Positions 1 through 35,451 of a DNA stretch of 35,451 bases are shown here, piece after piece; the first letter of the stretch is position 1, and the number at the start of each line of letters is the position of its first letter. Made by a program: the position numbers and the translations under genes. Source of the DNA: an uncultured Myxococcales bacterium (lineage in GTDB: Bacteria; Myxococcota_A; Bradymonadia; UBA4248); the NCBI GenBank assembly GCA_946415045.1, contig CAMKRB010000004.1:1-35451 (forward strand), written 5' to 3'. The notes below the pieces were generated by a model. That model worked only from the letters and a program-made list of their open reading frames with translations, was not told the origin of the DNA and ran no database searches.

Positions 1-369
1 GTCGAAGGCTTTCGGACTTACGCCTCTAAAGTCGCGCACGCGGGGCAGAGCAACATTCATTAATCTATCAAGAAATTCGTACATACGGTCACGTCGAAGC
101 GTCACCATTACACCAATTGGCATACCCTGACGAAGCTTAAATGATGCAATCGATTTCTTGGCTTTGGTCACAACAGCCTTCTGACCGGTGATGGCACCAA
201 TTTCGTTCGCAACAACTTCAATCAGCTTGGAATTGCTTACAGCTTCACCAAGACCAACGTTCAGAATTACTTTCTCCAGATGCGGCACTTCCATCGGATT
301 CTTGTATCCGAATTCTTTCTTAAGTGCAGGAACTACCTCATTCTGATAACGATCATATAACCGGGTCAC
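1..369 (-). CDS. rplE: 50S ribosomal protein L5 (uL5), 3'-truncated by window edge
   Basis: Large-subunit protein L5, which binds 5S rRNA and contacts P-site tRNA. The visible 123 codons begin (M)[21 protein letters not shown] and include the family stretches [10 protein letters not shown] and [28 protein letters not shown] (given here as parts: [29 protein letters not shown]). The start is a GTG at 369-367, preceded by an AGGAGG ribosome-binding site about five bases upstream. The reading frame runs off the left edge at a codon boundary, so roughly the last third is missing from view. It follows rplX in the usual spc-operon order. Confidence 0.95.
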
Positions 370-398
370 AGATTCCTCCTGTACATCCTAATCAAAGA

Positions 399-770
399 CT
401 ACTTGAAAATCTCGCCGGTCTTTACGCAATAACGTACTTTGGCAACATGCGCAACCGGCTCACTGAAGCTGTTCTGAGCTTCACGTTTGGACTCAAAAAG
501 TGCATCGTCTTTTCCGACATAACGGGAAGCCACGCGAACACCGCGTTTGAGTTTCTCGCTATAGAGCGCCACATTGCTTGCATGTACACTTGCTTCTTTG
601 CTGATGATACCTGCTTCCTGGCCGTTGCCTGCACGACGATGGACTTTTACTATATTGCGTCCTTCGACGAAAACACGGTCACTCTTTGTATCAACGCGCA
701 GAACGCGTCCCTGCATGCCCCGCTCTTTACCCGAAAGAATGATGACAACATCGCCTCTTTTGATCTTCAT
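399..770 (-). CDS. rplX: 50S ribosomal protein L24 (uL24)
   Basis: Assembly-initiating large-subunit protein with a KOW motif (IKRGDVVIILSGKERGMQG near the N-terminus). I chose the ATG at 770 (MKIKRGDVV) over an upstream in-frame ATG at 803. It has a GAGG site a few bases upstream, matches the family N-terminus, and avoids overlap with rplN, which ends at 784. The protein is 123 aa. It lies between rplN and rplE as in most bacteria. Confidence 0.95.
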   Translation of the reverse strand: MKIKRGDVVIILSGKERGMQGRVLRVDTKSDRVFVEGRNIVKVHRRAGNGQEAGIISKEASVHASNVALYSEKLKRGVRVASRYVGKDDALFESKREAQNSFSEPVAHVAKVRYCVKTGEIFK

Positions 771-783
771 ATCAAACCTCGTT

Positions 784-1152
784 TTAAAGAACTTCCGGAG
801 CAAGCGAAATGATCTTCACATAGCCACGAGCTCTCAGCTCACGTGCAACCGGCCCAAAAATACGCGTACCAATCGGATTCTTCTGCGAATCAATCAGGAC
901 GGCTGCATTCGTATCAAATTTGATATATGTGCCATCGGTACGTGCAATTTCTTTCGCCGTGCGAACGACTACGGCCTGGTGAACATCACCTTTCTTGACC
1001 TTGGAATTTGGAAGAGCTTCCTTAACGGATACGACGATGACATCACCAATACCGGCATATCGTCTCTTCGATCCGCCAAGAACCTTAATACATTGAACTT
1101 TTTTCGCTCCTGAATTGTCACCAACGAGGAGCACTGACTGCGGCTGAATCAC
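784..1152 (-). CDS. rplN: 50S ribosomal protein L14 (uL14)
   Basis: A 122-aa large-subunit protein, the normal length for the family. It shows the typical start [19 protein letters not shown] and the C-terminal signature [11 protein letters not shown]14 sits at the subunit interface, where it contacts 16S rRNA and is the docking site for the silencing factor RsfS. It is the third gene of the section after rpmC and rpsQ, with 32 bases separating it from rpsQ. Confidence 0.97.
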
Positions 1153-1184
1153 GGCTATTTCCCCTTAATCAGACTAGTATCTGC

Positions 1185-1454
1185 TTACAGAACAGGAGCA
1201 CGGCGGATGATTTCTTTCAGACGCCAGCACTTGTTCTTAGAGATTGGTCGCGTTTCCTCGATCATCACATGATCACCAATTCTTGCGCTATTCTCGCTGT
1301 CCTGGGCCATGTATCGGGAACGACTCTTTACATACTTCTTATATACAGGATGAAGAACGCGGCGTTCCACAACAACCACGATTGTTTTCTCCATCTTGTC
1401 ACTTACCACAACACCGACACGCGTTTTGCGATTGCCGACTTTCTTACTTTCCAT
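1185..1454 (-). CDS. rpsQ: 30S ribosomal protein S17 (uS17)
   Basis: An 89-aa primary 16S rRNA-binding protein with the OB-fold motifs [20 protein letters not shown] and [18 protein letters not shown] (core blocks VSDKMEKTI and ETRPISKNK). The start ATG is one base after the rpmC stop codon, so translation is probably coupled. Length and gene order are normal. Confidence 0.97.
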
Positions 1455-1455
1455 C

Positions 1456-1650
1456 TTAACCCCTCAACTCGCGTTCACGAATCACGGTGTTGATTCTCGC
1501 AATGTCCTTGCGAAGTTTTACCATGTCCGACACTTTCTCAAGCTGACCACTCGCTTTACGCATCTTCAGTCTGAAGTATTCCTTCCGGCTGTTCTCAAGA
1601 AGCTCGGCAAGTTCGGCCTGGCTCTTTTCGTTCAATTCTGCAGCTTTCAT
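1456..1650 (-). CDS. rpmC: 50S ribosomal protein L29 (uL29)
   Basis: A 64-aa two-helix protein near the polypeptide exit tunnel, where L29 helps dock trigger factor and SRP. It shows the family pattern [18 protein letters not shown] and the basic [13 protein letters not shown] tail. The start overlaps the rplP stop in a TAATG arrangement (1648-1652), which indicates translational coupling. Confidence 0.96.
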
Positions 1651-2063
1651 TAGATTTGCTCCCGTACCACAAATTTCGTCTTTAACGGCAGTTTATTGGA
1701 TGCCAGACGGAATGCTTCGCGAGCAACTTCCTCTGATACGCCATCCATCTCATAGAGAACACGACCGGGCTGGACTACGGCTACCCAGAATTCCGGATTA
1801 CCTTTACCTTTACCCATTCGAGTCTCTGCCGGTTTCTGTGTAATTGGCTTGTCTGGGAATATGCGGATCCAAATATTACCACCACGCTTCGCATATCGTG
1901 TCATCGCAACACGAGCTGCTTCGATCTGTCGTGAGGTAATCTTGGCTGGCTCAGTCGCCATCAGACCATATTCACCAAAGCTCACATCCGAACCGCGATA
2001 CGCCATTCCGCGCATCCGGCCCTTCTGGACTTTTCTCCACTGTACTTTCTTAGGACTTAACAT
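1650..2063 (-). CDS. rplP: 50S ribosomal protein L16 (uL16)
   Basis: A 137-aa large-subunit protein that positions A-site tRNA and is important for peptidyltransferase activity. Diagnostic blocks are [46 protein letters not shown] and [30 protein letters not shown] stretch upstream supplies the ribosome-binding site. It is the first gene after the terminator and promoter-like region at 2064-2243, so it probably begins a separately adjustable transcription unit. Confidence 0.97.
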
Positions 2064-2110
2064 CGCCTGCTCCTGCAGATAACCATCGTATCCGCTTAAT
2101 TTACTTCTGA

Positions 2111-2116
2111 ATTATA
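2111..2116 (-). promoter_or_regulatory. candidate promoter -10 box for the rplP section
   Basis: On the minus strand this reads TATAAT, a perfect -10 hexamer, about 50 bases upstream of the rplP start and downstream of the rpsC terminator. I see no good -35 hexamer at 16-18 bases, so the call rests on the -10 box and its position. Confidence 0.45.
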
Positions 2117-2193
2117 CCCCACGTGCGGCGCATTTTTACCCCTCACCACAAGGCGCACACACTTACGCCTTGTTCGGCTACTTGTAAAGCAAA

Positions 2194-2229
2194 AAATCAG
2201 ACAATGCCGATTTTTTTCAGCATTGTCTG
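2194..2229 (-). terminator. Rho-independent terminator or attenuator after rpsC
   Basis: A perfect 10-bp inverted repeat (CAGACAATGC / GCATTGTCTG, 2198-2207 and 2220-2229) with a 12-base loop. On the minus strand it is followed directly by ATTTTTTGC. It starts 14 bases after the rpsC stop. The stem is only moderately GC-rich, but the layout is that of an intrinsic terminator inside the ribosomal operon. Confidence 0.8.
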
Positions 2230-2243
2230 AATAAGCGCTCTAT

Positions 2244-2894
2244 TTAGGCATTGGCACGAAGTGGGTCACCAAGGATTTCGCCTTTGAAAATCCAAACCTT
2301 AATACCAATAATGCCATAGGCTGTGTGTGCTTCGGCAAATCCATAGTCGATATCTGCACGAAGTGTGTGAAGAGGCACGCGGCCTTCACGATACCACTCG
2401 GTTCTGCTCATCTCGGCACCGCCAAGACGACCAGCACAGTTCACACGGATTCCCTTGGCACCAAGCTTCAAAGCTGTCTGCACGCTCTTCTTCATCGCAC
2501 GACGGAAACTCACACGATGCTCCAGATTGCGAGCCACACCTTCGGCTACCAGCTGGGCATCCATCTCAGCCTTGCGAAGTTCCTGGATGTTCAGAAACAC
2601 TTCGCTGTTGCTCATACGGCGAAGCTGTTCCTTAAGAACTTCCACATCCTTGCCCTTCTTACCAATGATAATTCCAGGCTTGGCTGTGAAAACACTCACC
2701 TTGATCTTGTTCGCAGCACGCTCAATCTCAATCCGATTGATACCCGTCTGCGCACCATATTTGTCCTTGATAAATTTCTTGATGCGAAGATCCTCTTTGA
2801 GCCACTTCGCATAAGTGCCCTCTTCATACCATTTCGACGACCAGGTCCTGATCACACCAAGGCGCAGACCGGTTGGATTACATTTTTGACCCAA
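2244..2894 (-). CDS. rpsC: 30S ribosomal protein S3 (uS3)
   Basis: A 216-aa small-subunit protein at the mRNA entry channel with helicase-related function. It has the N-terminal [20 protein letters not shown], a KH domain with the GXXG loop in [13 protein letters not shown], and the C-terminal domain block [20 protein letters not shown]. The length is close to the bacterial norm. It is 12 bases downstream of rplV and is followed by an unexpected terminator hairpin, so it may be the last gene of the promoter-proximal transcript. Confidence 0.97.
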
Positions 2895-2906
2895 GCTAAC
2901 CTCCCA

Positions 2907-3308
2907 CTATTCTTCTGTCGCCGGCTTATGGGCAGCCGCGCGTTCGTTGCTGTTAAGTTCGATGTGGATATGGCATGTACGCTTGCGAATACGCGTCGCA
3001 CGACCCTGGGCTCGAGGCATATAACGACGAAGCGTCGGTCCCTCATTCACCCATGCACGGGCCACTTTCAGCGAATTCATATCGCCGTCACCATTCGTTT
3101 CGATATTGTGAAGCGCCGACTCGATCAGCTTCTCGATCACTATCGCACCACGCTTGTTCGTATAACGAAGAATACTCAAAGCATCGATTACTTCGAGTCC
3201 ACGAATCATATCAACGATGATACGTGCTTTGCGCGGAGCCAACCGGACACTGTTCGCACTGACGCGATTGACACTATGATGTTCATTCTTCAATGAAGGC
3301 TTGCCCAT
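2907..3308 (-). CDS. rplV: 50S ribosomal protein L22 (uL22)
   Basis: A 133-aa large-subunit protein whose beta-hairpin lines the exit tunnel. Core blocks are RLAPRKARIIVDMIRG and the hairpin tip region GPTLRRYMPRAQGRATRIRKR. It carries a short Ala/Glu-rich tail after HIHIEL. Order rpsS-rplV-rpsC is standard. Confidence 0.96.
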   Translation of the reverse strand: MGKPSLKNEHHSVNRVSANSVRLAPRKARIIVDMIRGLEVIDALSILRYTNKRGAIVIEKLIESALHNIETNGDGDMNSLKVARAWVNEGPTLRRYMPRAQGRATRIRKRTCHIHIELNSNERAAAHKPATEE

Positions 3309-3334
3309 CTCTTTTCTCCATTCGCGTTCAACGC

Positions 3335-3610
3335 TTACTTCTTGGCCACTTTACGATCGGCTGCGTGACCACGGAAGGTACGCGTCATCGAAAATTCACC
3401 AAGTTTATGACCAACCATATTCTCTGTCACAAAAACAGGAATAAAACTCTTACCATTATGCACCGCAAACGTCATTCCCACCATCTCGGGAAGAATCATG
3501 CTGCGGCGAGACCAGGTCTTGATAACCTTCTTGGATGCGCCTTCATTCGCCTCGACTTTCTTGGCAAGGTGTTCATCAATAAAGGGCCCTTTTTTAATTG
3601 ATCGTGGCAT
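3335..3610 (-). CDS. rpsS: 30S ribosomal protein S19 (uS19)
   Basis: A 91-aa head protein of the small subunit. It shows [36 protein letters not shown] and the H-K-LGEF-TR-FRGH signature ([19 protein letters not shown]). Length is normal. It lies 16 bases after rplB. Confidence 0.97.
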
Positions 3611-3626
3611 CGAATAGTCTCCTCAA

Positions 3627-4451
3627 CTATTTACTGCGTCGTTTGACGATAAATTTGCTACTGACTTTGTTATGACGCGTCTTTTTACCCTTGGTCGGAA
3701 TACCCCAGGGTGTAACAGGATGACGTCCACCACTCGTTCGACCTTCACCACCACCATGGGGATGATCGACTGGATTCATAACAACACCGCGGACGGAGGG
3801 ACGAACGCCTAACCAGCGTTTACGACCGGCTTTTCCGAGTTTCACATTAGTGTGCTCGCTCAGACCAACCTTACCAATCGTGGCGCGGCATTCTACATGA
3901 ATCTTGCGAAGTTCGCCAGAAGGAAGACGAACCAATGCATAATTCTCTTCACGGGCCATCAGCTGTGCAGACACACCCGCGCTGCGAACAAGCTGTCCAC
4001 CCTTACCGGCGCTCATTTCGATGTTGTGAATCTCGGTGCCGAGCGGAATGTATTTCAGCTTAAGGCTGTTGCCAACCTTGATATCTGCATGGGCGCTCGA
4101 AATCACTTCGTTGCCGACTGCGAGACCATCGGGGGCAAGAATATAACGTTTTTCACCATCGGCATAATTGATGAGCGCAATACGGCAGGTGCGGACGGGA
4201 TCGTATTCAATCGCCACCACTGTGCCGGGCACGCCAACCTTATTGCGACGGAAATCAATTACACGATAGCGCTGTTTGTGACCACCACCGTGATGACGGC
4301 AGGTGATACGACCAAGATTGTTGCGGCCGCCTTTCTTTGTCAGCTTCACAACAAGCTTGCGCTCGGGACCATCTTTGGTGACATCCTCATGGCTGAGAAC
4401 CGTCATGAAACGACGGCCAGCCGATGTCGGTTTAAAATTCTTAAGTGCCAT
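3627..4451 (-). CDS. rplB: 50S ribosomal protein L2 (uL2)
   Basis: A 274-aa large-subunit protein needed for subunit association and peptidyltransferase activity. It has the N-terminal [16 protein letters not shown], the RNA-binding block [14 protein letters not shown], and the conserved C-terminal loop [20 protein letters not shown] with the His important for peptide-bond formation. Length is typical. Confidence 0.98.
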
Positions 4452-4477
4452 TGTTCACCTCAAATTTCTTGCCAGAC

Positions 4478-4795
4478 TTAGGCCTGCGCTGCGTCGGCAG
4501 CATCCTCAACCCGGTCAAACAAATCGATCTTCTGACCATCCGCCAGCGTCACAACCGCTTTCTTCCATTTCGTCGTGCGAGTCATCACACGGCCACGGCG
4601 TTTCGGCTCACCAGGAATGATGCTCGTGTTGACATCCACCACTTTCACGTTGAAAAGCGTCGACACGGCTTCACGGATTTCCTGCTTGTTCGCTTTCAGA
4701 TCTACTGCAAATACGTACTGATTGTTCGCCCGGCTCAGAATCGTCGATTTCTCGGTGACAAGCGGACGACGAATCACATCTTCTATTCTCTTCAT
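4478..4795 (-). CDS. rplW: 50S ribosomal protein L23 (uL23)
   Basis: A 105-aa exit-tunnel rim protein, the docking site for trigger factor and SRP. It shows the typical VIRRPLVTEKST start, the VFAVDLKANKQEIREAVSTLF core and a GEPKRRGR basic loop. The start codon overlaps the rplD stop in an ATGA arrangement (4792-4795), so expression is coupled to L4. Confidence 0.96.
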   Translation of the reverse strand: MKRIEDVIRRPLVTEKSTILSRANNQYVFAVDLKANKQEIREAVSTLFNVKVVDVNTSIIPGEPKRRGRVMTRTTKWKKAVVTLADGQKIDLFDRVEDAADAAQA

Positions 4796-5439
4796 CCTTT
4801 CAACCTCGCTTCAAGTTTTTCCAATCCCGCGCGTGTCACGATGACACTGCCATAGTGGAGAATGTCATAAACATTCACGCCTTCAGGACGAAGATATTTG
4901 TAATTCTGAAGATTACGGACGCTCAGACGAAGGTTGTCGTTGTTCAGCGTCGTGTAAGTCTGTTCCCCATTCTTGCTGTCGACGATGATTGCACGTGCGA
5001 CATTCAGGGTATTCAGGGTGTTTGCGGCTGTCTTCGTTTTGATCTCGGCGAGATCAAAATTGTCGACGACCTTGATACGGCCTTCGCTCACTACCATGCT
5101 CAGGGCACTGCAGAGCGCTGCGCGCATCTTCTTTTTGCCAAGTGAGTAGCTGAAATCACGGTTGCGCTTCGCAAATGCACGACCACCGCCGACCATATGC
5201 GGCGAGCGGCTCGTACCCTGACGAGCATTACCCGTTCCTTTCTGCTTGAACGGCTTTTTGCCACCGCCGCTCACTTCCGATCTGGTTTTGCCTTTGTGAG
5301 TGCCACGGCGACGATTCGCCAGCTGCATCTTTACCACTTCGTGGAAAAGATACGGCCGGGTCTCGGCTCCGAACACTTCATCAGACACTTCCACCTCACC
5401 GATTTTCTCGTTGGTCAGGTTGTATAAGTCCAATTTCAT
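4792..5439 (-). CDS. rplD: 50S ribosomal protein L4 (uL4)
   Basis: A 215-aa large-subunit protein; in E. coli L4 also represses the S10 operon. The tunnel-loop block is recognisable: RRRGTHKGKTRSEVSGGGKK and KQKGTGNARQGTSRSPHMVGG. It starts 52 bases downstream of rpsJ. In most bacteria rplC lies between these two genes, but here the gap contains only a GGAG-type ribosome-binding site and no coding remnant. Confidence 0.97.
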   Translation of the reverse strand: MKLDLYNLTNEKIGEVEVSDEVFGAETRPYLFHEVVKMQLANRRRGTHKGKTRSEVSGGGKKPFKQKGTGNARQGTSRSPHMVGGGRAFAKRNRDFSYSLGKKKMRAALCSALSMVVSEGRIKVVDNFDLAEIKTKTAANTLNTLNVARAIIVDSKNGEQTYTTLNNDNLRLSVRNLQNYKYLRPEGVNVYDILHYGSVIVTRAGLEKLEARLKG

Positions 5440-5491
5440 CTCGATTCTCCGTACCTCTCGCAGACTTGTCTAAAGGTTCTGCGTCTGAAAA

Positions 5492-5800
5492 TTAGTCGCG
5501 AAGGCTAAGCTTGATATCTACGCCTGCTGACAAATCCAACTTCATCAAAGCGTCCACAGTCTGTTCACTCGTCTCAATGTCGATCAGACGTTTGTGCGTA
5601 CGAATTTCAAACTGTTCACGGCTCTTCTTATTGACATGCGGGCTTCTCAAAACGGTGAATCGGCTCACCGATGTGGGAAGTGGAATCGGACCCGCAATCT
5701 TTGCACCAGTGCGCTGTGCTGCACTAATAATTTCCTGTACTGAAGCATCCAACAATCTGTGATCGTAGGCTTTCAGTTTGATTCTAATTCTGTCGCCCAT
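5492..5800 (-). CDS. rpsJ: 30S ribosomal protein S10 (uS10)
   Basis: A 102-aa head protein of the small subunit, also known as NusE because it takes part in transcription antitermination with NusB. It shows [14 protein letters not shown] and [19 protein letters not shown] followed by RTHKRLIDI. It directly follows fusA (29 bases); tuf, often placed between fusA and rpsJ, is absent. Confidence 0.97.
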
Positions 5801-5829
5801 TTAGGCTCTCCTCTCTCTCTGGCGAACTC

Positions 5830-7965
5830 TTACGAGCTCGACTTGGCGCCATATCGCTCAACCAACCCTTCCGAAAGCGCTGTCGGCAAAGGCTCATAAC
5901 ACTTAAACTGCATCGTGTAACTCGCCCGGCCCTGTGTCGCCGAACGAAGAACAGTCGCATAACCAAACATCTCTGATAGCGGCACCGCTGCTCGGATAAC
6001 CTGTACGCCCTTGCGCGGTTCCAAATCCTGTATACGGCCCCGGCGACTGTTCAAGTCACCAATCACGTCGCCCGTATACTCCTCTGGCGTCACAACCTCA
6101 ACATCAAAAACGGGTTCCAGCAATTGTGGACCACATTTTTTACAGCCGTCCTTGAACGCCATCGATCCGGCAACCTGGAATGCCATCTCGCTTGAGTCCA
6201 CTTCGTGGTACGATCCAAAAATCAGATCGACATGCACATCGACAACCGGATAGCCCGCAAGCACACCCGTTTCCGCTGCACTCTTCACGCCTTTCTCGAC
6301 TGCTGGCCAATAGTCACGAGGAACGACTCCGCCCACAATCTTCGACTCAAACGTTATGCCCGTTCCCGGCTCTGTCGGGCTCAGCTTCAGGACAACATGC
6401 CCATATTGTCCACGGCCGCCTGACTGCCGCACGAACTTGCATTCGGATTCCGCCGATTTCGTTATCGTCTCGCGATACGCTACCTGCGGTCGTCCGACCT
6501 TCGCATTCACATTGAACTCTCGTTTCAGACGCGACGCAATGATATCCAGGTGAAGCTCACCCATACCACCGATCACGGTCTGCCCCGTTTCCTGATCCGT
6601 GCTCACAGTAAAGGATGGATCCTCTGCCGCAAGCTTCTGAAGCGCAAGACCCAGACGGTTGATATCATCCTGCGTATCGGGCTCAATCGACATGCTGATG
6701 ACTGGCTCCGGGAATGTCATCGACTCCAGGACGACATCCAGACCTTCATCACATATCGTATCACCAGTCACCGTATTTTTCAACCCAAGTACGGCAACTA
6801 TCTCACCCGAATGTGCCTCGGTGATATCCTCACGTTTGTTCGCATGCATGCGAAGCAAACGGCCTATGCGCTCACGGCGATGCTTATTCGTGTTGTACAC
6901 CGATGCGCCTGCAACCAGTTTACCTGAATAAACACGCACAAATGTTAACTGTCCAACATACGGATCTGCCATCAGTTTAAAAGCAAGGCCCGCAAACGGC
7001 GCATCATCCGAAACTTTCAGCTCGAATTTCTCGTCGTCCTGAACATCGCCCTCGCCGCGTTCCTGTCGCGAATACGCCTCGTATGACGCGACCTGCGGAC
7101 CGGGAATATCCACGGGACTTGGCAGAAAATCCACCACGCCGTCCAGCATGCGCTGAACGCCCTTGTTTTTGAATGCAGAACCACAAAATACCGGTACGAG
7201 CTGCATCGAAATGCAACCCTTTCGAAGCGCTGCGCGGATGCTTTCCGGACTGATTTCGTTGCCCTCCAGATAATTCTCCATCAGGCTCTCGTCAAAATCT
7301 GAAGCTTTCACTATCAGACTTTCACGATATTCCGAAATCTCTTCGGCGAGATCAGCTGGCATCTCGCCTTCCTCAGTATCCAGCGTGTCTTCATTAAAGT
7401 ACAGAGCTTTATTCTCTATCAGATCGATCACACCTCTGAAATTCTCTTCCGAACCGATGGGCAGCTGCACCGCCACAGGGTTGGTATTCAGACGCGTTTC
7501 CATCTGGGATAACACAGCTTTGAAATCCGCTCCGACCCGATCCATCTTGTTAACAAATGCGACTCGTGGCACGTGATATTTATCCGCCTGTCTCCAGACT
7601 GTCTCACTCTGGGGCTGAACTCCGCCAACCGCACAGAATACCGCCACTGCGCCATCCAATACCCTCAGACAGCGTTCGACTTCAATCGTAAAATCGACAT
7701 GACCCGGCGTGTCGATGATATTGATGCGATGCTTCACATTGTTGCGCGTCCAGTAACACACCGTCGCCGCACTCGTAATCGTGATGCCTCGCTCCTGTTC
7801 TTCAGCCATCCAGTCCATGGTGGCAGCGCCATCATGAACCTCGCCAATCTTATGTGTCAGACCCGTATAGAAAAGTATACGTTCTGAAGTCGTCGTCTTA
7901 CCTGCATCAATGTGCGCCATAATACCAATGTTGCGCACACGCTGCAATTCTACATCTCGTGCCAT
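5830..7965 (-). CDS. fusA: translation elongation factor G
   Basis: A 711-aa GTPase that drives ribosomal translocation and, with RRF, ribosome recycling. The GTP-binding motifs are all present: P-loop AHIDAGKT (residues 17-24), switch [20 protein letters not shown] and NKMDRVGAD. The domain IV-V region ends with normal EF-G sequence ([16 protein letters not shown], then [18 protein letters not shown]). It lies between rpsG and rpsJ as in a str operon. A second EF-G paralogue elsewhere cannot be excluded, but this position argues that it is the housekeeping copy. Confidence 0.98.
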
Positions 7966-8043
7966 TTATTACACTCTGCAGTCGATCCCGGCCCATGCCG
8001 CTGACTGCCCTCAATGAACTACGGAAACTGTCTGGTATTTCTT

Positions 8044-8523
8044 TTACCAGCGATAATGTGCAAACGCCTTGTTGGCCTCTGCCATGCGGTGAACATCCTC
8101 TTTCTTCTTAATCGTCGTACCACGGTTGTTGTACGCATCAAGAAGCTCGGCTGCAAAACGCTCGACCATCGATTTCTCAGGACGTTTGCGCGCATTGCCA
8201 ATCAGCCATCTGAAAGCCAGTGCTGTACGGCGATCTGCACGAATCTCTACTGGCACCTGATACGTCGAACCACCCACGCGGCGGCTCTTGACTTCAACAC
8301 TCGGACGCGCATTGTCAACGGCCTTCTTGAACACTTCAAGGCTGTTGTCTTCACTGCCCTTCGTTCTCGTCGCAAGCAAATCAAGCGTGCCATACATAAT
8401 GCTTTCCGCCGTGCTCTTTTTGCCATCAAGCATCAGGCTGTTAATGCATTTCGCAACAAGCTTGTCATGATACTGCGGATCTGGAAGAACTTCGCGCTTC
8501 TCGACTTCACGTCGTCTTGGCAT
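8044..8523 (-). CDS. rpsG: 30S ribosomal protein S7 (uS7)
   Basis: A 159-aa primary 16S rRNA-binding protein of the 30S head, and the translational repressor of the str operon in E. coli. It shows [39 protein letters not shown] and the C-terminal [21 protein letters not shown] (core [12 protein letters not shown]). It begins 18 bases after rpsL. Confidence 0.97.
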
Positions 8524-8541
8524 TTCTTACTCTCCTCTCTG

Positions 8542-8913
8542 TTATTTGGGTCTCTTGGCACCGTATTTCGAACGACCAGCACGACGTGCGCTCACGCCCA
8601 TCGAATCCAGCGTTCCACGGATGATGTGATAACGAACACCAGGTAAGTCCTTCACACGGCCACCACGAATCAATACCACGCTATGCTCCTGAAGATTGTG
8701 ACCTTCACCAGGAATGTAGCTCGATACTTCCATCCCGCTCGTCAAACGAACACGGGCTACTTTTCTCAATGCCGAATTCGGCTTTTTCGGCGTCGTTGTG
8801 CTCACGCGCACGCAAACACCACGGCGCTGCGGCGATCCCTTCAATGCCGGCGAATTCGTCTTCGACGTCTTCCGCTCACGGCCACTTCTTACCAGCTGAT
8901 TTATTGTGGGCAT
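8542..8913 (-). CDS. rpsL: 30S ribosomal protein S12 (uS12)
   Basis: A 123-aa decoding-centre protein, first gene of the cluster. Blocks [28 protein letters not shown] and [13 protein letters not shown] are canonical. Both lysines that commonly mutate to give streptomycin resistance (in TPKKPN and RVKDLPG) are wild type. A GAGGAG site precedes the ATG. The transcript starts from the consensus promoter at 8984-9012. Confidence 0.98.
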
Positions 8914-8983
8914 CTTTTCTCCTCTTCATCTTATGCCGCTTGAACCCTTAAACAATTTTTTGGGCTCAAAATAAAACCACAAA

Positions 8984-9012
8984 ATTATAAATACACACAC
9001 CGCCGTTGTCAA
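8984..9012 (-). promoter_or_regulatory. consensus sigma-70 promoter of the str/S10 cluster
   Basis: On the minus strand TTGACA (9012-9007) is followed by exactly 17 bases and then TATAAT (8989-8984). Both hexamers match consensus perfectly. The predicted start lies about 60 bases upstream of rpsL, leaving a short leader before the GAGGAG site. Confidence 0.92.
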
Positions 9013-9510
9013 GATTTCTCAACGACTCTGTGTCTCATTTGGCTCTCCCCCGCCAAATGCCTATGTTTTTCCCGCTTATTCGGCATACACACGCCAAAAA
9101 GCGGCGGCACTTTTACCACCATTCTTTTTTTTATTCAACTTTTTTTCGGATTTGATCGCATCCACTTTATTTTGATGATTTGCCCACGTTGTGGCGCGCC
9201 AGATTTTATGGGTCACGCTCGCATGGGCGACCACACGGGGTGCCCCTACTCGCTATATCGCACCACTATTCACTATTCACTCTCCACTCCTCACTCTCAT
9301 CAGGGGGGATTCCCCCCACGCGTCTATGTGCTCGCCTGCGGCTGCGCGCATACGACGCGCCCCCCTGTGCGGGGCTCTGCCCCGCAACGCCCCGATCTCT
9401 GGCACACTTTATGCCCTGCGCTTTTAACGCGATGCCTGCCTTCCTTAATTATTGCCCCGCATCGCCAAATTCACTAATATTCATCCAAATGTGCCTGGAG
9501 GTGCACTGTG
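9013..9510. other. intergenic region with GC-rich hairpins and a short dispersed repeat
   Basis: There is no credible gene in this 500-base stretch between two divergent genes. It contains one arm of a 27-base dispersed repeat (9183-9209), short ATTCACT tandem units near 9268-9281, a GGGGGG-ATT-CCCCCC hairpin (9303-9317) and a perfect GCGGGGC-TCT-GCCCCGC hairpin (9369-9385). Open frames here have repeat-like composition and no family features. Confidence 0.7.
9452..9480 (+). promoter_or_regulatory. candidate promoter for the PEGA/AgmX operon
   Basis: TTGCCC (9452-9457), a 17-base spacer and TAATAT (9475-9480). Each hexamer matches consensus at four of six positions. It sits about 30 bases upstream of the first start codon, which would give a very short leader holding only the GGAGG site. 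Confidence 0.45.
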
Positions 9511-10110
9511 ATGAAACGCTTATTTCTGCTCTGTTACATAGGCTTGTTTGCCACTTGCCCGGTTCTCGCGAGCGCCGATCCCATAAAAGTCGAATCGCCT
9601 TCTCTCAAAAGAATCAAGGTAAATCCCGACCGCCCCATGGGTCGGCTGTTCATTCGCACCAACTTCAGCTCGCACAGAATTATCGTTGATGGTGCCGAAT
9701 ATCCTGCTTACCTCGACAATACCGGCATCGAAATCACCTCCAACGAATTGCATACCGTCACCGTTTCCAAAGGCGAAATCGAAAAGACATACAAATTCAG
9801 CGTCAATCCCAAAGAAGCCATCGTGCTCTATGTGGATTTGGGCGGAGACAAAAAAAACACTCAGCCGGCCAAGAGTAACCAAAAAGAGGAAGCCGTCACC
9901 GGATTTCTCAACATCACCGCCGAATCTGAGGCGCAGATTTATATCGATGGTAAGCTGATTTCGTCCAAAACACCGCTCAGCAAACACGAAGTCTCCAGCG
10001 GATCACACACCGTCCGTGTCTATTTCTTCGACACCCGGAAATTCTCCAAATCCCGCGAGGTCTACGTTGGCAAAGGCGTCACCATGAGCCTGAATTTCAC
10101 CAAAGAATAG
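9511..10110 (+). CDS. exported protein with two PEGA-like domains
   Basis: A 199-aa secreted protein with a Sec signal peptide (MKRLFLLCYIGLFATCPVLA, likely cleaved near residue 22). Two beta-sandwich repeats of the PEGA type follow, at about 44-110 (IIVDGAEYPAYLDNTGIEI, then HTVTV) and 131-196 (IYIDGKLISSKTPL, then SGSHTVRVYF). PEGA domains are usually surface or peptidoglycan-associated modules; no enzyme motif is visible. The second domain closely resembles the C-terminal domain of the next gene (TRKFSKS in both). I prefer the ATG at 9511, nine bases after GGAGG; a GTG at 9508 is in the same frame. It is first of three tightly spaced genes. Confidence 0.8.
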   Translation: MKRLFLLCYIGLFATCPVLASADPIKVESPSLKRIKVNPDRPMGRLFIRTNFSSHRIIVDGAEYPAYLDNTGIEITSNELHTVTVSKGEIEKTYKFSVNPKEAIVLYVDLGGDKKNTQPAKSNQKEEAVTGFLNITAESEAQIYIDGKLISSKTPLSKHEVSSGSHTVRVYFFDTRKFSKSREVYVGKGVTMSLNFTKE

Positions 10111-10119
10111 GATCGCCAC

Positions 10120-11274
10120 ATGCGAAATTACATTCTCTTTCCCGCATTTGCTGCAGCCTTCATCTGTTTAACGGCGATCGGCTGCACATCAACCGACACC
10201 GACAGCGGCAGCATTTGCTTTTGTGATAACAATCTGAAAGCGAAATACGAGACAACGTCTGTTCAAAGCGCCGAATCCGATCGTCAGCGTCTGGATAATG
10301 ACACCATGAAAGCTGAAATCGCGTACCTGGATGCCCAAATCGTACTGGCCAAAAAGGATTACACGCTGGCAGTTTCCGAATTCACCGACAAAGCGGATGA
10401 AATCATCGAAAAGGCTGTAAATATCGACACCGACTCCCCTAAGCAGGTCATCAATGTACGCAGTGAACTTTTATTTACCGACGACAGCGATCTGCAAAAC
10501 CCGATTTCGCAATCCATTGCGCGCCAACAGCGATCACTCGCCCCATGCTTTGAAAAGCACCACATCGATATCCCTGCTGCGGGAGTGAAAACCTCGGTAC
10601 ATATCGGGTTCAAAAATGGCAAGGCGAACCGCGCACTTATCACATCATCCGATGTCGATGATCTGGGGTGGCAGAACTGCATCACCACGGGCATCATGTC
10701 ATGGTTTTTTCCTACGACAGCCAACCAGATCACCATATCGAACGAATTCAGATTCACAGCCGATAAATCCGTCGGCAAATCCGATGTCCGCATCAGCGCA
10801 AATGTCCTCGAAGGCACCAATAAACAGGACGCGCCCAGCAGCGACAAGGCACAGGCAGCCCCGAATGCGAACAATGTATCGCCTGATAAAAGCGGATCTG
10901 CACCGGTTCCTCCCCTGGATCCGAACAACGCTGGTATGCTGACCATTCAATCCGATGCATTGGATCGAACGAGTTATTACATCGACGGAAAACAAGTCGC
11001 GGACAAATCAACCGTTGAGAATTACCTGATTTCGAGTGGAACACACACTGCCCGCGCCTATTTCACCCAAACGCGCAAGTTTTCCAAATCCCTCGAATTC
11101 GTGATTGAAAAAGGCTTCCACACGACACTCTCCTTCAACGTCGACGAAGCCCCCAAAATCCTGAGCAAAACCAAAATCCCCAAAAAGTCCGGCGATAAGA
11201 AACCGAGTGCATCCAAAACTTCCAAACGCAGCACAAAACGACCTGTCGACTCATCTATTGATTTTCCATTCTAG
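10120..11274 (+). CDS. lipoprotein with AgmX/PglI-like and PEGA-like domains
   Basis: A 384-aa protein with a lipoprotein signal (AIGC, Cys22) and a nearby CFC motif. A helical, coiled-coil-like stretch lies at about 40-100. A domain at about 130-215 fits the AgmX/PglI C-terminal family of myxobacteria: two Cys (143 in LAPCFEK and 187 in WQNCITTGIMSWFFP) flank a strand pattern TSVHIGFKNGKANRALI. After a Pro/Ser/Ala-rich linker there is a PEGA-like domain at 272-341, then a Lys/Ser-rich tail. It starts nine bases after the first gene. An envelope-anchored structural or adaptor role is inference; no catalytic motif is seen. Confidence 0.75.
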   Translation: MRNYILFPAFAAAFICLTAIGCTSTDTDSGSICFCDNNLKAKYETTSVQSAESDRQRLDNDTMKAEIAYLDAQIVLAKKDYTLAVSEFTDKADEIIEKAVNIDTDSPKQVINVRSELLFTDDSDLQNPISQSIARQQRSLAPCFEKHHIDIPAAGVKTSVHIGFKNGKANRALITSSDVDDLGWQNCITTGIMSWFFPTTANQITISNEFRFTADKSVGKSDVRISANVLEGTNKQDAPSSDKAQAAPNANNVSPDKSGSAPVPPLDPNNAGMLTIQSDALDRTSYYIDGKQVADKSTVENYLISSGTHTARAYFTQTRKFSKSLEFVIEKGFHTTLSFNVDEAPKILSKTKIPKKSGDKKPSASKTSKRSTKRPVDSSIDFPF

Positions 11275-11289
11275 TGCAGGAGCAGAACG

Positions 11290-12126
11290 ATGAATAAACT
11301 TTTGATCCCAATCGCTGCAATGGTGTGCCTGTTGCCCGGATGCGGCTACAGCCCCTGCGACTGTGCGGAATACAACAAGCTTGAAGAATTCAAGGCGAAT
11401 CAGAACAACGACATCGACAACTATTCTGCGCTGTTACAGGAAGCGCAGGAGCTGAGAATTCAGCTGGATAACCGCAAATCCGTGCTTGAACGTGTGCCCT
11501 CAGTCAAAACGCGCATCCGTGTGATGAACACTGAAAATGCCAAAGCGAGTGAATCCAGCGAGATTACAAGTGGCCACAGCTATGATCAGATCACATCTGC
11601 CCTGGCATCTGCGCAGAATCTCATCGAAGCGAAATGCGCCCACCGAGGTTATGTCACCATCGAATTTCCTGTTGAAATCAACAAAAAAGTCGCGTGGTTC
11701 AAAGACCTGGACGGCACTTTAACCGGGGACCAGTCCGACTGCATCCACGAGGTTTTGCATGATATGTCGTTTGATACCAGCGAGGTGAAGCTGATCGTGC
11801 GCCATACATTTTTTGTGCGCAATCCCAAAGGCACGGAGAAAGCAAAATCGCAACCGACCAAACTTCCTTCCCCAATTCAGGTACTACAAGCACTTGAGCT
11901 GGTCCAGGGATCTGTAACAGGACATTGCGGCCAGCCACAGCCAGGTAAAGTCACGCTGAATTTCAAGATTGACAGTTCCGGCGTCCCCTACGATATCACC
12001 GTTACCAAAGACGAAACGAATGACCCGGAAATCAGCGAATGCATCATCGATAATCTCAAACATGCGGCACTGCCGGCGTTTCCTGAATTTGACCAACCGC
12101 CCATCAAATACACATTTCACAACTGA
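11290..12126 (+). CDS. lipoprotein with two AgmX/PglI-like domains
   Basis: A 278-aa protein with a clear lipobox (LLPGC, Cys18), then a CDC motif and a coiled-coil stretch (about 42-65). Two Cys-paired domains follow. The first (about 72-177) has Cys116 and Cys151; the second (about 196-276) has Cys213 and Cys251 and the pattern GKVTLNFKIDSSGVPYDITV. These resemble the AgmX/PglI C-terminal domain of the preceding gene, whose lipobox, CxC and coiled-coil head is also shared. The two genes are therefore paralogous in their N-terminal halves. It begins 15 bases after its neighbour, with a GGAG-type site. Confidence 0.72.
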   Translation: MNKLLIPIAAMVCLLPGCGYSPCDCAEYNKLEEFKANQNNDIDNYSALLQEAQELRIQLDNRKSVLERVPSVKTRIRVMNTENAKASESSEITSGHSYDQITSALASAQNLIEAKCAHRGYVTIEFPVEINKKVAWFKDLDGTLTGDQSDCIHEVLHDMSFDTSEVKLIVRHTFFVRNPKGTEKAKSQPTKLPSPIQVLQALELVQGSVTGHCGQPQPGKVTLNFKIDSSGVPYDITVTKDETNDPEISECIIDNLKHAALPAFPEFDQPPIKYTFHN

Positions 12127-12163
12127 TTGGCGGGGATAAGCGATTATCGCGGCACATAAACAA

Positions 12164-12196
12164 AACGCCGCGTATGGCAGCAGCCATAGCGGCGTT
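12164..12196 (+). repeat. TAT/ATA bulged palindrome, copy 1
   Basis: Outer stem AACGCCGC / GCGGCGTT, unpaired G (12172), inner stem TATGGC / GCCATA, loop AGCA. It is paired with copy 2 in the convergent space between the lipoprotein operon and pyrG and may also act as a bidirectional transcription barrier. Confidence 0.85.
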
Positions 12197-12201
12197 CGGC
12201 A

Positions 12202-12229
12202 GGGCGTATCGGCCAACGGCCGATAGCCC
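12202..12229 (+). repeat. TAT/ATA bulged palindrome, copy 2
   Basis: Outer stem GGGC / GCCC, unpaired G (12206), inner stem TATCGGCC / GGCCGATA, loop AAC. Same architecture and orientation as copy 1, with different stem sequences. Confidence 0.85.
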
Positions 12230-12249
12230 GCCCGCATCAAAAACGCAAA

Positions 12250-13863
12250 CTAACCGCGATTGTTGAGCGCAGCCTCGATGAAACTTGCAAAGAGCGGGTG
12301 CGCATCAGTCGGTTTGGACTGATATTCGGGATGGAACTGCGTGCAGATGAACCAAGGATGGCTGGGCAGTTCGAAGATTTCGACCAGCGAATTGTCGGGA
12401 GAAGTGCCCGAGAAAACGACGCCAACGAGTTCGAAATCCTGGCGCAGGTCGTTGTTGACCTCATAGCGGTGGCGGTGACGTTCGTGGATTTCGCGCTTGC
12501 CATAGATGCTGCGCACGTGTGAATTTTCGGCCAGAACGCAAGGATAGGCTCCCAGGCGCATGGTGCCGCCTTTGTCGGTGATTTCGGCCTGCGAGGCCAT
12601 CAGATGAATGACTGGATGGGGGGAATCGGGCACGAATTCTGACGAATTGGCATCAGTCCATCCGCAGACATGGCGTGCATATTCGACCAATGCCATCTGC
12701 ATGCCCAGGCAAATACCGAAGAATGGGACGTTATTTTTGCGGGCATATTCGATGGCGCGGATTTTACCTTCTGTACCGCGCACGCCGAAACCTCCGGGCA
12801 CCAGAATGCCATCGGCACTGCTGAGGACATCGGCGACCTCTTCATCCGTCAGCGACTCGAGTTCTTCGCTGTCGATGTAGCTGAGGCGCACTTTGGCGTT
12901 GTTGGCGTATCCGCCGTGATTGAGCGCTTCGATGAGGCTTTTGTACGATTCGTGCAGTTTGACGTATTTGCCGACCAGAGCGATGGAGACCTCCTTTTCG
13001 GGGTGACGGATGATTTCGACAATGCGTTCCCATGCCGAGATATCGGGCTCGCGCGACCAGATGTTGAGCAGTTCACAGATGCGGCCGTCGAGATTCTGCG
13101 AATGGAAATACGTCGGCATCATGTAGATGCTTTCGACATCGCGGGCACCAAAGATGCAGTCCTCGCGGACATTGCAGAAAAGCGCGAGTTTTTTGCGAAT
13201 GTCCATGGGCAAATCGCGTTCGCCGCGGCAGACCAGGATGTCGGGGAGAATACCGATTTCCATGAGGGCAGCGACGCTGTGCTGTGTCGGCTTTGTTTTG
13301 AGTTCATCGGCAGTTTTGATGTAAGGCACGAGCGTGACGTGAATGTTGATCACATCGCCGCGTTCGTGTTTTGCCCGGAACTGGCGGATGGCCTCCAGAA
13401 ATGGCAGAGATTCGATATCGCCGACCGTACCGCCGACCTCGATGATCGCCACATCGCAGTCCTGCGAGGCTTCGCGGAATACGAGCTGAATTTCGTCGGT
13501 TATGTGAGGTATGACCTGGACAGTTCCGCCCAGATAATCCCCGCGCCGTTCCTTGGTTATCACGCGATAATAGATGCGGCCTGAGGTGCAGTTGTTCACC
13601 TGACGCGTGTGCGTATGCGTAAATCGCTCGTAATGCCCCAAATCCATATCCGTCTCGGCGCCATCTTCGGTCACATAGACCTCGCCATGCTGCAGCGGGT
13701 TCATCGTGCCGGGATCGACATTGATGTAGGGATCAAGCTTGAGAAAGTTCACGCGAAGCCCTCGCGCTTCGAGCAGCGAACCAATCGCTGCTGCTGAAAT
13801 GCCTTTGCCAAGCGAACTGATCACGCCGCCGGTAACAAAAATGTATTTTGTCGAATGTGCCAT
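12250..13863 (-). CDS. pyrG: CTP synthase (glutamine hydrolysing)
   Basis: A 537-aa enzyme that makes CTP from UTP, ATP and glutamine, the last step of pyrimidine nucleotide synthesis. The N-terminal synthetase domain shows [16 protein letters not shown] and [14 protein letters not shown]. The C-terminal class-I glutamine amidotransferase domain has the nucleophile Cys in FFGICLGMQ and the His-x-Glu pair in [10 protein letters not shown]. Length is normal. It is a single gene on the minus strand, facing the lipoprotein operon and divergent from the secreted protein at 14026. Confidence 0.98.
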
Positions 13864-13913
13864 AAATCAACCCTTTGTAAGTGGCGCAACACGCGCAGCG
13901 ACCTTTTACCCCA

Positions 13914-13949
13914 TCTGTCATAACAACGCAATCGCCTGTAATTGACAGA
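13914..13949. promoter_or_regulatory. inverted repeat in the pyrG / 14026 divergent space
   Basis: TCTGTCA (13914-13920) and TGACAGA (13943-13949) form a 7-bp inverted repeat with a 22-base spacer. The right arm overlaps a TTGACA hexamer (13942-13947) that could be the -35 box for the plus-strand gene, although the matching -10 is poor. It is a possible operator, with weak support. Confidence 0.3.
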
Positions 13950-14025
13950 TTCCAATCAAATACTGTATCCAGTTTTTGCAGTCGCAGAATCACTGTGAAC
14001 AATCCGTTTGAGGTGATCATCAGCC

Positions 14026-14715
14026 ATGAAAAAAAACATTTGTTTACGCAGCCTCTGCATGAGCGCATGGGTAGCGGGGATTTGTGCCTTACTGCCAAAT
14101 GCAGCACAGGCGCAGGACGGCATTTTTGTACCTGCTGATGTGCCACAGGCACAGGAACAGCAGCAGCCCCAGCAGCAATCGGCACTTGCCAAATGGGTGT
14201 CTCTGGATGCCGGATTGTACGATGTCGTATTGCAATACGATGACACAGTGAGAATCGGGGAACGCGCCGAAAGGCGCTTTGAACCTGCATTTCTGCGCGA
14301 TTATGAAGACAAAATGCGCCACCCGGATCGCGATTACAATGTCTATACGCCTTCAGAATGGGGGTATTACAATACGCTGATCCACGAGCCGACCGCATGC
14401 AACCAGCTGGATAAAGCACTGGCACAATACATCGCAAAGAATTCGTCTCAATTGTCACACACCATCACACAGCTCATCAACGAGACGAAGGATTACAGCG
14501 AAGAACAGAAAATTCAGACTGCCGCAAAGCTTCAGACCGCATTTGCCGCTGCCGCTCCAAATAAAAAGCGAGCGCAGGAAATCCTGTATTTCTGTCTGCA
14601 TCGGTTCAAAAACGAAATCGGCGTGCAAAAGCCTTACTCGATAGAAAAGACACTCAGAAACTGGTTCAACATCGAAGCCAAACTGCTTGACGTTTGGCTG
14701 GGACCGGTGGACTAG
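14026..14715 (+). CDS. secreted protein of unknown function
   Basis: A 229-aa protein with a signal peptide (MKKNICLRSL, then hydrophobic SAWVAGICALLPNAAQA with cleavage after AQA). A Gln-rich segment (QAQEQQQPQQQ) follows, then a mixed alpha-helical body with scattered Arg, Tyr and Trp and a C-terminal LDVWLGPVD. I do not recognise a family. It stands alone between pyrG (divergent) and the MscS gene, from which it is separated by a repeat-bearing 163-base gap. A periplasmic location is the only inference I would make. Confidence 0.65.
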   Translation: MKKNICLRSLCMSAWVAGICALLPNAAQAQDGIFVPADVPQAQEQQQPQQQSALAKWVSLDAGLYDVVLQYDDTVRIGERAERRFEPAFLRDYEDKMRHPDRDYNVYTPSEWGYYNTLIHEPTACNQLDKALAQYIAKNSSQLSHTITQLINETKDYSEEQKIQTAAKLQTAFAAAAPNKKRAQEILYFCLHRFKNEIGVQKPYSIEKTLRNWFNIEAKLLDVWLGPVD

Positions 14716-14878
14716 GTGCCAGTGAATAGCGAATAGTGAATAGTGAATAATAAAATCCGGCGCGCCACAGCGTGGCGCATACCAACAGCACGCTGAAGGC
14801 GTGCAATGTTACAGCACGGGGTGAGCGCAGCGTAACCCCGGGAAATAATCCGGCGCGCCAACCACGAAAAAGGACCCC
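14716..14878. repeat. repeat-rich intergenic segment
   Basis: Tandem GAATAGTGAATA units (14723-14750) are followed by the inverted 27-base repeat arm (14750-14776), a GCACGC-TGAA-GCGTGC-like hairpin near 14788-14804, and a second GGCGCGCC site at 14852. No gene is seen. The segment ends with AAAGGA, the ribosome-binding site of the next gene. Confidence 0.6.
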
Positions 14879-16033
14879 ATGGAAACACTCGAAAAAATAC
14901 TCAACTACAGTTTTCTGGATATCAGCGTCAAAGACCTCCTCATCATCATTTTGTGCGTATTATGCGCCCTGATGTTCGATAAATTCTCGCAGTGGGTCAT
15001 CAAAAAAATCCAGAAGCGCATCGAAAATGACAAGACCAAAAAGCGATCGATATTTAGCGGACCGCTGCTCACGGCAGCCGCAAAACCGCTGCATGCGCTG
15101 CTGCTCACCTTGGGATGCGGACTGGGTTTGCTCATCATCGATCCGCCATCCTGGGGCAAAGAGCTGTTCGACGTGATTGGCCTGATTCTGAAGGCGATTA
15201 CGATTTGGTGTGTCGTCTGGTATCTGCTCAAGGTCACGGATCAGGTCACCGAACACCTCAGTTATAAAGCCTCACAAACCGAAGGTACGCTGGACGATAT
15301 GATGATCCCCATTGTGCGGGGCGTTTCGAAATTCGTCATTGTCGCTATTGGCGTGCTTTTGGTCGTTCAAAACATGGGGTATTCGATTTCGTCACTCATC
15401 GCCGGCCTTGGACTTGGCGGTGCAGCCATCGCCCTCGCAGCCAAAGATACCATCGCCAATTTGTTCGGATCGCTCGTCGTCTTTCTCGATCATCCCTTTG
15501 ATCTGGGCGACTGGGTCATCTTCAACGGCGTCGAGGGTACCGTCGAAGAAATCCGCGTGCGCACAACACTCATCCGCGCATTTGATGGATCCGTCGTGAT
15601 GGTGCCCAACGCCACGCTCACCAGCGCCAATATCAACAATATGCAGCGCCGCAAGCTCCGCCGTATGGATGCCAATTTCGGCGTCTATTATTCGACCAAA
15701 GCCGATCAGGTCGAGCAAATCGTAGCCGATCTCAAGCAGTACATCGCCGACCATCAGGATGTGTTCGGCCCCAAATGTTACATAGGATTCAGCGGATTCG
15801 GCGATTCCAGCCTCGACATTTTTGTGATGGTGTATACATACAAAACGGCACTGGCCGATTTCTGTGAAGTGCGTCAGGAATTTCTGCTGGAGATCATGCG
15901 GGTCGTCGAACGCAACGGCACCGGATTCGCGTTCCCGACAAGGACGCTGGAATTCGCCCCCAACTCCGCCCCTCTTCCGATGCATTCAACAATGCCGATG
16001 GTGCCCGAAACCATTATCGAAAACAAAAAGTGA
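14879..16033 (+). CDS. MscS-family mechanosensitive ion channel
   Basis: A 384-aa inner-membrane channel that opens on membrane tension and releases solutes during hypo-osmotic shock. There are four probable membrane segments (about 17-38, 64-86, 97-117 and 144-166). The pore-lining TM3 has the diagnostic Gly/Ala pattern SSLIAGLGLGGAAIALAAKD, followed by TIANLFGSLVVF. The beta domain shows PFDLGDWVIFNGVEGTVEEI and VMVPNATLTSANINN, then an alpha/beta cytoplasmic domain. It has one more TM than E. coli MscS, which is common in the family. An AAAGGA site precedes the ATG. Confidence 0.93.
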   Translation: METLEKILNYSFLDISVKDLLIIILCVLCALMFDKFSQWVIKKIQKRIENDKTKKRSIFSGPLLTAAAKPLHALLLTLGCGLGLLIIDPPSWGKELFDVIGLILKAITIWCVVWYLLKVTDQVTEHLSYKASQTEGTLDDMMIPIVRGVSKFVIVAIGVLLVVQNMGYSISSLIAGLGLGGAAIALAAKDTIANLFGSLVVFLDHPFDLGDWVIFNGVEGTVEEIRVRTTLIRAFDGSVVMVPNATLTSANINNMQRRKLRRMDANFGVYYSTKADQVEQIVADLKQYIADHQDVFGPKCYIGFSGFGDSSLDIFVMVYTYKTALADFCEVRQEFLLEIMRVVERNGTGFAFPTRTLEFAPNSAPLPMHSTMPMVPETIIENKK

Positions 16034-16056
16034 TCAAAATATCACACCACTTTTTT
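16025..16056 (+). terminator. probable terminator of the MscS gene
   Basis: AAAAAGTG (16025-16032) pairs with CACTTTTT (16048-16055) around a small inner GAT/ATC hairpin and ends in six T. It overlaps the stop codon. The AT-rich stem makes this a moderate call. Confidence 0.4.
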
Positions 16057-16174
16057 CAATTAACTGATATACTCAAAACGAGGGTCTAAAAAACTCGTTC
16101 ATTTTACTTTTTCCCGCGGCGAGCCGCGATTTTAACCTTTCCCATTTGGGACCAGCCAAATTAAAGGAGTTACG

Positions 16175-16777
16175 ATGCAGATCGATATCAGCTTCCGTCA
16201 CATGGATCCTTCAGACACACTCAGGGACTACGCTGACGAAAAGATCCGTCGTGTGATTCGCAAACATATCCGTGACGATTTCGACGCCCAGATTACCCTT
16301 TCGGTCGAGAAATTCCGCCACATCGCCAAACTGCACCTCACCTACAAAGGTATCTCCATCAAGTGCGAAGAAAGCAGCGAGGATATGTATCAGTCGATCG
16401 ATCTGGCACTCGATAAGCTCGAAAGCCAGATTCACCGTTACAAAGGCAAACTGCGCGCCCACAAGCAGTCGTCGCGTCCGACCGCCAAAATGCTCGACGT
16501 TGCCGTTGTTGCCGTGCCTGAAGTCGAAGACGAAATCGAAGAAGATGTTGCCGATACCGCAGCAGCTGCCAGCGATGCCGCAGCCGACGAAGCTTCCGCA
16601 AAGATTATCAAGCACGAGTCCCTGGCTGTCGAAGAGATGTCTGTCGACGATGCCGTGATGAAACTCAACCTCGAAAGCCTGCCCGTCGTCGTTTTCATCA
16701 ATGCCGACAGCAAAGCCACGAGCGTGCTCTACAAAAATGAAGATGGCACCTGCGGCCTGATTTCACTCGACAAATAA
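16175..16777 (+). CDS. hpf: long-form ribosome hibernation promoting factor
   Basis: A 200-aa protein that binds the 30S decoding region and promotes inactive 100S dimers in resting cells. The N-terminal S30AE domain (1-100) shows MQIDISFRHMDPSDTLRDYA and SEDMYQSIDLALDKLESQI, then HRYKGKLR. An acidic, Ala-rich linker (about 112-140) leads to the C-terminal dimerisation domain (about 143-199), with LAVEEMSVDDAVMKLNL and FINADSKATSVLYKNEDG followed by GLISL. The presence of this domain makes it the long form. AAAGGAG lies six bases before the ATG, and a strong terminator follows. The leader contains a CGCGGC-GA-GCCGCG hairpin (16115-16128). Confidence 0.94.
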   Translation: MQIDISFRHMDPSDTLRDYADEKIRRVIRKHIRDDFDAQITLSVEKFRHIAKLHLTYKGISIKCEESSEDMYQSIDLALDKLESQIHRYKGKLRAHKQSSRPTAKMLDVAVVAVPEVEDEIEEDVADTAAAASDAAADEASAKIIKHESLAVEEMSVDDAVMKLNLESLPVVVFINADSKATSVLYKNEDGTCGLISLDK

Positions 16778-16802
16778 TTTCACTGTTTCCAAAGATTCAA
16801 AA

Positions 16803-16836
16803 ACCGGCGCATTTGCGTCGGTTTTTTTTGTTTTTT
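16803..16836 (+). terminator. Rho-independent terminator of hpf
   Basis: ACCGGCGCA / TGCGTCGGT, nine pairs including one G-T, with a two-base loop, followed by an uninterrupted T run of eight. It starts 25 bases after the stop codon. Confidence 0.93.
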
Positions 16837-16840
16837 GCCG

Positions 16841-16870
16841 GCGGTGCTATCGCAAAGCGATACGCCCCGC
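16841..16870 (-). repeat. TAT/ATA bulged palindrome, copy 3
   Basis: Outer stem GCGGTGC / GCCCCGC (one mismatch), inner TATCGC / GCGATA, loop AAA, unpaired C at 16863. This is the opposite orientation to copy 1. It is adjacent to copy 4. Confidence 0.82.
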
Positions 16871-16872
16871 CT

Positions 16873-16930
16873 GCGCGGCTATTGGGGGAGACGTGCGTGC
16901 CGCACGTCTCTGTTCCCCAATACGCCGCGC
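16873..16930 (-). repeat. TAT/ATA bulged palindrome, copy 4 (long-stem form)
   Basis: Outer stem GCGCGGC / GCCGCGC, unpaired C at 16923, inner TATTGGGG / CCCCAATA extended by GAGACGTGCG / CGCACGTCTC with a TGC loop. A TGTT asymmetric bulge interrupts the right side. At 58 bases it is the longest copy. Confidence 0.85.
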
Positions 16931-16956
16931 AAATATCCACGCTCGTTAATAGAGCC

Positions 16957-16993
16957 AAAAAAACCGCCCGAGGTTAGGTTAACCAGGGGCGGT
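16957..16993 (-). terminator. Rho-independent terminator of the 17022 lipoprotein gene
   Basis: On the minus strand ACCGCCC (16993-16987) pairs perfectly with GGGCGGT (16969-16963), followed by a run of seven T. The loop contains GGTTAACC-like inner pairing. It lies about 30 bases after the stop codon. Confidence 0.9.
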
Positions 16994-17021
16994 CTTCAAA
17001 GATTCAGAACCGGGACGGATA

Positions 17022-18266
17022 CTAGTCGGTCGAAGGTTCAGGTTCGCATGCGGAATTGTCGGCTTTGCAAACAGAAGGACAAACATCACCGGCCGTCCAT
17101 CTGCCATTCTCGCACTCGTACATGTAGGAAGCGCTGTCTTCAGAATTCACAGCACATTTGGACTCGCCGGCGGCGCACTCAGCGCAATCGACCATCACGG
17201 AAGCGTCCTCAACGGTAACGCATTTCAGGCCGGAATCGCAGGTGCGTTCAGGTTCCCAGCTCGTGCCATCGGCGGAACATTTGACGATAGCGGTCTCGGA
17301 ATCACATTTCTTTTCGTCCGGTGTGCAGATGACGGAAGAAGTCGCGCACTCACCGGTCGAAGCGTCGCAATCGGCTTCGCATTTATCAGTTTCGGTATAT
17401 TTATATTCTGTACCGTCGCAAGTTGCGCTGTACTTATTGCCATCAGCTTCGATACATTTCTTCGAGCCGCTCTCAGAGCAGGCATTTTCATCAATCGGGC
17501 CGCTGGCTTTGCAGCTCTTGCCATCGGAATCGCAGCCATCGTCGCATTTATCGTCTTCGCCATACTGGAATTCGGAACCATCGCAGGTTGCCGAATAAAC
17601 AACGCCGCTGACTTCGATGCATTTTTTATCGTTCTTGGCGACGCCGCCTTCGCAAGTTTCACCACCGGGATTGGATTTGGGTTCGCAATCGGTGCCGGCG
17701 GCATTGCATTTGCCGGATTCGCAGGTCTCATCGACACGATATTTATTGTCGGCGCAGGTGACTTTGGAAGCCTTGCCACCGTTGAGACCGCTCTTGATGA
17801 TGCAAGTCGTAGCGGTACCTGTGCAGGCCAGGGGATCGGTCACAGGAGTCGGCGAAGTGGACTGATGTCTTTCGGGAGCCGTACCCTTGTCGGCAGGCAG
17901 GCAATAGTAATTGCTGGTGCCGGGAATCCACTCGACGCAGGCCGCACCTTCGGGGCATGTTTCCTTGCATTTTTTACCAGCGGGGCAACCGCAGAAATTA
18001 CCCGAACAGGTTTTGGAATCGGGGATGCAGCGATAGGTGCAAAAAGCATCACTGCTTTCATAACGGCCACAAATGAGGCTGTCGCAATCGAATACGTAAT
18101 CAGCCGCGCATGTGGCGGTTTTCTGCTCGCCCTGTGGCGAACAGGCCTGTTTATAGGCGGTCGTATCAGGAATTGAGCAGGGGCCGTATTCTTCGGGATT
18201 GCAAGCATTCAAGCAAGCGGCAAAACCGACAGCCAAACCTAAACCAGCAAGTAAATGTTTATTCAT
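17022..18266 (-). CDS. Cys-rich lipoprotein with repeated disulfide modules
   Basis: A 414-aa exported protein of unknown function. The start is the ATG at 18266 (MNKHLLAGLG), eight bases after GGAG; an upstream in-frame GTG overlaps that site and is unlikely. A lipoprotein-type signal ends in LNAC. The mature part is almost entirely Cys-rich modules with a Ser/Thr/Pro linker near residue 135-145. The clearest repeat pairs are KKCIEVSGVVYSATCDGSEF and KKCIEADGNKYSATCDGTEY, each followed by a DKC-x(3)-C block. It resembles the Cys-rich lipoproteins at 25762 and 29134 in style rather than by clear homology. It is a single gene with its own promoter and terminator. A surface or adhesive role is inference. 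Confidence 0.78.
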   Translation of the reverse strand: MNKHLLAGLGLAVGFAACLNACNPEEYGPCSIPDTTAYKQACSPQGEQKTATCAADYVFDCDSLICGRYESSDAFCTYRCIPDSKTCSGNFCGCPAGKKCKETCPEGAACVEWIPGTSNYYCLPADKGTAPERHQSTSPTPVTDPLACTGTATTCIIKSGLNGGKASKVTCADNKYRVDETCESGKCNAAGTDCEPKSNPGGETCEGGVAKNDKKCIEVSGVVYSATCDGSEFQYGEDDKCDDGCDSDGKSCKASGPIDENACSESGSKKCIEADGNKYSATCDGTEYKYTETDKCEADCDASTGECATSSVICTPDEKKCDSETAIVKCSADGTSWEPERTCDSGLKCVTVEDASVMVDCAECAAGESKCAVNSEDSASYMYECENGRWTAGDVCPSVCKADNSACEPEPSTD

Positions 18267-18318
18267 TCTGAACACTCCAACGGCGATTAATACAACAAAA
18301 CACCGACGTACCTGTTAC

Positions 18319-18347
18319 AGCATACCGCTACCTGGTAAAAATCGCAA
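18319..18347 (-). promoter_or_regulatory. candidate promoter of the 17022 lipoprotein gene
   Basis: On the minus strand TTGCGA, a 17-base spacer and TATGCT. Both hexamers match consensus at four positions. It lies about 50 bases before the start codon, in an 86-base gap after the FHA gene. Confidence 0.4.
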
Positions 18348-18354
18348 TAACTAA

Positions 18355-18375
18355 AAGTCGCTAGAACAGCGACTT
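18355..18375 (-). terminator. hairpin containing the stop codon of the FHA gene
   Basis: AAGTCGCT / AGCGACTT, a perfect 8-bp stem with a five-base loop that includes part of the TAG stop (18361-18363). The following bases TTAGTTATT are only weakly T-rich, so it may be a terminator or an RNA 3'-end stabiliser. Confidence 0.5.
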
Positions 18376-19335
18376 GAACTTGAACTCTGTACGTCCCAGA
18401 CGAATCGTATCATTATCGATGAGATCGGCTTTTGTGCATCGTTTCTGATTCACGAAAGTGCCGTTCATCGAGTCGAGATCCTGCACATAAAAGTTACCAT
18501 TTTCGTGACGAATCGTGCAATGTTTGGCCGACAGGAACGGATCGGTGATGACGATATCGCAGTCAGCAGCGGTACCCAGGATGTTTTTTCCGTCGTAAAT
18601 TCTGAAATCCTCGCCACGATGATTGCCATTCTGAGCGACGATCCACCCGACGACGGTGCGCCTGTTATCGATATTGAGCGCATCGAGGTTGATGGCGACC
18701 GTTTTTTCGCCGGATTCCTGTGGCTGCGGCGCACCATTCATCATCATGCCCTGAGGTGCCGACGGGCCGCCGTATTGGCCGACCGGAGTACCGCAGAACG
18801 GGCACATATCCCAGTCTGGCTGAAGGCTGGAACCACAATTTGTGCAGCTGATTGCCAGAGCCTGCTGGCGTTTATTACGTTTTCCCTTCCCCATTTTTGC
18901 CGATCCCTGTTGTTGATTTGCTACCTGACCTGCATTTCCTCGTCTCTGACCGCCGCCGGCAAAACCGCCACCGCCGCCGCCTCCGGCAGCTGCACCGCCA
19001 CCGCCACCGGCAGGACGCGCACCACCGCCGCCTCCGGCGCCGCCACCGGCAGGACGCGCACCGCCGCCGCCACCGCCGCCGCCTCCGGCAGTTCCGGCTT
19101 TAGCAGCCTGGCTCTGTTTCTGCAGCTCGGCTGCAGACTGGTCCTTGCGTTTTTCAAATCCCGTCAGCTTATCTGTCGCTTTGAATGCTTTCTGGTCAAG
19201 GGCCGCCATGGTTCCCATCGCTTTTGCCTGAACCCTGCCCACTGTCGCACGTCGGGCCTGCGCCGTCAAACGGGTCTTGTACCGGTTCGCAGACGACCGA
19301 AACATCGATGTAAAAAATCGTGAGAAAAAGTCCAT
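18361..19335 (-). CDS. FHA-domain protein with zinc ribbon and glycine-rich linker
   Basis: A 324-aa cytoplasmic protein. The start is the ATG at 19335 (MDFFSRFFTSMFRSS) with GGAG eight bases upstream; the frame extends further up without a site. In order: a basic helical region (1-80), a Gly/Ala/Pro low-complexity tract (about 81-130, with GGGARPAGGG repeats), a zinc ribbon with Cys164, 167, 178 and 181 (CTNCG and CPFCG), and a C-terminal forkhead-associated domain (about 229-322). FHA domains bind phosphothreonine. Ser269, His272 and Asn291 (SMNGT) are present, but the usual Arg after the first Gly is Thr255 (ILGTAADCDIVI). A signalling adaptor role is inference; no kinase is adjacent. Confidence 0.85.
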   Translation of the reverse strand: MDFFSRFFTSMFRSSANRYKTRLTAQARRATVGRVQAKAMGTMAALDQKAFKATDKLTGFEKRKDQSAAELQKQSQAAKAGTAGGGGGGGGGARPAGGGAGGGGGARPAGGGGGAAAGGGGGGGFAGGGQRRGNAGQVANQQQGSAKMGKGKRNKRQQALAISCTNCGSSLQPDWDMCPFCGTPVGQYGGPSAPQGMMMNGAPQPQESGEKTVAINLDALNIDNRRTVVGWIVAQNGNHRGEDFRIYDGKNILGTAADCDIVITDPFLSAKHCTIRHENGNFYVQDLDSMNGTFVNQKRCTKADLIDNDTIRLGRTEFKFKSLF

Positions 19336-19463
19336 TTTATCGGCTCCACAATGCGAGATGCACCATAACACCCAATAAAGCGCGGGTAGCCTATCACAAT
19401 TATTTGTGAATTCATATTGAATAATTCACAATTCACCATTCAACGGTAACCATTCAGCTTGCA

Positions 19464-19496
19464 CCGGGCGGCGTATGCAGCGCATAGCCGCCCCGG
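19464..19496 (+). repeat. TAT/ATA bulged palindrome, copy 5
   Basis: Outer stem GGGCGGC / GCCGCCC (extended by CC/GG), unpaired G at 19473, inner TATGC / GCATA, loop AGC. It abuts copy 6. Confidence 0.85.
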
Positions 19497-19528
19497 CCGG
19501 CGTATGCGGCTAGGCCGCATAGCCGGCC
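19495..19528 (+). repeat. TAT/ATA bulged palindrome, copy 6
   Basis: Outer stem GGCCGGC / GCCGGCC, unpaired G at 19502, inner TATGCGGC / GCCGCATA, loop TAG. Copies 5 and 6 are head to tail between the transglutaminase and FHA genes. Confidence 0.87.
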
Positions 19529-19539
19529 CCACCAAAAAA

Positions 19540-21474
19540 TCACGAACGATAGTTTTTGAGCGATTTTCGGGCACGGCGCATCAGCGAAAGGATGTGATCG
19601 TTGACAACAAACCGCTCGGACCTGCGATAATCACGGCGATCGCTGCGGAAACAGGCCGATATGTACTCGCGGGCAAACTGGCAGACATCGCGCAGTCCCC
19701 TGGGGGGAGCGTCGCGCCACCACTGTTCAAGTGACATATCGATGTGGAAGCGGCGGCAGTCGGATTCGACCAAAGACCACGCAAATTTCCAGGTTTCATG
19801 CGGGTGAGCAAGCCGACGGCGCATATAGCCGACCAGCACATACAGCACAAAACCGGCAACAGCGGCAAACATCGCCCACCACAGCAGCACCAGGCCATAG
19901 CGAGCCATCCAGTTGTAGAAATCGCGCGTTTTGTAAGTCGAAAACCAGTCGTCGATGCGCACCAGCAGGTTGATTTCAACCGGCGCAGGTCCGGATGGCG
20001 TGGGATCAAAGACCGTCCATCCCCGGGTTTCGTCCAGATAAACCTCGACCCAGCTGTGGGCATGCGCAGAACGCACATAATTCTGGCCTTCGCGGAATTC
20101 CGACGACACAAATCCGGTCACGTTGCGCACCGGCACATTCAGGCGGGCGAGCAATACGGCCATCGTCGTCGAAAAGACCTCGCAATGGCCAAATTTCTGG
20201 TTGAACAAAAAGTCGATGACAACCGGTTCATCGCGCTGGGGCCGTTCCAGGCTGTAACGATAGTTCGACTGCAAATAGGATTGAATGCGGCGGGCGATTT
20301 CTTCGCGAGACGTGGCATTTCCTGCGATTTGATGCGCAAACGCCGCCAGACGATCGCGCTGCGCTTTTTCGCGCCATTCTGCAGGCCAGATATCGCGGCT
20401 GTCGAAGCGCAATTCTTCGGCAGCAGTCTCCTGATCGATCCAGAAATCGAAGGCAGTGAGCGGTTGTCCGCGCCGCCATCCCCAGCGGTACCAGACGCCT
20501 GCAGCATCGTGATAAAACCGGATATTTGACGGTGCAGTCACATCATCAGGCAATTCCACAGCCGTGGTGCCATACAGCGTCGGCAGCTTGAAATCATGCC
20601 AGTCGTGCGCGAATTCGACGCGATAGGCGTCGGCATTTTGCGTGTGTGACGAACGGGTTTGATTTGAATTTCCGCTGTTTCCCGTTCGCCATCTCACGCC
20701 GTCAAAGATCGTCTGCACCTCGACGCGCCAGTAGTAATTGCCGGAAAGCTCGGGCACATCGGCCGTAAAAACGAGCGTCGGATCGACATTGATTTTGCCC
20801 GTGCGATCGAGCGCCACATCGGGAAACTGCCCCGTCGTGCGTCCGCCACCGGGAACCGGCGGAATCGTCTCGACGCCCCAGCGCGGCACCACCAGAAACA
20901 ACAGACTGCCAATTGCCAGCGACAGCAATAGAATCGTGATGCTTTTAAACCAGAATCTGCCGGAAAAAACGCGCGTCTGACGCTTTGCCGGCAGCGAGGC
21001 GTTTTCTGTCGGAATCGCGACGCTTCCGGTTTTGGGAACTTCCAGAGCCTGCATGCACAAAAATGACGTCCAGACAAGAAAATAGGCGAGCATGAACGCC
21101 ATAAAGGCAGTTGCAGTGAGGGAATAGGCAACGCAGACGAGAGGCAACAGCGAGATGAGGCCAACCTGCACGCGATTTGCAAGACGATCGTGATACAGCG
21201 ATCGCCAGGCCAGAATGGTCCAGAGCATATCCAGACAGACCTGCAGAATCAGGGCGCGAAATCCGGGCCACTGCATCACGTCGATCGATACGAGCACAAA
21301 AAACAGCAGCACAACCGCCGCGATCGCGATGCGGCGATGCGAAATGTTGCGGTAATTCAGCCATGATCCGATCAGCACAAATGCGCTCACCAGCGCGAAC
21401 GACAGCCAGTGACAAATCCCGCATGCCAGCGCCGCTCCCATCCCCAGTTCGATGAGCACATAGAGCATCCACAT
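19540..21474 (-). CDS. TgpA-like membrane transglutaminase
   Basis: A 644-aa inner-membrane protein of the DUF3488/TgpA type. About six to seven N-terminal membrane segments (residues 1-200) lead to a periplasmic domain with a transglutaminase-like core, then one more membrane segment (about 515-540) and a basic cytoplasmic tail. The catalytic triad is visible: Cys431 (FGHCEVFSTTM), His473 (HAHSWVEVYL) and Asp490 (VFDPTPSG). In other bacteria such proteins are often next to MoxR ATPase and DUF58 genes; here it starts one base after mreD and is clearly in the mre operon. A link to envelope assembly or wall maintenance is inference from that context. Confidence 0.88.
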   Translation of the reverse strand: MWMLYVLIELGMGAALACGICHWLSFALVSAFVLIGSWLNYRNISHRRIAIAAVVLLFFVLVSIDVMQWPGFRALILQVCLDMLWTILAWRSLYHDRLANRVQVGLISLLPLVCVAYSLTATAFMAFMLAYFLVWTSFLCMQALEVPKTGSVAIPTENASLPAKRQTRVFSGRFWFKSITILLLSLAIGSLLFLVVPRWGVETIPPVPGGGRTTGQFPDVALDRTGKINVDPTLVFTADVPELSGNYYWRVEVQTIFDGVRWRTGNSGNSNQTRSSHTQNADAYRVEFAHDWHDFKLPTLYGTTAVELPDDVTAPSNIRFYHDAAGVWYRWGWRRGQPLTAFDFWIDQETAAEELRFDSRDIWPAEWREKAQRDRLAAFAHQIAGNATSREEIARRIQSYLQSNYRYSLERPQRDEPVVIDFLFNQKFGHCEVFSTTMAVLLARLNVPVRNVTGFVSSEFREGQNYVRSAHAHSWVEVYLDETRGWTVFDPTPSGPAPVEINLLVRIDDWFSTYKTRDFYNWMARYGLVLLWWAMFAAVAGFVLYVLVGYMRRRLAHPHETWKFAWSLVESDCRRFHIDMSLEQWWRDAPPRGLRDVCQFAREYISACFRSDRRDYRRSERFVVNDHILSLMRRARKSLKNYRS

Positions 21475-21475
21475 A

Positions 21476-21985
21476 TCACGTCAGACCCGTTTTGCGATGT
21501 GAGCTGAACAAACGGTCGAGCAGCTGAACGACGAACATGACAAGCGGCAGGAAAAGCGCCGACAAAATCGCATCCAGCCAGAATCTGCGCAAAAACAGCA
21601 TCAGATACACGGTCTGACGGTAAACCACGCCATAACCTGCAGCCAGAAGCAATTCAAAAAAGGCGGACGCAATCGCGGCAAATATCATCATGGCGACCAC
21701 CCGCTCGGATCGAAAGCGCAGCATAATCGCCCGAAATATGATGAATACAAGAGAAAACACGAGTGCGTAAAGCCCGGTGGGTCCCGAAGCCCACAAGTCA
21801 CAGGCAAATCCGAGCACGACCATCGACACCATCGAGGCGATTGAGGGCATGACCAGACCGCAGCAAAGCACCATGCCGATGACCCCAAACTGGCACATGG
21901 CATCGATGCCGAATGACGCATTAAAATTGCTCTGGGCAATCATCAGCAGAAGTGCGCACAGCGCATTGATAATCACGATGCGCAT
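21476..21985 (-). CDS. mreD: rod shape-determining protein MreD
   Basis: A 169-aa membrane protein with about five hydrophobic helices. MreD is poorly conserved in sequence, so the call rests on size, topology, the motif region FACDLWASGPTGLYALVF, and position directly after mreC, whose stop overlaps this start (TGATG, 21983-21987). It is part of the elongasome membrane complex that guides lateral wall synthesis. Confidence 0.85.
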   Translation of the reverse strand: MRIVIINALCALLLMIAQSNFNASFGIDAMCQFGVIGMVLCCGLVMPSIASMVSMVVLGFACDLWASGPTGLYALVFSLVFIIFRAIMLRFRSERVVAMMIFAAIASAFFELLLAAGYGVVYRQTVYLMLFLRRFWLDAILSALFLPLVMFVVQLLDRLFSSHRKTGLT

Positions 21986-22839
21986 CAGCGTCTCCGCTGG
22001 GCATTTTCGATGGTTCCGGTGATGATGTAGACTTCCTCAAGCCGCGAGAAATCGACGATGGGTTCAACGGTCACTTTCTGATACAGCCCAAACGATTTGG
22101 TATCGATCGAGGAAATTCTTCCGATGGGCAATTCTTTGGGAAATGTTCCCGCGCGACCGCTGGTGACGACGAGTTCGCCCTGTTCGACTTCATCGCGGCG
22201 CAGCAGATAAGAGATTTTGGCCTCATAAGCGCGGTCGTCCCCGGTGCCGGTCAGAATGCCGCGAGAACGGTTGATTTGCGTCATCACATCGATATTCGAG
22301 CGCGGATCGACGGTGAGCATCACGTCGCAGAACTTCCCGTCGACGCGTTCGATGCGTCCAACCAGACCTTCTGCAGAAACGACGGGCATTTCGGGTTCGA
22401 TGGATTCCGATTCGGATTCGATGCGCAGCCGCAGCACGCGAAAATAGGGCGACATATCGGCAGCGATCACCCGGGCCGGTTCCAGTTGATAAATCGGCCG
22501 CTGCTGCTTGAATCCCACCAGTTTCGTCAGCCGCGCGTTCTGCTGCAAGATGCCCTGAAGTCCGATATTTTCCTCGCGCAGCCTTGCATTTTCCTTGCGC
22601 AGCGATTCATTGTCGCTCTCGGTATGCACCAGATTGATATAGCTGTCCCAAAAACCGGCGCTGTTGCCGACGACGAAATCGTTGTAACTCTGGATGTGTC
22701 CGATTGCAGAATAAACCGGACGCGCCATCATCGCAGGCTCGCGGCGTTTGCTCCCCGAAACCACAAAGACGATAAGCGGCAGCGCCACCACCACCACAAG
22801 TGCCGCAATCGTCTGATATCTCTTGATGACGGCTTTCAT
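21985..22839 (-). CDS. mreC: rod shape-determining protein MreC
   Basis: A 284-aa bitopic protein: one N-terminal membrane helix (about 10-29), a coiled coil (about 70-105, ESLRKENARLREEN), then the periplasmic double beta-barrel domain with PVVSAEGLVGRIERV and LVVTSGRAGTFPKELPIGRI. MreC links MreB filaments to the wall synthases. It starts three bases after the mreB stop. Confidence 0.95.
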   Translation of the reverse strand: MKAVIKRYQTIAALVVVVALPLIVFVVSGSKRREPAMMARPVYSAIGHIQSYNDFVVGNSAGFWDSYINLVHTESDNESLRKENARLREENIGLQGILQQNARLTKLVGFKQQRPIYQLEPARVIAADMSPYFRVLRLRIESESESIEPEMPVVSAEGLVGRIERVDGKFCDVMLTVDPRSNIDVMTQINRSRGILTGTGDDRAYEAKISYLLRRDEVEQGELVVTSGRAGTFPKELPIGRISSIDTKSFGLYQKVTVEPIVDFSRLEEVYIITGTIENAQRRR

Positions 22840-22842
22840 GAA

Positions 22843-23889
<1,047 letters not shown>

Positions 23890-23919
23890 TTATGGAGTCC
23901 CGCGTCGCGCGATAGATCC

Positions 23920-24141
23920 TTATCGTTCACGATACGTGATGCGTCCGCGCGTCAAATCATAGGGCGAAAGCTCAACCGTGACCTTGTCTCCCGGAAGAAT
24001 GCGAATGAAAAACTTACGCATCTTGCCCGATACATGCGCCAAAACGACATGCTTGTTGTCCAGTTCCACGCGGAACATTGCATTTCTCAATGCCTCGACT
24101 ACCGTTCCATCAACGGTAATCCCTTCTTCTTTTCCTGCCAC
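23920..24141 (-). CDS. infA: translation initiation factor IF-1
   Basis: A 73-aa OB-fold protein that binds the 30S A site and assists initiation. I chose the GTG at 24141 (reads [18 protein letters not shown]): AGGAG lies six bases upstream and the result matches the family length, whereas the longer frame from 24180 adds 13 residues without a site. Conserved blocks are [10 protein letters not shown] and [20 protein letters not shown]. It leads the operon infA-mreB-mreC-mreD-transglutaminase. Confidence 0.94.
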
Positions 24142-24225
24142 AGCAACTCCTCTCGAAATCAATTCAAACGTCGCCCGCATCTGCCTGATTCCGGATTTTT
24201 TAAACCCGCGCAGATACAGCGAGCG

Positions 24226-24254
24226 CTTATAGATAAAATCTATAGCTGGTGCAA
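24226..24254 (-). promoter_or_regulatory. candidate promoter of the infA-mre operon
   Basis: On the minus strand TTGCAC, a 17-base spacer and TATAAG (five of six). It lies about 85 bases before the infA GTG. Confidence 0.55.
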
Positions 24255-24275
24255 TGGGTTTTTGCTTTTTATTTT

Positions 24276-24307
24276 TTGCCGCTATGGCCTGCAGCCATAC
24301 GCGGCAA
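24276..24307 (-). repeat. TAT/ATA bulged palindrome, copy 7
   Basis: Outer stem TTGCCGC / GCGGCAA, inner TATGGC / GCCATA, loop CTGCA, unpaired C at 24300. Confidence 0.85.
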
Positions 24308-24311
24308 TCTG

Positions 24312-24345
24312 TGCCGGTCTATTGGCTGCGCCAATACGACCGGCA
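24312..24345 (-). repeat. TAT/ATA bulged palindrome, copy 8
   Basis: Outer stem TGCCGGTC / GACCGGCA, inner TATTGGC / GCCAATA, loop TGC, unpaired C at 24337. It is four bases from copy 7. Confidence 0.87.
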
Positions 24346-24362
24346 TGTGCCATTATTTTTCA

Positions 24363-24379
24363 TTGGCACAATTGATGCT
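24363..24379 (+). promoter_or_regulatory. sigma-54-like promoter element
   Basis: TTGGCACAATTGATGCT matches the -24/-12 pattern: TGGCAC, then GC exactly ten bases after the GG. The -12 box is ATGCT rather than TTGCA/T. It lies about 100 bases upstream of the small lipoprotein gene. No sigma-70 promoter of better quality was seen there. Confidence 0.4.
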
Positions 24380-24476
24380 ATAAAATTTTCTACGCCATTC
24401 AGAATCGGTCTATCTGAATGATTACCCAATGCGCAGGGTTTTGAACCTGCATTTTTTTCTTACAGGAGATATCAAA

Positions 24477-24689
24477 ATGAAAAAATTAGCGATCCTCAGT
24501 ATGCTCGGCCTCGCTCTCAGCGTTTGCGCTTGCGGCGAAGACGAAGTATTTAACGTCAGCTGCAACAACGGCCAATGCACTTGCGAAGGCAATGGCCAAC
24601 AGTGCTACTCATACGAATGCGGAAAGATGCTCGTATGTACGAACAGCGTTGTGTCGTACAAAGAAGACTCCAGCTGCGATTGTAATTAA
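24477..24689 (+). CDS. small Cys-rich lipoprotein
   Basis: A 70-aa protein: signal peptide MKKLAILSMLGLALS with lipobox VCAC, then a short mature part with ten more Cys (CNNGQCTCEGNG, CYSYECG, CDCN), likely a compact disulfide or metal-binding fold. The start is the ATG at 24477, with CAGGAGAT seven bases upstream; the frame continues upstream but lacks a site. It is a monocistronic unit ended by a strong terminator. No family is recognised. Confidence 0.8.
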   Translation: MKKLAILSMLGLALSVCACGEDEVFNVSCNNGQCTCEGNGQQCYSYECGKMLVCTNSVVSYKEDSSCDCN

Positions 24690-24716
24690 TCGTCCAATCA
24701 CCGCCTGTCACCATTC

Positions 24717-24752
24717 ACTCCATCCCGCAGCAGCGGTGATGGAGTTTTTTTT
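24717..24752 (+). terminator. Rho-independent terminator of the small lipoprotein gene
   Basis: ACTCCATC-CCGC / GCGG-T-GATGGAGT, twelve pairs with a single bulged T and an AGCA loop, followed by eight T. Confidence 0.95.
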
Positions 24753-24805
24753 GTACCCGCGCAATTTGTGCCGCCACAACCCAAACAAAATCTGTGTCGT
24801 TTTGT

Positions 24806-24834
24806 TTGCAGTCAGGCGACACCGACATTATAAT
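24806..24834 (+). promoter_or_regulatory. candidate promoter upstream of the pseudogene and 25762 gene
   Basis: TTGCAG, 17 bases, then a perfect TATAAT (24829-24834). The predicted start is almost 200 bases upstream of 25037. Confidence 0.5.
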
Positions 24835-25036
24835 GAAAGAGAAATCTTGTTCGCGCATTGCGGGCATTCCCCAGCCTGTCCCGACCTCCGGCCAGCCAGC
24901 AAGCAATTATACCGGAATCGGCATCCCGTTGGAAAACACACGCCACAGCCCCGTCAAACCGCGTCCTGGATGGACAATACATGCGCCATAGACGTATGAG
25001 CGTTTAACCATAGAATTGTCGCGAGGATAATGAGAT

Positions 25037-25715
25037 ATGAACAAACGTTATGCCTTTTTAGCAGCAGTTTCGTTAACGCTCTGCGGATGCGATTTGTCAT
25101 CGCCCACCGAAAAAAACGAATGCGCAAGCGCGGGCGAATCGGTAGCAGGCCTGATTGTGAATGATTTGTTCAACGCCTCCGTACCACCGGAGTTTGCAGG
25201 TATTTTCCAGAATGGCTTTTGCCCCGGAGAATACCAGTGTCTTGAATATCATGGGAAAACTGACCAGAAAGCGTGTTACAGATGTCCACAGCACAATCAG
25301 ATCTTCTGTAACAATTCGTGTGTCGAAGGCACTTTTCTCGTCGGATTTGCAACATGTTCTGGATTTACAGGAAGAGAGCCCACAACCGCCAGCTCTATTA
25401 TTTAGTTGCACCTACTGGTACAATCTGGGTGCAAAAGATAGTTCCACCCCCGGGATAAATGATTTTTCTTCCTATTCGGGTCGATTCAACTCCGGTTTTT
25501 ATAGTTTCGACAAGGACAACGCTTCGGCACTGGCAATACAGCAACCGTGTATGGATATCACAATTTTTAGTGATCACACAAGCGAGTGGAAATCAATGAG
25601 TTTTTCACAATTTTCAACCTTTGACTATGACGGCGACGCCGTCACCGCCAATTTTCCTGCATATCATCCGGAGATTCTGGATGAGCTGGAAAAACTGCAT
25701 CGCATTGAACAATGA
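25037..25715 (+). pseudogene. internally deleted, frameshifted copy of the 25762 lipoprotein
   Basis: The first 290 bases encode a lipoprotein N-terminus (MNKR, then LCGCDLSSP ... CNNSCVEG, about 97 residues) that aligns with the first 104 residues of the downstream protein. From about 25325 the homology continues in the next reading frame: ALFSSDLQHVL ... TYWYNLGAKDSS ... NFPAYHPEILDELEKLHRIE aligns with residues 894-1009 of the paralogue (AFFSKKL ... AYWYNLGDKANS ... PFPAYQNEALISVLNTLHRI). About 790 codons are missing and the junction is out of frame; the in-frame product stops at 25405 with an unrelated tail. The upstream ribosome-binding site is intact, so a short lipoprotein could still be made. 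Confidence 0.85.
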
Positions 25716-25761
25716 ATCAACACGAGCTCAACGCATCGTTAAAAATATATAAGGAGCTATT

Positions 25762-28700
25762 ATGAACAAACGCATTCTCACCTTATTGGCAATATCTGTT
25801 GCAGCCTGCGGCTGTGATTTATCCTCGCCTGTCGATTCAGTCCCGTGTTCCGGGAATGGCGAACCGCTTGCCGGTATCGTGTTTGACAATATCACCGAAG
25901 CCATCAATCCAGCCGATGTCGCAGGAATTACGGGGATGGGATACTGTCCAAAAACCTACAACAATCTGGAACTGTCATGTATCAACTTTAAAGGTTCTGG
26001 CTTCGAAAAAGCATGCTCGCCATGTTCTGAAGACTACAAAATTATGTGCAACAACACATGCGTCGATGCACTGGGCAGAGAACAGGACGGCAAAGGCGAC
26101 AGCCTGAATCATTGCGGCGACTGCAATACCAAATGCAATCCGGTCACCGAAAGATGCGCCGATGGCAAATGCATCGCAAGATGCATCAACAAATGCAGCG
26201 CGGAAGATCCCAATGTTTTGCAGGAATGCGTGTCGACCGGTGAAGAAAGATTCTATGAGGCTCACTGCACTTACGGATGCGTAACGACAGAAACCGGCGC
26301 AGCATGCCGTGAACACGACTGCTCCAGCGAATGCAAGGACAGCGACACACTGCTGATTTGCGGCAAAACGAAATATGAACTTGAAATCCAATGCAAGAAT
26401 GGATGCAGTTCGGAAGGCAGCAACGCCAAATGTAACGAATGTGAAGCCAAATGCGAAGAAGGCACACTCACTCAGTGCGATCCCAATGATCCGCTGGCAG
26501 CGGCGACGACTGTTGTTTGTCCGCTTGGCTGCGCCGACAACAATCAGGAATGCAAGAAATGTGAACCCTCCTGCGCCCCCGATGGCACAAAACAATACGA
26601 ATGTGCCCCGGATAATCCAATTGCAGCTCCGCACGAAATCACATGCAACCACGGGTGTGAGAATAACGCATGCATCGCCTGTGTTTCCGTCTGCACGGAT
26701 GACAAGACACTGAACCAGTGTGATCCGGCCGATCCGCTTGCGCCCATGCAGTCCGTCACATGCAGCCACGGGTGTGACGAAGCCAGCCGTGCGTGCAATG
26801 CATGCGCGCAGCATTGTTCCGAAGATGGGATGACGCTTTTCCAGTGTGATCCGGACGATTCGTTTGCTGCATACCAGGTCGTTTATTGTGATTACGGATG
26901 CAAAGACAACAACTGCGTGCTCGACAGCGACGGCGACGGCGTTCCCGATGAAACCGATATCTGCCAGAATAACGGTAAGCTCAGCACCGGTGACTTTACA
27001 AAAGACGATCCTGAGAGATGCAGCACTTACGAGAGCGACACCAAGACTTTCTATATCTATAACGCCCACAATTTCATTGAGCTCAAGGCGCTGCTCAGCA
27101 CCAATGTGACGCCGTATTTCATCCATATTCAAAACGACGTGAACTTTGGCAATCTCGAAACCACCGAAACCGACGGCCAGTGCATGATTAGCAAGGATCC
27201 ATCGGGTATCACGATTAAGGGTGTTATAATAGAAGGCCATAATCACACGATAAAAGCATTTAAAAATGGCAAACGATGCAGTTTGCCAAATGCGCTGTTT
27301 GACATTTTCGATACGAGCCAGATCAAGGATTTGAACATCGATTATGATGTTACAGGATCGGGCCGTTCGCTGCTCATCAACGAAATCCCGCAGCCCTCTT
27401 ACGAAGAAACGAGTGGCTCATCACAGCTCACCAACATCACCGTGCGCGGCACGCTCACGACGGATGCCGAGGATTATGAAAGCGGTCAGCTGGACTGGGA
27501 GAATAAACCCATCATGGTGCTGCAGCCGGTTGGTGCCTTGGTTGGAAGCATCTCTGGCTACATTCCAAAATTTGGATCCTCCAAATATCAAACGGTCGAG
27601 AACTGTGTGGCAAAAGATGTCCGCATCATTGCGCCCAAATCCAACAATGTCGGCGGTCTGTTTGGCTATTGCAGCGACATCATTTACATTTCGGCATCTG
27701 AACCCCACCGGATCATTTCGGTGCAGGGAAATGAGAATGTCGGTGGTGTCATCGGATCCGGTTCGCTCAACAATGCCAATATTCCCCAAGACGGTGAAAA
27801 CGTTGGCCGTCTAATCGCTGAAGTCGGCAGCGTCAGCGGCATTACAAACGTCGGTGGCTATTTCGGTGCCGGAGAAGTATCGAATGCCATACTCAACATT
27901 GGCAGTGTAAAAGGCGGCGACGACACCCGCAGTGCTGAGAATGTCGCAGGCATTCTGGGCAAAGCGCGCGTATACAATCCCAATTTTGTGGTTACTGTGA
28001 AGAATATTGCAGCCCAGATTGGCAAAATTGAATCCAATGGCGACAATACAGGGCTTTATGTCGGCTTTATGGATGGAGGAAGCATATATTACGAAAACTG
28101 TCATATAGCAGCAGATGCACTGGAATCGACGGGAGACAACGTCGGCATGCTGGCCGGTTATACCCAAAGCACCTGGGAATTCAGTACAGATAAAGTTTTT
28201 GCTGAAGTCGTCGATATGAAAGGCAACAATTACATCAGCGGCGGTATTGGCAAATGTCTGTACGATGAAGAATCATCCTGGGGACTTCGCACGCAGAACA
28301 CAGTTTTGCGAGCAAACATCCATTACAACGATTCAGTTTACAGCGGCATCAGTAATTGTCAGATCGACGATCGCGTCACATCGCTTCAGTTTACAGTCAG
28401 TGCCGTCACAGTCCGCGACAAAAGCAACGCTATAAAACTGAACAATGCATTCTTTTCCAAAAAGCTGACAAAAACGGAAGATACATCCGGAAACAAGCTA
28501 TTCTCTGCATTCCATGCATACTGGTATAACCTGGGCGACAAGGCAAATTCGAAGCCATTTGATGGCTATGAAATTATAGATTCGACGCTGAATGACTCAC
28601 TTGTGAGTTTTTCCGCAGAAGCCAGCAATGGCGTTCGTGACCAGATAAGGGGCTCAAACATAGACAGTTCCTGGGGAACGACCAATTTTACAACCATCGA

Positions 28701-28791
28701 CAAAGACAATACAAACATCACGTATCCGTTCCCTGCATATCAAAACGAGGCGCTGATCAGTGTACTGAACACGTTGCACCGCATTGATTAA
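25762..28791 (+). CDS. large lipoprotein: Cys-rich modules, calcium-type repeat, GLUG-like beta-helix
   Basis: A 1009-aa surface-type protein of unknown function. Signal peptide with lipobox (VAACGC, Cys16 or Cys18), preceded by AAGGAG. Residues about 80-385 are Cys-rich. At least four modules follow the pattern C-x3-C-x(4-6)-L/F-x-QCDP-D-P, then VxCxxGC (QCDPNDPLAAATTVVCPLGC, and QCDPADPLAPMQSVTCSHGC). A thrombospondin-type-3-like Asp repeat (DSDGDGVPDETDICQ) lies at 388-402. Residues about 430-890 look like a right-handed beta-helix with six GLUG-like turns (NVGGLFGY, NVGGVIGSG, NVGGYFGAG, NVAGILGKA and two weaker ones). The C-terminal region is shared with the pseudogene. Adhesion or surface binding is inferred from architecture. 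Confidence 0.85.
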   Translation: MNKRILTLLAISVAACGCDLSSPVDSVPCSGNGEPLAGIVFDNITEAINPADVAGITGMGYCPKTYNNLELSCINFKGSGFEKACSPCSEDYKIMCNNTCVDALGREQDGKGDSLNHCGDCNTKCNPVTERCADGKCIARCINKCSAEDPNVLQECVSTGEERFYEAHCTYGCVTTETGAACREHDCSSECKDSDTLLICGKTKYELEIQCKNGCSSEGSNAKCNECEAKCEEGTLTQCDPNDPLAAATTVVCPLGCADNNQECKKCEPSCAPDGTKQYECAPDNPIAAPHEITCNHGCENNACIACVSVCTDDKTLNQCDPADPLAPMQSVTCSHGCDEASRACNACAQHCSEDGMTLFQCDPDDSFAAYQVVYCDYGCKDNNCVLDSDGDGVPDETDICQNNGKLSTGDFTKDDPERCSTYESDTKTFYIYNAHNFIELKALLSTNVTPYFIHIQNDVNFGNLETTETDGQCMISKDPSGITIKGVIIEGHNHTIKAFKNGKRCSLPNALFDIFDTSQIKDLNIDYDVTGSGRSLLINEIPQPSYEETSGSSQLTNITVRGTLTTDAEDYESGQLDWENKPIMVLQPVGALVGSISGYIPKFGSSKYQTVENCVAKDVRIIAPKSNNVGGLFGYCSDIIYISASEPHRIISVQGNENVGGVIGSGSLNNANIPQDGENVGRLIAEVGSVSGITNVGGYFGAGEVSNAILNIGSVKGGDDTRSAENVAGILGKARVYNPNFVVTVKNIAAQIGKIESNGDNTGLYVGFMDGGSIYYENCHIAADALESTGDNVGMLAGYTQSTWEFSTDKVFAEVVDMKGNNYISGGIGKCLYDEESSWGLRTQNTVLRANIHYNDSVYSGISNCQIDDRVTSLQFTVSAVTVRDKSNAIKLNNAFFSKKLTKTEDTSGNKLFSAFHAYWYNLGDKANSKPFDGYEIIDSTLNDSLVSFSAEASNGVRDQIRGSNIDSSWGTTNFTTIDKDNTNITYPFPAYQNEALISVLNTLHRID

Positions 28792-29133
28792 TCGCCGCAT
28801 AACCCGGCAGGCAGCAAGCTTATCGGGTTGGGAGGCCGTATTGCCGCAGGCAATAGGCCGACCGCGAGCTGTAGGGGCGGCCATTTGGCCGCCCCAAAGC
28901 GAGCCACACACCACATATCAAAGACCCTGTCAGATGCTGATTTATTCTTGCCAAAGCAGATGATTTATGGTCGAATGCCAGCCTTTCGCCGGAGTAATGA
29001 TGTGCTGATATTCAAGCGCACCAGTACGCATTGCGATTTATGCAAAGTGATACCGAACGGATGGTTTTTGAAAAAGTGCCGTCAGTTCAAGATGGGAACA
29101 ATCCGGAATTCATTGAATCAGGGAGTCATCCAG
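28792..29133. other. intergenic region before the protease gene
   Basis: It contains palindrome copy 9 and a perfect GGGGCGGCCA-TT-TGGCCGCCCC hairpin (28875-28896). The rest has no recognised gene or good promoter. An open frame from 28828 continues into the protease, but its first 102 codons cover these repeats and lack a signal peptide, so I treat them as non-coding. Confidence 0.7.
28834..28859 (+). repeat. TAT/ATA bulged palindrome, copy 9
   Basis: Outer stem GGCC / GGCC, unpaired G at 28838, inner TATTGCC / GGCAATA, loop GCA. Confidence 0.82.
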
Positions 29134-32100
29134 ATGAAAAAAGAGCTTTTGGTTTCAGCTATTTTGTGCGTTTTATGTGCAGCATGCAACGATACGCAAA
29201 CGCCGCAAAAAGCAAACAAACTGACCGCATTGCAGGAGCAGAGCATTCTGTACGGGACGCCGGCGACCGACCAGCCCTATACCGTGTCGTTGTTTAATGC
29301 GGACGTCAACGATCCGCTCTACCGTAAAGCATGCGATCCGGAACTCGTCAACGAATGCAAAAATGCATACGGCTCGAACTGGACATGCGTGGAGAATGGC
29401 GACGGTCCGTTTTGTGCCGAACTGTGTACGGCAGTCGATTCGACCCAATCAACCTGCGTGCAAAGCGGCGATGACTCTATTCTGGCCAGAAATTCTTGCG
29501 TCAACTGGATAGACAGTACAAACATCTGGATGCTGGATCATTCCTATGAGCAAGGCGCATACGATCTTTTGCTGTGCAGAAATCAGTGCAATGCCGACGA
29601 AACGGACTGCGATTCGCAGGGCGCGAGCAAATACCTGCCATGTTCAAGCGATTACATTTCGCTGTGTCAGGATTACGGTTATGTTACGTGTGTCCAAAGC
29701 GCCACTTCGGCCAACTGTGTGGATTCGTGTTCCAGAGCTGGCCAGACGCAAACCGAGTGCTTTAACACGTCGTATGGCCCAACCGTATATACCGAAGTAT
29801 GCACCGATGTCGAAGGTTCATTGTATTACGTCACGACAGATGAAAAAGATTGCGTGAACGCATGCAATTCTGCGGGTACAGCGTGCGATTCTGCGGGAAC
29901 GCGCGTCAACCGTATGCTTAAGGAAACGGTTGCGGGCAATTCCTATTGCAGCGGTACGCTCATCCATCCGCAATGGGTTTTAACCGCCGCACACTGCGTG
30001 GTGAGCGATGATATCGACAACAATCTGCTCAGGATTGGCGTTGGCAACAATGAAAACGAGCTGCTGCCATTCGAAATTGCGGGTGTCGATGAGATTTATC
30101 CGCACACGGGTTATGGAGAATCGGATGGCGACGATATTGCCCTTATCAAGCTGAAATCTCCAATGGATTCGCGCATTGCAGAGCCCGTATTTCCGCTTCC
30201 CAAATGGCTGGCGTTTACGTCACGGGATTTGCCGGCCATGATGGAAAGCAGCGGTTTCGGATTCAACGAGACTGGCGGAAGCGGCGTCAAAAATACCATC
30301 TCGCTCCCCACAAAAGCCTATTGCGGCATCTTTAATTCTTCCGATTCAAGCAGTGGCTGTTATGTCGGAACACTCCATTATGAGGGCTGCCATCCGGAAC
30401 CCATGAGATGCAGTTATTATGGCTACGCCAATGAAACAGTATCCGTCACCATTCCATACAAGACGATTTATGCTGAGATTACAGAGGGCGGTCAGTGCCA
30501 GGGCGATTCAGGCGGCCCGACCTTCTATACAGTTGGCGGAAAACGTTACGTCGTCGGCGTTACAAGCAACGGCGATGCGCAGTGCCGCGGGTACAATATC
30601 GCCACCTCGGTGCAGGATTATTACGACTGGATCATCGGCATCGCTCCCGAAGTTGCCTCGCAATATAAGGAAATCTGCGGCAACGGACTGGATGATGATG
30701 GCAACGGCTATACCGATGATGCCGATCCCGCCTGCCTGAACTGCGGCAATGGCGTGCTGAATTCCGGCGAAATGTGCGACTCCACCAAATTCGCAGACAA
30801 CAAAACCACATGCGTGCAGTGGGATGCCACGCAGTATTCAGCGGGCAATGTTTCCTGCAACGCCGATTGCACCATCAACTACAGCAACTGCATCCAAGCC
30901 AATTATTGCGGCAATGGCATCGTAGACGCAGACGAATCGTGCGACCTGACGAAGTTTGCCGGAAACAAGACTTCGTGCGTCCAGTGGGATTCCAATTATG
31001 CTTCGGGCAATGTCTCGTGCAACGCAGACTGCACCATCAATTATGACAATTGCGTCGACAGCACACCGGTTTGCGGCGATGGCATCGTGAATGGCGACGA
31101 GGTATGCGACGGCTCAAAGTTCCACGATAACCGAAGCGCATGCAAAACCCTGTATCCCGACCTGTATTCCTCAGGTCAGATGGGCTGCACGGATACATGC
31201 ACCTACGATGCATCGGCTTGCGTCAAACTTTGCGGTGATGGCACAGTCAATACGTCCAAAGGCGAGGTCTGCGATCACAGCGACAGCGGCGACAAATTCC
31301 TGACGAGTTCCAATACCTGCGCAAAAGTTGTGGGGCCCGGCTCAACCGGAACCTTAAAATGCGCCGAAAACTGCCTGACGATCGATACCTCGGAATGCAC
31401 TATCCCACCCGAATGCGGCAATGGCGTTATCGAAACCGGTGAAGAATGCGACAGTTCGGCATTCCCCATCGATTCCGTATCATGCGCCGATTACAATTCG
31501 AGCTACATCAGGGGCGAAGTCACATGCAACGCGAATTGCACGATTAACTACAATCTGTGCGAGTTAGCACCGGAACCGCCTTCGTGCGGCGACGGAAAAC
31601 TCGACGATGGTGAACTGTGCGACGGCAACAAGTTCCCAGATAATACCAAAGCATGCAACAAGCTGTTCCCCGATCTCTACGACAAAGGCACCGTTAAATG
31701 CACCGATACATGCGAATATGATACAACGGCATGTGTCCCGCTGTGCGGCAACGGAACCGTTAATATAAGCAAAGGTGAAGCCTGTGACCACAGCGACAGC
31801 GGCGACAAATTCCCCACAAGCGCCAACTCCTGCGCCAAAGTCGTAGGCACGGGTTCTACCGGCACGCTCGCCTGCTCAACCGATTGCAAATCCATCATCA
31901 CCTCGGGCTGCACTGCAGAAACGCTTTGCGGCAATGGCAAACTGGATGGCGATGAACAATGCGACAAATCATTATATGCCGACAACAAAACCTCGTGCGC
32001 CAATTGGGACAGCAAATATACAAGCGGAAACGTCAGCTGCAACAGCGATTGCACCGTCAATTTCGCAGCTTGCAGTGAAGCACCGGTCGAACAATGCGGC

Positions 32101-32841
32101 AATGGCATTCTGGACGCCGGTGAGCCATGCGATCTCAACGCTTTCGCCGACAACAAAACCGCTTGCGCAGATTGGGATGGCAAATATACAAGCGGAAACG
32201 TCTCATGCAACCCCAACTGCACGGTCGATTACAGCGCTTGCAGTGAAGCGCCGTTTGAACTTTGCGGCAACGGCACTCTGGACGACAATGAACCATGCGA
32301 TCAGAACGCTTTCGCCGATAACAAAACCGCTTGCACCGATTGGGACAGCAAATATACAAGCGGAAACGTCAGCTGCAACAACGATTGCACTGTCAATTTC
32401 GCCGCTTGCAGCGAAACGCCGGTCGAACTTTGCGGCAACGGCATTCTGGACGCCGGTGAACCATGCGATTTGAACGATTTCGCCGATAACAAAACCGCCT
32501 GCGCAGATTGGGACGGCAAATATACAAGCGGAAACGTGAGTTGTGCCCTCAACTGCACGGTCGATTACAGCGCTTGCACAGAAAGTGCCGCCCCCGTCGA
32601 AATCTGCGACAATAACCTCGACGACGACGGCAACAACCTGATCGATTGCTACGATCCCGCGTGCAGCAACGACGCCGCATGCGCCAACAACCCCCTGGCC
32701 AATCCGAATGCACCTGTCGCCAAGAGTGTAGCTGACGACTGTTCATCCACACCGCTCTCCTCAAGCCACTCACCATGGCCATTGATTCTGGGCGTGCTTG
32801 GAATCGGTGCCTTCGCAAGACGTCGCCGCGAAAATTCATAA
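29134..32841 (+). CDS. lipoprotein trypsin-like protease with 11 Cys-rich modules and MYXO-CTERM-like tail
   Basis: A 1235-aa protein. I start it at the ATG at 29134 (MKKELLVSAILCVLCAAC), with GGGAG nine bases upstream and a lipoprotein-type signal (Cys18). ILYGTPATDQPYTVSL (38-53) resembles the IVGG start of a mature trypsin. A Cys-rich segment (about 60-255) then interrupts the fold before CSGTLIHPQWVLTAAHC. The triad is His287, Asp334 (DDIALIKL) and Ser459 (CQGDSGGP). A DDDGNGYTDDADPAC motif follows, then eleven modules from 537 to about 1149. These have the form CGNG-x-LD-x-GE-x-CD, about 30 residues, then GNVSCNxDCT-x-N/DY/F-x(2)C. A second Asp motif (DNNLDDDGNNLIDC) precedes the tail: Cys1203, a membrane segment (PWPLILGVLGIGAF) and RRRR. 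This tail fits MYXO-CTERM sorting signals processed by myxosortases. Extracellular proteolysis is well supported; the substrate is unknown. Confidence 0.9.
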   Translation: MKKELLVSAILCVLCAACNDTQTPQKANKLTALQEQSILYGTPATDQPYTVSLFNADVNDPLYRKACDPELVNECKNAYGSNWTCVENGDGPFCAELCTAVDSTQSTCVQSGDDSILARNSCVNWIDSTNIWMLDHSYEQGAYDLLLCRNQCNADETDCDSQGASKYLPCSSDYISLCQDYGYVTCVQSATSANCVDSCSRAGQTQTECFNTSYGPTVYTEVCTDVEGSLYYVTTDEKDCVNACNSAGTACDSAGTRVNRMLKETVAGNSYCSGTLIHPQWVLTAAHCVVSDDIDNNLLRIGVGNNENELLPFEIAGVDEIYPHTGYGESDGDDIALIKLKSPMDSRIAEPVFPLPKWLAFTSRDLPAMMESSGFGFNETGGSGVKNTISLPTKAYCGIFNSSDSSSGCYVGTLHYEGCHPEPMRCSYYGYANETVSVTIPYKTIYAEITEGGQCQGDSGGPTFYTVGGKRYVVGVTSNGDAQCRGYNIATSVQDYYDWIIGIAPEVASQYKEICGNGLDDDGNGYTDDADPACLNCGNGVLNSGEMCDSTKFADNKTTCVQWDATQYSAGNVSCNADCTINYSNCIQANYCGNGIVDADESCDLTKFAGNKTSCVQWDSNYASGNVSCNADCTINYDNCVDSTPVCGDGIVNGDEVCDGSKFHDNRSACKTLYPDLYSSGQMGCTDTCTYDASACVKLCGDGTVNTSKGEVCDHSDSGDKFLTSSNTCAKVVGPGSTGTLKCAENCLTIDTSECTIPPECGNGVIETGEECDSSAFPIDSVSCADYNSSYIRGEVTCNANCTINYNLCELAPEPPSCGDGKLDDGELCDGNKFPDNTKACNKLFPDLYDKGTVKCTDTCEYDTTACVPLCGNGTVNISKGEACDHSDSGDKFPTSANSCAKVVGTGSTGTLACSTDCKSIITSGCTAETLCGNGKLDGDEQCDKSLYADNKTSCANWDSKYTSGNVSCNSDCTVNFAACSEAPVEQCGNGILDAGEPCDLNAFADNKTACADWDGKYTSGNVSCNPNCTVDYSACSEAPFELCGNGTLDDNEPCDQNAFADNKTACTDWDSKYTSGNVSCNNDCTVNFAACSETPVELCGNGILDAGEPCDLNDFADNKTACADWDGKYTSGNVSCALNCTVDYSACTESAAPVEICDNNLDDDGNNLIDCYDPACSNDAACANNPLANPNAPVAKSVADDCSSTPLSSSHSPWPLILGVLGIGAFARRRRENS
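31927..32598 (+). repeat. four tandem 168-bp repeats inside the protease gene
   Basis: Near-identical units begin at 31927, 32095, 32263 and 32431, each 56 codons and each one Cys-rich module. Sequence similarity at the DNA level (for example TTTCGCCGA-AACAAAACC, then AATATACAAGCGGAAACGT in every unit) is much higher than among the first seven modules, which points to recent expansion. Confidence 0.9.
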
Positions 32842-32860
32842 TCATCTCTCTTTAGGAGCA

Positions 32861-32890
32861 TGGCTATTGGCGCTGCGCGCCAATACGCCA
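32861..32890 (-). repeat. TAT/ATA bulged palindrome, copy 10
   Basis: Outer stem TGGC / GCCA, inner TATTGGCGC / GCGCCAATA, loop TGC, unpaired C at 32886. It lies 20 bases after the protease stop. Confidence 0.85.
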
Positions 32891-32896
32891 CGCACG

Positions 32897-32936
32897 GGCC
32901 GGCTTATTGGCGTTGCCAATACAGCCGGCCTTTTTT
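32897..32936 (-). repeat. TAT/ATA bulged palindrome, copy 11, also a terminator
   Basis: Outer stem GGCCGGCT / AGCCGGCC, inner TATTGGC / GCCAATA, loop GTT, unpaired C at 32922. The plus-strand stem is followed directly by six T, so this copy should work as the intrinsic terminator of the protease gene. Confidence 0.88.
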
Positions 32937-33029
32937 ATTGGCTCCGCATTTACTTTTCTGGGGCTCTGCACCTTGATGACTTGGTTTGTTCCCAGTGTAG
33001 ACAGAGGGTTCCTGTTTTACATTTATAAT

Positions 33030-33052
33030 TTATCGTTTTTCGATAATTTTTT
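33030..33052 (+). terminator. weak AT-rich hairpin with T run
   Basis: TTATCG / CGATAA around TTTTT, then six T. It lies directly before the next promoter and may shield it from read-through. The stem is short and AT-rich. Confidence 0.35.
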
Positions 33053-33053
33053 A

Positions 33054-33082
33054 TTGACGTTCAAACTCAAACGCTCTATATA
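33054..33082 (+). promoter_or_regulatory. promoter of the 33148-35204 operon with overlapping palindrome
   Basis: TTGACG (33054-33059), 17 bases, TATATA (33077-33082). An inverted repeat ACGCT-CTATAT-AGCGT (33071-33086) covers the -10 box. This is a natural operator position for a repressor, possibly the XRE protein encoded at the end of the operon. Confidence 0.65.
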
Positions 33083-33147
33083 GCGTCTATGGGAACACCG
33101 ATGCGCATGGTTCCGGCAACCTCACATTCGACCAATCGGAGGGAAAT

Positions 33148-34479
33148 ATGGACGCTCCAATGACCAATCCAACAGATGCGAACCAGGAAACCAATCCAAT
33201 CCCGGCAATAGATGTGAAACAGCGGCTGAGTCTCATCCCACTCTGGGCAACCATCGTCAGCTATATCGTCGGTTTTTTATGGACAACCTGCATGGTTGCC
33301 AAATACGACTGGATGCCGGACCATGGGATGATCACGCTGTTCACAGTCATTTTCTTTTTCTGGGCCGAAATGGCGATGAAAAGTATCCCACGCGTGGGAA
33401 AAGAAAGCTGGTTCTGGATGGCATGTGCCATCGCCATTGCCATAGGCATGGACATACCGCATGGAACGTATGTGGATGGCAAAGACGATATATGGCCGGT
33501 CAGCCCCATGTTGGACGGCTGGAATTATCTCGCCCTTCATGGCATCGCGATTTACTGGATTCTGTGCCGCAGCGGCAGACTCATCGACAAAAAAACGGGA
33601 TCGATGTTTATCCTGGATGTTCTCACAGGCACAGTGATTGCGCCGCTGCGCGGAATCCCCAACCGCATCCGCCGCATCGTTTACGGATTTAAAGCCCCCA
33701 AATCATCCGCCCTGAATCTGCGCAATGTCACCCTAACGCTGGTTTCCATTCTCCTCACCTTGCCCGTACTCGCCATTGTCATACACCTGCTTGGGAAAGC
33801 CGATAATACATTCGGCAACCTCATCGGCAGCATCCTGGCCAGTTTTGAATTCGACACCGAAACGCTCATTCGATTCATTTATGGCGTCTTTGTCAGCGGC
33901 TTTGTCTTCAGCCTGATGTCTAGCTGTGTTGTCTGGGAAAACCCCGTCTTTTCGGGCGAAAAGATTCGAAATGCTCTGGAATCGTTCAGAATTCTTCCCA
34001 TCGCAAGCAGCGCAATCATCTATGGCATTTTTATATCGGTCTATCTTCTATTTTTTGGTGTTCAGGGATCACACCTAATCGGCGCATTCCTCGCAGAAAT
34101 CCCTGGTGATCTGACAGCAGCAGAGTACGCAAGAAGCGGATTTTTTGAGCTTTGCATCGTAACGACCATCAACTTTGGCCTGATTGCAGCGAATTCAATA
34201 CTGAGCAAAGTGCAAATGCGCAAGAACGGTGTGCTTCGCACGATGACGATGATGCTGCTCATCGAAAATATCCTTCTGGCAATCACAGCGGCGAGCAAGC
34301 TTATTCTATATATCGAGCGATTTGGATTCACCACGAACAGACTATTGAGTTTTTGGGCTGTTCTCGTACTCACTTGCGGGTGTATTCTCTCGATTATCGC
34401 GATTTATGACAACAAATCGCATTTCAGTAAATGGATTTGGTTTTCTGCCGCGACGTTTGTCCCACTCTGTTATTTCTAA
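33148..34479 (+). CDS. polytopic membrane protein, DUF4153/DUF4173-like
   Basis: A 443-aa integral membrane protein with about ten hydrophobic segments and a hydrophilic N-terminal 25 residues. The block EYARSGFFELCIVTTINFGLI resembles the conserved Y-A-R-x-G-F-F-E-L motif of DUF4153/DUF4173 proteins, whose biochemical role is not established. The start ATG has CGGAGGG seven bases upstream. Two bases separate its stop from the next gene, so it is the first gene of a three-gene operon. Confidence 0.7.
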   Translation: MDAPMTNPTDANQETNPIPAIDVKQRLSLIPLWATIVSYIVGFLWTTCMVAKYDWMPDHGMITLFTVIFFFWAEMAMKSIPRVGKESWFWMACAIAIAIGMDIPHGTYVDGKDDIWPVSPMLDGWNYLALHGIAIYWILCRSGRLIDKKTGSMFILDVLTGTVIAPLRGIPNRIRRIVYGFKAPKSSALNLRNVTLTLVSILLTLPVLAIVIHLLGKADNTFGNLIGSILASFEFDTETLIRFIYGVFVSGFVFSLMSSCVVWENPVFSGEKIRNALESFRILPIASSAIIYGIFISVYLLFFGVQGSHLIGAFLAEIPGDLTAAEYARSGFFELCIVTTINFGLIAANSILSKVQMRKNGVLRTMTMMLLIENILLAITAASKLILYIERFGFTTNRLLSFWAVLVLTCGCILSIIAIYDNKSHFSKWIWFSAATFVPLCYF

Positions 34480-34481
34480 AC

Positions 34482-34961
34482 ATGGCTCAAAGTATGAAAA
34501 AAATTGTCACAGCAAAACAAAGCATCATCATCAGCCGGGTAATTGTATATTTCTTTACGCTGCTGTTAATTGTGCTGGATATCACCGGCTGGTGGATAGG
34601 CATGCGGCTTGAGGGCGCAGCAATTCTGCGCCACAGGATGTCATTCGATGACTGCCTCTGCTTCATCATTTGTCTCTATACCTGCAGTTTCCCGGCGTAT
34701 TACGTACTGTACAGCCTCCATCGTCTCCTCGTGAATATTGCATCGGGCAAAGTCTTCATTCCGGAAAACGTCCAATATCTCCGTCGGTGCAGCTGGTGTT
34801 TGTTCATCGCGGCAGCGATCTGCCTGGTTGGCGTGATCTGGCTCAGGGTTTTGCTCACCATTGTTGCATCTGCAGGTTTCGTGGGGCTCATCGTGAGGGT
34901 CGTCAAAAATATCTTTGAACAGGCGATCGCAATGAAAGAAGAACTCGATTTGACGGTATAG
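34482..34961 (+). CDS. DUF2975-like four-helix membrane protein
   Basis: A 159-aa membrane protein with four predicted helices (about 15-36, 52-78, 103-122 and 126-145). Its layout and the YVLYSLHRLLVNIASGKVF block fit DUF2975. I chose the ATG at 34482, two bases after the previous stop. No good ribosome-binding site is visible, so translational coupling is likely; an ATG at 34494 is an alternative. DUF2975 genes are often followed by a small YozG-like XRE regulator, as here. Confidence 0.7.
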   Translation: MAQSMKKIVTAKQSIIISRVIVYFFTLLLIVLDITGWWIGMRLEGAAILRHRMSFDDCLCFIICLYTCSFPAYYVLYSLHRLLVNIASGKVFIPENVQYLRRCSWCLFIAAAICLVGVIWLRVLLTIVASAGFVGLIVRVVKNIFEQAIAMKEELDLTV

Positions 34962-34970
34962 GTGCAGCGT

Positions 34971-35204
34971 ATGGCGATCGTTGTAAATCTGGATGTCATG
35001 ATGGCAAAGCGAAAGATTGGCGCTGGTGATCTGGCTGAAAAAATCGGCATTACTGCGGCAAACCTGTCGATCCTAAAAAATCAAAAAGCAAAAGCGATTC
35101 GGTTTTCGACATTAAACAAGATCTGTAAAATACTGGATTGTCAGCCGGGGGATATTCTCGAATTCGTCCCGAGTGATGACGACGAAGACGAGAGCGCAGA
35201 TTAA
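34971..35204 (+). CDS. small XRE/Cro-type HTH regulator (YozG-like)
   Basis: A 77-aa DNA-binding protein. MAIVVNLDVMMAKRKIGAGD, then LAEKIGITAANLSILKNQKA, KAIRFSTLNKICKILDCQPGD and ILEF give a complete five-helix HTH of the YozG type, with an added acidic C-terminal tail (DDDEDESAD). I chose the ATG at 34971; a GTG at 34962 directly abuts the preceding stop. It is the usual partner of DUF2975 genes and probably controls its own operon, perhaps through the palindrome at 33071-33086. Confidence 0.9.
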   Translation: MAIVVNLDVMMAKRKIGAGDLAEKIGITAANLSILKNQKAKAIRFSTLNKICKILDCQPGDILEFVPSDDDEDESAD

Positions 35205-35451
35205 TTATACTTATCCAGCTTTTTTTTGACGGCTTGCGCCGTAAGCACATATTTTTCGCGGCTACGCGCCGCACGCGGTTAGGGGGCGTGCCACCGCGCA
35301 CGCCCCCTACTGTCCACAGTTCGCAATATCAAATCCGCTTCGTCTCTCGCGCATGGCGCTTCGACTTGCGCATTTGATTTGCTCACTGGCCTCTCGATTC
35401 GCACCGTTCACTGGACGGTGCTCATCTCGGGCCCCCTTGCGTCCGGGGGAG
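35205..35451. other. hairpin-rich intergenic end of window
   Basis: Perfect stems include TAGGGGGCGTG / CACGCCCCCTA (35280-35290 and 35299-35309), GCACCGT / ACGGTGC near 35400-35420, ACGGC-TTGC-GCCGT (35229-35242) and CCCCC / GGGGG near the edge. No gene is seen. Confidence 0.6.

Follow-up and report, generated by a model that had tools for sequence, protein, structure and literature searches.

Three consecutive genes at positions 9511–12126 of the window (the whole stretch of DNA analyzed, 35,451 bases) were compared with related genomes, and the comparison indicates that this trio does not form a conserved operon across the sampled genomes. The conserved part of the locus is gene 1, which encodes a class-wide protein with two PEGA-type domains, rather than the trio. 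Judged by sequence, genes 2 and 3, which encode two predicted lipoproteins, are lineage-specific and appear to have been added to the cell envelope locally, as opposed to forming a new and conserved machine. The first-pass annotation had described a stand-alone envelope operon and had made its case depend on the conservation of the trio, which was found in no sampled relative. Gene 1 itself may be the most interesting item at the locus.

Layout of the locus and gene 1

The window is derived from a metagenome-assembled genome (504 contigs, 87% complete). Myxococcales bacterium UBA4248 and genomes recovered from samples of the ruminant gut are among its relatives. As first annotated, the trio consists of three open reading frames on the forward strand: gene 1 (9511–10110, 199 amino acids), gene 2 (10120–11274, 384 amino acids), and gene 3 (11290–12126, 278 amino acids). 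They are located between rpsL (8542–8913) and pyrG (12250–13863), both on the reverse strand; the neighbor names used here (rpsL, rpsG, fusA, and pyrG) are presumptive and were assigned from the protein sequences. The intergenic gaps are 9 bases between genes 1 and 2 and 15 bases between genes 2 and 3, purine-rich stretches that resemble ribosome-binding sites are found upstream of the trio genes, and all three genes score positive in frame for synonymous codon choice, as do most of the neighbors, with a codon use that fits the contig. The three genes may be co-transcribed. A sigma-70-type promoter was not found on the forward strand upstream of the trio. Where gene 3 and pyrG run toward each other, they are separated by a hairpin repeat (12164–12196) that is terminator-like on the reverse strand and has related copies across the genome. 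A perfect sigma-70 consensus promoter (12/12, spacer 17) is located at 8984–9012 on the reverse strand, upstream of rpsL-rpsG-fusA.

Gene 1 encodes a predicted exported protein with a signal peptide (9511–9576, ending in VLASA) that was read by eye from the sequence. The presence of PEGA domains was confirmed by a match to Pfam family PF08308 in two stretches (33.4 bits, E = 4.2e-8) that lies above the cut-off (gathering score 20.8). The first PEGA-like domain (amino acids 43–111, 9637–9843) is the second Pfam stretch and is formed by beta strands in the structural model, and the second PEGA domain (amino acids 130–197, 9898–10101) is assigned to PF08308 and modeled with a pLDDT of about 90 in amino acids 131–170. 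A pairwise comparison of the two domains with each other was matched or exceeded by 347 out of 1,000 shuffles. The AlphaFold2 model, based on nine orthologues, displays two beta domains that are joined by a weak linker (mean pLDDT 73, pTM 0.37). A fold search with this model returned a generic beta sandwich, with a chain of the hydrazine dehydrogenase complex as the top match (6hif_Y, Z = 9.3 over 70 residues at 1.9 Å) and all other rows below Z = 8; no function was drawn from this search. Gene 1 is probably an ancient soluble periplasmic protein made of two PEGA-type beta sandwiches. PEGA is presented as a domain of cell-surface proteins in an earlier study (PMC2447325). The suggestion that the PEGA parts contact the cell wall found no support in the literature searched, where the terms “PEGA domain” and “myxococc” did not occur together in any paper.

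Domain composition of genes 2 and 3

Gene 2 encodes a predicted lipoprotein with a lipobox (AIGC, 10174–10185), a two-Cys tail domain (10492–10761), a linker, a PEGA domain (10927–11145) and a basic C-terminal tail (11155–11271, pI 10.6). Gene 3 encodes a second predicted lipoprotein with a lipobox (LPGC, 11332–11343) and two two-Cys domains (11578–11823 and 11887–12123). Lipoboxes and helices of both proteins were read by eye from the sequence, and an envelope location of the products, as originally proposed, remains the probable one. The first-pass annotation had also assigned a common lipobox-CxC-coiled-coil head to genes 2 and 3. The layout is indeed alike, with the CxC starting 11 (gene 2) or 5 (gene 3) residues downstream of the lipobox Cys, but homology of the two heads was rejected (local score 27, reached by 475 out of 1,000 shuffles).

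The three two-Cys domains in genes 2 and 3 were recovered as AgmX/PglI-like, in agreement with the original assignment. Amino acids 128–212 of gene 2 (31.2 bits, E = 1.8e-7) and amino acids 219–276 of gene 3 (32.2 bits, E = 8.9e-8) match the AgmX/PglI C-terminal family (myxo_SS_tail, NF033768) with significant E-values but fall below its curated cut-off of 40 bits, so that both proteins are relatives of the family and not members by its own rule. The first two-Cys domain of gene 3 (amino acids 99–173) was detected with a profile of 18 other two-Cys domains, which gave 15.1–18.8 bits compared with at most 7.4 bits in the shuffled controls (2,000 shuffles, of which 1,914 received a score); the same profile also recovers the domain of gene 2 and the second domain of gene 3. 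The two domains of gene 3 resemble each other (9 out of 1,000 shuffles as high), whereas the kinship between them and the domain of gene 2 is visible by profile only (521 and 501 out of 1,000 shuffles as high in pairwise comparisons). The two Cys align across all three domains.

Several matches link the two-Cys domains to the C-terminal domains of TonB and TolA. Gene 3 displays weak matches to the NCBIfam family tonB_Cterm (TIGR01352, E = 0.043, under the cut-off) and to Pfam TonB_C in the region where NF033768 matches, and a protein with three such tails in a relative of the same genus (G002) passes the tonB_Cterm cut-off (31.4 vs. 27.1). Three out of six weak sequence matches in the PDB are TonB. 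The model of the second two-Cys domain of gene 3 is poor (mean pLDDT 53), and in a Foldseek search with this model six of the eight best rows were TolA or TonB C-terminal domains (E = 0.18–0.66). These data are consistent with, and do not prove, a resemblance between the NF033768 relatives and TonB C-terminal domains. TolA domain III carries a disulfide, and the aligned Cys pairs of genes 2 and 3 may likewise form disulfides.

The claim that the second PEGA domain of gene 1 recurs at the end of gene 2 held up well: the pairwise score of 141 was reached in none of 1,000 shuffles, although the copy in gene 2 has no direct match in Pfam. In a tree of 22 PEGA domains, the gene 2 copy falls within the family-level clade of gene 1 (94/95), where it has a long branch of 1.12 changes per column; only one of the 19 inner branches of this tree is starred, and the clade as a whole is the sole grouping used here. 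Furthermore, the gene 2 copy shares 40–43% identity with each of the gene 1 copies in the six genomes of the genus and is roughly equidistant from them. This equidistance does not support the idea that gene 2 recently acquired its PEGA by duplication from gene 1 in the same genome. The position in the clade, the long branch, and the equidistance together indicate that the gene 2 domain originated as a gene-1-type PEGA and is by now highly diverged rather than freshly copied, which is a link between gene 2 and gene 1. A gene-1-type PEGA, 60% identical to that of gene 1, is also found at the end of a lipoprotein in G001 (L049 8641–10068), suggesting that this PEGA moves. The G001 gene is located upstream of what we take to be a TRAP-type transporter.

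Genes 2 and 3 can be placed next to several known proteins. Like proteins with the AgmX/PglI C-terminal domain, such as GltG and GltJ of the Myxococcus gliding machinery, they have a two-Cys TonB_C-like domain, but they differ by carrying a predicted lipid anchor in place of a transmembrane helix, by lacking an FHA domain and by scoring below the curated cut-off of the family. Gene 1 resembles PEGA envelope proteins in general, and gene 2 departs from them in that its gene-1-type PEGA is fused to a predicted-lipidated two-Cys domain. The G001 lipoprotein resembles gene 2 in having a lipobox (by eye) and a PEGA tail of the same type, but no AgmX tail was found in it and it is encoded at another locus. 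The exported G002 protein (L057 6730–7737), in which three two-Cys tails are arranged in tandem, shares with gene 3 a signal peptide, a helical stretch and repeated two-Cys domains, but it has no lipobox by eye and is encoded at a different locus.

Distribution and rearrangement

Gene 1 was matched in 55 out of 57 genomes of the class (E ≤ 0.001) and in all nine genomes of the order, its own included; the eight order relatives contain gene 1 without genes 2 and 3. In six of the eight (G001, G002, G003, G004, G005, and G007) gene 1 immediately follows pyrG and shares its strand, with genes 2 and 3 missing there, and pyrG was not seen in the gene 1 stretches fetched from G006 and G008. Beyond the order, 12 loci of the class (from 12 out of 48 such genomes) were compared with 28 window proteins as queries and only gene 1 was matched, and the linkage to pyrG is thus seen only within the family. 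In five of the 12 loci (L128, L131, L134, L137, and L138) the gene 1 relative adjoins a gene for a conserved protein, presumably an AAA ATPase.

Full-length gene 2 is present in its own genome only (1 out of 95 genomes), the remaining matches covering either the PEGA or the tail, and the same is true for full-length gene 3 in three overlapping genome sets (1/95, 1/57, and 1/377, the last at E ≤ 1e-8; the 57 are contained within the 95 and the 377 share members with both). A loose search of eight family genomes with residues 1–215 of gene 2 returned almost only matches to the tail domain, and the best match apart from gene 2 itself had E = 3e-4. A conserved envelope machine made of three parts, the suggestion of the first-pass annotation, would have to have escaped detection through rapid evolution of genes 2 and 3 or because the relatives carrying it are unsequenced; this is very unlikely. 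The long branch of the gene 2 PEGA demonstrates that fast divergence does occur here, and the family comprises only eight genomes in the collection. However, a tblastn search with gene 3 and with gene 2 lacking its PEGA against 18 stretches from relatives (totalling 241,776 bases, some contigs being included twice) gave a best E of 0.23, while gene 1 is 59–62% identical within the genus. The AgmX/PglI tail (5–27 matches per genome, 13 in the genome studied here) and PEGA (12–77 matches per genome) are each present in all 57 class genomes, and genes 2 and 3 are, by all appearances, built from the stock modules of the class.

The window carries gene 1 in an orientation that is inverted relative to pyrG, the only such case among the seven genomes that show both genes together. 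Variable gene order in the vicinity of gene 1 was also seen in G002, G005, and G006. In these three genomes gene 1 adjoins a homologue of a 417-amino-acid protein that is encoded at 17022–18275 (reverse strand) of the window and has no matches in Pfam or NCBIfam. Between gene 1 and rpsL of G001, tandem repeats were seen as a repeating translation (L050 9079–9456).

Dispersed repeats flank the trio on both sides. Upstream, positions 9180–9490 form a mosaic of such repeats with 43 matches in the genome including self, and the copies have diverged (best 94% over 81 bases). Downstream, a hairpin-type repeat at 12157–12250 has 42 matches including self, mostly at 74–88% identity with short pieces up to 97%. 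The repeats represent a plausible route for the inversion of gene 1. A misjoined or misoriented trio segment in this fragmented assembly is extremely unlikely: the repeats on both sides and the strand of gene 1, opposite to pyrG in this genome alone, would fit such an artefact, but the divergence of the other repeat copies makes a misjoin less likely, an inverted repeat pair of at least 14 bases was not found within 8900–12300, and the codon use matches the contig.

The same repeats bear on whether genes 2 and 3 belong with gene 1 at all. Rearrangement at the repeats could have placed two unrelated orphan lipoproteins without a common function beside gene 1, an origin that is compatible with the 43 and 42 repeat copies, with the variable gene order in the three relatives and with the abundance of the AgmX tail, but that sits poorly with gaps of so few bases and with the gene-1-type PEGA in gene 2; it is on the unlikely side.

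Possible roles of the lipoproteins

The explanation that we tentatively prefer, at somewhat less than even confidence, is that genes 2 and 3 encode lineage-specific, outer-membrane-tethered periplasmic adaptors that were added to an ancient PEGA protein. In this lineage gene 1 has been inverted away from pyrG and is followed by two lineage-specific lipoproteins. Both would be held in the outer membrane by a lipid anchor, with a helical stem reaching into the periplasm. A Gly or Thr after the lipidated Cys specifies the outer membrane in E. coli, a rule that is unproven for this phylum. The heads, similar to TonB_C or TolA domain III and stapled by disulfides, would dock partner proteins by beta-strand addition, and the PEGA and basic tail of gene 2 would recruit it to whatever partner or surface gene 1 associates with, where a complex might form. 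Against this explanation, genes 2 and 3 may be unrelated to gene 1, since adjacency in a single genome proves little. The poor model of the two-Cys domain with its weak Foldseek matches, the NF033768 scores below the cut-off, and the failure to find a forward-strand sigma-70-type promoter upstream also count against it.

GltG and GltJ are transmembrane TolA/TonB-like proteins with TonBC motifs according to PMC5349195, and GltG is described as contacting the motor protein AglR (PMC5349195 and PMC3169522). Unlike energized transducers of the TonB, TolA, and GltG type, genes 2 and 3 have no inner-membrane helix; by eye, both look like lipoproteins whose sequences contain no additional hydrophobic helix, and coupling to a motor is therefore unlikely. 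The two proteins would act as passive adaptors, in contrast to the motor-driven GltG, GltJ, TonB, and TolA. Among 15 distinct window proteins scanned (a subset of the genes in the window) there was no ExbBD/TolQR-like match, and, apart from the shared tail domain, no match among the window proteins scanned pointed to the G1/G2/M1 gene set of the Glt machinery. The adaptor explanation would, if true, mean that TonB/TolA-type heads serve as passive lipid-anchored adaptors and would provide an example, at the level of a lineage, of mobile modules being assembled into envelope proteins. A more far-reaching version is decidedly unlikely: the locus would encode a new passive scaffold from the outer membrane to the periplasm, in which a gene-1-type PEGA is joined to a lipid-anchored TolA/TonB-like head and motorless, disulfide-stapled knobs pair with the ancient PEGA protein.

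Elsewhere in the window, mreB, mreC, and mreD adjoin a gene that encodes a TgpA-type transglutaminase membrane protein (19540–23877, reverse strand). Positions 28828–32841 (forward strand) encode a 1,337-amino-acid protein with acidic double-disulfide repeats (below the cut-off) and a MYXO-CTERM sorting signal that scores barely above the cut-off.

Follow-up and report, generated by a model that had tools for sequence, protein, structure and literature searches.

Domain gain in S1A proteases usually takes place at the ends of the protein. The 37-loop lies inside the catalytic fold. In thrombin and activated protein C, it touches the substrate and affects the choice of the cleavage site (PMC13200511). 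Loop A of HTRA1 is the same 37-loop: it is located more than 30 Å from the active site and is essential for activity, and the active site is locked when an antibody binds this loop (PMC9445180). In DegP of E. coli, loop LA forms inhibitory contacts near the active centre, and its disulfide acts as a control point, with relief by reduction (PMC4339722). A literature search of partial coverage yielded no precedent for an S1A protease whose 37-loop holds a folded domain, which is a weak negative. The S1A family of the protease described here is known; new are a two-module insert in the 37-loop and an undescribed Cys-rich module.

Gene and domain layout

The window, that is the whole analysed stretch of 35,451 nucleotides, stems from an uncultured Myxococcales bacterium (GCA_946415045.1, contig CAMKRB010000004.1). 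An open frame with an ATG start at 29134-32841 on the forward strand encodes a trypsin-like putative lipoprotein of 1235 residues. The preliminary description covered 29134-30630. The start stands; the frame is longer, ends at 32841 and adds some 11 further Cys-rich repeats followed by a MYXO-CTERM-like tail. The features are:

29134-32841 (+), whole gene, trypsin-like putative lipoprotein, 1235 residues; open frame, homologues in four other genomes
29134-29187 (+), signal peptide with the lipobox Cys18 at its end; seen in the sequence, Cys18 invariant in 13 proteins
29188-29244 (+), putative propeptide, residues 19-37; position between the lipobox and the Ile38 N-terminus, presumed cleavage
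29245-29295 (+), activation segment and first barrel strand, residues 38-54; invariant residues, profile match, model strand 50-55
29296-29940 (+), 37-loop insert, residues 55-269, 20 Cys; absent from insert-free paralogues
29332-29613 (+), first 10-Cys module, residues 67-160; Cys spacing, module profile
29641-29889 (+), second 10-Cys module, residues 170-252; Cys spacing, module profile
29941-30663 (+), remaining protease domain, residues 270-510; PF00089 at 3e-23, tryptase and kallikrein folds
29992-29994 (+), catalytic His287 (chymotrypsin 57); invariant
30133-30135 (+), catalytic Asp334 (chymotrypsin 102); invariant
30508-30510 (+), catalytic Ser459 (chymotrypsin 195); invariant
30667-32733 (+), Cys-rich acidic repeats, about 11, which may form a stalk; tandem repeat, weak matches to NF033662 and TIGR02232
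32737-32838 (+), MYXO-CTERM-like tail with Cys1203, a hydrophobic stretch and RRRR; TIGR03901 at 19.4 bits (cut-off 20), sequence

The catalytic residues His, Asp and Ser occur in this order, together with a GDSGGP motif. Invariant across the 13 insert-bearing proteins are I38, G41, P48, L53, F54, H287, D334, D458 and S459. The same holds for Gly453, which occupies the position of Asp189 in the alignment with tryptase; the classic cleavage after Arg or Lys is therefore not expected. Directly before the N-terminal Ile, the 13 proteins have Ser, Ala, Gly or Pro. With neither Arg nor Lys at this position, a trypsin-type cut is not the expected mode of activation. At the sequence level, conservation covers both I38 and D458, the counterpart of Asp194. 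Export probably takes place as a lipoprotein zymogen, which would then be activated by a cleavage before Ile38.

The matches of the C-terminal Cys-rich repeats to the NCBIfam models NF033662 and TIGR02232 are weak and below the curated cut-offs. The tail scores 19.4 bits with TIGR03901 (cut-off 20.0); the Cys, the hydrophobic stretch and the Arg-rich end are all visible in the sequence. In Myxococcus xanthus, MYXO-CTERM tails are cut by a myxosortase, and the published model involves lipidation and type II secretion to the surface (PMC11980579). The Cys-rich stalk and the MYXO-CTERM-like tail would probably retain the protease at the cell surface. The window protein carries both an N-terminal lipobox and the C-terminal tail, and the insert-free trypsins of the genome are similar. 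Before removal of the propeptide, lipobox and tail may thus anchor the protein at both ends. Provided that Cys18 is lipidated as well, the cut at Ile38 would release the N-terminal end, and the protein would then be anchored by its C-terminus alone.

Further Cys-rich proteins are encoded nearby. Directly upstream of the protease gene, 25762-28791 (+) codes for a Cys-rich putative lipoprotein of 1009 residues that matched neither Pfam nor the profile of the 10-Cys module. The adjacent 24990-25715 (+) is an apparent broken, shortened copy of this gene with the middle missing: a lipoprotein start in one frame and an end in another (YWYNLG..., ...LHRIEQ) both resemble 25762-28791. On the reverse strand, 17022-18275 (-) encodes a Cys-rich putative lipoprotein of 417 residues; such proteins are common in this genome.

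The trypsin fold and the insertion site

Residues 38-54 read ILYGTPATDQPYTVSLF. The next element of the fold is C272SGTLIHPQWVLTAAHC288, in which C272 is the counterpart of chymotrypsin C42; 217 residues separate F54 from C272. The preliminary description had proposed a trypsin split by a Cys-rich insert, and this architecture is well supported as a reading of the sequence comparison and the predicted structure. Evidence is provided by the invariant residues I38, G41, P48, L53 and F54, by a profile match and by a model strand at 50-55. The insert sits in the 37-loop (loop A), at chymotrypsin positions of about 34 to 40, between the strands 1 and 2 of the N-terminal barrel. With the activation strand still in its usual position, the fold would close across the insert, which is likewise well supported.

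A first-strand profile was built from columns 1-19 of an alignment of 21 insert-free trypsins. In the window protein, it found residues 38-54 at 6.6 bits, with 5.0 bits for the best of 2600 shuffles, and it had no match just before residue 272. In the homologues, too, the profile matched this segment best, and in none of them was the best match immediately ahead of the counterpart of Cys42; 7 of the 13 proteins score 1.6 bits or less, which is shuffle level on their own.

An AlphaFold2 model was obtained from 28 sequences, the window protein and relatives, with a mean pLDDT of 86.5 and a pTM of 0.68, which suggests that the domain orientation is uncertain. The model has short bridges at 42-43 and a first strand at 50-55; the insert follows, with a low-confidence coil at 259-265, and then a strand at 270-278. 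Trypsins have such elements at about 20-21, 28-33 and 40-48, to which the bridges and the two strands presumably correspond. A replacement strand before residue 270 was not seen in the model. A normal first strand just before residue 272 would have spoken against the earlier proposal; the model places the low-confidence linker 259-265 there. In a Foldseek search with the whole predicted model, tryptase and plasma kallikrein were found at an E value of 1.9e-14 and a probability of 1.00; the match concerns the trypsin double-barrel fold as a whole and does not tell where strand 1 packs.

The host genome has nine PF00089 genes including 29134-32841: seven encode insert-free trypsins and one is HtrA-like by sequence. 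The nearest insert-free trypsin (L009/L010, contig C40) is 49% identical over the aligned residues and has the short loop AIVNGSRDLVVAHKAVVGLFENETVAVNNCKKNYLFCTGTLIHP. An alignment with insert-free trypsins had been proposed as a check. It agreed with the split: in the insert-free paralogues, a segment like 38-54 directly precedes the same Cys, the equivalent of C272.

A different explanation is that the trypsin is not split at all: the resemblance of the ILYG start would be due to chance, and the insert would be an N-terminal Cys-rich region before a truncated trypsin. The Pfam match could be read in this way. PF00089 matches residues 269-500 at 3e-23 with 83.2 bits (curated cut-off 20.6), and the alignment begins only at profile position 24. 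Such a late start is also expected for a first strand set apart by the insert, and normal trypsins of the same genome likewise start at profile position 22-24. The weak first-strand scores in about half of the homologues favour an unsplit protein. Against it stand the five invariant residues of the segment, its score above all shuffles, the predicted strand at 50-55 with none before 270, and the insert-free paralogues, in which this segment stands immediately in front of the equivalent Cys. A chance resemblance is considered very improbable, and the split trypsin is the reading followed here.

A phylogenetic tree was built on the protease part with the insert removed. All 13 insert-bearing proteins were placed together, inside a strongly supported clade (100/99) with three insert-free trypsins as further members. 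The branch that sets the insert-bearing proteins apart from the rest had a support of 76/44 and was seen in 73% of the bootstrap trees. This grouping among insert-free relatives suggests, with modest support, a single insertion event as the simplest reading of the sequences. In a UBA4248 relative, contig DGWW01000237.1 carries a cluster of neighbouring trypsin genes, some of which have the insert and some of which lack it; this arrangement suggests tandem duplication.

The 10-Cys module and its distribution

The insert comprises 215 residues, 55-269, with exactly 20 Cys. The earlier estimate of about 20 Cys in repeated modules thus became precise: they form two tandem 10-Cys copies with near-identical spacing, 8-10-9-4-10-14-26-4-7 in module 1 and 8-8-9-4-10-14-17-4-7 in module 2. 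In the alignment of the 13 insert-bearing proteins, 18 of the 20 Cys are invariant and the remaining two are present at 90% or more. Residues other than Cys are highly variable among the homologues. A joint loss of C2 and C4 was observed in one module of one homologue (L032), the single case among the trypsin inserts and too thin a basis for assigning disulfide pairs. The insert had no match among the Pfam and NCBIfam models, inhibitor families included, and none among PDB sequences. The fold search yielded noise only, with best E values of 0.36 in the PDB and 0.18 in viral models. Modelled alone from seven sequences, the insert reached a mean pLDDT of 85.6, and each module was predicted as a helix followed by several strands.

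Homologues of the insert were searched in eight genomes of the same family. Twelve were found, spread over four further genomes of the genus, all in trypsins and at the same in-frame site; neither chance nor faulty assembly thus accounts for the insert. The agreement of separate MAGs also led to the rejection of a frameshift or an assembly artefact. A scan over bacteria and archaea with one genome per species yielded 479 relatives; the comparison covers the best 80 loci among them. Four of these loci, with six genes, have the insert, and they come from Myxococcales bacterium UBA4248 or from MAGs of goat and roe deer omasum; the contigs are largely the same as those of the genus homologues already counted. 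In the best 80 of the 479, the distance from the Ile to AHC is 241-252 residues with the insert, versus mostly 34-65 in insert-free trypsins from many phyla. A few insert-free trypsins of this set have no clear Ile motif, and their strand is still located at the normal distance. The lineage of the insert-bearing proteases is ruminant-gut Myxococcota.

A profile of the double module matched 6 of 379 genomes of the phylum at an E value of 1e-5, all from the same genus. One of the six (G006) has the module, and no insert-bearing trypsin was seen in it. A genome of another genus of the family (G007) had a weak module match at 3.1e-5. As far as searched, this points to an undescribed module confined to one lineage of gut Myxococcota.

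Related modules, single or tandem, occur in non-protease, lipoprotein-like proteins of the same genus, including a protein of 152 residues with one module. Eight such module-bearing proteins had no Pfam match above the cut-off. In the genome of the window protein itself, two long lipoprotein-like proteins (contigs C77 and C47) contain several tandem relatives of the 10-Cys module and lack a recognised enzyme domain. Because it is also found in proteins without a protease, the module looks like a general extracellular unit that was recruited into the protease.

Role of the insert and comparison with known proteases

A tandem pair of 10-Cys modules was probably inserted once into the 37-loop of an S1A protease with an intact triad. 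The 37-loop precedents of thrombin, activated protein C, HTRA1 and DegP imply that a folded domain at this site could be an exosite or a switch. For this putatively surface-held S1A protease, a built-in exosite is the most likely role of the inserted modules, and it is held with slightly more than even confidence. A disulfide-stabilised binding domain near the active site would capture or orient a substrate or a surface. Modules of this type are also used in proteins in which no enzyme domain was recognised, as would suit a binding unit of general use. Together with the missing match to an inhibitor family and the predicted flexibility of the linker after the insert, the use without proteases favours the exosite.

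The insert could also be a built-in inhibitor or zymogen lock that covers or distorts the active site until a ligand, a cut or a disulfide reduction releases it. The Cys-stabilised nature of the insert and the loop precedents agree with this: the disulfide-bearing inhibitory loop of DegP (PMC4339722), and the locking of HTRA1 through its bound loop A (PMC9445180). No Pfam inhibitor family or PDB fold matched the insert, however, and its modules are present in proteins without a protease to inhibit. In the model, the C-terminal linker is predicted to be flexible, and the domain orientation would not be fixed. A lock is rated as less likely than the exosite. A passive spacer or stability element, which shields the exposed loop from gut proteolysis or adds bulk and has no specific partner, is rated as improbable. 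The strong variation between the Cys of the insert would suit it, as would the many Cys-rich repeats already in the window protein and the wide distribution of Cys-rich units in the genus. A site within the catalytic fold, at a functional loop, is nevertheless costly for a spacer, and both modules are kept in all 13 proteins. A speculative idea of low probability goes further: the 10-Cys module would represent a small, disulfide-stabilised fold of a new type, and its insertion into the 37-loop would have created a ligand- or redox-gated enzyme, a switch by domain insertion in place of a passive binding tag. The exosite remains the preferred role. A folded two-module domain inside the catalytic barrel and insert-free paralogues in the same genome provide a comparison for the control of activity and substrate choice by the 37-loop.

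The closest described systems share different parts of this architecture. MYXO-CTERM proteins and myxobacterial Cys-rich repeat proteins (TIGR03901, TIGR02232, NF033662) are alike in the C-terminal Cys-rich repeats and the tripartite tail; none of these models matches the 10-Cys insert module. HtrA/DegP proteases with a long loop LA have extra sequence in the same 37-loop, which in DegP contains a disulfide and is regulatory (PMC4339722, PMC9445180). They belong to a different branch of the trypsin fold. LA of DegP is a loop, whereas the window protein has two modules that are predicted to be folded, and Pfam detected no PDZ domain after its protease. The S1A trypsin-like proteases, including tryptase and plasma kallikrein as well as the host's own trypsins without the insert, share the fold, the triad, the activation strand and the Cys42-Cys58 and Cys191-Cys220 positions with the window protein. 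It differs from them by the 215-residue insert in the 37-loop, a Gly in place of Asp189, and a residue other than Arg or Lys before the Ile.
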